Position numbers and translations under genes: made by a program. The notes under the pieces were generated by a model. It was given only the letters and a program-made list of their open reading frames with translations, did not search any database and was not told the DNA's origin. A stretch of 64,000 nucleotides of DNA from an uncultured Pelagibacteraceae bacterium (GTDB taxonomy: Bacteria; Pseudomonadota; Alphaproteobacteria; Pelagibacterales; Pelagibacteraceae): assembly GCA_902629285.1 (NCBI GenBank), contig CACOQN010000001.1, positions 106,642 through 170,641 of the forward strand. Direction: 5' to 3'. Positions 1 through 64,000 of this stretch are shown here, piece after piece. How positions within the stretch are numbered: position 1 is the stretch's first letter; each line of letters opens with the position of its first letter.

Positions 1-29
1 CATTCTTAAATTTGAAAAATTTAAATAAA

Positions 30-722
30 ATGCAAAAAAATATTTCAATATTAATTCCAGTTTTTAATGAACAAAATACAATTTGCGAAATTATAAAAAA
101 AGTATTGGCACAAAAACAGTACACAAAAGAGATAATAGTAATTGATGATAATTCATCAGATCAAACTAAAAAATTACTTAAAGATTATTTCTCTGAAAAT
201 ATTAAATTAATTGAAAATGAAAAAAATTATGGGAAGGGTTATTGTTTAAAACAAGGTATTAAAAATGCTTCAGGCGAGATAATTATTATTCAAGACGCTG
301 ATTTAGAATATGATCCCTCAGATTATACAAAATTAGTTAGTCCTATTATTGCTAATAAAGCTGATGTAGTTTATGGTTCTAGATTTATTGGAGATAGCGA
401 AAAAAGAGTTCTTTTTTTCTGGCATCGTGTAGGAAACTTAATTTTAACATTTTTATCAAACGCTTTTACTAATTTAAATTTAACCGACATGGAGGTTGGT
501 TATAAAGCTTTCAAAACAGAATGTATTAAAGATATAGAGCTTTGTGAAAAACGATTTGGTTTTGAACCTGAAATTACAGCAAAAATTGCAAAAAAAAAAT
601 TAAGGATTTTTGAAGTTGGAATTAAATATTACGGCAGAACATATGCAGAAGGAAAAAAAATTAATTGGAAAGATGGACTTGAAGCAATTTTCTGCATTTT
701 AAAATATAATTTATTCAAATAA
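30..722 (+). CDS. Glycosyltransferase family 2 (dolichyl/polyprenyl-phosphate sugar synthase-like)
   Basis: ISILIPVFNEQNTI, DADLEYDPSDY and GSRF motifs of GT2/DPM1-like enzymes. ORF track starts at TTG 12; ATG at 30 is a better start. Confidence 0.8.
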   Translation: MQKNISILIPVFNEQNTICEIIKKVLAQKQYTKEIIVIDDNSSDQTKKLLKDYFSENIKLIENEKNYGKGYCLKQGIKNASGEIIIIQDADLEYDPSDYTKLVSPIIANKADVVYGSRFIGDSEKRVLFFWHRVGNLILTFLSNAFTNLNLTDMEVGYKAFKTECIKDIELCEKRFGFEPEITAKIAKKKLRIFEVGIKYYGRTYAEGKKINWKDGLEAIFCILKYNLFK

Positions 723-733
723 ATTTCTAAAAA

Positions 734-3391
734 CTATTTTTTTAGTTCCGCCTGTGCTGCTGATAATCTAGCAATAGGGACTCTAAAGGGTGAACATGAT
801 ACATAGTTCAATCCTACCTTGGCACAGAAAGATATACTTTTAGGATCCCCTCCATGTTCACCACAAATTCCTAATTTTAATTTACTATTTTGTTTCCTAC
901 CCTTTTCAACTGCAATCTCAACTAAATCAGATACTCCTTCATCTATTGAAACAAATGGATCTACAGAAAATATTTTTTTTTCTATATAATCATTTAAAAA
1001 TTTACCACTATCATCTCTACTAATTCCAAATGTGGTTTGAGTTAAATCATTAGTCCCAAAACTAAAAAATTCTGCATGTTTTGCAATTTCCTTTGCTTTT
1101 AGTGCTGCTCTAGGCAATTCAATCATTGTACCAACTAAAAATTCTATTTTTAAATTATGTTTTTTTTGAATTTTGTCTGCAGTCTTTATCACTAAATCTT
1201 TCATTATCTTTATCTCAGCCTCAGTGGATACTAGAGGAATCATTATTTCAGGAAATGCTGACTTTATTTTACTATTCTTGAGTTCTGCTAAAGCTTCAAA
1301 TATTGCGCTGCATTGCATTTCATAAATTTCAGGAAAAGATATTCCCAGCCGACAACCCCTGTGACCTAACATAGGATTTTGCTCATGGAGTTCTTCTATC
1401 CTTGTTTCAACCTCTTTTACAGGAAGGTTGACTATATTGGCAACCTCATTAATTTCTTTACTTGTACGTGGCAAAAATTCATGTAGTGGTGGATCTAATA
1501 ATCTTACAGTCACTGGTAAACCGCTCATAATTTTAAAAATTTCAATAAAATCTTTTTTTTGATGTGGTAATAATTTTTCTAACGCTATTGCTCTATCCTC
1601 TTTCGTTTTGGATAATATCATTTCTCTTACAGATAAAATTCTTTCTTCATCGAAAAACATATGTTCAGTTCTACAGAGACCAATACCGTCTGCACCAAAA
1701 TCTTTTGCAGTTTTGGTATCTTTTGGTGTTTCTGAATTTGTTCTTACTTTCAATTTTCTAAAACTATCAGCCCAAGACATCAATTTTGAAAAATCACCAG
1801 ATATTTCTGGTTTTACAGTTGTTACGCTACCAGCAATCACTCTTCCGGTTGATCCGTCAATAGTAATTATATCTCCCTCTCTAATCTCAATTGATGATGT
1901 TTTAAAAGATTTATTTTCATAATTTATATCGATTTCACTTGATCCTGATACACATGGTCTACCCATTCCTCTAGCAACAACTGCTGCATGGCTAGTCATT
2001 CCTCCTCTAGCCGTCAATATTCCTTTGGCAGCATGCATTCCCTGTATATCTTCTGGAGAAGTCTCTAATCTAACTAAGATTGTATCTTGCATCATAGCAG
2101 TTAGTCTTTCTGCCTCTTCAGACGTAAATACAACTTTGCCACTCGCTGCACCTGGCGATGCTGGTAACCCATTTGCTATTACATTAATTAAACTTTTTTC
2201 ATCCAAAGTAGGATGCAAGAGTGTGTCTAGAGAGTTTGGTTCAATTCTTAATACAGCTTCTTTTTTTGAAATTAATTTTTCATTAACCATATCAACTGCT
2301 ATTTTAATTGCGGATTTTGCTGTTCTTTTTCCTGATCTAGTTTGTAGCATCCACAATTTATTGCTTTCGACTGTAAATTCTACATCTTGCATATCTTTAT
2401 AATGTTTCTCTAACTTTTTTAAAATTTTTTGAAGTTCTTTAAAAACTTTTGGCATAGACTCTTCCATTGATAATTCTTTTACTTTTGCATCATGTCTAGC
2501 TTTTTTAGTAATATATTGAGGTGTTCTTGTGCCCGCTACAACATCTTCACCTTGTGCATTTATTAAATACTCTCCATATATTTCATTTGATCCATCTGAT
2601 GGATTTCTTGTAAACACAACACCTGTTGCACAATCATCACCCATATTTCCAAAAACCATTGATTGAACATTTACCGCAGTTCCCCACTCTGCTGGGATTT
2701 GATTTAATTTTCTGTAAACTTTTGCTCTATTGCTTTCCCACGATAAAAATACAGCACTTATTGCTCCTAGTAATTGTTCATAAACGTCTTGAGGAAAATC
2801 TTTTTTGGCCTTTTCTCTTACTGTTCTTTTAAAGTCTTCAATCAATCCATCCCAATCACTTTCATCTAGATCTGTATCTAACAAAACACCTTTAGTAAGT
2901 TTATAATTTTCGATTAATTCCTCAAAATGGTGACCTTCAACACCCATAACTACGTTACCATACATTTGTATGAATCTTCTATAACTGTCTTTAGCAAATC
3001 TTCCATTTGAGGTTTTAATTGCTAAAGCTTTAACTGTTTTATCGTTCAGACCCAGATTTAGAATAGTATCCATCATACCTGGCATTGATACCCTTGCACC
3101 AGACCGTACAGACAACAAAAGTGGATTGTTCAAGTCTCCAAATTTTTTAGACACATCTCTTTCAATTAATTTTAATTCTTTTTTAATTTGAGAAATTAAA
3201 TTTTTATTTAATTTTTTTTTATCCTCATAAAAAATTTTACAAACTTTTGTTGATATCGTAAAACCAGAAGGCACTGGAAGACCCATTCTCCCCATTTCAG
3301 AAAGATTAGCACCTTTTCCTCCTAAAAAGTTTTTAGGGTTTTTGATTTTTTTACTATCTCTAGAATTAAAATTTAATATAAGTTTTTTCAT
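734..3391 (-). CDS. ppdK: Pyruvate, phosphate dikinase
   Basis: 885 aa; GGKGANLSEM N-terminus, GGMTSHAAVVARGMGRPCVSG phosphohistidine motif, C-terminal GICGEHGGDP. Confidence 0.95.
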   Translation of the reverse strand: MKKLILNFNSRDSKKIKNPKNFLGGKGANLSEMGRMGLPVPSGFTISTKVCKIFYEDKKKLNKNLISQIKKELKLIERDVSKKFGDLNNPLLLSVRSGARVSMPGMMDTILNLGLNDKTVKALAIKTSNGRFAKDSYRRFIQMYGNVVMGVEGHHFEELIENYKLTKGVLLDTDLDESDWDGLIEDFKRTVREKAKKDFPQDVYEQLLGAISAVFLSWESNRAKVYRKLNQIPAEWGTAVNVQSMVFGNMGDDCATGVVFTRNPSDGSNEIYGEYLINAQGEDVVAGTRTPQYITKKARHDAKVKELSMEESMPKVFKELQKILKKLEKHYKDMQDVEFTVESNKLWMLQTRSGKRTAKSAIKIAVDMVNEKLISKKEAVLRIEPNSLDTLLHPTLDEKSLINVIANGLPASPGAASGKVVFTSEEAERLTAMMQDTILVRLETSPEDIQGMHAAKGILTARGGMTSHAAVVARGMGRPCVSGSSEIDINYENKSFKTSSIEIREGDIITIDGSTGRVIAGSVTTVKPEISGDFSKLMSWADSFRKLKVRTNSETPKDTKTAKDFGADGIGLCRTEHMFFDEERILSVREMILSKTKEDRAIALEKLLPHQKKDFIEIFKIMSGLPVTVRLLDPPLHEFLPRTSKEINEVANIVNLPVKEVETRIEELHEQNPMLGHRGCRLGISFPEIYEMQCSAIFEALAELKNSKIKSAFPEIMIPLVSTEAEIKIMKDLVIKTADKIQKKHNLKIEFLVGTMIELPRAALKAKEIAKHAEFFSFGTNDLTQTTFGISRDDSGKFLNDYIEKKIFSVDPFVSIDEGVSDLVEIAVEKGRKQNSKLKLGICGEHGGDPKSISFCAKVGLNYVSCSPFRVPIARLSAAQAELKK

Positions 3392-5457
3392 TAATGAGTG
3401 TCGATTAGAGAAAAATTAACATAGTTGTTGAACGTTTTACACATCATTTGGATTAGTTCCAGTCTATTTTTCTTTATGATTGGATCGTCTTCGTTTACAA
3501 TTACATTATCAAAAAAATCAAAAACTTCTCTTTTGACACTAGCTAGATTGTCCAATGTTTGAACATAATTTTCATCTTTATTTATCCTTGAAAAATATTT
3601 CTTTAACTCACTAATTTTTTTAAATAGGTTCTTTTCTAACTCAGTTTTAAAAATACCAGGATCAGTTGTATTTGATAATTCTATTTTATCATTTTTTAAC
3701 TCACCATCTAAAATGTTTGAGGCTCGTTTATAACTTGCAATAATATCTAAACCATCTGGTTTGTTAATAATTTTATTTAAATGTTTAGCTTTATTAAAAA
3801 TAATTACAGATTGATCTAAGTTAAAAAAACTGGTTGATGCTTGAATTATATCATTTCTAATATTTTGTTCCTTCATGTAATATTTTAATCTATCCATTAA
3901 AAAATCTGATAATTCTTTTTGTAAAGATTGGTTATCAATTTCAAAACCTTGATCTAAATACAGGCTTGAAGAATAATTCATTAGATCTTTTATTTTAAAA
4001 TCTTTTTTATTTTCAACAATTATTCTTATTACACCTAATGCTAATCTTCTTAGAGCATATGGATCTTTAGAACTTGTTGGCTTTTGATTTAAACCAAAAA
4101 AACCAACTAAAGTATCTATCTTATCAGCTAAAGAAAGGGCTATGCTAAATGGTTTTTTGGGGACTCTTGAGCCTGGACCTGTGGGTAAATATTGCTCACT
4201 TATGGCCAAAGACAGATCTTTATCAAAACCTTGTACATTAGCAAAATAACCTCCCATAACACCTTGGAGTTCTGGAAATTCACCCACAAGTTCTGATAAT
4301 AAATCAACCTTACAAATTGATGCTGATAATTCAACTTTTTCTTTACTGATTAAAAGTTCATCAGATATCATTCCACCCAATTTTCTCATTCTTTGGGCTT
4401 TATCAAAATAACTTCCTAATCCTCTAAAAAAATTCATTGATTTTAAATCAGTAACTTTTTTGACCATATTTTGAGATCTATCTTTTTTCCAAAAAAATTC
4501 TGCATCACTTAATCTTGCCTCAACCACTCTTTCATTTCCTAATTTAATTAATCCCTTTTTATCTTTTTTGTTTGAAACAACTAAAAATTCATTGGTAATA
4601 TTTTCTTTATTATCAAATATAGGAAAATATTTTTGATGGTATTGCATGGTAATAATTAATATTTCTTTTGGAATATTTAAAAATTTCTTATTAAATTCAC
4701 AGAGAAGTATATTTGGTTGGTCTGTTAAATCTACAACCTCGTGAAGTAATTTAGGATTTTGCTGAATCTTAATATTTTTATTTTTTAATATATTATTGAA
4801 TTTTTTTTCAATTAACTTTTTTCTTTCATTGTGATCAATAATAATATCAATTTTTTTAAAAAAACTTTTATAATTTTTAAATTCTAAAAACGACTTTTTA
4901 TTTTCCTCAAATTCTTTATCAACAAAAGTTGAATTAGAGGATGTTAAGTGGTGAAAACTAAAATTTAATTTTTTTTTATCAAATACAGCTAATATTGATT
5001 TTAATGGTCTCCCCCAATTTAGATCATAATTTCCCCAATACATTGAATTTTTCCATTGAATTCTATTCAATAAAATTGGGATAAATTCCTCTAATAATTG
5101 ATGTGTGTGCAATTTTTTTGATCTTGTCTTGAAAAAATAAAATTGTCCTTTATCGGTTTTCTTTTGGTAGAGATCCTTTTTTAAGATTTTATTTGACCTA
5201 ACAAACCCCTCTAGTGCTACCTCTGGTGACTTAATATTTGGACCTTTAATCTCCTCAGATTTTAGTACTACATTTTTTTGAACACCTTGAAACAATACCA
5301 CTAGTCTGTTTGGTGTTGAGTATGATGAGCTTTTTTTAAATAAAATTGATTTTTCTAAAAATAAATCATTAAAACTTTTAAGCAAGTTTTCTCTTAAATT
5401 TTGTTGAAGATTTGAAGGCATTTCTTCACTAAATAATTCTAAAAAAAACTCCGACAT
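3391..5457 (-). CDS. glyS: Glycyl-tRNA synthetase beta subunit
   Basis: 688 aa; LFSEEMPSNLQ N-terminus, ELQGVMGGYFA, DKIDTLVGFF motifs; next to glyQ. Confidence 0.95.
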   Translation of the reverse strand: MSEFFLELFSEEMPSNLQQNLRENLLKSFNDLFLEKSILFKKSSSYSTPNRLVVLFQGVQKNVVLKSEEIKGPNIKSPEVALEGFVRSNKILKKDLYQKKTDKGQFYFFKTRSKKLHTHQLLEEFIPILLNRIQWKNSMYWGNYDLNWGRPLKSILAVFDKKKLNFSFHHLTSSNSTFVDKEFEENKKSFLEFKNYKSFFKKIDIIIDHNERKKLIEKKFNNILKNKNIKIQQNPKLLHEVVDLTDQPNILLCEFNKKFLNIPKEILIITMQYHQKYFPIFDNKENITNEFLVVSNKKDKKGLIKLGNERVVEARLSDAEFFWKKDRSQNMVKKVTDLKSMNFFRGLGSYFDKAQRMRKLGGMISDELLISKEKVELSASICKVDLLSELVGEFPELQGVMGGYFANVQGFDKDLSLAISEQYLPTGPGSRVPKKPFSIALSLADKIDTLVGFFGLNQKPTSSKDPYALRRLALGVIRIIVENKKDFKIKDLMNYSSSLYLDQGFEIDNQSLQKELSDFLMDRLKYYMKEQNIRNDIIQASTSFFNLDQSVIIFNKAKHLNKIINKPDGLDIIASYKRASNILDGELKNDKIELSNTTDPGIFKTELEKNLFKKISELKKYFSRINKDENYVQTLDNLASVKREVFDFFDNVIVNEDDPIIKKNRLELIQMMCKTFNNYVNFSLIDTH

Positions 5458-6359
5458 TATTTTTGACTATCTAACCAAACACCTGCTACAGATTTTGTAA
5501 TATCTCTTATTCTGGCAATATAACCAGCTCTTTGTGCAACACTGATTGCACCTCTTGCATCTAAAATATTAAACACATGACTGGCTTTTAAACATTGATC
5601 ATATGCTGGTAAAGAAATTTTTTTATCTACCAAATCTTTTGCCTCGGACTCATGCATTTCAAACATTTTCAAAAGTGTTTCTACATTTGCGTGTTCAAAA
5701 TTATACGCTGAAAATTCTTTTTCAGCTTGGTGAAAAACTTCGTGATATTTTACACCTTCATCATTCCACAATAAATCATAAACATTTTTTTCTTTTTGAG
5801 TGAACATACAAATTCTTTCTAAGCCATAAGTGATTTCAACTGATACAGGTTTACAATCAAATCCAGCCATTTGTTGAAAATAGGTGAATTGAGTAATTTC
5901 CATTCCATCACACCACACTTCCCATCCCAATCCTGCAGCACCTAATGTTGGACTTTCCCAATCATCTTCAACAAACCTTATATCATGATCATTATGATCT
6001 ATTCCAATAGTAGATAAACTATTTAGATAAAGTTTTTTTATATTTTCAGGGGAAGGTTTAATTAAAACTTGAAATTGATAATAGTGTTGTAACCTGTTTG
6101 GATTATCTCCATATCTTCCATCAGTTGGTCTTCTTGATGGTTGCACATAAGCTACTTTCCATGGTTTATTGCCAAGTGATCTAAGTGTTGTTGCTGGATG
6201 AAAAGTTCCTGCACCAACCTCCATATCATAAGGCTGAAGAATAATGCATCCTTTTTTACTCCAAAATTTCTGAAGACTTAAAATTGTTTCTTGAAATGTT
6301 TGAATTTTTTCTTTTTTTGCTGATTTAGAAACCATATCTCTGCCAAATTGATCTTTCAT
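5457..6359 (-). CDS. glyQ: Glycyl-tRNA synthetase alpha subunit
   Basis: [43 protein letters not shown] motif. Confidence 0.95.
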
Positions 6360-7131
6360 CTAAAATACTTGCTATTTGGTCTACTTGATTATTAGAAGAA
6401 GAAAGTTTTTGACTTAACCATCCTTTTGATTTTTCAAATTTTTTAATAATAACATCTTCTCCAAATTTTTCTTTTAATATTTCATTTGCATCACCTATTC
6501 CATCAATCAGTCCTAAATTATTCGCTTTACTTCCTGACCAGAACTCACCTGAAAAAAGTTCTACTTCAGATTTATTTAATTTTGATCCTCTGCTTTTTTC
6601 TACCACATCTATAAAATCTTTATGAAGATCTAATTGAATATTTTTTAATCTTTCAATGTCTTCATTTTTTTCCTCTAAAAATGGATCAAGTGTACTTTTA
6701 TTTTTACCGGCTGTATGAACTCTCCTTTCAACTCCAATTTTTTTTATCAATTCTGTAAATCCAAAAGAAGAATATATAACTCCTATAGATCCAATAATTG
6801 AACTAGAATTTGCATAAATTTCGTCTCCAGCACAAGAAATCAAATAACCCCCAGAAGCTGCCACGTCTTCAGCAAATACAATAACTTTTTTTTTGTGTTT
6901 CTTTGCCTGTTGTCTAATAAAACTGTAGATTAAATGAGATTGAACTGGCGATCCTCCTGGAGAATTGACTGATATAGCAACACATGTCGCTTTTTTCAGT
7001 GAAAAAGCTTTTTTAATTATCTCCTCTTGACCTGCAAAATCTATTCCTTGTTTAAATTTTCCAGCATTACCGATAACCCCAGTTAATTTTAAGTGAGCAA
7101 CAATTTTTTTTTTTTTAAAAAAAGAGAACAT
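6325..7131 (-). CDS. S49 family signal peptide peptidase (SppA/SohB-like)
   Basis: [22 protein letters not shown] and GSIGVI motifs of the S49 family. Confidence 0.88.
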
Positions 7132-7245
7132 AGTTAAGTCTTACAGAATTATTTATTGAATATAAAGACTACTTATAATTGAAGAAACTGGTGCGTCAAT
7201 TGATAAGTAATATATATGAACAAATTATACTAATTTAAAAATATT

Positions 7246-8259
7246 ATGGGAACGGTTGTACAGCTCAAAAATCAGATAAATAATTCGTATTTTCAGCTTA
7301 AAGACTCGGTTGAAGAAAAACTCATTTTGACTGAAGAAAAAATAAAATCAAAATTATCTAGTGACGTACAGCTGGTTCAAAAAATGACAGATTATCATAT
7401 AGAAACTGGAGGAAAAAGACTAAGAGCTTTACTTACGTTGGGTAGTGCAAAATTATGTGGTTACTCTAAAGGATCTAGAGATATAAATTTAGCTGCATGT
7501 GTTGAATTAATTCATAGCGCAACTTTAATGCATGATGACGTAATTGATGAAGGTACTGTTAGAAGAGGAAAAGAAACATTAAATAAAGTTTGGGATAATC
7601 ATTCTTCGGTTTTAATAGGAGATTATTTATTAAGTAGATGTTTTGAAATGATGGTAGAAGACGGAAACTTAGAAGTTTTAAAATTATTATCATCTACTTC
7701 ATCTAAAATCGCGCAAGGAGAAGTTTTGCAACTTCAATACAAAGGTGAAGTTGATATGCTAGAAGAAACATATTTAAAAATAATCTCAGCTAAAACTGCT
7801 GAGTTATTTGCAGCAGCAACTAAAGTTGGTGCAATTTTATCAGGTGTAGAAAATAAAGAAAAAGATGCTTTAGAATTTTATGGAAGAAACTTGGGATTAA
7901 CTTTTCAAATAGCAGATGATACACTAGACTATAATGCTGAGCTCAAACTATTTGGTAAAAATATTGGTCAAGATTTTTATGAAGGAAAAATTACCTTACC
8001 AATAATTTTACTTTTTCAAAAATTAAGAAATGATGAAAAGAAAATTTTATCAAATATGTTTAAAAAAGAATTAAGAACAAAAGATGACTTTAATGAAATT
8101 ATTGCTCTTATAAATAAATATAAAATAATTCAGGAATGCTATCAAAAAGCACAGCACTATATAAATTTAGCCTCAAATTCACTAAGTGTATTTAAAGACT
8201 CTGAAGAAAAAGATATTCTCAAAAGATTAACATCATTTAGTTTATCAAGAAATTTTTAA
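7246..8259 (+). CDS. ispB: Polyprenyl (octaprenyl-type) diphosphate synthase
   Basis: GGKRLRALLTL, LMHDDVIDEGTVRRG (first Asp-rich) and QIADDTLDY (second Asp-rich) motifs. Confidence 0.88.
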   Translation: MGTVVQLKNQINNSYFQLKDSVEEKLILTEEKIKSKLSSDVQLVQKMTDYHIETGGKRLRALLTLGSAKLCGYSKGSRDINLAACVELIHSATLMHDDVIDEGTVRRGKETLNKVWDNHSSVLIGDYLLSRCFEMMVEDGNLEVLKLLSSTSSKIAQGEVLQLQYKGEVDMLEETYLKIISAKTAELFAAATKVGAILSGVENKEKDALEFYGRNLGLTFQIADDTLDYNAELKLFGKNIGQDFYEGKITLPIILLFQKLRNDEKKILSNMFKKELRTKDDFNEIIALINKYKIIQECYQKAQHYINLASNSLSVFKDSEEKDILKRLTSFSLSRNF

Positions 8260-8882
8260 GGACTTAATAAAGACTTTATCCACTTCCCAGATTTATCTTT
8301 GTTGTATTTTAATCTCTCGTGGATTCTGTTCTCACCATCTAGCCAAAATTCAATACTACCTGGAGATAAAATCCATCCGGACCAGTGACTTGGTCTTGGT
8401 ACATTTGATTTTTTGCTATATTTTTTTTTGTAATCTTGTATAGATTTTAACAATTGTTCTCGCGAATCTAATTCCTCACTTTGCTTAGAAGCCCATGCTC
8501 CTATTCGACTTTCATATCCTCTAGATGAATAATATTCATCTGCAACCTGATCAGAAACTAATGATACCTTTCCATTAATTCTTATTTGTCTTAAAAGACT
8601 TTTCCAATGGAAACACATCGAAGCATATGGATTTTTTTTTAATTCATCTCCTTTTAGACTATTTAAATTTGTATAAAATACAAATCCATCTTTGTTGAAA
8701 TCTTTAAGCAAAACCATTCTAACTGAAGGAATGTTGTTTTTATTTGACGTAGCCAAAGCAACAGCATTTGGATCATTTGGCTCAGTTTTCTTTGCTTCCT
8801 CCATCCATTGATCAAATAATTGAATTGGATCATCTATATCAAGAAAGCAGCTATTAAGACCTAAAGAGTTTTTTTGATTCAT
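8256..8882 (-). CDS. pdxH: Pyridoxamine 5'-phosphate oxidase
   Basis: PSVRMVLLKDFNKDGFVFYTN; C-terminal IEFWLDGENRIHERLKY. Confidence 0.93.
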   Translation of the reverse strand: MNQKNSLGLNSCFLDIDDPIQLFDQWMEEAKKTEPNDPNAVALATSNKNNIPSVRMVLLKDFNKDGFVFYTNLNSLKGDELKKNPYASMCFHWKSLLRQIRINGKVSLVSDQVADEYYSSRGYESRIGAWASKQSEELDSREQLLKSIQDYKKKYSKKSNVPRPSHWSGWILSPGSIEFWLDGENRIHERLKYNKDKSGKWIKSLLSP

Positions 8883-8915
8883 AATTTAAACAAAATAATC
8901 TATATAATATAAATA

Positions 8916-9998
8916 ATGTCATTTAATACTTTTGGAAAGCTATTTCGTTTTACAACTTGGGGGGAGTCTCATGGGCCTGCAATTGGCTGTATTGTTGATG
9001 GTTGTCCTCCAAACATAAATCTTAAAGAGCAAGATATTCAAATAGAATTAGACAAAAGAAAACCAGGACAATCTAAATTTACAACACAACGAAAAGAGGA
9101 TGATAAAGTTCAAATATTATCAGGAGTATTTGGAGGTAAGACTACAGGTACACCTATTTCTCTCATAATTTACAACAAAGATATGAGATCCAAAGATTAT
9201 AGTAATATTAAAGATAAATTCAGACCAGGTCATGCTGATTTTACTTATTTTAAAAAATATGGAATTAGAGACTATAGAGGAGGTGGTAGATCTTCTGCTA
9301 GAGAAACTGCAGCACGAGTTGCGGCCGGTGCAATAGCAAAAGTTGTACTTCAAAAAAAATTAGGTAAAAAATTTAAAGTAATTGGTGCAGTAACTCAGCT
9401 AGGAATTCTTGGATGTGATACAAATCAATGGAACGATAAAGTAATTTCAAAAAATTCATTTTTTTGTCCAGATAAATCAATGATTAAATTATGGGAAAAA
9501 TATTTGCTTGGTGTAAGAAAATCTGGTTCATCATGCGGAGCAGTGATTGAAATAAGAGCAAGAGGTATCCCAGTTGGTTTAGGTGCTCCAATTTATTCGA
9601 AATTGGATACTGACATAGCTTCAGGCCTAATGAGTATTAATGCAGTTAAAGGTATAAATATTGGTGCAGGAATGAACTCAGCACAATTAAGTGGAGAACA
9701 AAATTCAGATGAAATTTCTTCAAAAGGAAATAAATTAAAATTCAATTCTAATAAAGCGGGAGGAATTCTTGGTGGAATTTCTACGGGCCAAGAAATTATT
9801 GCATCTTTTGCTGTCAAACCAACATCATCAATTTTAACTAGTAGAAAAACTATAAATAAATTTGGGAAAAATACTTCAATATCTGTTAAAGGTAGACATG
9901 ATCCTTGTGTAGGAATTAGAGCTGTACCAATTGGTGAAGCTATGATGAACTGTGTTTTACTTGACCACTACTTAATGAATAAAGCCCAGTGTAGTTAG
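8916..9998 (+). CDS. aroC: Chorismate synthase
   Basis: [64 protein letters not shown]. Confidence 0.97.
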
Positions 9999-10004
9999 CT
10001 TAAA

Positions 10005-11921
10005 TTAATTTTTTACAACTCTTATTGTCTCCTTTTGAAACAAAATATCTGCAATTTTCTTACAAATTTGAGAACTGTTTAATCCAGCTTTATCGTACAT
10101 TTTTTTTGGATCATCTTGTTCAATAAATTCATCTGGTAAAGTCATTGATCTAAATTTAAAACCTTTATCAAATACTCCTTTTTCTGCTAATAAATTTTTT
10201 ACGTGAGAACCAAAACCTCCTATTGATCCTTCTTCAACAGTAATCATTAGCTCATGATCCTTAGCAGATTTTAATATCAGTTCCTCATCTAAAGGCTTAG
10301 CAAATCTAGCATCAATTACTGTAACCGAAACTCCTTTTGCTTTTAATTGCTCAGAAGCTAATTTACATTCCTCAATTCGGGTACCTAGGTTTAAAATACA
10401 AACCTGTGTTCCTTGATGGATAATTCTTCCCTTACCAATTTCAATTTTTTCATCTATTGATGGTAGATCAACACCAACACCTGTTCCTCTTGGATATCTT
10501 ATTGCAGAAGGTCTGTCATTGATATCTACAGAAGTATTGATCATTTTAACAAGTTCAGCTTCATCACTTGCGGCCATTACTACAAAGTTAGGCAAAGTTG
10601 ATAAATAAGTTATATCAAATGAACCAGCATGTGTTGATCCATCAGCACCAACTAATCCTGCTCTATCTATCGCAAATCTCACAGGCAAACTTTGGATGGC
10701 AACATCATGTACCACTTGATCATATGCTCTCTGTAAAAAAGTTGAATAAATTGCAGCGTAAGGTTTATAACCCTCAGTTGCTAAGCCAGCAGCAAAAGTT
10801 ACCGCATGTTGTTCAGCTATTCCAACATCAAACATTCTGCTTGGAAATTCCTTGCCAAAAATATCCATGCCTGTACCTCCTGGCATAGCTGCTGTTATTC
10901 CGACTATTTTGCTATCTTTTTTTGCGTGTTTCACTAACGTGTTAGCAAAAACTTTTGTATAAGCTGGAAGATTAGATTTACTCTTTAACTGTTCTCCGGT
11001 CTCAACATTAAATTTTGAAACTCCATGATAATGGTCATTTGCTTTTTCTGCATAGGAATAACCTTTCCCTTTTTGAGTTTTAATGTGAATCATTATAGGA
11101 CCCTCGTGTCTTGAATCTTTTGCATTTTTTAAAATTGGAACTAGGCTTGATAAATCATGGCCATCTATAGGACCCGCATAATAAAAACCAAGTGAACTAA
11201 ACAGCGTACCCCCTGTTACTGCTGAACGAAAAAAATCCTCTGCTTTTCCTGCTTTGGCACTAAATCTTTTTGAAAATGCAGATGTAATTAATTTTAAGGT
11301 TTCTCTAAGACTAAAATATATTTTACCAGTAAATAATTTTGCTAAGTAAGTTCTCATTGCTCCAACTGGTTTTGCAATTGACATGTCATTATCGTTTAAA
11401 ATAACAATCATTTTTGTCTTAGATGCTCCAGCATTATTCATGGCTTCATAAGCCATACCTGCACTAATTGCACCATCACCTATTACAGCTATTACATTAG
11501 AAGATTTATTTTCTAATTTATTTGCTTCAGCAATTCCTAATGCAGATGAAATAGATGTTGAACTGTGAGCTGCTCCAAATGGATCATATTCACTTTCAGA
11601 TCTTTTAGTAAAACCTGATAAACCATCACCCTGGCGTAAAGTTCTAATTTTATCTTTTCTACCAGTTAAAATTTTATGTGGATAAGATTGATGACCCACA
11701 TCCCATATTAATTTATCATTTGGAGTATCAAAAACATAATGAAGTGCGACTGTCAATTCAACCACTCCCAAACCAGCACCTAAATGGCCTCCTGTTTTTG
11801 AAACAGCATCTATCATCTCCTCCCTCACTTCATCTGCAACTTTTTGTAAATCATTTTCAGAAACTTTTCTTAAATCAGATGGGAAGTTTATATTATTTAA
11901 AAATTGATAATTTTTCTTCAT
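10005..11921 (-). CDS. dxs: 1-deoxy-D-xylulose-5-phosphate synthase
   Basis: 638 aa; [59 protein letters not shown]. Confidence 0.96.
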
Positions 11922-12790
11922 TTTTTTCTATTCAATATATAATTCAAAGTTTCATTAATTTTTTTAGATCTTGTACCGTATTTGCTTAAATTCTTATTAA
12001 TATCTTTTATTATCTTATCACAATACTTAACCGAGTCATCATGTCCTATTAAATTTACAAGCGTTGCCTTACCCTTTTTTTGATCTTTTCCTGTTTTTTT
12101 TCCAGCTTCCTTAGAATTACTTTTCAGATCAATTAAATCGTCAGCTATTTGAAATAAAAGACCAATTTTTGATCCAATAACCTCAAAAAATTTAATTTCT
12201 TGAACTGATTTTTTCTTAATTATTGCTGGAGCAGCACAGCAAAAACTAAATAGCTTTCCGGTTTTCTTAATTTCCATTTCTAATATTTTATTTTTTGATA
12301 TTTTCTTTCTCTCATAGCTTAAATCTAAATATTGCCCTCCAGCTATTCCTAGATGACCTGAGCATTCTGATAATTTTTTGATTAAATTTATTTTAATCTT
12401 TTCATTTAATTTTAATTTAGGATTAGATAAAATTTCAAATGCTAAAGTTAATAATGAATTTCCTGCTAGAACTGCTGTAGACTCACCAAATTTAATGTGT
12501 GTTGAAGGTTTACCTCTTCTTAAATTATCGTCATCCATGCAAGGAAGATCATCATGAATAAGAGAATAAGCATGGATACACTCAACAGCTGACCCAATTA
12601 TTATTAATGTTTTATACTCAATTGAAAATAATGATCCTAAGTCAATTAAGATTTTAGATCTAATTTTTTTCCCACCTGGAAATAAACCATACTTCATAGG
12701 ATACATTAAGTGAGAATATTTTTGTGAATTAATATATTTTTTAAGAAATATATTAGTATCCTTAGCAATTTTATTAAGCTGTTTTTTCAT
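11918..12790 (-). CDS. ispA: Short-chain polyprenyl synthetase (farnesyl/geranylgeranyl diphosphate synthase)
   Basis: [23 protein letters not shown] and QIADDLIDL motifs; gene context xseB-ispA-dxs. Confidence 0.9.
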
Positions 12791-13022
12791 TTTTTTTAGT
12801 TATCTCTTTAATTTTTTTATTTGTCTCCTCTCCAATAGATTTAAAATTTTTATGAAATTTCTTTTCGATAATATTGTTTAGTTTAAGAAGTTCTTGATAG
12901 CTCTCAACTGAATTGTTTAAATCGTCTTCCTTCTCTAGAGACTCTATAATCTTATTTGCTTTTTCTGTAAGCTCCTCAACTGAGTACTGATCATAATCAA
13001 GTGGTAATATTTTATCTTTCAT
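12774..13022 (-). CDS. xseB: Exodeoxyribonuclease VII small subunit
   Basis: 82 aa, helical SVEELTEKANKIIESLEKEDDLNNSVESYQE pattern, and xseB-ispA-dxs synteny. Confidence 0.75.
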   Translation of the reverse strand: MKDKILPLDYDQYSVEELTEKANKIIESLEKEDDLNNSVESYQELLKLNNIIEKKFHKNFKSIGEETNKKIKEITKKNEKTA

Positions 13023-13042
13023 ATAATAATAATTATTAATAC

Positions 13043-13975
13043 ATGAAATTTATTCAATCAAATATCAAAAAAGCAAAAAAATATTTAGATAATAATCATT
13101 GTGTTGCAGTACCAACAGAAACTGTATATGGGCTGGCTGCAAATGCGTACTCGAATATTGCTGTTAAGAAAATATTTAGTCTTAAAAAAAGACCGTTAAA
13201 CAATCCACTTATTGTCCATTATTATGATATCGAAAGACTTATGGTAGACTGTGATATCAATGATAATTTAGTAAAACTTTACAAAAAATTTTCTCCGGGT
13301 CCAATAACTTATGTTTTGAAATTAAAAAATAACTCAAAAATATCAAAATTTGTAACCAATAAAAAAAAAAGTATTGCTGTTCGTTTTCCAAATCATAAAT
13401 TGTTCAGAAATTTATTAAAAAATTTAGATTATCCAGTAGCTGCGCCTAGTGCAAATATATCATCAAGATTAAGCTCAGTTAAACCATCCGATGTAAAAGA
13501 AGAATTTGGTTCAAAAATTAAATATATTTTAAATGGAGGAAAAAGTAAAATCGGAGTTGAGTCCACAATATTAAATCTTTTAGAAAAACCATCACTTTTA
13601 AGATATGGAGGCCTAGATCCTAAAAAAATTGAAAATGTTTTAAAAAAAAAATTATTAATTAACATAAATTCAAAAAAAAAATTATCACCCGGTTTATTAC
13701 CGCTGCACTACTCACCTGGGATACCTTTAAGAGTCAATGTAAAAAAACCAAAAAAAGATGAGGCTTATTTATTAATAAAAAAAAGAAAATCAAAATTAAA
13801 AAATTATTATTATTTATCTAAAGTAAAAAATATAAAGGAGTCTGCAAAGAATTTATATTCTACTTTAAGAAAAATTAAAAACGATGGTTTTAAAAAGATT
13901 GCAGTCGAAAAGATACCAAACAAAGGTCTTGGCAAAACAATTAATGATAGATTAAAGAGGGCCTCTAAATATTAA
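13043..13975 (+). CDS. tsaC: L-threonylcarbamoyladenylate synthase (Sua5/YrdC family)
   Basis: VAVPTETVYGLAANAYS, KKRPLNNPLIVH, APSANISSRLSSVKP; C-terminal Sua5-like extension. Confidence 0.9.
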   Translation: MKFIQSNIKKAKKYLDNNHCVAVPTETVYGLAANAYSNIAVKKIFSLKKRPLNNPLIVHYYDIERLMVDCDINDNLVKLYKKFSPGPITYVLKLKNNSKISKFVTNKKKSIAVRFPNHKLFRNLLKNLDYPVAAPSANISSRLSSVKPSDVKEEFGSKIKYILNGGKSKIGVESTILNLLEKPSLLRYGGLDPKKIENVLKKKLLININSKKKLSPGLLPLHYSPGIPLRVNVKKPKKDEAYLLIKKRKSKLKNYYYLSKVKNIKESAKNLYSTLRKIKNDGFKKIAVEKIPNKGLGKTINDRLKRASKY

Positions 13976-14697
13976 TGACAAATTCTATTGAAGTAATCAA
14001 TCTATCAAAAAAATATAATAATAAAGAAGCAGTAACTAATATAAATTTTAAAATTAATGAAAATGAAATAGTTGGTTTATTGGGACCTAATGGGTGTGGA
14101 AAAACTACAACTATTGGAATGATTTTAGGATTGTTAAAACCAAGTAGTGGTGAGGTTTTAATCAACGGAGAGAATATTGAAAAAAATAAAATTTCGCTTC
14201 TCCATAAAATGAATTTTATTTCACCTTACATCGAATTACCTAAAAAACTTAAGGTTAAACAAAATTTAATTGTCTATGGAAAGTTATATAACATTCAAAA
14301 TTTGAATGATCGAATAGATCACCTTGCAAATAAACTTAGATTAACAGAACTTTTAGAAAAAATTACTGGAGAACTTTCTTCTGGACAAAAAAATAGGGTA
14401 AGCCTTGCTAAAGCTTTAATAAATGACCCCACAGTACTTTTGTTAGATGAACCTACTGCTTCATTAGACCCTGAAACAGGAGATTTTGTAAGATCTTTTT
14501 TGGAAGATTATAAGAAGGAAAAAAAAATATCAGTTTTACTTGCCTCACATAATATGGATGAAGTGAAAAGATTATGCAGTTCGGTTCTAATGATGAAAGA
14601 TGGTTTAATAGTAGATAGAGGTACTCCTGAAGAGTTAATTATTAAATATGGAAGAAAAAATTTAGAAGAAGTATTTTTAGAAATTGTGAGAAAATAA
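13975..14697 (+). CDS. ABC transporter ATP-binding protein
   Basis: Walker A GPNGCGKTT, signature LSSGQKNRVSLAKAL, Walker B VLLLDEPTASLDPE. Confidence 0.93.
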   Translation: MTNSIEVINLSKKYNNKEAVTNINFKINENEIVGLLGPNGCGKTTTIGMILGLLKPSSGEVLINGENIEKNKISLLHKMNFISPYIELPKKLKVKQNLIVYGKLYNIQNLNDRIDHLANKLRLTELLEKITGELSSGQKNRVSLAKALINDPTVLLLDEPTASLDPETGDFVRSFLEDYKKEKKISVLLASHNMDEVKRLCSSVLMMKDGLIVDRGTPEELIIKYGRKNLEEVFLEIVRK

Positions 14698-14699
14698 AA

Positions 14700-15491
14700 A
14701 TGAATTTAATTAGAATTTATGGTCTTTTTTTAAGACACTTTTATTTAATAACCAGATCTTTTCCAAGAATATTAGATTTAATTTATTGGCCTTCAATTCA
14801 AATTACTCTTTGGGGATTTATTTCTAATTTTTTTGCAGCACACAGTACTTATTATAGTGGTGCAGTAGGAGTTATTCTTTCATGCGCAATTCTTTATGAT
14901 TTTTTATTCAGAACTAGTATTGGTTTTAATATGTTATTTTTGGAAGAAATTTGGAGTAGAAATTTTACAAATCTATTTATCGCTCCTATGAAAATTAGTG
15001 AGATAATTATCTCTTTAGTTTTAACAGCTTTAATTAGAGCTTTAATTGGTTTAATACCAGCAATATTATTAACTTCTCCATTGTTTGGAATTTCATTGTT
15101 AAAACTTGGTCTTCCTTTGGCTTTTCTTTTCTTAAGTTTATATTTATTTGGAATTACGCTTGGTCTACTTGTGTCAGCAGGATTGCTAAGATTTGGTCCA
15201 TCTTTTGAAAATATTGCATGGTCAACAATGTTTTTGTTAGCACCTTTTGGCTGTATATACTACCCAGTTGAAATATTACCAGAAATATTCCAATCAATCG
15301 CTTTCGCATTGCCATTAGTATATATTTTTGAGGAGACTAGAAATATTTTAGTTAATGGAACAGTCAATTATGAAAATATAATAAATGCAGTCTATCTTAA
15401 TGGATTTTATTTAATTTTATCAATATCCGTATTTTATTACTCTTTCGATAAAGCAAGAGAAAAAGGAACGTTGATAAACATGGGAGAATAA
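14700..15491 (+). CDS. ABC-2 type transporter permease
   Basis: Multi-TM protein immediately downstream of the ATPase; ABC-2-like topology. Confidence 0.8.
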   Translation: MNLIRIYGLFLRHFYLITRSFPRILDLIYWPSIQITLWGFISNFFAAHSTYYSGAVGVILSCAILYDFLFRTSIGFNMLFLEEIWSRNFTNLFIAPMKISEIIISLVLTALIRALIGLIPAILLTSPLFGISLLKLGLPLAFLFLSLYLFGITLGLLVSAGLLRFGPSFENIAWSTMFLLAPFGCIYYPVEILPEIFQSIAFALPLVYIFEETRNILVNGTVNYENIINAVYLNGFYLILSISVFYYSFDKAREKGTLINMGE

Positions 15492-15493
15492 AT

Positions 15494-15570
15494 TGGTGCG
15501 CCTGCTAGGAGTCGAACCCAGAACCTCCTGATCCGAAGTCAGGCGCTCTATCCAGTTGAGCTACAAGCGC
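15494..15570 (-). tRNA. tRNA-Arg (anticodon TCG), CCA encoded
   Basis: Minus strand GCGCTTGTAGCTCAACTGGATAGAGCGCCTGACTTCGGATCAGGAGGTTCTGGGTTCGACTCCTAGCAGGCGCACCA; cloverleaf with loop CTTCGGA. Confidence 0.95.
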
Positions 15571-15593
15571 ATATAGTATTAATATTATATTTT

Positions 15594-16574
15594 ATGGAAA
15601 AAAACATTAATTTTATAGTCAAAGAGGATGAGAAGAATTTAAGGGTTGATGTTTTAATTAACAAAAGAGAAGAATTAATTAGTAGAACTAGGATTAAAAA
15701 TTTAATTTTAAAAGAAAAGTTAACACTAAATAATGAAATAATTAAAAGTCCGTCAAAAAAAGTCTCAATTGGTGATACTATAAATCTTAAGATTCCAGAG
15801 CCTGAAATAGCATCCCTTAAACCTTACGAATTTAAATTAGAAATAATATACGAAGATGATGATCTATTAGTAATTAATAAACCTGCCGGAATAATCATGC
15901 ATCCAGGAGCTGGAAATTATGATAAAACAATTGTTAATGCATTGATGCATTATGATAAGGATTCTTTATCAAATATAGGTGACGAGCTAAGACCTGGTAT
16001 TGTTCATAGAATTGATAAAAACACATCTGGTTTAGTTGTAATTGCAAAAAATAATGAAACCCATGAAAATTTATCAAAACAATTTAGTGATCATACAATT
16101 ATAAGAGAGTACCAACTTTTAATATGGGGAAAATTAAGGCCCTCCTCAGGAAGAATTGAAACATTTATAACTCGTAGTTCAAAAAATAGACAACTTATGG
16201 AAGTTAGTAGTTCTAAAGGTAAGAAAGCTATAACAAATTATAAAACACTTGAAATTTTTGAAAATCAGAAAACACCAACCTTAAGTTTAGTTGAATGTAA
16301 ATTAGAAACAGGAAGAACACATCAGATAAGAGTTCATATGAATTATAAGGGTAATAGTCTAGTTGGAGATGATAAATATAAAAAAAAATATAAAAAGTTA
16401 AAAAATATTGATTTAGATATCCAAAATTCAATTACTAAATTAAATAGACAATTTCTGCATGCAAAAACTTTAGGATTTATACATCCACAAACTAAGAAAG
16501 AGATGATTTTTTCCTCACTTTTGCCACAAGATCTAAATAATATTCTAAAAATGCTTAGAAACACTGAAGAATAA
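15594..16574 (+). CDS. rluD: RluA-family 23S rRNA pseudouridine synthase (RluD-like)
   Basis: S4-like N-terminal domain, LVINKPAGIIMHPG, GIVHRIDKNTSGLVVIAK, ETGRTHQIRVHM. Confidence 0.9.
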   Translation: MEKNINFIVKEDEKNLRVDVLINKREELISRTRIKNLILKEKLTLNNEIIKSPSKKVSIGDTINLKIPEPEIASLKPYEFKLEIIYEDDDLLVINKPAGIIMHPGAGNYDKTIVNALMHYDKDSLSNIGDELRPGIVHRIDKNTSGLVVIAKNNETHENLSKQFSDHTIIREYQLLIWGKLRPSSGRIETFITRSSKNRQLMEVSSSKGKKAITNYKTLEIFENQKTPTLSLVECKLETGRTHQIRVHMNYKGNSLVGDDKYKKKYKKLKNIDLDIQNSITKLNRQFLHAKTLGFIHPQTKKEMIFSSLLPQDLNNILKMLRNTEE

Positions 16575-16615
16575 ATTATTGAAAATTAGGTATAATTAAT
16601 TAAATAAACACTTCT

Positions 16616-17509
16616 ATGAGCGCAACAATAAGTAATAATCTGCCAACCCTTTCTAATGAAGGTGGGCTATCTGCATATTTAGAGCAGATTAAAAAATTCC
16701 CGATGTTAGCTGCAGAAGAGGAATATATGCTAGCAAAAAATTGGAAAACGACTGGGAATATTAAAGCTGCAGAAAAACTAGTCACTAGTCACTTAAGATT
16801 AGTTGCAAAGATTGCTATGGGCTACAAAGGATATGGTTTACCTATCAATGAAATGATTTCTGAGGGAAATGTAGGTCTCATGCAAGCTGTTAAGAAATTT
16901 GAACCAGAAAAGGGTTTTAGATTGGCAACTTATGCAATGTGGTGGATTAAGGCTTCTATTCAAGAATATATTTTAAGATCTTGGAGTCTTGTAAAAATTG
17001 GAACTACTACTGCTCAAAAAAAATTATTTTTTAATTTAAAAAAAATTAAAAATCAAATTTCTCCAGAAACTGAAGGAGACTTAAGAGATGAGCACGTTAA
17101 TCATATCGCTAATGAGCTTGATGTAAGTAAAGAAGAAGTCGTTTCAATGAATAGAAGACTCTCTGGAAAGGAATTCTCCCTAAATGCCCAAGTTGGGGAA
17201 GATGGTGATGAATGGCAAGATTGGTTGGTTGATAAAGAACTTGATCATGACTTAAAATTTGCTCACCACGAGGAAATGGAACAAAGAAAAGATTTATTAA
17301 AAGACTCTATTAAAGTTCTTAACGATAGAGAAAGAGAAATTTTATACTCAAGAAGACTAAACGATGACCCAACTACACTAGAAGATTTAAGTAAAAAATA
17401 CAAAATTAGCAGAGAAAGAGTTAGACAAATAGAAAACAAAGCATTTGAAAAACTCCAAAAGCATATGCTTCTTTTAGCTAAATCAAAAAATCTTTTACCC
17501 GCAAACTAA
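16616..17509 (+). CDS. rpoH: RNA polymerase sigma-32 factor
   Basis: [57 protein letters not shown]-terminal region 4 helix-turn-helix. Confidence 0.95.
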
Positions 17510-18798
17510 ACTTCAAAAGGGTTTTCAATTAAAATAGTATCATCCCTTTCTGGACTAGTTGATATACTTGATACTTTTGCGCCAATGAAATCTTCTACTG
17601 CAAAAATATATTTTTTTGCATTTTCAGGTAACGAGTCAATATTTTTGACTCCACTTGTAGAAACTTTCCATCCTGGAAAAGTTTCATAAATTGGTTTTAT
17701 TTTGATCTGGTCCTCTACAGCAGCAGGTAAATAATCTAATCTTTTACCATCAAGCTCATAAGCAACGCACATTTTAATTTCATCTAATTCATCAAGTACA
17801 TCTAATTTCGTTAAAGCAATACCATCAATACCTGAAACTTTAATAGTTTGCCTCACTAAAACACCATCAAACCATCCACATCTTCTTTTTCTACTTGTAA
17901 CAGTTCCAAATTCTTTTCCGCGTGTTCCTAAAAGTTCACCGATATCATCTGTTAACTCTGTAGGAAAAGGGCCCTCTCCAACTCTTGTTGTATAAGCCTT
18001 TGTAATGCCAAGAACATAATTTATCGAATTAGGGCCGCAACCAGTTCCTGTCGCTGCGCTTGAGGCAACTGTATTAGATGAAGTTACAAAAGGATAAGTT
18101 CCATGATCTACATCAAGTAAAATACCTTGAGCTCCTTCAAATAAAATTTTCTTTTTTTGTTTTTTAAATTGATCAATCTTAAGCCAAACTGGCTGAGAGA
18201 ATTCTAATATTTTAGGTGCTATTTTAAGCAAATCAGATTTAAGCTGATCTTTTTCAAAAATTTTTTTTCCCAGACCTTTTCTAATTGCATTATGATGAAG
18301 TAATACTGAGTCTAGTCTTTGATCTAAATTTTTTTCAGATCTTAGATCCATAACTCTTATAGATCTTCTTCCAACTTTATCTTCATATGCTGGTCCAATT
18401 CCACGTCTTGTGGTTCCTATTTTACTTTTTCCTGCTGCATCTTCTCTTATCTCATCCATTTCCCTATGAAAAGGCAAAATCAAATTTGCAGACTCTGAAA
18501 TAATAAAATTATTTACATTTACTTCTACGCCTTTAGATTTTATTTCCTCTATTTCCTCTAATAAAGCCCACGGATCTACGACAACTCCGTTGCCAATAAT
18601 TGATATTTTGCCATTTCTAACTATTCCAGATGGCAGTAATCTCAATTTATATGTAACACCATCAATCACTAAAGTATGGCCAGCATTGTGACCTCCTTGG
18701 AATCTTATTACCACATCAGCCTGTTCGGATAACCAATCAACAATTTTTCCTTTACCTTCATCACCCCATTGAGATCCTACAACAACAATATTTTTCAT
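17506..18798 (-). CDS. purA: Adenylosuccinate synthetase
   Basis: [44 protein letters not shown]. Confidence 0.97.
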
Positions 18799-18800
18799 TA

Positions 18801-19610
18801 TTAAAATTTTCTATTTACTTTTAAGGAAGTGAGATGGTTAATTGGGCCATGACCTTTTCCATATTGCGGGTTTGATTTAATAGCTGAATTTACATACTTA
18901 ATTCCAAGCTCACAAGATTTCTTTACTGTTTTTCCACATGAAAGAAAGGTTGTAACTGAGCTAGATAAAGTACAACCTGTACCATGAGTATTCTTTGTTT
19001 TATGACGCTTGCTTTTAAAGATCTTAATATCTTTTGTGTTTATTAAAATATCTATTACATTTTTATGTTTTAAATGGCCACCTTTTATCAGTACATTTTT
19101 TGCTCCTAACCCTAAAAGTTTATTAGCAGCAAAGATCATATCCTCTTTTGTTATAATTTTTGTTTTAGTCAAAATTTCTGCCTCAGGGATATTGGGCGTT
19201 ACAAGCGATACTTTTTTGATTAGTTTTAATTTTAATAATTGAACAGCTTTACTATCTATCAATTTAGCTCCTCCTTTAGCAACCATCACTGGATCTAATA
19301 CGATTTTTTTAACTTTGATTACATCCAAAGCTTTCAGTACCATTCTTATAACCTCCGAAGAATGAAGCATACCAATTTTTATTGCATCAGGTCTAATATC
19401 TTTACAAGTATAAATAATTTGATTAAAAATTTCTTTTGGACTAATCCCAACAATTGATTTTACACCTCTGGTATTTTGCGATGTAACTGCAGTTATTGCT
19501 GTCATTGCATAAGAGCCTAGAGCAGTAACAGTTTTTATGTCAGCTTGGATGCCCGCACCACCAGAAGAATCTGATCCTGCAATAATTAAAATTTTTGAAT
19601 TCGGTTTCAA
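18801..19610 (-). CDS. thiD: Hydroxymethylpyrimidine/phosphomethylpyrimidine kinase
   Basis: [31 protein letters not shown]. Confidence 0.93.
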
Positions 19611-19611
19611 T

Positions 19612-20943
19612 TTATTTAATTTTTTTTATGATGATATTCACACATTTATATAGAAGAGCTTTATTTTCACTTTCACCCATCACTCTAATTTTAGATTCTG
19701 TTCCTGATTTTCTTACTAAAATTCTTCCTTTACCTTTAATTAATTTTTCTGCAATTTTTATGGTTTTTTTTATGTCTCGTTTGTTAATAATATTTTTATC
19801 TTTTACTAATATATTTTCTAAAAGCTGAGGTGTCTTCTTAAATTTTTTAAAAAATTCACTAGCCTTTTTTCCCTTTCTCAAAGCAAAAAGAGATTCTAAG
19901 GCTACCAACAGCCCATCTCCTGTAGTTGCAAATTTACCCAAAATAATATGTCCTGATTGTTCGCCCCCTAAATTGAACTTATATTTTTGCATTTTTTCTT
20001 TAACATATCTATCACCAACATTTGCCCTTATAAATTTAATTCCTTTTGATTTAAAATATTTTTCTAACCCATAATTTGACATTAATGTTCCAACAACTCC
20101 CCCTTTTAACATTTTTTTATTTTTCCATCTTGTTGCTAAAGCGGCTATAATTTGATCTCCATCTATTATATTGCTCTTCTCATCACACATAATAATTCTG
20201 TCAGCATCTCCATCTAAAGAAATTCCTATATGTGCTTTATATTTTTTTACAGCAGATCTAATTTTTCTTGGAAAAGTTGATCCACATTTTTTATTAATAT
20301 TTAAACCATTTGGTTTAACACCTATTGCTATGACTTTGGCTCCTAATGATTTCAATAATTCAGGACCTGCCTTATAACCAGCGCCGTTTGCACAGTCGAT
20401 TACTATTCTTAGTCCTCTTAAATTAAATTCCTTTGTAAAATTTTTTTTTAATATTTTAATATAATTTTTGGTACCTGTTTCTAATCTTTTAACTCTTCCT
20501 AATTTTTCAGAATGTGAGAGATTTTTTGAGATTTTTTTATCTATGAGACTCTCAATTTTTTTTTCTATTTTATCTGATAGTTTCATTCCATCAGGACCAA
20601 ACAATTTTAAACCATTATCAAAATGTGGATTATGAGAGGCGGTAATCATTATACCCATATTAGCCTTCATCTCCTTTGTTAACATAGCCAACCCATTAGT
20701 TGGTAAGGGTCCTAGGGTATGAACATGCATACCAGCTGAAGCCAAACCTGATACAAGAGCTGGTTCAAGTGTATATCCAGACAATCTCGTATCTTTTGCA
20801 ATTATTGCTGTTTGTTTTCTTTTTTTTTGAGATTTAAAGTATGTTCCACTAGCAAGTCCAAATTTAAAGAACATATCTCCATTTATATATTGGCTATTAA
20901 CTGCCCCTCTTATTCCATCTGTTCCAAAATATTTTTTTGCCAT
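19612..20943 (-). CDS. glmM: Phosphoglucosamine mutase
   Basis: KKYFGTDGIRGAVN; ITASHNPHFDNGLKLFGPDG; SLDGDADRIIMCDE. Confidence 0.96.
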   Translation of the reverse strand: MAKKYFGTDGIRGAVNSQYINGDMFFKFGLASGTYFKSQKKRKQTAIIAKDTRLSGYTLEPALVSGLASAGMHVHTLGPLPTNGLAMLTKEMKANMGIMITASHNPHFDNGLKLFGPDGMKLSDKIEKKIESLIDKKISKNLSHSEKLGRVKRLETGTKNYIKILKKNFTKEFNLRGLRIVIDCANGAGYKAGPELLKSLGAKVIAIGVKPNGLNINKKCGSTFPRKIRSAVKKYKAHIGISLDGDADRIIMCDEKSNIIDGDQIIAALATRWKNKKMLKGGVVGTLMSNYGLEKYFKSKGIKFIRANVGDRYVKEKMQKYKFNLGGEQSGHIILGKFATTGDGLLVALESLFALRKGKKASEFFKKFKKTPQLLENILVKDKNIINKRDIKKTIKIAEKLIKGKGRILVRKSGTESKIRVMGESENKALLYKCVNIIIKKIK

Positions 20944-21995
20944 TAATTTTTTATTATCTGATTAAAAACTTTAATACCTTGTATAACTTCATTAACATCA
21001 TGAATTCTTAAAATCTGAATTCCTTGCATCATTAAATAAATTGAAGAAGACATAGTTCCACCGATCCTTGTTTTGCTATCATTTTTTTTTGATATATCTT
21101 TAATAAATCTTTTTCTTGAATTCCCTACTAGTATAGGAAAACCTAATGAATGAAAAATAGAAACACCTCTTATAAGATTCATATTATGTTTCAAATTTTT
21201 TCCAAATCCAATTCCAGGATCTAAAATTATATTATTGTGTTTAATACCTTTAGACCTTATTAACTTAATCTTCTCTTCAAAATAATCATATATGTCTAAT
21301 AATTCATTTTTATATTTTGGGTTCTTTTGCATATTTTCTGGTGTCCTAACTGAATGCTGTATTACAAATGGAATTTTATACTTTTTTAAAACATTTATTG
21401 TTTTAGGATCATGGCTTAATCCCGAAACATCATTAATAAGTTTAACCCCCATTCTAATACCATTTTCCATAATTGCAGATTTTCTAGTGTCTAAAGATAT
21501 TGGTATTTTTTTTACAATTGATTTTAATGTCTTATTAATTCTATACCATTCTCGATTTTCATTTACTTCTTTCGATCCTGGTCTTGTAGACTCTCCACCA
21601 ACATCTACCAACGAAGCACCAGTTTTATATAAATTAATAGCATGACTAACACCTTTATTTTTTTTGTTGAATTTTCCTCCATCGGAAAAACTATCAGGAG
21701 TTAGATTTAAAACACCCAATATATTCGGAATTTTTTTAAAATTTAAATTTGAAAAATTTGATTTTTTTGACCTAATTTTTTTTAAATCTGAATTTATTTT
21801 TGTTTTAAGTTTTTTTGGTAAATTCTTAATTTTATTTATTGAAATTTTTCTAATTTTTTTTCTTGTAATTATCTCAACATGATCAAAAGATATTTCTTTA
21901 ATTTGATGTAATGGTATCGATTTTTTTTTATTTACTAAGATTTTTGATTGATTACCAAAATAGAAATTACACGCTCTAGTGTAATATCTTTGCAT
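20943..21995 (-). CDS. folP: Dihydropteroate synthase with about 80 aa N-terminal extension
   Basis: GVLNLTPDSFSDGG; DVGGESTRPGS; LDPGIGFGK; VGNSRKRFI. Confidence 0.93.
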   Translation of the reverse strand: MQRYYTRACNFYFGNQSKILVNKKKSIPLHQIKEISFDHVEIITRKKIRKISINKIKNLPKKLKTKINSDLKKIRSKKSNFSNLNFKKIPNILGVLNLTPDSFSDGGKFNKKNKGVSHAINLYKTGASLVDVGGESTRPGSKEVNENREWYRINKTLKSIVKKIPISLDTRKSAIMENGIRMGVKLINDVSGLSHDPKTINVLKKYKIPFVIQHSVRTPENMQKNPKYKNELLDIYDYFEEKIKLIRSKGIKHNNIILDPGIGFGKNLKHNMNLIRGVSIFHSLGFPILVGNSRKRFIKDISKKNDSKTRIGGTMSSSIYLMMQGIQILRIHDVNEVIQGIKVFNQIIKN

Positions 21996-22001
21996 TATAT
22001 A

Positions 22002-23909
22002 TTAATGAACAATTTTTGGTTTCAGACCCATAGCGCCCAAAGCTGAATCTTGATCATCTTTTGTTTCTGTATTATCTAAAACTTTATCTTTAGGATATAA
22101 GTTTTTATTAATTATATTCTCTATTTCTTCACCAGTTAATGTTTCGTATGTTATTAGAGCTTTAGCGATTTTGTGTAAGTCATCTATTTTTTCTGTCAAA
22201 ATTTTCTTAGCTTGATTATATCCCTCATCAACGAGTTTTCTTATTTCTTTATCAATTTTTTGAGCAACTTCCTCTGAAACCGATTGAGTTTGCGTAACTG
22301 ATCTTCCTAAAAATACTTCCTCTTGATTTTCACCATATTCTACTGGACCCATTTCTTCGCTCATACCATATTTTGTTACCATGGCTCTTGCAAGTTGTGT
22401 AGCTTGGTTAATATCTGAACCATTTCCGCCGCCTGCCCCTGTAGATATGTTGTCTTTTCCAAATATTAATTCTTCAGCAACTCTACCTCCAAAACAAACT
22501 GCTAATCTTGCCTTTAAATATTTTATTGAGTAACCATGCTTGTCTCTCTCTGGTAAATTCATTACCATTCCAAGAGCTCTACCTCTTGGTATAATAGTAG
22601 CTTTGTGTATTGGATCGTAACTAGGCATATTAAATGACACTAAAGCATGTCCTCCTTCATGGTATGCTGTAAGTTTTTTTTCATCTTCAGTCATAACCAT
22701 TGAACGTCTTTCAGCACCCATCATTACTTTATCTTTAGCTTCTTCAAATTCTAAAAATGTTACAATTCTTTTATTTTTTCTTGCTGCTAATAAAGCCGCT
22801 TCATTAACAATGTTTGCAAGATCGGCTCCCGAAAAGCCTGGTGTACCTCTTGCTATTGTTCTTAAATTAACATCTGGTGAAATTTTTATTTTTTTTACGT
22901 GGACCTTTAAAATCTTTTCTCTTCCAATAATATCTGGATTTGAAACTACAACCTGTCTATCAAATCTTCCTGGTCTTAATAACGCTGGATCAAGCACATC
23001 CGGTCGGTTTGTTGCAGCAATAATAATAACACCTTCGTTTGTGTCAAAACCATCCATTTCAACTAATAACTGATTTAATGTTTGTTCTCTTTCATCGTTT
23101 CCACCGCCTAAACCAGCTCCTCTACTTCTTCCAACAGCATCAATTTCATCAATAAAAATTATACACGGAGAATTTTTCTTACCTTGTTCAAACATGTCTC
23201 TTACCCTAGAGGCTCCAACTCCAACGAACATCTCTACAAAATCTGAACCCGAAATAGTAAAAAATGGGACACCCGCTTCACCTGCAATAGCTCTTGCTAA
23301 TAAAGTTTTTCCTGTACCTGGAGGACCAACTAGCAGAGCACCCCTTGGAATTTTACCGCCTAACCTACTAAATTTTTTTGGATCTTTTAAGAATTCTACT
23401 ATCTCTTCTACTTCTTCTTTAGCTTCCTCTACACCAGCAACATCATTAAAAGTAACCTTTCCTTTTAATTCATTCATCATTTTAGCTTTTGATTTACCAA
23501 ATCCCATTGCGCCACCTTTGCCACCTTGCATTTGTCTCATAAAAAAAATCCATACTGCAATCAGTAGTAACATTGGAAACCATGATAAGAGCACACCAAA
23601 CAATGAAGGCATTTTTTCATCTAAAGGTGCCGCTGAAATACTAACACCTTTTTCAGATAATTTTTCTATAAGGTTTGGATCATTTGGAGCATAAGTTGAA
23701 AAAGAATTTCCATTTGAATAAACACCTTTAATATTATTTCCCTGAATTTCAACTTTTAGAACTTCACCATTCTCTACTGAATTTAAAAAATCTGAAAATA
23801 TTATTTGATTTCCTCCTCTAATATTTTGCTGAGGATTTTTAAACATATTATAAAGACCTATAGTTAAAAAAACTATTATTCCCCACATTGCTAGATTTTT
23901 TAAATTCAT
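22002..23909 (-). CDS. ftsH: ATP-dependent zinc metalloprotease FtsH
   Basis: [41 protein letters not shown] zinc motif. Confidence 0.98.
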
Positions 23910-23972
23910 AGGTTTAAAATAAGAATTATTATTAGATTAACAAGTGGCAAAATATCAGTTATTTCCTCAGCT

Positions 23973-25001
23973 TTAATGCTCTTTTAATACTATAATGGTG
24001 TTATTTACCCTCTTAATTACACACTTTCCTAAAGTAACTTTAAAATAAGACTCTTTTTTAACTTGATCAATTAAGTTATCAATTTTTTTTCCTCTTACTG
24101 GGTAATATTTTTTACCAACGCCTTTTAGTACTTCTGTGAGAGACCTAAAAACCACTTCTTCTGGCTGAAGAAAAAAATTTTTATTTAAAATAACAAACTT
24201 ATTAGTATTTGAAATTGTTGAATTGTCTTTTAAATTTTTTTCTACAAAATATTTAATTGATTCGTTAGCAAATCTTAAATTTTTTATCGTTAAATTAAAT
24301 TTATCATCATCAAATCCCTCTAATTCTAATTGTTTTATAAAATTTCTGACTTTTACTCTTTTAAATTCATCATTTTTATTTGAGGGATCTTCTACATAAT
24401 TATTAAAAACTTTTTTTGTAATATATTCTAAATTTTGTTTAGAAAATTTTAGCAAAGGTCTAATCAAATTAATATTTTCTAGATTAGTTTTTTGATTAAA
24501 TGATACCATACCATTTAAACCACTACCTCTTAAAATTCTAATAAAAAAGTTCTCTATTAAATCGTCCTTATGATGACCTAATAAAATATTATTTATTTTT
24601 ATTTTTTTTGCCTTATTAATCATGAGCGCATATCTTTTATTTCTTGCAATTGATTGAATGTTACTTTTTGGTTTTTTTCCAACCCAGTTTAAAATCTCAA
24701 GATTAGAGGACAATTTTTTTAGAAGTAATTTTACTAATTTTGCCTCTTTTGTTGAATTATTTCTAAGTTTATGATCAACATGCAAATATTTTACTTTTAG
24801 ATGTTTTTTAATTGAATAAATTTTTGATAAAAAACATAAAGCTAGACTGTCTGATCCGCCAGAAACTGCAACTATAAAATCCTCTTTTAAATCAAGATTT
24901 TTTTCAAATTTTTTATAAATATTAGAAGTTTGTTTATCTTTTAATTGATTCAATAAAAACTTATGAGTCTTGTTTGATGCATTCAAATTTTTTGGACTCA
25001 T
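23973..25001 (-). CDS. tilS: tRNA(Ile)-lysidine synthase
   Basis: VAVSGGSDSLALCFLS PP-loop; LGHHKDDLIENFFIRILRGSGLNGM; located between cpoB and ftsH. Confidence 0.9.
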   Translation of the reverse strand: MSPKNLNASNKTHKFLLNQLKDKQTSNIYKKFEKNLDLKEDFIVAVSGGSDSLALCFLSKIYSIKKHLKVKYLHVDHKLRNNSTKEAKLVKLLLKKLSSNLEILNWVGKKPKSNIQSIARNKRYALMINKAKKIKINNILLGHHKDDLIENFFIRILRGSGLNGMVSFNQKTNLENINLIRPLLKFSKQNLEYITKKVFNNYVEDPSNKNDEFKRVKVRNFIKQLELEGFDDDKFNLTIKNLRFANESIKYFVEKNLKDNSTISNTNKFVILNKNFFLQPEEVVFRSLTEVLKGVGKKYYPVRGKKIDNLIDQVKKESYFKVTLGKCVIKRVNNTIIVLKEH

Positions 25002-25968
25002 ATTTTGCTTTTTGTATTACAGACTGATTTGCATTAGGATATTGTAGTTCTACACCATTAATCATTTTACATCCTTGATCTTTTTCACCAATTTGAACCA
25101 TAGATACTCCAAGTTTTAATAAATTAATTGGGGCTTTTTTTCCTTTTGGATATTTCTGATATCCCTCTAAGTATGCTGATGCTGCATCAGTGTATAATTG
25201 TCTAATTCTGAAAGTTTCTGCATACCAATATTGAGCACTTCCAGCTAATTCATGATCAGAATTTGATAGAACAAATTCTCTAAATGCTCTTTCTGCTGTA
25301 CTATAATCTCCAACTTTTAAAAAACTCGTCGCAAATTCATATTGCTCCTCTGGGTTTAAATCCTGTGGAATTAATTTTTCCTCAGAATTGAAAGTTTCTG
25401 TTACAATCGAAGCTGTAGTTTCCACAGATTGAATTTGTTGCGAAGTTTCAGATGTTTCTGTGTCCTTATAGGATATAGTACCTAAATCTTGAGGCTGTGA
25501 ACTTCCTGGTAAAATATTGTTTTCATCTATTTTTGGTTTTAAAGTTAATTGATTTTCATCATTACTTATATTTCCAGAACTAATATTAGTTTCGATGTCT
25601 TGGAATCTTATTTGATTATCAGCTTGTATTTTAGAAAGACGAGTTGATAATTTATCAATTTTAAAATTGATTTCCTCAAATTTGTTAGTTAGTTCTCTAA
25701 ACTGATTTTCAATTTCAGACAATTTTAATAAATGTCTAGTTAATACATCTTCTGAATTTTGTCCTATATCTGAAACTGTATTGTCATTATTACTTGTTTT
25801 AAGTTCAATCGACCCTGAATAAACTGCTCTTTCTAGAGTCTTGAGATCATTTTTTATTATTTCTAATGTTTCGTAAATATTATGATTATCCGCAAAAGAA
25901 TAATTAATAAAAAATAAATTAAATATGACTAATAATTTTAAAATAATGAATCTAAAATTTATTATCAT
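24961..25968 (-). CDS. cpoB: Tol-Pal system protein YbgF/CpoB
   Basis: Signal peptide, coiled coil, C-terminal TPR (EEQYEFATSFLKVGDYSTAERAFREFV); adjacent to pal. Confidence 0.85.
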   Translation of the reverse strand: MIINFRFIILKLLVIFNLFFINYSFADNHNIYETLEIIKNDLKTLERAVYSGSIELKTSNNDNTVSDIGQNSEDVLTRHLLKLSEIENQFRELTNKFEEINFKIDKLSTRLSKIQADNQIRFQDIETNISSGNISNDENQLTLKPKIDENNILPGSSQPQDLGTISYKDTETSETSQQIQSVETTASIVTETFNSEEKLIPQDLNPEEQYEFATSFLKVGDYSTAERAFREFVLSNSDHELAGSAQYWYAETFRIRQLYTDAASAYLEGYQKYPKGKKAPINLLKLGVSMVQIGEKDQGCKMINGVELQYPNANQSVIQKAKYESKKFECIKQDS

Positions 25969-25997
25969 TTAAGCTAGACATATGATTATAAAATGGC

Positions 25998-26039
25998 AAA
26001 AAAAAGACCCTAAAACTATTAATAGATTTAGGGTCTTAA
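25998..26039 (-). terminator. Rho-independent terminator downstream of pal, before cpoB
   Basis: Minus strand AAGACCCTAAATCTATTAATAGTTTTAGGGTCTTTTTTT: 11-bp arm AAGACCCTAAA/TTTAGGGTCTT followed by a T-run. Confidence 0.85.
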
Positions 26040-26050
26040 ATTTTAAAAAA

Positions 26051-26542
26051 TTAATTTGCTTTAACAGTTACTGATCTTCTGTTTTTTGACCAGGCCAAAG
26101 GATTTGAACCAGAGTCTACTGGTCTCTCTTTACCATAACTTAATACTGTTATCCTATCTGACGATATTCCATAAGTCATTAAATAATCTTTGGCTGCATT
26201 TGCTCTTCTTTCGCCTAAAGCTAAATTATATTCCCTAGTTCCTCTTTCATCAGCATGACCTTCAAGTACTACGTTTATACCAGGATTTTTTCTTAACCAG
26301 GCTGCTTGAGCTCTTAAAGTTTCTCTAGATGCAGTTGTTAATATAGATTCATTTGTTGCAAAGAAAACTCTATCTGGAACACCTTCAGCTAAATATTCTA
26401 CTGTGTCTGTTCCCGTATAAACATCACCCTGCATTTGACCTTTAATATCTGTAGCAACTTCTTTTTTCGTTGCACAAGCAGATAATATTAGGCAAGCTGT
26501 TAATACTAAAAGTGTGTTTTTTAAAATTTTGTTTAATATCAT
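26051..26542 (-). CDS. pal: Peptidoglycan-associated lipoprotein
   Basis: Lipobox LILSACA; OmpA-like VVLEGHADERGTREYNLALGERRANAAKDYL. Confidence 0.96.
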   Translation of the reverse strand: MILNKILKNTLLVLTACLILSACATKKEVATDIKGQMQGDVYTGTDTVEYLAEGVPDRVFFATNESILTTASRETLRAQAAWLRKNPGINVVLEGHADERGTREYNLALGERRANAAKDYLMTYGISSDRITVLSYGKERPVDSGSNPLAWSKNRRSVTVKAN

Positions 26543-26640
26543 TCAATTGCTCCTTGCTGCTAATTTCAATTTCTTAACTTTTTCACATGTAAATAGAGGT
26601 TTCAAGTCTAAAAATCAAGAAATTTAAAATAATTAATCTA

Positions 26641-27981
26641 CTAATTACTTAATAATGATGACCATGATGGGTCAGATGCATCTGTTGGCGTCTTTATTTG
26701 ACGTTCATTATAACCTGTTAAATCAATAGACCATAATTTTGCTGAAAAGCCCTCCCCTTTAGCGTTAGTTTTAGTTTCTCTATAAAAAATAAGAACTCTA
26801 CCATTAGGTGACCAAGATGGAGCTTCTTGATAATAATTTTCAGTCAAAAGCCTTTCTCCACTTCCGTCAGTTCTCATTACTCCAATATAAAATTTCCCTT
26901 TATGTAATTTAGTAAATGCAATCAGATCTCCTCGTGGAGACCAAACAGGAGTTCCATATAATCCATTTCCAAAAGATATTCTTTTTATATCGGTACCATC
27001 ATTTTTCATAACATATATTTGTTGGTAACCACTTCTATCAGAATTAAAGGTGATATATTTGCCATCTGGAGAGTAAGATGGAGATGTATCAATCGAAGGG
27101 TGATTAGTAATTTTTTCTACTATTCTATTTTCTAAATCCATTGTGTAAATATCTGACTTACCATCTTTAGCAAAACTCATTATAATTTTTTTACCATCAG
27201 GTGAAAATCGTGGTGCGAAAGTCATACCAGGAAAATCACCAACAACTTCTTGAGTACCTGTTTCAATATCTAAAAGATATACCCTTGGCATATTTTTGAA
27301 ATAAGATAAGTAAGTCACCATCTGGCTAGTTGGATTAAATCGAGGTGTTAATACTAATTCATTTCCTAAAGTTAAAAACTTATTATTTGCACCATCTTGA
27401 TCCATGATTGCTAATTTTTTTATTCTTTGTGTTTTGGGTCCTTCTTCTGAGACATAAATAATTCTTGTATCAAAATATCCTTTCTCTCCTGTTAACCTCT
27501 CATAAACTTTATCTGAAATAATATGACCTACCCTCCTCCAATTGTTAGGAACAGTAGTAAAAGCTAAAGCCATCATTTCCTTGGCAGCTAAAACATCCCA
27601 CAACCTAAATTCAACCCTTAACTTATCATCAACATAATTTACCTTACCAGTTATAAGTGCCTGAGCTTTAATTAGGTTCCAATCTTCAAATCTTGGTTTT
27701 AAGTTTGCAATATCTGGGGCTTGTAGAAAAGCTCTTTTATCTAAAGGGTTAAACAACCCTGAAGTTTTTAAGTTATTTTCAACAATAATAGATATTTCAG
27801 AACCAATATTTTCTTTATCCAATATTTTTTGAAAACTTTTTTTTGAAATTTCGTCTATCGATAAAGGAGAAACAGCTAATGGAAGAGGATTTAAATTTCC
27901 TCTAGTAATATCAACCTCAATTAATGCAAACGCATTAACTGGGATTAGAATTAAAAATATACTTACAATTTTTTTAAACAT
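26641..27981 (-). CDS. tolB: Tol-Pal system beta-propeller protein TolB
   Basis: Signal peptide; repeated [24 protein letters not shown] propeller blades. Confidence 0.95.
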
Positions 27982-27990
27982 TTTTTTATA

Positions 27991-28854
27991 TTAACCTTCT
28001 AACATCTCTCTTGCATCAAAATTTAATTGTAAATCTTTCCATCTTTCATATCCTGTTGTAGGAACCCTAAGTGGTTGGCATAATTTAACCGCCCTGAGCG
28101 CACTTTCTGCTAAAACTTTATAAAATCCTTGACCTGGTTTATTCATTCTAGCATGGTCTAAAATCTCTGTCTTTGAAACAGTTCCATCTGGTTTTAGTTT
28201 TAATTTTATTCTCACTAATAAGTTCTCATTGTATGGTAAACCTAACGGAATACTCCAACATCCAAAAATTTGAGCTTTCAATGCATCCTCTTCACTTAAT
28301 GTAAGACCTGTATTTTCCACATTTCTCTCTTGATCTTGTGTGATATCATCGTTGGTTTTTACAACATCCGCACTCTCTTCTTTAGACTTATCAATTAAAG
28401 CCATAATATTGTTTGGATCAAATAAATCTTTCTTCTCAAACTCTGATACTTGCTTAACCTTTTCGTCTATTTTTTCGGGATTTTGTTTTTTTTCCTCTTT
28501 TGTTTCAACCTTTTTTACAGTTTTCTCAGGAAGTGGAATTGCTTCTGGTGTTTCATTCTCTATTTTTTGATTTTTTTGATCTGGTGACAATACAGTTTTT
28601 GTTTTTGTTTTTTCAACCTTTTTCGGTGGAGCTTGCTCTGAAACAAGTTTTTTCTCTTTTTCTTTTACTTTTTCAATTATTTTTTTAGCTTTAGGTGCAA
28701 ATGGAATATTAGTTTTTTCAGCTATTTGAATTAACTCAACTGATACAATTGGTGGAATATCAAGCGGTTTCTTTGCCAAAAAAGGTAAGCTCATAGTTGT
28801 AACAAAAATTAATAATCCATGTAAAAAAGAAGAAATAATTAAACTTCTATTCAC
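27991..28854 (-). CDS. tolA: TolA-like protein
   Basis: One N-terminal TM, Lys/Glu-rich middle, TolA/TonB-like C-terminus (GCWSIPLGLPYNENLLVRIKLKLKPDGTVSK); between tolR and tolB. Confidence 0.8.
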   Translation of the reverse strand: MNRSLIISSFLHGLLIFVTTMSLPFLAKKPLDIPPIVSVELIQIAEKTNIPFAPKAKKIIEKVKEKEKKLVSEQAPPKKVEKTKTKTVLSPDQKNQKIENETPEAIPLPEKTVKKVETKEEKKQNPEKIDEKVKQVSEFEKKDLFDPNNIMALIDKSKEESADVVKTNDDITQDQERNVENTGLTLSEEDALKAQIFGCWSIPLGLPYNENLLVRIKLKLKPDGTVSKTEILDHARMNKPGQGFYKVLAESALRAVKLCQPLRVPTTGYERWKDLQLNFDAREMLEG

Positions 28855-28859
28855 TTTAA

Positions 28860-29276
28860 TTACCTTTGTTTATACGGTTCTGAAATCAGTGCCACTTTAG
28901 TAAAACCAGATCCTGATAGTAATCCCATTATTTCTAAAACTCTTCCATAATTTATAGTTTTATCACCTCTAACATAAATTCTAGTATCAGTTCTATTTTT
29001 GGAAACCGCTAAAACCTTTGCAATAATATTATCATATTCAACTTTTGCTTCTTGAATAAAAATTTCACCTTTTGCATTGATTGAAAGTGTTAAAGGTTCT
29101 GTCTCCTCTGGCAAAGAGTCTGCTGAACTTTCTGGTAAATCAACTTGTACTCCAACCGTTAATAATGGTGCAGTAACCATAAAAATAATTAACAAAACAA
29201 GCATTACATCCACAAAAGGAGTAACGTTTATTTCACTCATTGGTTCCTTAGAAGAACGGTTTAATTTGAAAGCCAT
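28860..29276 (-). CDS. tolR: ExbD/TolR family protein
   Basis: SEINVTPFVDVMLVLLIIFMVTAPLLTVGVQVDLP. Confidence 0.95.
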   Translation of the reverse strand: MAFKLNRSSKEPMSEINVTPFVDVMLVLLIIFMVTAPLLTVGVQVDLPESSADSLPEETEPLTLSINAKGEIFIQEAKVEYDNIIAKVLAVSKNRTDTRIYVRGDKTINYGRVLEIMGLLSGSGFTKVALISEPYKQR

Positions 29277-29951
29277 TTATATAATTGTTAAAAATCTTTT
29301 TGAAAAATTTTCTAATTTTTCTGAATATTTTTTAGCATCATTGTTAAATTTGTTGTACGCCACTACCGCTGGTATTGCAGCTAACAAACCTAATGCTGTT
29401 GCAAATAAAGCTTCTGCAATTCCTGGTGCAACAATCGCAAGACTTGTATTTCTTGATATAGCTATAGACTGAAAAGAATTCATAATTCCCCAAACAGTTC
29501 CAAATAATCCAATAAATGGTGCTGTAGATCCTACAGTTGCCAAAAAGGTAAAACCTTTCTCAATTTTTGTCATTTGTTTTTCAATTCCAGATTCTAAAGA
29601 AGCGCTCATCCTTTCGCTAATGTTGGTTCTGGATTTTTTTTTTAGTAATCCTTCCATCGCATCTTGAAAAACAAGTGACATTGGATCCTCAAGTTTACTT
29701 GGTAAACTATTGTAAAAATTTTCAGCAGATTTAGAATTCCAAAATTTTTCTTCAAATTCTTCTGAAGATTTAGTTATTTTTTTAAACAAACGAAACTTTT
29801 CGATAATTACAGCCCAAGAATATATTGAACATAATATTAATATGATCATTACGGACTTAACAATTATGTCTGCTCTAGCAAATAAACTGAATAAGGAAAA
29901 ATCAGTATTTGTGCCTAATTCAACTGCTTTTGCTGCTATATCTGCTTCCAT
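29277..29951 (-). CDS. tolQ: MotA/TolQ/ExbB family proton channel
   Basis: LATVGSTAPFIGLFGTVWGIMNSF; PGIAEALFATALGLLAAIPAVVAYN. Confidence 0.95.
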   Translation of the reverse strand: MEADIAAKAVELGTNTDFSLFSLFARADIIVKSVMIILILCSIYSWAVIIEKFRLFKKITKSSEEFEEKFWNSKSAENFYNSLPSKLEDPMSLVFQDAMEGLLKKKSRTNISERMSASLESGIEKQMTKIEKGFTFLATVGSTAPFIGLFGTVWGIMNSFQSIAISRNTSLAIVAPGIAEALFATALGLLAAIPAVVAYNKFNNDAKKYSEKLENFSKRFLTII

Positions 29952-29957
29952 GCTTAC

Positions 29958-29981
29958 TCATCACACGTAAATGTGTCATGA
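29958..29981 (-). promoter_or_regulatory. Inverted repeat just upstream of the tolQ start codon
   Basis: Minus strand TCATGACAC-ATTTAC-GTGTGATGA: 9-bp arms with one mismatch, ending 6 nt before ATG. Confidence 0.45.
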
Positions 29982-30004
29982 TTTTGTCTATTAATTTAAA
30001 TTGA

Positions 30005-30499
30005 TTATTCCTCTTTTTGATAAGTTTCGTAGAAAAAACTAGCTATTAGAATAGCATCTGCCTTGTTATTATCTTTCTTTTTTGACAATTGTGATGAAAA
30101 ATATGGAAAAATTTCAATAGCCCTTGTTCTGCTCGCATCTTTTTCTGAATTAATGAGATTAAAATATTTTTTCCACTTAGCAGGCCTAACATAATAAATA
30201 GGTAAATGCATTGCGCTACATATACCCTTTAAAATACCAAAAGATTGACCAAAATTAAACATACTAGTAACGCCTTGACCAGGCATTGCAGAAACTTGTT
30301 CAATTACAACCTTAATATTTTTTTTATCAAATTTGTTTATCCTTTCACTAATTTCATTAAATATTTGAGCACCATTTACTTGTCGCTTATTCTTCTTGCC
30401 ATCTGTCATAGTTGGCATTTCAATTACGTCCTTTATTATACCGTCCTGAAAAAAACAGATTGAACCTGAGATGCCTGGATCAATTCCAATAATCATCAT
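30005..30499 (-). CDS. RuvC-like Holliday junction resolvase, phage-type rather than canonical RuvC
   Basis: MIIGIDPGISGSICF RNase H-fold start, VVIEQVSAMPGQGVTSMFNFGQSFGILKGI, and D-x-x-DA (NNKADAILIA). Confidence 0.75.
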   Translation of the reverse strand: MMIIGIDPGISGSICFFQDGIIKDVIEMPTMTDGKKNKRQVNGAQIFNEISERINKFDKKNIKVVIEQVSAMPGQGVTSMFNFGQSFGILKGICSAMHLPIYYVRPAKWKKYFNLINSEKDASRTRAIEIFPYFSSQLSKKKDNNKADAILIASFFYETYQKEE

Positions 30500-31224
30500 T
30501 AAATACCACCTAAATTAACGTTAGAGTAAACGTTCTGAACATCGTCATCTTCTTCAAGAGTTTCTAAAAAATCTAAAACATTATCTTTATTATCTTTATT
30601 TACTTCAACACTATTTAACGCGACCCATTCAATTTCTGTTGAAATAAAATTCACTATAATTTTCTCAAGATTTTTTTTAACATTATATATTTCGCTAATA
30701 TGACACTGGACCTCATGATAATCATCATACGACAAACATTCATCAGCTCCCGAGTCGATCGCTAAATCAAAAATTTTTTCATCGGATATCTCTTTTTTAT
30801 CAATTTTGATTATACCTAATTGTTGAAAATTATGAGATGCTGAACCTTGAGTTCCTAAGCTCCCCCCACTTTTTTGAAAAATAGTTCTAATATTTGATGC
30901 AGTCCTATTTTTGTTGTCTGTTAAAGTTTCAACTATAACAGCAATCTTTTCTGGTCCAAAACCCTCATATCTTAAATTTTCAAAATTTGCTCCAGTAGCT
31001 GCAGAAGATTTATCTATGGCTCTTTCAATATTATCTTTAGGCATATTTGCAGATCTTGCAGCCTGTACTGCAGATCTTAATCTGGGGTTCATTGCTGGAT
31101 CTTTGTCACCAAGTTTTGCAGCAACAGTAATCTCTTTAGATAATTTTGAAAATATCTTTGATCTTTGCTTATCAGCCTTACCTTTTTTATGTTTAATTCC
31201 TGCCCAATGTGAATGTCCTGCCAT
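30499..31224 (-). CDS. yebC: YebC/PmpR family protein (TACO1)
   Basis: MAGHSHWAGIKHKKGKADKQRSKIFSKLSKEI. Confidence 0.97.
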   Translation of the reverse strand: MAGHSHWAGIKHKKGKADKQRSKIFSKLSKEITVAAKLGDKDPAMNPRLRSAVQAARSANMPKDNIERAIDKSSAATGANFENLRYEGFGPEKIAVIVETLTDNKNRTASNIRTIFQKSGGSLGTQGSASHNFQQLGIIKIDKKEISDEKIFDLAIDSGADECLSYDDYHEVQCHISEIYNVKKNLEKIIVNFISTEIEWVALNSVEVNKDNKDNVLDFLETLEEDDDVQNVYSNVNLGGI

Positions 31225-31229
31225 GATCT

Positions 31230-32033
31230 TTAAATATTTTTTAGTTGATTTCCGTATACATAGCTTTTGATGTCTGTTGCTAAACCTGTTTTTATATCAC
31301 AATCTACTATAACTCCACACAAAGTAGCATCTCCAGCGGCAGGAAAGTGTTTCACTGAATTCTTTTTTAAAAATCTATTTAAAGAATTTTCTTTATTCAT
31401 TCCAATCACTGAATCATAATCCCCACACATACCTGCATCAGTTTGGTATCCAGTGCCATTATTTAATATTCTGGCATCATTTGTTGGAATATGGGTATGA
31501 GTTCCAACCACGAGAGTTGCCTTCCCATCAAATAGATGTCCTATGGCATTTTTTTCACTGGTAATTTCACCATGGAAATCAACTACAAGTAAATCAAAAT
31601 CTTTTTTCATTTCATTTTCTTTTAAAAATTTTTGAGAAGCTTCAAAAACATCTTCACACTTTTTCATAAAAACATTGCCCATCAAATTAAGAACTCCAAT
31701 TTTAATATCATTCTTTGTTTTATAAATCTGAAAACCTTTTCCTGGTGCAGGTTCAAATAAATTTTTAGGTCTTAATAATCTTTCATCTTTATCAATAAAT
31801 TCCATTATTTCTTTTTGATCCCAAACATGATTACCGGTTGTAATAACATCAACTCCACAATTAAAAAAATCCTTACATATTTCTTTAGTTAAGCCTACAC
31901 CTTGAGCCGCAGCATTTTCACCATTCACAATTACAAAATCGATTTTCTTTTTATCAATTTCACTTGATAAAGTGCTTGTTAATTTAGAACATCCAGAAAT
32001 TCCAACAACATCTCCTAAAAATAAAATTCTCAT
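31230..32033 (-). CDS. YmdB-family metallophosphoesterase
   Basis: MRILFLGDVVGISG; VNGENAAAQGVGLT; TTGNHVWDQKE; VVGTHTHIPTNDARIL. Confidence 0.88.
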   Translation of the reverse strand: MRILFLGDVVGISGCSKLTSTLSSEIDKKKIDFVIVNGENAAAQGVGLTKEICKDFFNCGVDVITTGNHVWDQKEIMEFIDKDERLLRPKNLFEPAPGKGFQIYKTKNDIKIGVLNLMGNVFMKKCEDVFEASQKFLKENEMKKDFDLLVVDFHGEITSEKNAIGHLFDGKATLVVGTHTHIPTNDARILNNGTGYQTDAGMCGDYDSVIGMNKENSLNRFLKKNSVKHFPAAGDATLCGVIVDCDIKTGLATDIKSYVYGNQLKNI

Positions 32034-32575
32034 TGTATAATTTTTTTCTCGCTTATTATTAAATCAAGTTTCTTATCATGCTTATTGATAGGTATTTTTT
32101 TTATTTTCTGGAATGAAAATCCTAATCCAATTTTAAAAATTTTTTTAATTTTAGATATTTTTTCTAAATAACGATCATAAAATCCTCCACCATAGCCTAA
32201 TCTGTTCAAATCATCGTCATAAGCTACTAAAGGAACAAATATTACATCTGGGTAAATTTTCTTTCCTAAAGTTGGCTCGGCAATTCCATACTTATTGATT
32301 TTTAAAGGATCTTTATTTGTCCATTCAAAAAAATCCATTTGGTTATTCTCTCTAATTACTGGTAATGAAATATTTGCTCTTTTGTTTCTTAAAAAATTAA
32401 GCATATCTAAGTCATCAATCTCATGATTACAAGGAAAATACCCTCCTACATTTTTGAAATTTATTTTATTTTTTTTTAAAAATTTATAAATTCTGTCAGG
32501 ATAAAGACTAAGTTTTTTATGAGAATTTTTTTTTCTAAGATTTAAAATTTTACTTCTTAGCTTAGATTTACTCAC
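32030..32575 (-). CDS. 5-formyltetrahydrofolate cyclo-ligase
   Basis: DVIFVPLVAYDDDLNRLGYGGGFYDRYL motif; next to zapA. Confidence 0.9.
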   Translation of the reverse strand: MSKSKLRSKILNLRKKNSHKKLSLYPDRIYKFLKKNKINFKNVGGYFPCNHEIDDLDMLNFLRNKRANISLPVIRENNQMDFFEWTNKDPLKINKYGIAEPTLGKKIYPDVIFVPLVAYDDDLNRLGYGGGFYDRYLEKISKIKKIFKIGLGFSFQKIKKIPINKHDKKLDLIISEKKIIQ

Positions 32576-32579
32576 AGAC

Positions 32580-33026
32580 CTACTTTGATATGTTTTCTAA
32601 TTTTGCTTTTTTTACAAAATTTGATATTTGATCAGCGGCTTCATCAATTAAATTTTCGTATTTTTTTTGATTATCGTCAATTTCTTGTTTTAAATTTTCA
32701 TGATCAAGATTTAATTTTTCAATTTCAGTTTCTTTTAAGTCCCTGTAATTGTAAATTAGAGATTTAAGTTCTTTAAATTTGTTTGATAAATCTTTTAATT
32801 CATCTTTTTTTTGATCTACTTTTTTCTTAGTTTCGTAATATTCATCCATTATTTTTACTGCTGTAATTAATAAAAGTTTATTTTCACCTAAATTTCCTAA
32901 ATCGTTTTTTAAATTATTAAACTTTTTGTTAATCTGAATTAACAATTCTTCTAAGTGCTCCTCTTGTCCATCTTCACAAGCAAGCAAAAACTCTTTATTG
33001 TTAAATTTTATACTTACATTTGCCAT
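32580..33026 (-). CDS. zapA: Cell division protein ZapA-like
   Basis: MANVSIKFNNKEFLLACEDGQEEHLEELLIQINKKFN; next to formyl-THF cyclo-ligase. Confidence 0.8.
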   Translation of the reverse strand: MANVSIKFNNKEFLLACEDGQEEHLEELLIQINKKFNNLKNDLGNLGENKLLLITAVKIMDEYYETKKKVDQKKDELKDLSNKFKELKSLIYNYRDLKETEIEKLNLDHENLKQEIDDNQKKYENLIDEAADQISNFVKKAKLENISK

Positions 33027-33337
33027 TTATCTATTTCATCCAATAGTGTGTCAGTTTCTTGATTAAGTTCATCAATTTTTTCAGAAAATTCAATTTGTTT
33101 TCTTTCATCTAGCTTTTCTTTGCTTTTCAAATCCTCAAGTTTTTTTGAAAGATTTTCATGTTCCTCGAGCAAAGATTTATATTTTTCTTCAATTTGTGTT
33201 TTTTCAATTTCTAATTGATTTTGTTTAGTACTTAAGTTTTCAATATTTTTTTGTAATTCAGGGTTTGTTAGATCTAAATTTTTTAATTCTTCTAATGCAA
33301 TGTTTAATTTTTTTTCTTTTTCGTCTATAGAATTCAT
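33014..33337 (-). CDS. Small coiled-coil protein (DUF4164-like) upstream of zapA
   Basis: 107 aa, nearly all charged heptads; overlaps the zapA start. Confidence 0.6.
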   Translation of the reverse strand: MNSIDEKEKKLNIALEELKNLDLTNPELQKNIENLSTKQNQLEIEKTQIEEKYKSLLEEHENLSKKLEDLKSKEKLDERKQIEFSEKIDELNQETDTLLDEIDKWQM

Positions 33338-33390
33338 ATATATATACTTATATTATTAAATAGATTCTTCTTAGTCTAGTCAGGATAATT

Positions 33391-35349
33391 TTGAGCAAAC
33401 TACACAACGATTTAGCTAATTGTATCAGATTTTTATCAATTGATGCTGTTCAAAAGGCAAATTCAGGTCACCCAGGAATGCCAATGGGTATGGCAGATGT
33501 TGCAACAGTGTTATTTAAAAATTTTTTAAGATTTAATCCAAATAATCCAAATTGGTTAAATAGAGATAGATTTGTTTTGTCCGCTGGTCATGGTTCTATG
33601 CTTCTGTATTCTTTGCTTTATCTAACTGGTTATAAAAGCATATCGATAAATAGTATTAAAAAATTTAGGCAGTTAAATTCTATTTGTGCTGGACATCCTG
33701 AATATCATCAGAAAACAGGTATTGAAACTACAACAGGTCCTCTTGGACAAGGTATATCTAATGCCGTTGGTTTTGCAATCGCTGAGGAAATTTTAAAAAA
33801 TAAATTAGGTAAAGATTTAATTAATCACAAAACTTATGTTTTAGCTGGAGATGGATGCTTAATGGAAGGAATAAGTCATGAAGCGATGAGTTTAGCAGGA
33901 CATTTGAAACTTAAAAATTTAGTTATGCTATTTGATAACAATTCAATTTCAATTGATGGTCCAACAAATCTTGCAGTTTCAGATAATTTTAAAAAAAGAT
34001 TTGAAGGATATGGTTGGGATTATATTTCTATCAACGGTCATAATGAAAAAGAAATTTTTAAAGCACTAAAAAAGATTCAGAAGGCTAAAAAACCTTCTGT
34101 GATTTCTTGTAAAACAAAAATTGGATATGGTTCACCGAATAAATCAGGAAAGGCATCATCCCATGGAAGTCCATTAGGAGCAGATGAAATCAAACTTGTA
34201 AGAAAAGTCTTAAATTGGAAAAGTAAACCTTTTGATATCCCAAATAAAATTTTAAAAGATTGGAGAAAAATTGGCAAAAGAGGTGAAATTTTAGAGAAAA
34301 AATGGAATAAAATATTAAAAAGAAAAAAAATAAAATTTAATCAAACTTTAAAAAATAATTTTACCACAGCACTTAAGAAAGAAAAAGAAAATGCAATAAA
34401 GGAGCCAAAAAGTTTAGCTACTAGAAAATGTTCAGAAATGACATTGAGTGCATTAACAAAAGAAAAAAATAATTTAATTGGTGGCTCTGCTGATTTAGCG
34501 GGATCAAATAATACAAAAACTAAAAATCATAAAATAATTAAGCCTGGAGATTTTACTGGAGATTATATTCACTACGGAGTGAGAGAACACGCAATGAGTG
34601 GGGTTATGAATGGTATTGCACTTCACAGCAATCTAATTCCTTATGGAGGTACTTTTTTAATATTTTCTGATTATTGCAAACCTTCGATTAGATTGTCAGC
34701 ATTAATGAAAAAAAGAGTTATATATGTAATGACTCATGATTCTATTGGTCTCGGAGAAGATGGCCCTACTCATCAACCTATAGAACAGCTATCAGGCTTA
34801 CGTGCTATACCTAACTTAAATGTATTTAGGCCTGCAGACAGAATTGAAACTATTGAATGTTGGGAGCACGCCTTAAAAAGCTCAAAAACACCTAGTGTGC
34901 TATCTTTGACAAGACAAAATTTAAATCCAGTAAGAAAAACACACTCAAATAAAAACTTATGCTCATTGGGCGCTTACGAAGTTTTAAGAACAAGTAAAAA
35001 AATTAATCTAACAATATTAGCAAGTGGATCTGAAGTTAATCTAGCAATAGAGGTTAGCCATAAATTGGCCAAACATAAAATATACTCCAAAGTAATATCA
35101 ATGCCTTGTATGGATCTTTTCGAATTACAATCAAAAACTTATAAAAATAAAATATTAAAAGAAACAAAATTTAAAATATCGATTGAAGCTGGATCAAGTG
35201 ATTGTTGGAAAAAATATATAGGTGATAACGGAATTACTTTTGGAATTGATGAATTCGGCAAAAGTGCACCCTATAAAGATATTTATAAATATTTTGGACT
35301 AGATAGTACAAATATTAAAAATATCACTAAAAAATTAGTAAACAAATAA
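33391..35349 (+). CDS. tkt: Transketolase (TTG start)
   Basis: SIDAVQKANSGHPGMPMGMADVATVLF; VLAGDGCLMEGISHEAMSLAGHL; THDSIGLGEDGPTHQPIEQL. Confidence 0.97.
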   Translation: MSKLHNDLANCIRFLSIDAVQKANSGHPGMPMGMADVATVLFKNFLRFNPNNPNWLNRDRFVLSAGHGSMLLYSLLYLTGYKSISINSIKKFRQLNSICAGHPEYHQKTGIETTTGPLGQGISNAVGFAIAEEILKNKLGKDLINHKTYVLAGDGCLMEGISHEAMSLAGHLKLKNLVMLFDNNSISIDGPTNLAVSDNFKKRFEGYGWDYISINGHNEKEIFKALKKIQKAKKPSVISCKTKIGYGSPNKSGKASSHGSPLGADEIKLVRKVLNWKSKPFDIPNKILKDWRKIGKRGEILEKKWNKILKRKKIKFNQTLKNNFTTALKKEKENAIKEPKSLATRKCSEMTLSALTKEKNNLIGGSADLAGSNNTKTKNHKIIKPGDFTGDYIHYGVREHAMSGVMNGIALHSNLIPYGGTFLIFSDYCKPSIRLSALMKKRVIYVMTHDSIGLGEDGPTHQPIEQLSGLRAIPNLNVFRPADRIETIECWEHALKSSKTPSVLSLTRQNLNPVRKTHSNKNLCSLGAYEVLRTSKKINLTILASGSEVNLAIEVSHKLAKHKIYSKVISMPCMDLFELQSKTYKNKILKETKFKISIEAGSSDCWKKYIGDNGITFGIDEFGKSAPYKDIYKYFGLDSTNIKNITKKLVNK

Positions 35350-35350
35350 A

Positions 35351-36358
35351 ATGACAATTAACATTGGAATTAATGGGATGGGACGTATTGGTCGTATGGT
35401 TTTTAGATCAATTGTCGAAAGTAAAAATAAAAATTTAAAAATTAATCATATAAACAATAGGTCAAATTCAGAAGCTACATCTAAATTAATCATATATGAT
35501 TCTATACATGGAAAATTAAATGCTGATTTAAATTTTGACCCAAATCATTTAATAATAAATAAAAATAAAATTACATTTTCTCAAGAAGCAAAAATTGAGG
35601 ACATAAATTGGAAAAAATATGACGTTGATTATGTTTTTGAATGTACTGGAAAATTTAATTCAAAAGAAAAACTTCTAGCTCATATAAAAAATGGTGCAAA
35701 AAAAGTGATCGTTTCTGCTCCATGTAAAAATGCTGATAAAACAATAGTATTCGGTGTTAATGAAAACATAATTACTAAAGAAGATAAAATAATATCTGCA
35801 GCCTCATGCACCACTAATTGTTTAGCACCAGTAAGCAGTGTTCTTGATGAAAATTTTGAAATTGAAAAAGGTTTTATGACTACAATTCATGCATTTACTA
35901 GCGATCAAAGAATTTTAGATAACTCTCACAAAGATCCAAGAAGAGCAAGATCTGCAAGTCAATCAATAGTTCCTACTTCAACAGGAGCTTCGAAAGCGAT
36001 AGGAGAAATAATACCAAACCTTAAGGGAAAATTAGAAGGTGTTGCGATGAGGGTACCTACTCCTAATGTTTCTCTTATTGAATTAGTTTTTTATACAAAA
36101 AAAGATATTAATATAAAAAAAATTAATGATGCCTTTGAACAAGCGTCAAAAAATAAATTAAAAAATATATTAGAAGTTACTTATGAAAAATTAGTATCTA
36201 TAGATTTTAATCACAATCCTGCTTCTGCAATAGTAGATGCTTCTTTAACAAATGTAGTTGGAAGTAATATGGGAAAAATATCAGCCTGGTATGATAATGA
36301 ATGGGGCTTTTCTAATAGAATGTGCGATATCGCTGAAACTTTGCATAAAATCTCTTAA
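35351..36358 (+). CDS. gap: Glyceraldehyde-3-phosphate dehydrogenase
   Basis: INGMGRIGRMVFR; SAASCTTNCLAPV; WYDNEWGFSNRM. Confidence 0.97.
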   Translation: MTINIGINGMGRIGRMVFRSIVESKNKNLKINHINNRSNSEATSKLIIYDSIHGKLNADLNFDPNHLIINKNKITFSQEAKIEDINWKKYDVDYVFECTGKFNSKEKLLAHIKNGAKKVIVSAPCKNADKTIVFGVNENIITKEDKIISAASCTTNCLAPVSSVLDENFEIEKGFMTTIHAFTSDQRILDNSHKDPRRARSASQSIVPTSTGASKAIGEIIPNLKGKLEGVAMRVPTPNVSLIELVFYTKKDINIKKINDAFEQASKNKLKNILEVTYEKLVSIDFNHNPASAIVDASLTNVVGSNMGKISAWYDNEWGFSNRMCDIAETLHKIS

Positions 36359-37536
36359 TGAGAAGTATTATAAACGAAAAAAATCTAAACAATAAAAAAA
36401 TATTATTAAGACTAGATTTGAATGTCCCTTTGGAAAAAGATAAGATAACAGATACAACAAGAATCGATAAAATTCTTCCCACATTAAATTTTTTGATTAA
36501 AGAAAAAGCTAAAATTATAATTTTATCTCATGTTGGAAGACCAAAAGGTAAAATTGTTAAAGAGCTCTCCCTAAAACCAATTTGTGAAGAGTTGCAAAAT
36601 AAATTAAGAAAAAAAGTAAAACTTATTAGTGAAAATATTAAAGAAATAAAAAGTAAAAATTTCTTTAATGACTATGATGAAGATATTTTTATTTTAGAAA
36701 ATATTAGATTTTATTCTGAAGAAGAGCAAAATGACAATAAGTTTGCTGAAATGCTATCAAATCTTGGAGATATATATGTCAATGACGCTTTCTCTTGTTC
36801 GCATAGAGGTCATGCCTCAATTTATAAAATTCCAAAATTCTTACCCTCATTTTCTGGGTTACAACTAGATTTAGAAGTAAATGCGCTTAATAAAATAACT
36901 TCTGAAATTACTAGACCGATTACTTGTATTATTGGAGGGTCTAAAATTTCAACTAAAATTAATGTTATTAAAAATTTAATTCCTAAATTTGATAATATTA
37001 TAATTGTTGGGGGTATGGCTAATAATTTTATAGAATATTTTGGAAATAGTGTTGGAAAATCTATTAAAGAAAAAAATTGCGATAAAATAGTTGAAGAAAT
37101 CATCTCTCTTTCAAAAAAAGAAAAATGTAAATTAATCTATCCAGATGATGTAATTATATCTAAAGATTTAAATGGATCCCCTCAAAAGAAAGAATTGAAC
37201 AAAATATTATCTGATGAGATGATCTTAGATATTGGTCCAAAAACTATAGATAAAATATCAAAAATTATTGATAATAGTAAAACTATTCTTTGGAATGGAC
37301 CCGCAGGATATTTTGAAAATCCAAATTTTGCTTATGGAAGTATTCAGATAGCAAAAAAAATAATTGAAAATAATAAAACAAACAAAATTTTTTCAGTTGC
37401 TGGTGGCGGGGACACAGTTTCTTTATTAAATAATTTAAATGCTGTTAATGAATTTAATTTTGTTTCAACTGCAGGTGGAGCTTTTTTAGAATATCTTGAA
37501 GGTAAAAACCTACCTGGTATAACCGCTTTAAATTAA
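36358..37536 (+). CDS. pgk: Phosphoglycerate kinase
   Basis: LLRLDLNVPLEKDKITDTTRI; ILSHVGRPKGK; VNDAFSCSHRGHAS; AGGGDTVSLL. Confidence 0.96.
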   Translation: MRSIINEKNLNNKKILLRLDLNVPLEKDKITDTTRIDKILPTLNFLIKEKAKIIILSHVGRPKGKIVKELSLKPICEELQNKLRKKVKLISENIKEIKSKNFFNDYDEDIFILENIRFYSEEEQNDNKFAEMLSNLGDIYVNDAFSCSHRGHASIYKIPKFLPSFSGLQLDLEVNALNKITSEITRPITCIIGGSKISTKINVIKNLIPKFDNIIIVGGMANNFIEYFGNSVGKSIKEKNCDKIVEEIISLSKKEKCKLIYPDDVIISKDLNGSPQKKELNKILSDEMILDIGPKTIDKISKIIDNSKTILWNGPAGYFENPNFAYGSIQIAKKIIENNKTNKIFSVAGGGDTVSLLNNLNAVNEFNFVSTAGGAFLEYLEGKNLPGITALN

Positions 37537-37537
37537 A

Positions 37538-38548
37538 ATGTCTGAATTAAATAAAATTGCACTTAAAATAATTTCCAATGGAAAAGGTATCCTTGCGGCT
37601 GATGAAAGTAATGGAACTATGACAAAAAGACTTGAAGCAGTAAATGTTAAATCAACCCAAGAAAATAGGCTTGCTTTCAGAGAAATTCTTTTTTCATCGG
37701 ATGGAATAAAAGATTGCATAGGTGGTGTTATTCTTTACGATGAAACAATAAATCAAATTTCAAGCACAGGAAAATCAATACCTGATTTAATATCTAGTTC
37801 AGGTGCAGTTCCTGGAATTAAAGTTGACACAGGTGCAAAAAATTTAGCAAATTCTCCTAAAGAAAAAATTACAGAGGGATTAGATGGCCTTAGAGATAGA
37901 TTAAAAAAATATTATGATCTTGGAGCAAGATTTACAAAATGGAGAGGTGTCTATTCAATTAGTGAGAAATATCCAAGCGAACTGGCGATTAGTAGTAATG
38001 CTCACGCACTTGCTAGGTATTCTGCTCTAGTTCAAGAAAGTGGGATGGTTCCAATAGTGGAACCCGAGGTATTGATGGATGGAAACCATTCTGCTGAAGA
38101 TTGTTTAAATAAAACATCAGAGGTAATTAAAAAGTGTTTTGAGGAACTAATTTTACATAAGGTTGATCTCTCAGGAATAATATTAAAACCAAATATGATT
38201 TTGTCTGGCAACTTGTCAGAAAATAAAATTTCTGGTGAAGAAGTTTCCATTAAAACTTTAGAATGCCTTAAAAATTCTGTGCCAAATGAAATTCCTGGGA
38301 TAGCATTTTTGTCTGGAGGGCAATCTGAAATTGAAGCTACAGAAAATTTAAATTTAATTAATAAAAATAATAATACGAATTTTATAATGACCTATTCATA
38401 TGGAAGAGCTCTTCAGCAAAGTGCTTTAAAAGTTTGGTCCAATGATATTAAAAATGTAGAGTCAACACAAACTATTTTTAATCATAGAGCTAAAATGTGT
38501 ACCTTAGCTGCTCAAGGAAAATGGTCTAGCGAACTTGAAAATAAATAA
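37538..38548 (+). CDS. fba: Class I fructose-bisphosphate aldolase
   Basis: GKGILAADESNGTMTKRLE; VPIVEPEVLMDGNH; ILKPNMIL; FLSGGQSEIEAT. Confidence 0.95.
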   Translation: MSELNKIALKIISNGKGILAADESNGTMTKRLEAVNVKSTQENRLAFREILFSSDGIKDCIGGVILYDETINQISSTGKSIPDLISSSGAVPGIKVDTGAKNLANSPKEKITEGLDGLRDRLKKYYDLGARFTKWRGVYSISEKYPSELAISSNAHALARYSALVQESGMVPIVEPEVLMDGNHSAEDCLNKTSEVIKKCFEELILHKVDLSGIILKPNMILSGNLSENKISGEEVSIKTLECLKNSVPNEIPGIAFLSGGQSEIEATENLNLINKNNNTNFIMTYSYGRALQQSALKVWSNDIKNVESTQTIFNHRAKMCTLAAQGKWSSELENK

Positions 38549-39149
38549 AAAAAAATTCATTTATCTAATTTCTCCTAACAAAATAACTAATTCTTTCTAT
38601 TATAATCTAAAATTAGTTTTACAAACTGGTAAGGTAAGTTTTTTTCAGCTCAGACTTAAAAGTTACTCTCAGAATAAAAAAATGATATTTGGAAAAAAAA
38701 TTAAAAATATTTGTAAAAAAAATAAAGTAAAATTTATAATTAATGATGACCCTTTGCTCGCTTTAAAATTAGATGCAGATGGTTGCCATCTAGGTCAAAA
38801 AGATATGAATATTAAGAAAGCAAAAAAAATACTTGGTAAAAAAATTATAGGAATTACTTGTCACAATTCTATAAATTTAGCAAAAAAAGCAATTAAAGCT
38901 AAGGCTGATTACATTGCCTTCGGTGCTTTTAGTCAATCTAAAACTAAAAAAACTAAGCATGTAGCCTCTATAAAAATTTTAAATAAAATTAAAAAATTTA
39001 CAAAAACCCCAACAGTAGCTATTGGTGGAATTAATGTTGTTAATTATAAAAATCTATTATTGAATAATGCGAGTTTTTTAGCTATTTCAGGCTACATTTG
39101 GAAAAATAAAAAATATAAACCGTTACAAGCTATAGAAAGATTGAAATGA
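38535..39149 (+). CDS. thiE: Thiamine-phosphate synthase family protein
   Basis: FFQLRLKSYS; FIINDDPLLALKLDADGCHLGQKDM; AFGAFSQSKTK; AIGGINVVN. Confidence 0.85.
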   Translation: MKINKKKFIYLISPNKITNSFYYNLKLVLQTGKVSFFQLRLKSYSQNKKMIFGKKIKNICKKNKVKFIINDDPLLALKLDADGCHLGQKDMNIKKAKKILGKKIIGITCHNSINLAKKAIKAKADYIAFGAFSQSKTKKTKHVASIKILNKIKKFTKTPTVAIGGINVVNYKNLLLNNASFLAISGYIWKNKKYKPLQAIERLK

Positions 39150-39706
39150 AAATCAATGCTGGAGAAATTAGAGTTGGAATGCTCTTAGAATATAGAAATG
39201 ATTTATGGCAAGTCTTGAAGACTCAACACGTAAAACCGGGGAAAGGTGGTGCATTTGCTCAAGTTGAAATGAAAAGCTTAAATAAAAATACAAAATTAAA
39301 TGAAAGATTTAGATCAAGTGAAACAGTAGAAAAAGCATCATTGGAGGAGACGACTTTCAATTATCTTTATAGTGACGAAGCACATTATTTTTTTATGGAT
39401 CCAAAAACATTTGAACAAATAGAAATAAAAAAAGAAACTATAGGTGATAAGGGTAAACTTTTAACTGAAAACCTAAAAGTTTCTGTAAGTTTTTATAATG
39501 AAAACCCTATATCAATTGAATTACCTAACCAAGTACAGTGTAAAATTGAAACTACTGATGTGGCTCTTAAAGGACAAACTGTATCATCGTCTTACAAACC
39601 GGCAACTCTTGATAATGGTTTAAACATTCAAGTTCCTCCGTTTATTGAAGCGGGTGATGAAATCGTAGTTGATACTAGAAATTTAGAATACATTAAAAAA
39701 ATCTAA
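39146..39706 (+). CDS. efp: Elongation factor P
   Basis: LWQVLKTQHVKPGKGGAFAQVEMKSL; PPFIEAGDEIVVDTR. Confidence 0.97.
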   Translation: MKINAGEIRVGMLLEYRNDLWQVLKTQHVKPGKGGAFAQVEMKSLNKNTKLNERFRSSETVEKASLEETTFNYLYSDEAHYFFMDPKTFEQIEIKKETIGDKGKLLTENLKVSVSFYNENPISIELPNQVQCKIETTDVALKGQTVSSSYKPATLDNGLNIQVPPFIEAGDEIVVDTRNLEYIKKI

Positions 39707-39707
39707 A

Positions 39708-40448
39708 ATGATCTCTATATCTTCAAATTTAAATATTATGATCAAAGCAACTGAGAAAGCCTCAAAGTCTTTGATAAGAGATTTTGGAGAAGTTGAGAAA
39801 CTACAAGTATCTAAAAAAGGACCCAGAGATTTTGTTACAAAAACTGACAAACATGTAGAAAAAATTCTAATTGAAGAACTTTCTAAAACAAAAAAAAATT
39901 ATTCTTTTTTATCAGAGGAAGTTGGTTCAATTGAAAACAAAGATAAAGATAATATTTGGATTATAGATCCAATAGATGGTACAACAAATTTTCTACACGG
40001 TATTCCGCATTTTGCGATTTGTGTGGCTCTTGAATCTAAAAAAGAGATAATTAGTGGTTTAATTTATGATCCTATTAAAGATGAAATGTTTTATGCAGAA
40101 AAAAACAAAGGAGCATTCTTAAATAATCAAAGACTACGAGTTTCAAACAAAAATTTAATAGATGAATGTTTATTTTCAAGTAATCATGAAGGTGTAAAAT
40201 TCAGCAATTTAAATATGAGATATAGCGGATGTGCGGCTTTAGACTTGGCCTATGTGGCTTCAGGTAGATTAGATGGTTTTTTTCATAATAAAATTAATAT
40301 TTGGGACGTTGCAGCAGGAGCCTTGTTGGTAGAGGAGGCAGGTGGGATAGTTAATGATTTAGATAAATTCGGTCAAAATAATATAGATATACGAGCGTCA
40401 AGTGGGGCAATTAATGATAAAATGCTTGAAAATTTAAAGAACTTTTAA
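39708..40448 (+). CDS. suhB: Inositol monophosphatase family protein
   Basis: FLSEEVGS; WIIDPIDGTTNFLHGIPHFAICVAL; IWDVAAGALLVEEAGG. Confidence 0.94.
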   Translation: MISISSNLNIMIKATEKASKSLIRDFGEVEKLQVSKKGPRDFVTKTDKHVEKILIEELSKTKKNYSFLSEEVGSIENKDKDNIWIIDPIDGTTNFLHGIPHFAICVALESKKEIISGLIYDPIKDEMFYAEKNKGAFLNNQRLRVSNKNLIDECLFSSNHEGVKFSNLNMRYSGCAALDLAYVASGRLDGFFHNKINIWDVAAGALLVEEAGGIVNDLDKFGQNNIDIRASSGAINDKMLENLKNF

Positions 40449-40483
40449 TTGTGTTCTAAGTTTCTTTTGCTATAAGTCACGAT

Positions 40484-40714
40484 ATGAAAAAAGATGTGCA
40501 CCCTAACTACCATACTATTAAAGTAGAAATGACAGATGGTACTCAATTTGAAACAAAATCGACTTGGGGGAAAGAAGGTGAAATATTAAAATTAGAGATA
40601 GATCCAAAGTCACATGCTGCATGGACAGGTGGGAAACAAAAACTCATGGATAAAGGTAGAATTAGTAAATTCAATAAAAAATTTCAAAACTTTAAATCAG
40701 AGAATAAAAATTAA
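40484..40714 (+). CDS. rpmE: 50S ribosomal protein L31 (cysteine-free type)
   Basis: [29 protein letters not shown]; no Cys in 76 aa. Confidence 0.92.
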
Positions 40715-41296
40715 ATGTCTAACGCACCTTTAATGCCAATGGCTACAGCTGTTTGGCTAGTAGAAAATACAACCTTAACTTTCAAGCAAATTGCAGATTT
40801 TTGTAAATTACATGAAGTTGAAGTTCAAGGTATAGCTGATGGAGAAGTTGCAAAGGGTATTAAAGCATACAACCCAATTATTTCAGGTCAACTTTCTAGA
40901 GAAGAAATTGAATTATCATCAAAAGATAACAATAGACCACTCCAAATAAAAAGTAATGATATTGAAATTTCAAATGAAGAAAAAAAAATAAAAAAATATA
41001 TTCCACTTTCAAAAAGACAAGACAAACCAGATTCTGCTTTATGGTTAATTCGGCAACATACTATTCTTAAAGATTCACAAATTGCTAAACTTGTGGGAAT
41101 TACAAAGAATTCTGTAACATCTATTAGAAATAAAAGTTATTGGAATTACAATAACCTAAACCCAAAAGATCCAGTCGCACTTAATTTATTTACTCAAAAA
41201 GATTTAGTTGAGGCTATTGAAAAAGCTGAAAGAAGAATTAAAAGAGAAAAGAAAGAAAAAGAAAAACAAAATAAAGCAAATTCAGTATCAGTTTAA
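40715..41296 (+). CDS. DUF1013 family protein (TrcR-like cell-cycle regulator)
   Basis: MPMATAVWLVENTTLTFKQIADFCKLHEVEVQGIADGEVA; second HTH-like DSQIAKLVGITKNSVTSIRNKSYWN. Confidence 0.8.
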   Translation: MSNAPLMPMATAVWLVENTTLTFKQIADFCKLHEVEVQGIADGEVAKGIKAYNPIISGQLSREEIELSSKDNNRPLQIKSNDIEISNEEKKIKKYIPLSKRQDKPDSALWLIRQHTILKDSQIAKLVGITKNSVTSIRNKSYWNYNNLNPKDPVALNLFTQKDLVEAIEKAERRIKREKKEKEKQNKANSVSV

Positions 41297-41359
41297 TGAA
41301 TAAAATAAATAGACATAAATTTGTAAAAGTGTTAATAAGCCATTTTTTTGGAGGTAGTT

Positions 41360-41554
41360 ATTAAAATAGAAGTAAAAGATAATAATGTTGAGCAGGCTTT
41401 AAGAGTTTTAAAAAGAAAACTTCAAAGAGATGGTTTCTTTAAAGTTATAAAACTAAAAAATACTTATGAAAAGCCCTCTGAAAAAAAGAAAAGAATTCTT
41501 CAAGAAAATATTAAAAGAGTAAAAAAACTTAACAAACTTAAGAATAGAATTTAA
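41360..41554 (+). CDS. rpsU: 30S ribosomal protein S21, proposed ATT start
   Basis: DNNVEQALRVLKRKLQRDGFF...YEKPSEKKKR. GGAGG at 41350-41354, then ATT at 41360. ORF track used TTG at 41348. Confidence 0.85.
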   Translation: MKIEVKDNNVEQALRVLKRKLQRDGFFKVIKLKNTYEKPSEKKKRILQENIKRVKKLNKLKNRI

Positions 41555-41558
41555 TTAC

Positions 41559-41635
<77 letters not shown>

Positions 41636-41744
41636 ATTTCATAATAACAAATTTTTTTTGAATTAAAAATTTTAAGCCACTAAAATCGTTATTCATTGAT
41701 ATTTAACATAAAAACTATAATCTTGAATACAATTTTAAAAATTC

Positions 41745-42698
41745 ATGAATATTCTAATTACAGGTTGTGCTGGATTTATTGGTTATTCCCTCGCAACAAA
41801 ACTATTAAAAAATAAGGAAATTAAATTATTTGGATTTGATAATTTAAATAAATTTTATTCAGTAAAACTTAAGAAAAAAAGACTATCAAACTTAAAAAAA
41901 AATAAAAATTTTAAATTCTATAAAATTGATCTAACTAACAAAAAAAAATTATCAAACTTATTTCAAAATGAAAAAATTGATATTATATTTCATTTTGCTG
42001 CACAAGCTGGGGTAAGATATGTATCCTCACATCCTGAAAAATTTATAAAAAGTAACATACTCGGTTTTCATAATCTGTTAAATACATCAAAAAATTATAA
42101 TATTAAAAAATTTTTTTATGCATCTTCTAGCTCTGTATATGGTGACTCTAATAAATTTCCAGTTGATGAAAAATCGAGTTTAAATCCTAAAAATATTTAT
42201 GGATTAAGTAAAAAATTAAATGAAGAATATATTAAAATAAATTTTAATAAAAAAACAAAATATATTGGTCTTAGATTTTTTACTGTTTATGGAGAATGGG
42301 GCAGACCAGACATGTTAATTCTTAAGTATCTAGATTATGCTAAAAAAAATAAAACATTATATCTAAATAACTCTGGCAATCACTGGAGAGATTTTACATA
42401 TATAGATGATGTAACGAAAATATTGTCTAAACTAATTAGTCAGGAATTTAAAAAAAATGAAATATATAACATATGTAGCAACCGACCTATATTAATCAAA
42501 AATTTAATATCATATTTAATTAAAAAAACTGGTTATGATAAAATTAAAAATGTAGATTTAAACAATTTTGAAGTTTTCAAAACCCACGGTAAAAATCTAA
42601 AGTTAAGAAAAAAAATTAATTTCTCAAAATATTCTAATTTTAAAAATAATGTTGATAAAACAATTTTTTGGTTCAAAAAATACAATCATCTTATTTGA
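41745..42698 (+). CDS. NAD-dependent epimerase (UDP-glucuronate 4-epimerase-like)
   Basis: ITGCAGFIGYSLA; FHFAAQAGVRYVSSHPEKF; RFFTVYGEWGRPDM; WRDFTYIDDV. Confidence 0.85.
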   Translation: MNILITGCAGFIGYSLATKLLKNKEIKLFGFDNLNKFYSVKLKKKRLSNLKKNKNFKFYKIDLTNKKKLSNLFQNEKIDIIFHFAAQAGVRYVSSHPEKFIKSNILGFHNLLNTSKNYNIKKFFYASSSSVYGDSNKFPVDEKSSLNPKNIYGLSKKLNEEYIKINFNKKTKYIGLRFFTVYGEWGRPDMLILKYLDYAKKNKTLYLNNSGNHWRDFTYIDDVTKILSKLISQEFKKNEIYNICSNRPILIKNLISYLIKKTGYDKIKNVDLNNFEVFKTHGKNLKLRKKINFSKYSNFKNNVDKTIFWFKKYNHLI

Positions 42699-42724
42699 AA
42701 ATTTATTTATAAAATTCAAAATTT

Positions 42725-43402
42725 ATGATAAAAAAAATTGGTAATCCAGAAGTTTATAATAAAGAGTTAATTTCAAAAATAAAAAATATAGAAATTGATC
42801 TATATTACATCAAAAATAAATCTGATTTTAGAGAAAAAATAATAAACAACATAAATCCTGAGGATACTGTATTGGATATAGGAAAAGGTATGAGGGAAAA
42901 ATTTTTACAAATAAAATCAAATAAAGTTGAAACCCTAGACGTAAATGAATATGAGGATTATCCAGATATAATTTTTGATTTATGTGACGAGTTAGATAAA
43001 AGTTTATATGACAAATATGATAAGATTATCTGTCTTGCTATCCTAGAGCATGTTTATAATCCATTTCTTGCAGTCGAAAATTTAAAAAAAATGCTTAAGA
43101 ATAATGGTGTGATTTATGGTTATGTTCCTTACTTAAATTATTATCACGCACCTAATGATTTAAAATTTCAAGATTATTTTAGATTTTCGAAGGATGCTCT
43201 TACATATTTATTTAAAGATTTTTCAAATGTAAAATTGTTTCCAATAAGAGGTAGGATTTCTGCCCCGTTAAATATAATGTTTGCAGGAAGGTGGAAAAAA
43301 TATATTGAAAAAACATCTATAAATATTTTTCTAGATAAATTAAGCTCGGATGAAAAAAATATAAAACAATGCAGTGGTTTTAATTTTATAATTAATAAGT
43401 AG
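42725..43402 (+). CDS. Class I SAM-dependent methyltransferase
   Basis: DTVLDIGKGM, KIICLAILEHVYNPFLAVENLKKMLKNNGVIYGYVPY. Confidence 0.75.
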   Translation: MIKKIGNPEVYNKELISKIKNIEIDLYYIKNKSDFREKIINNINPEDTVLDIGKGMREKFLQIKSNKVETLDVNEYEDYPDIIFDLCDELDKSLYDKYDKIICLAILEHVYNPFLAVENLKKMLKNNGVIYGYVPYLNYYHAPNDLKFQDYFRFSKDALTYLFKDFSNVKLFPIRGRISAPLNIMFAGRWKKYIEKTSINIFLDKLSSDEKNIKQCSGFNFIINK

Positions 43403-44101
43403 TTATATTTTGAATTTAGATTTTTTAGAATCTAATAGAAAAGCTTTCACTGTTTCTCTAGTTAATGTGCTGAAAGATTTTCCAAAATTTTCTATCTTTT
43501 CAATTATTGTAGGGGGTACTGTAATTATATGACACCCTATTTGTTTTGCTTGTAAATAATTATAAGGTTCCCTCACACTTGCCCAAAGTATTTCAACATT
43601 TTTAAAATTTTTGGCTAAAGAAATACTTCTTTTTAATTCAGGTAAAGGATCTTTACCTGTGTCAGCTGCCCTTCCTGCAAATATTGAGATAATTACTTTT
43701 GAATTTTTATTAATTAAACCTAAGATTTTATTTGTCTGTTTTGATGTATAGACTGATGTAATATTTAATTTGACATTTTTTTTGCTTAAATCTTTAATGA
43801 TTTTGCCCATAAATATTCCCTTAGAATTACAAACTGGGATTTTAACATATACTTTTTTTCCCCAAGCATTTATTTTTAAAGCTTGTTTTTTCATTTCCTC
43901 ATATGTATCTGCAAAAACCTCAAGTGAAACTGGTTTGTGTTTGCAAATTTTAAGTATTTTTTTTGAATACTGTTCATAATCCTTAGCTCCAGCTTTTCTC
44001 ATTAAACTAGGATTTGTTGTAAAACCTTTAACTATTTTTTTTTTGTTAAATTTTTGAATTATCTTAAGCTCAGCTATGTCACAAAATATTTTAGTATTCA
44101 A
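43403..44101 (-). CDS. tal: Transaldolase family protein
   Basis: MNTKIFCDIAELKIIQKF; VKGFTTNPSLMRKAGA; VSLEVFADTYEEM; YVKIPVCNSKG. Confidence 0.85.
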   Translation of the reverse strand: MNTKIFCDIAELKIIQKFNKKKIVKGFTTNPSLMRKAGAKDYEQYSKKILKICKHKPVSLEVFADTYEEMKKQALKINAWGKKVYVKIPVCNSKGIFMGKIIKDLSKKNVKLNITSVYTSKQTNKILGLINKNSKVIISIFAGRAADTGKDPLPELKRSISLAKNFKNVEILWASVREPYNYLQAKQIGCHIITVPPTIIEKIENFGKSFSTLTRETVKAFLLDSKKSKFKI

Positions 44102-44109
44102 AGTATTTC

Positions 44110-45507
44110 CTATAAGTTTTTTGTTATATCCTCTGTCATTTTTTTTGCATCAGCAAATAACATAAGAGTATTTTCCTTATAGAACAGATCATTATCAATT
44201 CCTGCATATCCTGGCGAAAGGCTCCTTTTAACAAATAATACTGATTTACATTTTTCAACATCTAAAACTGGCATTCCGTAAATAGGACTTTGTGGATCAG
44301 TTTTTGCCACTGGATTTGTTACATCGTTCGCACCAATGACAAATGCTACATCTGCATTTGCAAAATCATTATTAATCTCCTCAAGTTCAAAGACTTCGTC
44401 ATATGGAACATTTGCCTCAGCTAGAAGAACATTCATATGTCCTGGCATTCTTCCAGCAACAGGATGAATGGCATATGATACTTTAATGTCATTTTTCTTT
44501 AAAGTATCTACCATTTCTCTTAATGCGTGTTGAGCCTGGGCAACTGCCATTCCATAACCAGGAACAATTATTACTGATGACGCATTTTTCATCAAAAAAG
44601 CGGCGTCATCTGCATTTCCACTTTTAACAGGTCTTTGCTCTTTATTTGAATTATTTGATGTTTCCTCGGTTGCCCCAAATCCACCAAGGATAACATTAAA
44701 GAAAGAACGATTCATTCCTTTGCACATAATATATGATAAAATTGCTCCAGAAGATCCCACGAGAGCACCTGTTATTATTAAAGCTGTATTTTCTAACGTA
44801 AAACCAATCCCTGCCGCTGCCCACCCAGAGTATGAATTAAGCATAGATATAACTACAGGCATGTCTGCGCCTCCAATTGGGATTATTAAAAGAAAACCAA
44901 TTAAAAAAGAAATACCTAAAAGTATCCAAAATAAATTAGAAGATTGTGTTATACATAATAAATAAATTAAAATAATTATCGAAATTAAAATTAATGCATT
45001 TAAAATATGTTGACCTTTAAATGTAATAGGTGAACCAGACATAATTCCTTGCAATTTTAAGAAAGCTATTACTGAACCAGAAAAGGTAATAGCTCCAACA
45101 GCAGCTCCTATTGACATTTCAATCAAGCTTCCAAGTTTAATTCTTCCTGGTAATCCAAGATTAAATGCCTCAGGATTTAAAAAAGCTGATATAGCAACAA
45201 ATACTGCAGCCAATCCTACCAAGCTATGAAATCCAGCAACTAGTTCTGGCATAGCTGTCATAGGTATTTTATAGGCTATGAATGCCCCTATTGAGCCACC
45301 CACAAGGATAAATACCAATACAAAAATAAATCCAGTTGAAAAATTACCTGTGGACAAAAATGTTACTGTTATAGCAATTATCATTCCTAAGATCCCAAAG
45401 AAATTACCTTGTCTTGATGTTTCAGGTGACGACAAACCTCTCAGAGCAAGAATAAACAATACCCCTGAAACTAAATAGAAAATTGCAGATAAATTTGCCG
45501 AGATCAT
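44110..45507 (-). CDS. pntB: NAD(P) transhydrogenase beta subunit
   Basis: PGYGMAVAQAQHALREM; IHPVAGRMPGHMNVLLAEANVPYDEVFELEEIN. Confidence 0.97.
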   Translation of the reverse strand: MISANLSAIFYLVSGVLFILALRGLSSPETSRQGNFFGILGMIIAITVTFLSTGNFSTGFIFVLVFILVGGSIGAFIAYKIPMTAMPELVAGFHSLVGLAAVFVAISAFLNPEAFNLGLPGRIKLGSLIEMSIGAAVGAITFSGSVIAFLKLQGIMSGSPITFKGQHILNALILISIIILIYLLCITQSSNLFWILLGISFLIGFLLIIPIGGADMPVVISMLNSYSGWAAAGIGFTLENTALIITGALVGSSGAILSYIMCKGMNRSFFNVILGGFGATEETSNNSNKEQRPVKSGNADDAAFLMKNASSVIIVPGYGMAVAQAQHALREMVDTLKKNDIKVSYAIHPVAGRMPGHMNVLLAEANVPYDEVFELEEINNDFANADVAFVIGANDVTNPVAKTDPQSPIYGMPVLDVEKCKSVLFVKRSLSPGYAGIDNDLFYKENTLMLFADAKKMTEDITKNL

Positions 45508-45815
45508 TATTTATCCTTTTTCTTTTTTTTATACATTGCTAACATTCTTTGAGTTACTAGAAATCCTCCAAAAATATTTATTGCTGCTAATGCAATTGCT
45601 AAAAAACCAAAAATACTTGATTTATTAAATACATTTTCAAAATTTCCCGACAAACCTGCAATAATAGCTCCAACTATGATAACTGAGGAAATTGCGTTTG
45701 TAACTGACATCAATGGAGTATGTAAGGAAGGGGTAACACTCCAAACAACATAATATCCAACAAAAATTGATAGGATAAATATACTTAGTCTGAATATTAA
45801 AGGATCAATTTCCAT
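45507..45815 (-). CDS. NAD(P) transhydrogenase alpha subunit, membrane part
   Basis: SVTPSLHTPLMSVTNAISSVIIVGA. Confidence 0.95.
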   Translation of the reverse strand: MEIDPLIFRLSIFILSIFVGYYVVWSVTPSLHTPLMSVTNAISSVIIVGAIIAGLSGNFENVFNKSSIFGFLAIALAAINIFGGFLVTQRMLAMYKKKKKDK

Positions 45816-45818
45816 AGC

Positions 45819-46907
45819 TTATTTTATTAATGTATTTTTAATAATTTCATCATCTAAATTAATATTTAATTTTTTACTTTCTTTTTCGATTAAATTATCA
45901 ACAAAATTGAAAACATTTTTGGCGTATAAACTTGAAGCTGAAATTGGAAGTTTATTTAAAATATTACTTTCACCCATAATTTTTACTCCATTTCTTTCTA
46001 CAATATTATCAACTTCTGTATATGCGGTATTACCTCCCTGTATCGCTGCTAAATCATAAATAAAAGATCCTGCTTGCATATTATTTATCATATCATCTTT
46101 TATTATTATTGGTGCTTTCTTTCCTGGGATTAAAGCTGTACAAATTACAATATCAATCTTTTTTAAAGTTTCAGACAAAAGTGTTTCTTGTTTTTTTTTA
46201 AAATCTTCTGAGGTCTCTTTAGCGTAACCACCTTCAGTTTCTAAATTTTCTGACCCCTCCACAGTTAAGAATTTTCCACCTAAACTTTCAACTTGTTCTT
46301 TAGAAGCCATCCTTACATCTGTCGCGTAAACAATCGCTCCCATCCTTTTTGCAGTAGCAATGGCTTGTAGTCCTGCAACACCTGCACCAACAATTAAAAC
46401 CTTAGCAGCAGGCACTGTGCCTGCAGCTGTCATCATCATTGGTATAGCCTTTTTAAAATTTGCAAACGACTCTATGACAGCTTTGTAACCAGCAAGATTA
46501 GCTTGCGAAGACAATATATCCATAGACTGAGCTCGAGTTATTCTTGGAAGCAATTCTAAAGAAAATAAATTAACTTTTTTTTGTGCTAATTTTTCTAATC
46601 TTTCCTTGTTTGTATAGGGATTTAAGACCCCAATAAGAGTTTGATTTTCTTTAATTAAAGAAATTTTTTCGTCAGGCAACAAACCCAATTGCACAATAAT
46701 ATTTGAGTGGGAAATAACCTCATTGTCATCTTTTATTATCTTTACTCCTAAATCCAAAAATTCTTTATCTTTAATTCCAAGATGCTGACCATAATTTTCA
46801 CTTAAACAAACCTCAAAGCCTAAAGAAGAATACTTTTTTACAATCTCAGGAGTAATTGAAATTCTTTTTTCATTATTTTGATTTTCTGAAATCGAACCAA
46901 TTATCAT
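45819..46907 (-). CDS. pntA: NAD(P) transhydrogenase alpha subunit, soluble part
   Basis: MSITPEIVKKYSSLGFEV-type N-terminus; ILSSQANLAGYKAVIESF; VLIVGAGVAGLQAIATAKRMGAIVYATDVR. Confidence 0.96.
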   Translation of the reverse strand: MIIGSISENQNNEKRISITPEIVKKYSSLGFEVCLSENYGQHLGIKDKEFLDLGVKIIKDDNEVISHSNIIVQLGLLPDEKISLIKENQTLIGVLNPYTNKERLEKLAQKKVNLFSLELLPRITRAQSMDILSSQANLAGYKAVIESFANFKKAIPMMMTAAGTVPAAKVLIVGAGVAGLQAIATAKRMGAIVYATDVRMASKEQVESLGGKFLTVEGSENLETEGGYAKETSEDFKKKQETLLSETLKKIDIVICTALIPGKKAPIIIKDDMINNMQAGSFIYDLAAIQGGNTAYTEVDNIVERNGVKIMGESNILNKLPISASSLYAKNVFNFVDNLIEKESKKLNINLDDEIIKNTLIK

Positions 46908-46914
46908 ATGAATT

Positions 46915-47025
46915 TTATAATAAGAAAAATGCCATTAAAATTAAAACAACTATAACAGCAATTGTTCCCCACAAAACAAATTTTGTAAAATTATTCCAAG
47001 TATTTTTATGGTTCTGATCATCCAT
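46915..47025 (-). CDS. aa3-type cytochrome c oxidase subunit IV-like small membrane protein
   Basis: 36-aa ORF absent from the supplied track: MDDQNHKNTWNNFTKFVLWGTIAVIVVLILMAFFLL; position upstream of pntA is typical in alphaproteobacteria. Confidence 0.6.
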   Translation of the reverse strand: MDDQNHKNTWNNFTKFVLWGTIAVIVVLILMAFFLL

Positions 47026-47029
47026 AAAA

Positions 47030-47155
47030 TTATTTTTGTCTTGCTTTAAATTTAGGGTTTGATTTATTTATTATATAAACTCTACCTCTTCTTCTAACGA
47101 GTTTAGAATTTAAATCTCTTTTTTTTATTGATTTTAGTGAGCTTTTTATTTTCAT
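47030..47155 (-). CDS. rpmJ: 50S ribosomal protein L36 (cysteine-free type)
   Basis: [41 protein letters not shown]; the track's longer start at 47212 lies inside 5S rRNA. Confidence 0.92.
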
Positions 47156-47167
47156 AATATTATTGTA

Positions 47168-47283
47168 TGCCGGCAACGTCCTACTCTTCCGTGCCTTAAG
47201 ACAAAGTACCATCGGCGCTGAAAGGCTTGACTTCCGAGTTCGGAATGGGATCGGGTATAACTCTTTCGCAATAATTACCGGCC
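47168..47283 (-). rRNA. rrf: 5S ribosomal RNA
   Basis: Minus strand TACCCGATCCCATTCCGAACTCGGAAGTCAAGCC...CAGCGCCGATGGTACT...GAGTAGGACGTTGCCGGC; terminal stem GCCGGTAA/TTGCCGGC. Confidence 0.95.
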
Positions 47284-47288
47284 AGGGA

Positions 47289-47316
47289 TTTATAACTAAT
47301 AATTAATACTTGTAAA
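47289..47316 (-). promoter_or_regulatory. Sigma70-like promoter for 5S rRNA
   Basis: Minus strand TTTACA-16 nt-TATAAA, ending about 6 nt before the 5S 5' end; -35 lies in the last codons of the upstream CDS. Confidence 0.6.
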
Positions 47317-48253
47317 CATGATTTTTATTTAAAAAATCCATGTATGTGTGAAAAATAGCCTTTTCAAGTTTGGTTTTTGGCTTCCATCCGTAGCTCTTAG
47401 CAAGATTGGTATTTAGTAATTTTCTAGGAGTTCCGTTAGGCTTAGATTTATCATATCTTATATAAATTTTCTTATTTGGTATAATTACCTTTCCTATAAT
47501 TCTAACATAGTCTTTAATTCTAAAATCTACACCTGTCCCGATATTAACTATTGTTTCTCTAATTTTTTTATTCATAAAAAAAACACAGGCATCTGCAAGA
47601 TCATCAACATAAATCATTTCTCTTCTTGCGTTTCCGTTTCCCCATAAAACTAATTTTTTTTTATTATAAATTTTATATTCATGAATTTTTTTTATAAGAG
47701 CTGGAAAAAAATGTGAATGTGAATCATTATATTTGTCATTTGGACCAAAAGTATTAGTCGGCATTATGCATTTAAAGTTTGTATTAAATTGATTGTTATA
47801 ACTTTCACACATTTTAATACCTGCTATTTTAGCAATAGCATAAGCATCGTTTGTTTTTTCTAATTCGCTAGTTAACAAATATTCTTCTTTAATAGGTTGC
47901 TTACAATTTCTAGGATATACACAACTTGATCCTAAAAACAAAAGATCTCTCACACCTGCTCTGTAAGCAGCATCTATTAAATTAGTTTGAATAACTAGAT
48001 TTTGATAAATCATATCAGCTTTATACTTTTCATTTAGATTAATTCCTCCTACCTTCGCTGCGGCAATGAAAATAAATTTTGGTTTAATTTTTTTTAAAAA
48101 ATTATAAACTTTATTTTGATTTGTAAGATCTAGTTTAGATTTACTTGCAGTTATAATATTTCTGTAGCCTTTTTGGCGTAATCTTCTGCAAATTGCACTA
48201 CCAACTAAACCCTTATGTCCAGCAACGTATATTTTAGAATTTAAATTTATCAT
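47303..48253 (-). CDS. fcl: GDP-L-fucose synthase-like SDR (GDP-4-keto-6-deoxy-mannose epimerase/reductase)
   Basis: VAGHKGLVGSAICRRL; AAAKVGGI; LFLGSSCVYPRNCKQPIKEEYLLT; AIAKIAGIKMCESY; NTFGPNDKY. Confidence 0.9.
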   Translation of the reverse strand: MINLNSKIYVAGHKGLVGSAICRRLRQKGYRNIITASKSKLDLTNQNKVYNFLKKIKPKFIFIAAAKVGGINLNEKYKADMIYQNLVIQTNLIDAAYRAGVRDLLFLGSSCVYPRNCKQPIKEEYLLTSELEKTNDAYAIAKIAGIKMCESYNNQFNTNFKCIMPTNTFGPNDKYNDSHSHFFPALIKKIHEYKIYNKKKLVLWGNGNARREMIYVDDLADACVFFMNKKIRETIVNIGTGVDFRIKDYVRIIGKVIIPNKKIYIRYDKSKPNGTPRKLLNTNLAKSYGWKPKTKLEKAIFHTYMDFLNKNHVYKY

Positions 48254-48927
48254 TTTTCTTTTAATAAACTTAACATTGCTAATAAAATTAAGAAACCATC
48301 TTTAAAAGCATTCACTTTTTTTTTCCCTGAATATCTTTTTCTTTCATTTGATTTACTTGTGGAGATTTTCATATTTTTAATTTTTGCTTTAATCGGTAGT
48401 TCAACACAAAATCCAAAATCTTCTTTATTTAAATTTAATTTTTTTACACTTAATGTTTTACCTAAAACGAATGTATATAAAATATCAGTTATTTTAAGAT
48501 TAAAAAGCAAATAACCTAATTTAGTAAAAAAATAGTTACCTATTTTTGTTATAATTGTATCATCTTCACTACTACAATTTTTTTCATAACGTGACGCAAA
48601 AACAAAATCATAACCATTTAATTTTATTTTTTTTTTCATTTTATTCAATTCTCTTGGATCAAAAGACCCATCAGCATTAAAAATACAAAAAAATTTAGTT
48701 TTTACATTCTTAATTCCAGTTATAAGAGCGTCTCCATAACCTTTTTTATTTTGAAAAAGTACTTTTTTTTTGAATTTTTTTATAACTTTAATTGTTTGTT
48801 TATCTGATTTTTCAACAACAATTAAAATCTTGCAATTAATCTTTAGTTTTTCTATCTCTTTTAAAACAAACGGCAAAGACTCTTTTTCATTTTTTGCTGG
48901 TATTAAAAGAGTTAAATTACTATTCAT
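48250..48927 (-). CDS. Glycosyltransferase family 2
   Basis: LLIPAKNEKESLPFVL; FCIFNADGSFDPRELNKM; FASRYEKN. Confidence 0.8.
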   Translation of the reverse strand: MNSNLTLLIPAKNEKESLPFVLKEIEKLKINCKILIVVEKSDKQTIKVIKKFKKKVLFQNKKGYGDALITGIKNVKTKFFCIFNADGSFDPRELNKMKKKIKLNGYDFVFASRYEKNCSSEDDTIITKIGNYFFTKLGYLLFNLKITDILYTFVLGKTLSVKKLNLNKEDFGFCVELPIKAKIKNMKISTSKSNERKRYSGKKKVNAFKDGFLILLAMLSLLKEK

Positions 48928-48957
48928 AGGTGGTGATTTGTTTACATTAAATAAAAT

Positions 48958-50640
48958 ATGATATCAAACTTATTTATTTTCATTACATATTATTTATTAA
49001 TAACTATTTCTGTAATTGGTTATGGTCTATTTTTTTTTTCACTAAGTAACAATAACAAAATTTCATCAAATTATGGTTACACTGGTTTGACAGGACTTTT
49101 GTTGCTATGTATTTATTCTTACCTAAGTTCTTTTTTTTATCCTCATAATACCTTACACAACTTAATTATTCTCATTGTAGGATTAATTTGTTTTTTTTAT
49201 TTTAATAAAAAAAGTTTAAGTAAAGATATTATTATAATTTCAACTTTATTAATAATTTATTTTTCTGGTATGCTTATTTTTAAGACACATGATGATTTTC
49301 CATATTATCATTTTAAATATAGCTTTTATCTTACCCAAATGCCATCAATTATAGGTTTGGGTAATTTTAATTTAGGCTTAAGAACTCAATCCTCAATTTT
49401 TTATTTAAATTCACTATTTTATTTACCATTTGTAAAATATTTTATGTTTCAAATAACAATATTTTTAATATTTTTATTTGCTAACATAATTTTAATATCT
49501 AAAATTTTAAAAACAAATTTTAGAAATAAGATTAATTTTTTAACCTTTTATTATCTTTTATCTTTTATTTTTATAAATATTTTTTTTTATAGGTTTTCAG
49601 AACATGGAACTGATAGATCTGCACAAATATTAATATTTATATTAATTGGTGAAATATTACATTTCACAAATTTTAAATTCAATGAAACTAAAATTTTGTC
49701 AAAACTTTTTTTAATAATAGCTTTAATTATTTCTTTAAAAGCATTCTATATTCTATATTTAATATTTTTTTCTATAATTTTATATAATCTAATAGATGTA
49801 AATAATTTTAAAAAAATAATTTTTAAATTTTTTACAAACACATATTTATATCTTTTTTTATTATTAATGTTTTCAGTATTTACTATAAATTTTATAAATT
49901 CTGGGTGTATAGTTTATCCTGTGAGTTTTACTTGTTTTGACAATTATTCATGGGCAATTTCAAAAGTAGAAGTTACACAATTAAATAATTGGTATGAGCA
50001 GTGGTCTAAAGCAGGGGCTACCCCAAATTTCCGTGTGGAAAACCCAGAAATTTATATTAAAAATTTTAATTGGGTAAGTAATTGGATAGATGAATATTTT
50101 TTTACAAAGGTTTCCGATTATATTTTAGGGTTAATCTTTCTTTTAGTAATAGTTTATTCAGTTTTTTTTCCATACAAAAAAAGTATTAACAAAAATAATA
50201 ATAAAGTCGTGTTTACCTTAATAATAATATTTATATTATTATTTGAATGGTTTTATAACCATCCTTCATTAAGATATGGTGGTTATTGTCTTATAGCATC
50301 AATTGCTTTTATTTTTTTTTCATTAAAACTTGAGAATAGTAATCAGAGTTTAAAGAAGATAAAAAAAAAAATTATTTACTTAATGATTTTTTCGTTAATT
50401 GTTTTTTCTGTAAGAAATATTAATAGAATTTCAAATGAAGTTAAAAAATACGATTATAAGCCTATTGAAAATGTATATTTTCACATAAATAATTCTTATT
50501 TTGATTTAGATGAAAAAATAAAAAAATTAAAAAACGACTTATCAAATTGTAATAATTTAAAAAAAAAATGTAATAAAGATGAAAGGTATGCAGTTAAATA
50601 TTTAAACAATTTTTTCATATTTTCTATTAATGATAATTAA
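48958..50640 (+). CDS. Large multi-TM membrane protein of a polysaccharide locus (GT-C/polymerase-like, unassigned)
   Basis: 560 aa, many TM segments, luminal KTHDDFPYYHFKYSFYLTQMPSIIGLGNFNLGL. Confidence 0.6.
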   Translation: MISNLFIFITYYLLITISVIGYGLFFFSLSNNNKISSNYGYTGLTGLLLLCIYSYLSSFFYPHNTLHNLIILIVGLICFFYFNKKSLSKDIIIISTLLIIYFSGMLIFKTHDDFPYYHFKYSFYLTQMPSIIGLGNFNLGLRTQSSIFYLNSLFYLPFVKYFMFQITIFLIFLFANIILISKILKTNFRNKINFLTFYYLLSFIFINIFFYRFSEHGTDRSAQILIFILIGEILHFTNFKFNETKILSKLFLIIALIISLKAFYILYLIFFSIILYNLIDVNNFKKIIFKFFTNTYLYLFLLLMFSVFTINFINSGCIVYPVSFTCFDNYSWAISKVEVTQLNNWYEQWSKAGATPNFRVENPEIYIKNFNWVSNWIDEYFFTKVSDYILGLIFLLVIVYSVFFPYKKSINKNNNKVVFTLIIIFILLFEWFYNHPSLRYGGYCLIASIAFIFFSLKLENSNQSLKKIKKKIIYLMIFSLIVFSVRNINRISNEVKKYDYKPIENVYFHINNSYFDLDEKIKKLKNDLSNCNNLKKKCNKDERYAVKYLNNFFIFSINDN

Positions 50641-51343
50641 ATACTTGTCCTCTATTCTTTTAAATTTTTTTGATTTTTTTCATAAAAAAAAATTAATTAA
50701 ATTTCTCAAAAAAGAAAATATTTCGTCAATTAATATTCTTTTTGATATTGGTGCCCACAAAGGTGAAAGTATTGATTTTTTTTCAAGAAATTTAAATATT
50801 AAAAAAATTTACTCCTTTGAAGCAAGCTCTGAAAACTTTGAAACCCTAAAGAGAAAATATAATAATAATGAAAATTATATTATTGAAAATATTGCTTTAA
50901 GTTCCTCTAATGAAACAAAATCATTTAACCAATGTAATGAAAGTTCATCCTCAACATTTAGTAAAATTAATAAAAATTCTGTTTATTATAAAAAAAAATT
51001 AAAATATTTTAATTTTGGAAAAGAAAACAACTTTTTTAAGAATAAATTTGTTAAAACCAAAACTTTAAAAGACTACATAGATGAAAAAAATATTAAATTT
51101 ATAGACTTAATAAAAATCGATACAGAAGGTCATGAATTTGAAATACTTAAAGGTCTTAAAAATGAAATATATAAAGTAAATACAATTATTTTTGAACATC
51201 ATTATGATGATATGTTAAAAAAAAATTATACCTTTTCTATGATAAATAACTATTTAAAAAAAAAATCATTTAAAAAAGTTTTTAAACTGAAAATGCCATT
51301 CAGGAAATCATTTGAATATATATACATTAAGGATAAAAATTAA
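50630..51343 (+). CDS. FkbM family methyltransferase
   Basis: LFDIGAHKGESIDFFSRN; YSFEASSENFETLKR; IDLIKIDTEGHEFEILKGL. Confidence 0.85.
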   Translation: MIIKYLSSILLNFFDFFHKKKLIKFLKKENISSINILFDIGAHKGESIDFFSRNLNIKKIYSFEASSENFETLKRKYNNNENYIIENIALSSSNETKSFNQCNESSSSTFSKINKNSVYYKKKLKYFNFGKENNFFKNKFVKTKTLKDYIDEKNIKFIDLIKIDTEGHEFEILKGLKNEIYKVNTIIFEHHYDDMLKKNYTFSMINNYLKKKSFKKVFKLKMPFRKSFEYIYIKDKN

Positions 51344-51381
51344 TTAAAATAAATTAAAAAAAAGTGTAGCCTTTTATTTAA

Positions 51382-52611
51382 ATGATATTATTAACTAATC
51401 TCAAAAACAGTGATAAATTTATCTGCTTTCTATTTTCTATTTTGCCTATTTCATTAATCGTTGGAAGTGCTGTTTTAAATATAATAATAATATTAATCGA
51501 CTTTTATTTTATAATTGAGATTTTTTATAAAAAACAAAATAAATTCTTATTTAACAAAATTTTTTTTATTTTTGTTTTCATATGGTCATTACTATTATTA
51601 AATTCAATATTTATAGCTAGTACTTTTGAAAGTCTTACTCGTAGTTTTGGTTTTTTAAGATTTATTTTATTAATATTTGCATTCAAATACTATTTTGAGA
51701 AAAAAGATGATAATTTTAAAAAATTAATATTTGGAGTATGGTTTTTAATTTTTATAATTGTAACTATTGATATTTATATCGAGTTTTTTTCAGGCACAAA
51801 TATTCTAGGCTTCAAAGCTTTATATCCAGGAAGAATAGCAAGTTTTACAGGAGATGAACTTAAAATTGGAAATTATTATTTTGGCTTTATACTTTTATCG
51901 TTATCATTTATCTATTTTAATTATCATAAACATAACAAGTATTTATTTTATATTGCTGCTTTAATATTCATGCTTACTTCTTTCATAATAGGAGAAAGAT
52001 CAAATTTTTTTAAAGTTTTTTTAATTGTAACTGTTTTTATTTTTTTAGTAAATAAGCAAAATTATTTAAAAAAAATTTCTATATTTATTCTATTTTCAAT
52101 TCTTTCTACATCAATTATTTTTAGCAATGAGTCTTTTAAATCAAGATTTCTAGATGAAATCTTTGTGCCTTTAAAAGAAAAAGGTATTTCAAAATTTATT
52201 GAAAACACAAAACACGGGCTTCATTTTGAGATAGCAAAAAATATTTTTGAAGAAAATAAAATTTTTGGAGTTGGAATTAAGAATTTTAGAAATGTCAGCA
52301 AAAATATTAAATACCATTCTGCAAGAACAATGGAACAAGGTAATACAAGTCATCCACACCAGATTCACTATGAATTTTTGTCAGAAACTGGATTAGTGGG
52401 ATATATTGTATTTATTATTTTTTTTATTTATTCAATTTTTTATGGATTAAAAATTTACTTTCGAAACCGAGAAAATATTTTTATTTTATCCTCCTCTTTG
52501 TTCATACTTGCAACTCTATTACCAATACTACCATCGGGTAGTTTTTTTACTTCTTATAGTGCTACTATTTTTTGGATAAATTACAGTTTTTTAATTATAA
52601 AATATAATTAA
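51382..52611 (+). CDS. O-antigen ligase/Wzy_C-family membrane protein
   Basis: Multi-TM with large loop; TSHPHQIHYEFLSETGLVGYIVF motif. Confidence 0.8.
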   Translation: MILLTNLKNSDKFICFLFSILPISLIVGSAVLNIIIILIDFYFIIEIFYKKQNKFLFNKIFFIFVFIWSLLLLNSIFIASTFESLTRSFGFLRFILLIFAFKYYFEKKDDNFKKLIFGVWFLIFIIVTIDIYIEFFSGTNILGFKALYPGRIASFTGDELKIGNYYFGFILLSLSFIYFNYHKHNKYLFYIAALIFMLTSFIIGERSNFFKVFLIVTVFIFLVNKQNYLKKISIFILFSILSTSIIFSNESFKSRFLDEIFVPLKEKGISKFIENTKHGLHFEIAKNIFEENKIFGVGIKNFRNVSKNIKYHSARTMEQGNTSHPHQIHYEFLSETGLVGYIVFIIFFIYSIFYGLKIYFRNRENIFILSSSLFILATLLPILPSGSFFTSYSATIFWINYSFLIIKYN

Positions 52612-52624
52612 TTTTTGAATTAAT

Positions 52625-53398
52625 TTAAAAAATTTTATTTATTAAATTTGTCACATAATAATCTAGATTTTTATAATATTTCAATTTTTTTGGTCCTACT
52701 ATTGTATGCAGATATTGATGTGCTTGCATTCTTCTTTTCCACCAATTTTTATCAAATTTTTTATAACTAGACATTATTCCATCACTTGTCTGGGTATAAA
52801 AAGTTAAATTATTATCATACATAATTGTAGTTTTTTTTATAAAATTTGCATAAACATTTAACCTAAAATCTATTTCCAACCTATTAAAGTTATTCATAAG
52901 TAAATATTCTTTAAAATTTAAAAAAAAATTTCTAGTGCAAGATATAGAACTTGTGGGATATATTATTGGCCATGTTCTTAAAAATTTTAAATTATCATTA
53001 GATTTAAAATCAAACATTTTATTTTTATCATGAAAAACTTTTGGAACATCACATATAAATTCTGCATTGTGATCTTTTTGAAATTTAATTACTTTTGCAA
53101 TTTTATCTTCACTATAAAAATCATCAGAGTCCAAAAGAAAAATTATATCTCCTTTTGAATTATCAAAAGCTTTATTAATAACATTTATTTGATTTAAAGC
53201 TGGGAATTCTGTTTCTCTCTCTGTTTTTAAAATTTTTACTTCGTTGAATTTTGATACAATTTCTAAAGAATTATCTGAGGAGTTATTATCGGAAAATATT
53301 ATTTCAAAATTTTTGTAACTTTGAATTCTTAATGACTCGATACATCTTTCAATATATTTAGACTTATTAAAATTTGATATTAAAATTGAACACAACAT
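52625..53398 (-). CDS. Glycosyltransferase family 2 (GT-A)
   Basis: SILISNFNKSKYIERCIESLRIQSYKNFEIIFSDNNSSDNS; FLLDSDDFY. Confidence 0.88.
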   Translation of the reverse strand: MLCSILISNFNKSKYIERCIESLRIQSYKNFEIIFSDNNSSDNSLEIVSKFNEVKILKTERETEFPALNQINVINKAFDNSKGDIIFLLDSDDFYSEDKIAKVIKFQKDHNAEFICDVPKVFHDKNKMFDFKSNDNLKFLRTWPIIYPTSSISCTRNFFLNFKEYLLMNNFNRLEIDFRLNVYANFIKKTTIMYDNNLTFYTQTSDGIMSSYKKFDKNWWKRRMQAHQYLHTIVGPKKLKYYKNLDYYVTNLINKIF

Positions 53399-53403
53399 GA
53401 TAA

Positions 53404-54222
53404 TTAAATTAAATCTAAAACTATTTTTTTAATATCGAATTTAGGATAAAAGCCAATTTTTTTAATTTTGGAAATATTGGCTACTAACTTAGTTTTTACT
53501 TTATTTTGCTTAAAAGTGATTATTTTTTTATTTTTATTAATTATTTTTACTATATCAAGCAAATTAACAGATTTGCCAGTTCCGATATTGAATATACCAA
53601 CACTTTTTTTTTTTCTCAACATGTTTACTGCTTTACAAATATCATCTATATGACAAAAATCTCTCTCATGGTTTAAATTTTCAAGCATAATTTTTTTTTT
53701 TTTATTACTTAATTTTTTTAATAAAGATGGAATTAAATATGGTTCTTTTTGATTTTTATCAGTAAAACTGAAAATTCTTCCTATACAGATTTTAATGTTA
53801 TTTTTATTTGAAATCTTGATCAGATAATTTTCTGCTTTTTTCTTTGTTTTTCCGTAAAGCGAGATTGGTTCAGTCTTATCACTTTCTTTAATTTTTTGTT
53901 TTTTAAATTTATAAACATGAGATGTTGATGAGAAAAAAAGCCAGATTTTTTTTTTTGATTTGATAATATTATCTACTAAATTTTTAGTCCCCAAATAATT
54001 AACTTTTAATGAATTTTCATAATTTTTGTTAACAAAATCAGTAGAAACTTTAGATGCAAAATGAAGTATATAATTTGCATTTGTTTTGTTTATCCATTCT
54101 CTTACATCTTTATTTAGTGTTATATCACCTCTAAATATATCAAATTCATAATGATTATATCTTTTAGAAAAATATTTACCCAATACACCTGAGTATCCTG
54201 TAATACCTATAATTTTTTTCAT
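53404..54222 (-). CDS. NAD-dependent epimerase/dehydratase (SDR)
   Basis: GITGYSGVLGKYF; LHFASKVSTDFV; SLYGKTKKKAENYL; RDFCHIDDICKAV. Confidence 0.8.
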   Translation of the reverse strand: MKKIIGITGYSGVLGKYFSKRYNHYEFDIFRGDITLNKDVREWINKTNANYILHFASKVSTDFVNKNYENSLKVNYLGTKNLVDNIIKSKKKIWLFFSSTSHVYKFKKQKIKESDKTEPISLYGKTKKKAENYLIKISNKNNIKICIGRIFSFTDKNQKEPYLIPSLLKKLSNKKKKIMLENLNHERDFCHIDDICKAVNMLRKKKSVGIFNIGTGKSVNLLDIVKIINKNKKIITFKQNKVKTKLVANISKIKKIGFYPKFDIKKIVLDLI

Positions 54223-54260
54223 ATTAAATTATTGCATAACTATATTTTAGAATAATTAAT

Positions 54261-55274
54261 TTATTTTTTTTTTAAATAAAAATAAGTAACTAAGTATATT
54301 AATATTGATAAGGCAAGTATAAAGACAAGTTTTTTAGTTTCGTAGATATAATTGTTTGCTATAAAAATTATTATAAAGTTAAATGAATTTATAATCAATC
54401 CACTATAAGTATTAACCATATTATTGTTAAACTTTTTATTTAAATATTTAAACAACAGGTGGTGTAAATGTAAATTATCTGCAACTTTAATTTTATTTTT
54501 TTCAAAAATAAGTCTCCTTGTAAGTGTAAATAAGTTTTCAAATGCTGGGTACCATAGCAAAATTACTATATAATAAGGACTTATGTATGAATTTTGATTA
54601 AATAAGTCTATTAGAAATACTCCAGCATAAAAACTTAAAATATATGAACCGCTATCACCAAGAAAAGATTTGCTAAATATGTTTGATAATAAAAATACGG
54701 AAAGGACTATTAATAATATTTTAAGATTATATGTTTCTAGGAAAATTAAATCATTCTGAGATATAAATAAGATATTTAAAAATACAATGAAGTAATAACC
54801 TGAATTTAAGGTATTTACCCCATCAATAAAATTTGAGCCATTTATTAAGACTAATAAACAAAATAAAGTAAAAATTATTTTAAATAGAAAAAACTTTAAA
54901 ATGTGATTATCTACATAATATATTTTAATTTCATTTATATATGTTTCATTTAGAATTAAATATATAATTATAATTAAAATCTGAATGTAAAATCTTACTT
55001 TTGGTGATGAAAGTTTATTTGTATCAGAAAGTAAACCTAATAAAAAAATTAAGGTAAAGAGAAATTTATTTATATAATTAATTTCTAAAAATAAAAAAAT
55101 TAAAGATAAAATAATTAGTATCCCTCCAGTTATAGGTACCTTATGTTTATTTGTTAAATTTTTGTGATCTTGTTGAAATGTTAAATCAATAAATAAATGT
55201 TTATTTACGCATAGAGTATTAATTAGATTAAATATTATTAGGATAAATAAAAAAGTTATTATTAATTCAAACAC
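54261..55274 (-). CDS. WecA/MraY-like polyprenyl-phosphate sugar-1-phosphate transferase
   Basis: NGSNFIDGVNTLNSGY; SKSFLGDSGSYILSFYAG; multi-TM. Confidence 0.85.
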   Translation of the reverse strand: MFELIITFLFILIIFNLINTLCVNKHLFIDLTFQQDHKNLTNKHKVPITGGILIILSLIFLFLEINYINKFLFTLIFLLGLLSDTNKLSSPKVRFYIQILIIIIYLILNETYINEIKIYYVDNHILKFFLFKIIFTLFCLLVLINGSNFIDGVNTLNSGYYFIVFLNILFISQNDLIFLETYNLKILLIVLSVFLLSNIFSKSFLGDSGSYILSFYAGVFLIDLFNQNSYISPYYIVILLWYPAFENLFTLTRRLIFEKNKIKVADNLHLHHLLFKYLNKKFNNNMVNTYSGLIINSFNFIIIFIANNYIYETKKLVFILALSILIYLVTYFYLKKK

Positions 55275-55299
55275 AAATTACTTCTAATAAAATATTAAT

Positions 55300-56349
55300 T
55301 TATAAATTTTTTAATGAATTAATATCACTTATTAGCATGTCTTTAACTAACATTTTAAAATTATATTTTGGACTGTATTTAAGTATTTTTTTTGCTTTAG
55401 ATGCATCTCCTTTCAAATAATTTATATCTAAAGGCCTGAAATATTTTTTATCTACTTTTATTAATAATTTTTTCTTTTTACCTTTTATTTCATAAGCTCT
55501 CTCACTCTTTCCTCTGCCCTTCCATAACAATTTTATTTTTAAAATTTTACATACTTCTTGTATAAACTGTTTAACAGTGTGCGTAGAACCGGTAGCAATT
55601 ACATAATCATCAGGTTTTTTTTGTTGCATGATTCTCCATTGCATTTCTACATAATCTTTTGCATGCCCCCAATCTCGTTTAGCATAAATATTACCTAATC
55701 TTAAAACTTCATTAAAACCTCTTGCTTTTCTAGCAAAAAACATAGTTATTTTTCTTGTTACAAATGTCTCTCCTCTTCTTGGACTTTCGTGATTGAATAA
55801 CATTCCACTTGTAGCGTACATATTATATGACTCTCTATAAATTTTTGTTATATGATGAGAAAATAATTTTGCCGCTCCATATGGTGACTTTGGGTTTAAT
55901 TCTGACTTTTCATTAAACAAATTTTTTCCTTTTTTTTCTCCAAATAATTCAGATGAAGTTGCTTGATAAAATTTTATTTTTTTTTTTAGTTTAAGGGATC
56001 TTATAACCTCAAGAATTCTTAAAGAACCGATACCTGTAACTTCAGATGTATAAACTGGATTTTCAAAAGAAACTCCAACATGGCTTTGTGCACCTAAATT
56101 ATAAATTTCATCAGGTACTATTGATGAAATTATTTTAAACAAACTATCTGTATTAGTAAGATCACCATAATGAAGAAAAAATTTTGACTTTAATTTTGGA
56201 TTTTCAATCAAGTGATCAATTCTACTTGTATTAAAGGATGATGATTTTCTTTTAATTCCATGAACTAAATAATTTTTTTTAAGCAAAAACTCAGCTAAAT
56301 AAGATCCATCTTGTCCTGTAATTCCGGTGATTAAAGCAATTTTTTTCAT
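55300..56349 (-). CDS. gmd: GDP-mannose 4,6-dehydratase
   Basis: KKIALITGITGQDGSYLAEFLLKKNYLVHGIKRKSSSFNTSRIDHL; YNLGAQSHVGVSFENPVYT; FNHESPRRGETFVTRKI. Confidence 0.96.
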   Translation of the reverse strand: MKKIALITGITGQDGSYLAEFLLKKNYLVHGIKRKSSSFNTSRIDHLIENPKLKSKFFLHYGDLTNTDSLFKIISSIVPDEIYNLGAQSHVGVSFENPVYTSEVTGIGSLRILEVIRSLKLKKKIKFYQATSSELFGEKKGKNLFNEKSELNPKSPYGAAKLFSHHITKIYRESYNMYATSGMLFNHESPRRGETFVTRKITMFFARKARGFNEVLRLGNIYAKRDWGHAKDYVEMQWRIMQQKKPDDYVIATGSTHTVKQFIQEVCKILKIKLLWKGRGKSERAYEIKGKKKKLLIKVDKKYFRPLDINYLKGDASKAKKILKYSPKYNFKMLVKDMLISDINSLKNL

Positions 56350-56404
56350 AATTAGAGTATAGATTTTTTAACATATTTTAAAAATATGTATAATTATAAT
56401 TGAT

Positions 56405-57553
56405 TTATTTATCATTTAGTAATTTTTTTAATGAATTAAAATGATGAAACAAAGTATAATGCTTACATCTTTTTATTGCAGCTAATTTCTTTAAAAAAAT
56501 ATTTTTAGAGGAGTCTTCTATAAATAAATTAATTTGATTAATTAAATCATCTTTGTCATTATTTTTAAAAATATAACCTGCTAAATTATCACCTATAAAT
56601 TCCCTAGGCCCATTTGGACAATCGCTTGAAATAATTATTTTCTTAGAGATTGCAGCTTCTATCATTACAAAACCTGGATCCTCCCATAAAGAAGTTGAAA
56701 TTACGCATAAACTTTTTGAAATGTAATCATATACATTTTTAACATTTCCCATGAAAAATACATTTTCGTAAATTTTTAATTTTTTTGCTAAATTGACAAG
56801 ATTTTCTTTTAATTCACCATCACCTAAAATTATTAGTTTAAATTTATTATTTTTTTTTTGTATTTCTTTAAAAGCATTTAAAAGTAATTTATGATTTTTT
56901 TGTCTTGTTAACCTTCCTATAGAGAGAAAATAATTTTTTATATTAATAGGATTTTTATCTATAATTGATTGAATATTTTTAATTTCAATTACTGGGTCTC
57001 TTAATAAAAATAATTTCTTTTCATCAAAAATTTTATTTTTCTTTAATGTTTCCAGAGTTGCTAAAGTTGGGACAAATACTTTATGAATTCTTTTATTAGA
57101 AATTTTCCATATAAATCCTCTTAAAAAAGTTAGTTTAGGTAATCCAGAAATTCTTAAAATAAATTTTGTTTCAAATTTAAAAAAAAATAAAATTATTAAT
57201 GGTAAAGATGAAATTAAATGTATTATTAAGTAGTCTGGTTTATTTTTTTTTAAGTATTGTATTAGAGGATATATTCCTAAAATAAAAAGTATAAAATAGC
57301 TAATACGACTTTTAATAAAACCATTTTTAGGAAGTTTATTTGTTATTTTTGAATTGTAATAGTTAATATAATTTAGCTTTAAGTTTTGATTTTTTATCTC
57401 ATCAATTTTATTTTCAGACCATTCTCCATAAAAATTTAATAAATCAATAGTTGTTGAAATTTTACTAAATAACAAAATAGATTTTATCGAATTTTTTACA
57501 GATTTTACTGTAGCTATTTTGTCAAAAAAAGGAGACCAATAAGAAATATACAT
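56405..57553 (-). CDS. Glycosyltransferase family 4
   Basis: FLSIGRLTRQKNHKLLLNAF; LIILGDGELKENL; SSLWEDPGFVMIEAAISKKIIISSDCPNGPREF. Confidence 0.88.
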   Translation of the reverse strand: MYISYWSPFFDKIATVKSVKNSIKSILLFSKISTTIDLLNFYGEWSENKIDEIKNQNLKLNYINYYNSKITNKLPKNGFIKSRISYFILFILGIYPLIQYLKKNKPDYLIIHLISSLPLIILFFFKFETKFILRISGLPKLTFLRGFIWKISNKRIHKVFVPTLATLETLKKNKIFDEKKLFLLRDPVIEIKNIQSIIDKNPINIKNYFLSIGRLTRQKNHKLLLNAFKEIQKKNNKFKLIILGDGELKENLVNLAKKLKIYENVFFMGNVKNVYDYISKSLCVISTSLWEDPGFVMIEAAISKKIIISSDCPNGPREFIGDNLAGYIFKNNDKDDLINQINLFIEDSSKNIFLKKLAAIKRCKHYTLFHHFNSLKKLLNDK

Positions 57554-57638
57554 TAGAAATAAATATTTTGTTTATTAAGTATAATTATATTAATAACCTG
57601 TCAAAATTAAATATTAAATAAAAGAAAAATTTACCTTA

Positions 57639-58745
57639 ATGAGAGATAAATATAAAATTTACATATTTCATCCTTATTCAAAGATTGGTGGAGCAGATTT
57701 ATCAATCTCAAGATTAATTAAAAATTTAGATGAAAAGAAATTTGATATAGATTTTATATTTTTAAATCAACAAAAATTAACAAAATACTTAGAAATAAAA
57801 AAAAGAAAAATAAATTTTATAAAGATAAATTCAAAAAGAACTCTTTTTTCCATTTTTAAAATTCGAAAGCACTTAAAAAAAGATATTCAAAAAAAATATA
57901 AAAAATATATTTTTTTATCAAATCAAAATTTTGCAAATATTTTGTCTTTTTTAATTTTATTTAAAATTAATTGGATAAAACAAGTATTAATAGAAAGAAA
58001 TCATATAGATGAGTTTAGTTATGATTTTTCAATTAAAAAACAGTTAATATTTGTTTTAATGAAATTTCTTTATAAAAAAGCAGACTCAGTAATTGGAATA
58101 AGTAAAAAACTAAGTAAAGATTTATCTAAACATATTAAAAAAAAATGTATAACAATTTATAATCCAGCATTTGATCTAAGTATATTTAGATCCTCAAAAA
58201 CAAAAGTTTCATTAAAAAAAAATAAAAATACATTTTTAACCATTGGTAGATTGGAGAATCAAAAAGATATAATGACAATTTTAAGAGCATTTAAACTATT
58301 AGTAAAAAATATAAATGCAAGATTAATAATTATTGGATATGGTTCGGAATTAAAAAATTTAAGGAATTTTATTAATGAAAACAAATTAAAAAATCATATA
58401 ATTATTTTAACTAAAGTAAAAAATCCCTTTCCTTACTACAAATTAGCGAACACATTTATTTTAAGTTCAAAATTTGAAGGTTTTGGGAATGTATTAGTAG
58501 AAGCTGCTATGTTTAAAATTAATATTATAAGTTCTAATTGCAACTCTGGACCAAAAGAAATTCTATACAACGGACGTTATGGTCAGTTATTTAACATAGG
58601 AGATCATGTCAAACTTTCTAAACAAATGTATAGATCTTTAAAAAATCAAAAAATATATGATAAAAATAAATTATATAATTCTTTAAAGAGATTTGACATA
58701 AAAACCAACATATCTAGTTATAAAAAATTATTTAAGCAATTATAA
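57639..58745 (+). CDS. Glycosyltransferase family 4
   Basis: FLTIGRLENQKDIMTILRAF; SSKFEGFGNVLVEAAMFKINIISSNCNSGPKEIL. Confidence 0.88.
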   Translation: MRDKYKIYIFHPYSKIGGADLSISRLIKNLDEKKFDIDFIFLNQQKLTKYLEIKKRKINFIKINSKRTLFSIFKIRKHLKKDIQKKYKKYIFLSNQNFANILSFLILFKINWIKQVLIERNHIDEFSYDFSIKKQLIFVLMKFLYKKADSVIGISKKLSKDLSKHIKKKCITIYNPAFDLSIFRSSKTKVSLKKNKNTFLTIGRLENQKDIMTILRAFKLLVKNINARLIIIGYGSELKNLRNFINENKLKNHIIILTKVKNPFPYYKLANTFILSSKFEGFGNVLVEAAMFKINIISSNCNSGPKEILYNGRYGQLFNIGDHVKLSKQMYRSLKNQKIYDKNKLYNSLKRFDIKTNISSYKKLFKQL

Positions 58746-59842
58746 TGAAAAAAGAAATTATTTTTTTTTGCCCTTCTATAGAAGAAGGTGGGGTTGAAAA
58801 GAATTTATATCTTACATCAAGTAGAATAAGTCAAAAATTTAGAACATCATTAATAACAGCTAATAGAAATAAAAAAAAAATGTTTAATAAAAAAATTAAT
58901 TTTATCTCGACAACAATACTAAATTTTAATAATTCTACACGAATAATAAAATCAATATGCTGCCTTTTTTTATTATTAAAATATAATTTAAAAATTAAAA
59001 ATAAAGTTATAATAATTTCTTACGAATCAAATATATTTGCAATTATAGTTGCAAAAATTTTAAAGTTTCCAATTGTCGTAAGATCAAATGCAAGTCCCAC
59101 GGGATATTTAAACAGCAAATTCAAAAAATATTTTTTTAAATTTTTTTTTCAATTAGCAGATGTAGTTTTAGTAAATAGTACAGAGTTTAAATCAAAAATA
59201 GACAGAATTCTGAATATAAAATCTAAATTAATTTATAATTCAATTTTAAATAAATCATTATTAAAAAAACTTTCAAATAAAAAAATTTCTAATTTAAACA
59301 TCTCTAAAAAAACCTACAAACTTATTATGATAGGAAGATTGGTAGATCAAAAAGATCATTTGACTACTCTCAAAGCACTAAATTTATTAAAAAAAAAAAT
59401 AAATTTTTTTTTGCTAATAATTGGTAAAGGTGATTTAAAAAATAAACTTCAAGAATACTGTAAAAATAATGAAATAAATAACCAGGTAAAATTTCTTGGG
59501 TTTAAAAATAATATATATCCTTATTTAAAATGGTGTGATGCACTTATACTATCTTCAATATACGAAGGATCACCTAATGTAATAATTGAAGCAATTTCAA
59601 TGAATAGAACTGTAATTTCATCGAATTGTCCAACTGGTCCAAAAGAAATTTTAAATAATGGTAAATCTGGGTTTTTATTCAAAACATCTGACTATAAAGA
59701 TTTGGCAAATCAAATTTATAAAAGTTATTTTAATAAAATAGATTCAAAAACTAGAAGAAAAAATGCCCTTAAAAATGTAAAAAAATACTCTATTAATAAA
59801 AATACAAATGATTTAATTAAAATTATTAATTCTTTAAAATAA
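58745..59842 (+). CDS. Glycosyltransferase family 4
   Basis: LIMIGRLVDQKDHLTTLKAL; SSIYEGSPNVIIEAISMNRTVISSNCPTGPKEIL. Confidence 0.88.
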   Translation: MKKEIIFFCPSIEEGGVEKNLYLTSSRISQKFRTSLITANRNKKKMFNKKINFISTTILNFNNSTRIIKSICCLFLLLKYNLKIKNKVIIISYESNIFAIIVAKILKFPIVVRSNASPTGYLNSKFKKYFFKFFFQLADVVLVNSTEFKSKIDRILNIKSKLIYNSILNKSLLKKLSNKKISNLNISKKTYKLIMIGRLVDQKDHLTTLKALNLLKKKINFFLLIIGKGDLKNKLQEYCKNNEINNQVKFLGFKNNIYPYLKWCDALILSSIYEGSPNVIIEAISMNRTVISSNCPTGPKEILNNGKSGFLFKTSDYKDLANQIYKSYFNKIDSKTRRKNALKNVKKYSINKNTNDLIKIINSLK

Positions 59843-60835
59843 TTTTTTTTTCCAAGTTATTGGTACTAAGTTATTATTAAGCTCGATTTCATAATTGTAT
59901 AAAAACTTTTTTGGGCCATTTATTTTGATATAATCGATTACTTTTTGGATTGAATCATCTAAACTTACATTTGTTTTGTAATTCAACAATTTTCTTGCTT
60001 TATTTGCAGAACATTTTGCATATTTTACCTCATTTGGTCTATCTTTGTAATATTTTGCATTTTTATTAAATTGTAATTTATTTGACAAAATTTCATATAA
60101 TTCATTAATTGTTATAAAATTTTCATCAGGACCAATATTAACTATTTGTTTATTAATTTTTTTATCAAACATAAGTTTATCAAGACAATAAATACAGTCA
60201 TCTATATCTGAAAATGATCTTTTTTGTTTTCCATCACCATATATAATTGGATTTCTATTCTGTAGCATCAAATTAGTCATTATAGAAACTACGTTTCTAA
60301 AAGGATCATCATATTTTTGTTTAGGACCTATTATATTGTGAGGTACTGCTATATTATATTCAACTTTGTTTGTTTCACATAAATTGATTAATAACTTTTC
60401 TGCTGCTAATTTAGATATTCCATATGGATCTACAGGCTTTGGTGTATCATTTTCATCAAAAGGAGGTTTTATTGAACCATATCTAGCCATTGAAGAACAA
60501 TATACAATTCTTTTTACTTTGTTCTTGATTGCTGCTGTAAAAACTGAGGCTGAACCTACAAAATTGTTATTTGCAAACATTACTGGAGAAAAATTCGAAA
60601 GTCCCTCATGGGCATAAGCGGCCGCATGGCAGACTACGTCAACATTCTTCATTATCATCGAAAGCTTATTATAATCTTCAATATTTACTTTATGAAAATT
60701 TACTTGTTTATCAACATTCTCTAAAGACCCTCCTACCAGATTATCACAACCTGATACTTTAAATTTTTTTTTTAAATAAAAATCTGCAAGGTTAGAACCT
60801 AAAAAACCAGCTATTCCTGTTATAAATACATGCAT
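59834..60835 (-). CDS. NAD-dependent epimerase (UDP-glucose 4-epimerase-like SDR)
   Basis: VFITGIAGFLGSNLADF; CHAAAYAHEGLSNFSP; DPYGISKLAAEKLL; KRSFSDIDDCIYCL. Confidence 0.83.
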   Translation of the reverse strand: MHVFITGIAGFLGSNLADFYLKKKFKVSGCDNLVGGSLENVDKQVNFHKVNIEDYNKLSMIMKNVDVVCHAAAYAHEGLSNFSPVMFANNNFVGSASVFTAAIKNKVKRIVYCSSMARYGSIKPPFDENDTPKPVDPYGISKLAAEKLLINLCETNKVEYNIAVPHNIIGPKQKYDDPFRNVVSIMTNLMLQNRNPIIYGDGKQKRSFSDIDDCIYCLDKLMFDKKINKQIVNIGPDENFITINELYEILSNKLQFNKNAKYYKDRPNEVKYAKCSANKARKLLNYKTNVSLDDSIQKVIDYIKINGPKKFLYNYEIELNNNLVPITWKKKLF

Positions 60836-60866
60836 TTTGAACCTTGTATTGTAACTTAAATAAATT

Positions 60867-62144
60867 TCAACTTTTTTTATCTAAACTATCAATTAATAAA
60901 AGAGACTTAATAAGTAATTGTAGATTAACATTGGTTATTGGTTTTGTATGAAGCCCAATAAAAAAGCCTCTATCCTCAATAATCTGAGAATTTGGGAAAG
61001 AATTTGGATTTTGCTTAAATTTATAAAGTTTTGCTGCTGGCTGATTTAAGAAGTTTCCACTTATTATCGGCCTGCTTTCAACCCCTAAATTTTCTAGTTT
61101 TAAAAGTAATCTTTTTTTTAAGTGTTTATATTTTTCTGAAATAATAATAGGGAAACCAAAAAAACTTGGATTTACTTTTTTATTTATTTTTAAAAATTCA
61201 TATTGATTATTCCATTTTTTTGATTTTTTAAGAGATTTAATAATTTTTTCTCTATTTTTTTTCCTTATAGAAATGAATTTATCTAGTCTAGAAAACTGAC
61301 TATTTCCGATCGACGCTGTAATATCTGTTGGTCTTAAATTAAATCCAGAGTTTACAAAAATAAATCTTTTATCAAGTTTTGGATAATATTTTTCTATATT
61401 TTTTTGTAATTTTAAATTTCTTGACCATCCATGTGCTCTCATTGATAAAAGCAATTGATAATCGTCAAATCTATTACATACAACCATACCTCCCTCACCT
61501 GAGGAAATTTGATGTGAGTAGTAAAAAGAGTAAGTTCCAAAATCTCCAAAAGTTCCTAAAAATTTTCTATTATAGGTAGCTCCAAGTGACTCGCATGTGT
61601 CCTCAATTAAAATAATTTTCTTTTTTTTCGCTACTTTATAAATTAAATCAATTTCAGTTGAATTACCTAGAACATGTATCAACAAAATTACTTTAGTTTT
61701 TTTATTAATTTTCTTTATAATATCAGTTGCTCTAACATTAAGGGTTAACGGATCGACATCTACAAATTTAGGTTTTAATCCTGCTTGAACTAATGGCCAT
61801 AGTGAAGTTGGCCAACAAAGTGCTGGGATTAAAGCTTCATCACCTTTTCTAAATCTATTTTTTCTACCTGGATTACAAGCTGCAAAAGTTGCCAATAAAT
61901 TAGCAGATGATCCAGAATTTACCATAACTGCATAATTTGATTTAATTTTTTTTGCAAATTTTTTTTCAAATTCCAATGTTTTTTTAGACATAGTCAACTG
62001 ACCCGACATAATTACTTTAATAGCCTCAAATAAATCTTTATTTGAAAATGCATCTTCTAATAAAGGATATTTAAATCTAAGATTTTTCTTTCTATATTTT
62101 TTAAATAAAGAATTTAAATCACTTAATTTTAAAGGATTATTCAT
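60867..62144 (-). CDS. DegT/DnrJ/EryC1/StrS-fold PLP enzyme, ColD/RfbH-like sugar 3-dehydratase
   Basis: MVNSGSSANLLATFAA; IEDTCESLGATY; YSFYYSHQISSGEGGMVV with His where aminotransferases have the PLP Lys; RAHGWSRNL; SRPIISGNFLNQP. Confidence 0.82.
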   Translation of the reverse strand: MNNPLKLSDLNSLFKKYRKKNLRFKYPLLEDAFSNKDLFEAIKVIMSGQLTMSKKTLEFEKKFAKKIKSNYAVMVNSGSSANLLATFAACNPGRKNRFRKGDEALIPALCWPTSLWPLVQAGLKPKFVDVDPLTLNVRATDIIKKINKKTKVILLIHVLGNSTEIDLIYKVAKKKKIILIEDTCESLGATYNRKFLGTFGDFGTYSFYYSHQISSGEGGMVVCNRFDDYQLLLSMRAHGWSRNLKLQKNIEKYYPKLDKRFIFVNSGFNLRPTDITASIGNSQFSRLDKFISIRKKNREKIIKSLKKSKKWNNQYEFLKINKKVNPSFFGFPIIISEKYKHLKKRLLLKLENLGVESRPIISGNFLNQPAAKLYKFKQNPNSFPNSQIIEDRGFFIGLHTKPITNVNLQLLIKSLLLIDSLDKKS

Positions 62145-62210
62145 ACAATATTTAATTTAAATTTTATTTAAAAAGATATATTAAATCTTTAAATTTCCAA
62201 CTAATTAATT

Positions 62211-62942
62211 ATGAATATAAGTTTCGTAATACCTGTTTTTAAAGAAGAAGATAACATTTTAGAATTAATTAATAAAATTGATGATAATTGTTCAGAGGCT
62301 AAAATTAAATACAAAATATTTTTAGTTGATGACTCACCAACAGATATTATAAAAGTTAAAATACAAAAACTCGATATCAATATACATTATATTTTTAGAG
62401 GAAAAAAACTTGGAAGAGGAACTGCAGTTCTTGAGGGTATAAGTAAGGCAATAAACACTATATATACTGATATTATTATAGAAATGGATGGGGATCTTTC
62501 CCATGATCCTGTGGAACTAAAACACAAAATCAAAAAATTTAAAGAACAAAAATTAGATATGTTGATTGCAAGTAGATATGATAAAAATAGTAAAATTTTG
62601 AATTGGCCAATATCAAGAAAAATCCTATCGTATATTTCAAACACTTTAGCTAAAATTTTTTTAAAAATTCCTGTAACAGATTATACAAATGGTTATAGAT
62701 TTTATTCAAAAGAAAGTGCAATTCATATCACAAATAATTGTGGAAAAATTGGTGACGGATTTATAGTGCTTTCTGAAATACTCATGGAATTATATTACAA
62801 TGATTTTAAAATTGGAGAAGATAGTACAATATTCAAAAATAGAAAAAGAGGTGAAAGTAACGTCAACATAAAATTAATTTTAAATTCAATTTTAGGTCTA
62901 TTGAAATTATTCTTTATTAAATTAAGAAAGTATAAAAAATAG
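62211..62942 (+). CDS. Glycosyltransferase family 2 (polyprenol-phosphate sugar synthase-like)
   Basis: ISFVIPVFKEEDNILELINKI; EMDGDLSHDPVELKHKI; LIASRYDKNSKI; TDYTNGYRFYSKES. Confidence 0.85.
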   Translation: MNISFVIPVFKEEDNILELINKIDDNCSEAKIKYKIFLVDDSPTDIIKVKIQKLDINIHYIFRGKKLGRGTAVLEGISKAINTIYTDIIIEMDGDLSHDPVELKHKIKKFKEQKLDMLIASRYDKNSKILNWPISRKILSYISNTLAKIFLKIPVTDYTNGYRFYSKESAIHITNNCGKIGDGFIVLSEILMELYYNDFKIGEDSTIFKNRKRGESNVNIKLILNSILGLLKLFFIKLRKYKK

Positions 62943-62951
62943 ATTTTTACA

Positions 62952-64000
62952 ATGAAAAATATATTAAATAAGTTTAATTATATATATTTTATTTATTTAT
63001 TATTTTATATATCTTTAATTATTGGTTTTTTTTACGATGAAAATCCTGCGGGTGGAGGTAAAAAAGATTATCTTCTATTGCATGTTCATCTAATTGAAAC
63101 TGGCTTTAAAAATGGAGTTATATATTATTTATTTCAATTTTTTCCCAATGGAACACTAAATCATTCACCAGTTTATTATATAATAATTTACTATTTACAA
63201 AATATTTTTAATAACGAAATTACTCGAATATTATTAATACATTTATATCTGTTAATTCCATTTTATTTTTACAAATCATTAGTTCTTCAAAATGAAAATA
63301 GGAAATTTGTATACTTATTAATACCTCTTATATTTTTTATATCACCAAATCTTAGATCAATTGTTCTGTGGTCTGGTAGAGAAATTTTGTCATTATTATT
63401 TTTATGTATATCAATATTTTATTTTTTTAAATTTAGAAATTATAAAAAAATACATCATATTTACGTTTCTTTTTTAGCACTTGTTTTTGGAAGTTATATT
63501 TCACCTGAAATTGGAATTATTTCACTTATTTATTTATATCATACATTTAAGATTTTAAATTTAAGAAAATTTTTTATTCTTGTTTTTAATTTATTTATTC
63601 TTTCTCTTCCATTCTTTTATTACATAGTTTTTTTTTATAGTGATAACGATTTCAATAATCCAATATTTTATAATTTATATAAAAATTTGTCCGCTTTTTT
63701 CAGCTCAATTTTTCTAGTCACAATTCCATTTATTTTTTTTAAAGACTCAAAAAAATATTTTTTTTTCATCAAAAAAAATAAGTATTTAATAATTTTATTA
63801 TTAATTTTAAGTTATTTTACACTTAATTCTCCTTACCAAAATGGTTTTGGAGGTGGAGTACTTTTAAGATTACTTACTGAATTAAATTTAGGAAAATTTA
63901 TATTTTTTTTTAGTTTCTTAGGAATAATAAATATTTTATTTTTAATTAAAGAAAAACTTTATTATAATTCATTTATTTTAATTTTATTTATACTTCAGAG
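62952..64000 (+). CDS. Multi-TM membrane protein, probable polysaccharide-locus protein, truncated by the window end
   Basis: Open frame from ATG 62952 (MKNILNKFNYIYFIYLLFYISLIIGFFYDENPAGGGKKDYLLLHVHLIETGF...) to the window end; absent from the ORF track. Confidence 0.65.
   Translation, partial: MKNILNKFNYIYFIYLLFYISLIIGFFYDENPAGGGKKDYLLLHVHLIETGFKNGVIYYLFQFFPNGTLNHSPVYYIIIYYLQNIFNNEITRILLIHLYLLIPFYFYKSLVLQNENRKFVYLLIPLIFFISPNLRSIVLWSGREILSLLFLCISIFYFFKFRNYKKIHHIYVSFLALVFGSYISPEIGIISLIYLYHTFKILNLRKFFILVFNLFILSLPFFYYIVFFYSDNDFNNPIFYNLYKNLSAFFSSIFLVTIPFIFFKDSKKYFFFIKKNKYLIILLLILSYFTLNSPYQNGFGGGVLLRLLTELNLGKFIFFFSFLGIINILFLIKEKLYYNSFILILFILQ

Follow-up and report, generated by a model that had tools for sequence, protein, structure and literature searches.

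Few groups of cells in the ocean are as abundant as the SAR11 bacteria, whose ribosomes are made from a single, split rRNA operon. The DNA between the parts of this operon is exchanged repeatedly, which raises two questions: how the 5S rRNA gene is expressed beside upstream DNA that is continually replaced, for which no explanation was found in the literature searched, and how it came to stand there. The region concerned, hypervariable region 2 (HVR2), was the subject of Wilhelm et al. and lies between the 23S and 5S genes in 'Candidatus Pelagibacter ubique' HTCC1062 (PMC2217521); the same layout is known from LD12 single cells (PMC4053759) and from the isolate LSUCC0530 (PMC6018831).

The DNA analysed was a stretch of 64 kb (the window), the right end of which is the end of contig C1 (170,641 bp) of a 1.31 Mb draft genome (36 contigs, 94.5% complete). 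It holds a single complete 5S rRNA gene on the minus strand at 47168-47282 (RF00001, 84.6 bits, E 1.3e-16, full model 1-120). The first-pass annotation, made from the letters of the window, had recognised the gene as complete but set its end at 47283, 1 nt away from that given by the profile search. Neither a 23S nor a 16S gene was found within the window, and the statement that no 23S lies within 16.7 kb upstream of the 5S is true, though limited by the contig end, at which the suggested search further to the right also stops. Over the whole draft there is one 5S, one 23S (C10:38049-40801) and one 16S (C10:36184-37658). The order on contig C10 is 16S-tRNAIle-tRNAAla-23S, and the remaining 16.6 kb of the contig beyond the 23S are low in GC. 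A second complete 16S-23S-5S operon, which had been named as the observation that would speak against a detached 5S, was looked for in the draft and none was found.

The boundary at the 5S gene is as sharp as had been described. On one side rpmJ, encoding ribosomal protein bL36 (47030-47155; assigned from its sequence and from a gene order conserved in relatives), begins 12 nt after the 5S on the same strand. It is followed, also on the minus strand, by the pntA RNA motif (46968-47029; RF01810, 82.8 bits), by pntA for the transhydrogenase alpha subunit (45819-46907; PF05222 and PF01262) and by the pnt 4TM and beta subunit genes (44110-45815; PF12769 and PF02233). On the other side is a gene for a NAD-dependent epimerase (47303-48253, minus strand, co-directional with the 5S; PF01370, 1.7e-61), the C-terminus of which resembles GDP-fucose synthase and the stop codon of which, at 47303, is 20 bp before the 5S. 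The GC content is about 30% on the core side of the 5S gene and about 20% on the island side.

From 47303 to the contig end at 64000 extends the 5S-side part of a surface-polysaccharide island, recognised by its Pfam content, low GC and lack of conservation. Pfam searches bore out the earlier reading of this interval as filled with sugar genes: glycosyltransferases, epimerases, a GDP-mannose dehydratase, a Wzy-like protein, an FkbM methyltransferase and a DegT aminotransferase were found, and the 23S-side part on C10 carries NeuB, a carbamoyltransferase, LuxE and LuxC homologues and others. Conservation was compared over 43 SAR11 loci with at least 20 kb of sequence each. The pnt genes, pntA among them, were present in all 43, with median identities of 81-95%. 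Ten island genes reached 60% identity in only 0-5 of the 43 loci each, and the epimerase next to the 5S reached at least 60% in 3, which disposes of the possibility, also named beforehand as contrary evidence, that the sugar genes are syntenic and conserved in close relatives.

Four features that define HVR2 were found: the sole 5S at one border, the sole 16S-23S at the other, low-GC polysaccharide genes between, and variable content within conserved flanks. The 16S-23S border is on a different contig, and the two halves of the island, at the ends of C1 and C10, are not physically joined in the draft; together they give a length of at least 33 kb (16.7 kb on C1 and 16.6 kb on C10), compared with the length near 50 kb that is typical of HVR2 and with mostly 27-62 kb in relatives. 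The genome is that of a member of Pelagibacteraceae (SAR11) with a split rRNA operon, and the window spans the right-hand border of its HVR2. The proposal that the window represents the 5S side of the island between 23S and 5S is right, and this arrangement has already been published (PMC2217521, PMC4053759, PMC6018831, PMC7318151), so that the detached 5S adds a further genome to a known phenomenon.

A two-box element of the sigma70 type was observed immediately before the 5S in 119 distinct loci of the family aligned on the 5S start, 80 of which were fetched via PntA and the rest from other searches. The commonest form is TTTACA-N16/17-TATAAA; the -35 box is TTTACA or TTGACT/A-like, the -10 box is TATAAR or TATAAA/G/C, and the latter ends 9-10 nt before the GG of the 5S 5' strand. 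The predicted -10 box of the window (TATAAA, 47289-47294, minus strand) is 6 nt before the 5S start, in the same place as in the 119 loci, and the predicted -35 box (TTTACA, 47311-47316, minus strand) is separated from it by a 16-nt spacer. As the -35 box is inside the last codons of the epimerase gene, the island's own gene runs into the putative promoter.

The hexamers hardly vary, whereas identity is at background level in the spacer and further upstream than about -45. Among the 67 loci with a 16-base spacer, pairwise identities by position were 1.0, 1.0, 0.74, 1.0, 1.0 and 0.70 for the -35 box and 1.0, 1.0, 1.0, 0.91, 0.91 and 0.40 for the -10 box, so that most hexamer positions lie at 0.7-1.0 whereas nearly all spacer positions lie at about 0.33-0.55 and upstream positions at about 0.3-0.5. 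When the breakpoint was mapped across SAR11 loci, as had been suggested, it was located about 40-45 bp upstream of the 5S, at the outer edge of the promoter, and not at the 5S 5' end that had been taken as the reference point.

When a model was trained on loci of the window's genus alone, it separated those of other genera from upstream control windows with an AUC of 0.998, and 91% of the tested loci scored above the controls' 99th percentile; training on the other genera and testing on the window's genus gave 0.993 and 88%. The window's own promoter score has rank 91 of 119 (higher is better). The promoter was absent from six distinct loci of the sister family, the other family of the order, that have a linked 5S, where scores were at or below typical control values. 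Near-consensus promoters are common in AT-rich DNA (81 of 2419 control windows were within two mismatches of the consensus), and the claim of a promoter rests on position and conservation. A single-sequence promoter scan of the window did not list the site, because the scan demands T at the last -10 position.

The conserved element agrees with the pattern expected of a sigma70-type promoter, in which -35 and -10 hexamers are spaced by 16-18 bp and about 7 nt lead to the start site, and from this conservation we infer that RNA polymerase would use TTTACA-N16-TATAAA (47316-47289) and that transcription should start no more than about 1 nt from the 5' end of the mature 5S. A start at this point would mean that little or no 5' processing is needed and that the 5S is independent of the 23S operon and of the upstream island gene. 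No description of a SAR11 5S promoter was found in the searchable literature, although priority is not certain.

Downstream of the 5S, the start of rpmJ is at most a few tens of bases away in 85 of the 119 loci, in 31 it lies about 1 kb further on, and in nearly all loci a gene on the same strand (rpmJ, or an epimerase gene and then rpmJ) follows almost at once. This order agrees with that of Meyer et al., who found the gene before the pntA motif to be most often 5S or rmlB (PMC2704228). A gene of more than 200 codons directly follows the 5S in 30 loci, and 29 of these genes form one orthologous epimerase family. The division into core genes on one side and sugar genes on the other, which the first-pass annotation had drawn, is therefore correct for the window but not a rule, as 29 of 119 loci carry this epimerase between 5S and rpmJ. 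A scan of the interval between 5S and rpmJ in the window revealed no terminator-like site, and the folding of the 5S-rpmJ leader showed no structure beyond chance (z -0.7). The adjacent same-strand gene and the lack of a terminator-like site in the window suggest that the 5S is probably the first segment of an mRNA. The transcript would pass without termination into rpmJ, 12 nt on, or in a quarter of genomes into the epimerase gene first; the 3' end of the 5S would then have to come from cleavage or trimming, which would release the bL36 mRNA.

The epimerase between 5S and rpmJ (L011, L018, L024, L060 and 25 other loci) has 61-70% identity to the copy in G145 (L011) and is spread patchily over several genera, by repeated loss or gain. 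The idea that it is the same gene as the epimerase upstream of the 5S in the window was ruled out, the identity being only 21-26% in the top matches.

The other border was examined in 35 distinct sequences downstream of the 23S. Immediately after the 23S end stand 17 bases (TGCACTGAAAAAAATTT) that do not vary, apart from a single base in one locus. At position 18 T predominates, and from about base 20 identity has dropped to background; the sample is small on this side (35 loci). This tail of 17-18 bp is complementary to the 23S leader and extends the pre-23S stem, of which it forms the 3' arm, so the island appears to start where the pre-23S processing stem ends. The island would thus be replaceable up to two short elements, the 3' arm of this stem and the -35 box of the 5S promoter. 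A leader segment before the 23S, TATCAATATCTATATCC (L004, about 16990-17048), recurs in most split-family leaders. A motif resembling GATATTAAT after the 23S stem seemed recurrent by eye, but it was only weakly above composition-matched shuffles and is not claimed.

As the 23S of the 36-contig draft is on another contig than the 5S, the separation might be attributed to contigs that broke at the rRNA operon. The window itself has 16.7 kb of assembled sugar genes directly upstream of its 5S, in the single-contig relatives G003, G005, G001 and G007 the collinear 23S and 5S are likewise split, by 45-62 kb, and the same has been reported for isolates (PMC2217521, PMC6018831); an assembly artefact can be given practically no weight. 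Exactly one 5S was found in each of the 254 relatives' genomes having a 5S match. Where 23S and 5S are collinear on one contig in split-family relatives the gap is about 27-88 kb (G005 46 kb, G024 55 kb, G003 62 kb, G001 46 kb, G007 56 kb and G270 88 kb, for example); others are rearranged, and in none are the two genes adjacent. A more serious alternative to a dedicated promoter is that the 5S is made by read-through from a co-directional island operon, with its epimerase and glycosyltransferase genes, the boxes being chance matches in AT-rich DNA or part of a homologous flank kept by recombination. The gap between island gene and 5S is only 20 bp in the window, and the nearest upstream gene has the same direction as the 5S in 94 of 112 scorable loci, as read-through would require. 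The upstream gene is opposed in the remaining 18 of the 112, however, which rules out read-through from the island as the general way of producing 5S. Nor would a shared flank alone confine conservation to two hexamers at 16-17 bp spacing with spacer and flanks at background, and chance matches would not be expected to recur in other genera, as the hexamers do. Read-through is thus very improbable, and expression from the conserved promoter is preferred.

The history of the split was approached through the sister family. Six of its genomes have the 5S 90-98 bp after the 23S. The genes before the 16S match those in the window's genome, so the rRNA locus is the same in both families. After the 5S the DNA of G004 and G023 is again low in GC, and in G023 it encodes glycosyltransferases, sugar aminotransferases, epimerases and polysaccharide deacetylases. 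Going downstream from the sister-family 5S, rpmJ and pnt are reached after 54-55 kb, and in G027 pntA is reached after about 80 kb; just before rpmJ the order is tRNA-Val(GAC), a small ORF of about 43 codons, rpmJ. The sister-family island therefore lies between an intact 16S-23S-5S operon and tRNA-Val/rpmJ-pnt. In the split family, tRNA-Val(GAC) immediately precedes the 5S promoter in 13 of the 23 loci that come from genera other than the window's; within the window's genus it was not found in this position.

These gene orders bear on the usual wording, that the operon is 'split by' an island (PMC7318151), which would mean that the island was inserted between 23S and 5S of an otherwise unmoved operon and the 5S was left behind. 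On that account the ancestral 5S must have had the rpmJ side as its neighbour, and a further step is required for the sister family, the intact-operon genomes of which already have a sugar island between the rRNA operon and tRNA-Val/rpmJ/pnt; moreover, the 5S of the split family is exactly in the tRNA-Val/rpmJ gap. Simple insertion is consequently rather unlikely. Because the sister family has the same island beyond its intact 16S-23S-5S, a change of sides by the 5S is favoured instead. On this view the sister family would preserve the earlier state, in which the island followed the 3' end of an intact operon; a 5S gene would then have been set up anew beyond the island, in the gap between tRNA-Val(GAC) and rpmJ, and the operon copy lost. 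This is probable, on the basis of two families, a small sister-family sample (6-8 loci) and the usual assumption that an intact operon is ancestral. It also seems somewhat likelier than not that the crossing into this gap took place in the ancestor of Pelagibacteraceae, and that 5S and rpmJ are now a transcription unit of their own, driven by a leaderless promoter.

The small basic ORF of the sister family (L181 about 4840-4973, L176, L196, L198, L199) occupies the place of the split family's 5S, and no match to it was found in the split-family loci compared. The split-family 5S promoter might descend from the sister-family promoter before this ORF, as both are between tRNA-Val and the next gene, but their -35 regions differ (TTTACA before the 5S versus TTGTYTTTT before the small ORF and rpmJ). 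The window's genome has tRNA-Val(GAC)-like matches on C12 (L202) and C13 (L203).

Taken together, the data argue strongly for a model in which 16S-tRNAIle-tRNAAla-23S would be one transcription unit beyond the island, the 5S would be a separate unit on the window side, led by its own promoter and joined to rpmJ, the island would lie between two functional elements, and the 5S would have switched sides; as a whole this model is very likely. If it is true, the 5S is uncoupled from 16S/23S dosage and tied to bL36, and the pre-23S stem arm and the 5S promoter are short essential elements between which the island can be exchanged freely. The conserved promoter would offer a testable answer to how 5S is expressed despite repeated replacement of the DNA upstream, and it leads one to expect that 5S is controlled independently. 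Knowing exactly where the island ends matters for understanding how phage-receptor diversity is swapped at this locus without harm to the rRNA genes, and the gene order of the sister family calls for a revision of the customary description, in which the island was inserted between 23S and 5S.

HTCC1062, LD12 and LSUCC0530 share with the present locus the sole 16S-23S on one side, the sole 5S on the other, 27-88 kb of polysaccharide genes between and rpmJ-pntA after the 5S. A 5S promoter, the exact border elements and the position of the island in intact-operon relatives were not found described in the papers on their HVR2. The conserved promoter, the island borders on both sides and the revised history are thus candidate new points, as far as the literature was searched. 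A single intact rRNA operon has been reported for SAR11 subclades IV and V (PMC7318151, PMC3815206), which share their order with the sister family (f2); the linked operon of f2, which may correspond to subclade IV, agrees with that statement, and f2 is shown here to have the island downstream of the 5S. Unlinked rRNA genes in other bacteria are likewise broken operons in reduced genomes, but there it is typically the 16S that is apart from 23S-5S (PMC7761764), whereas here the 5S is detached from an intact 16S-23S unit in a free-living, streamlined lineage.

A 5S translocation has been described in the Arctic SAR11 uisw_092 (PMC12421898). The independent genome G017 (L164, L165) likewise has 23S and 5S far apart, 437 kb from each other and on opposite strands of one 966 kb contig; its 5S neighbourhood is otherwise normal, and this is either a rearrangement like that in uisw_092 or an assembly error. 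In G231 the two genes are 12 kb apart on opposite strands (C15, 558-13595), by inversion or misassembly. Missing or broken 23S genes in several complete relatives were rejected as biology, the matches ending at round coordinates (170001, 175000, 1050001, 345001), a pattern that fits blocks missing from the sequence data used.

The core side of the window contains a second, small variable spot at 41559-43402, after a tRNA-Met gene (41559-41635), with a GC content near 23%. Two genes there differ from relatives: the gene at 41745-42698 has a median identity of 29%, and the methyltransferase-like gene at 42725-43402 is present in none of the 43 loci.
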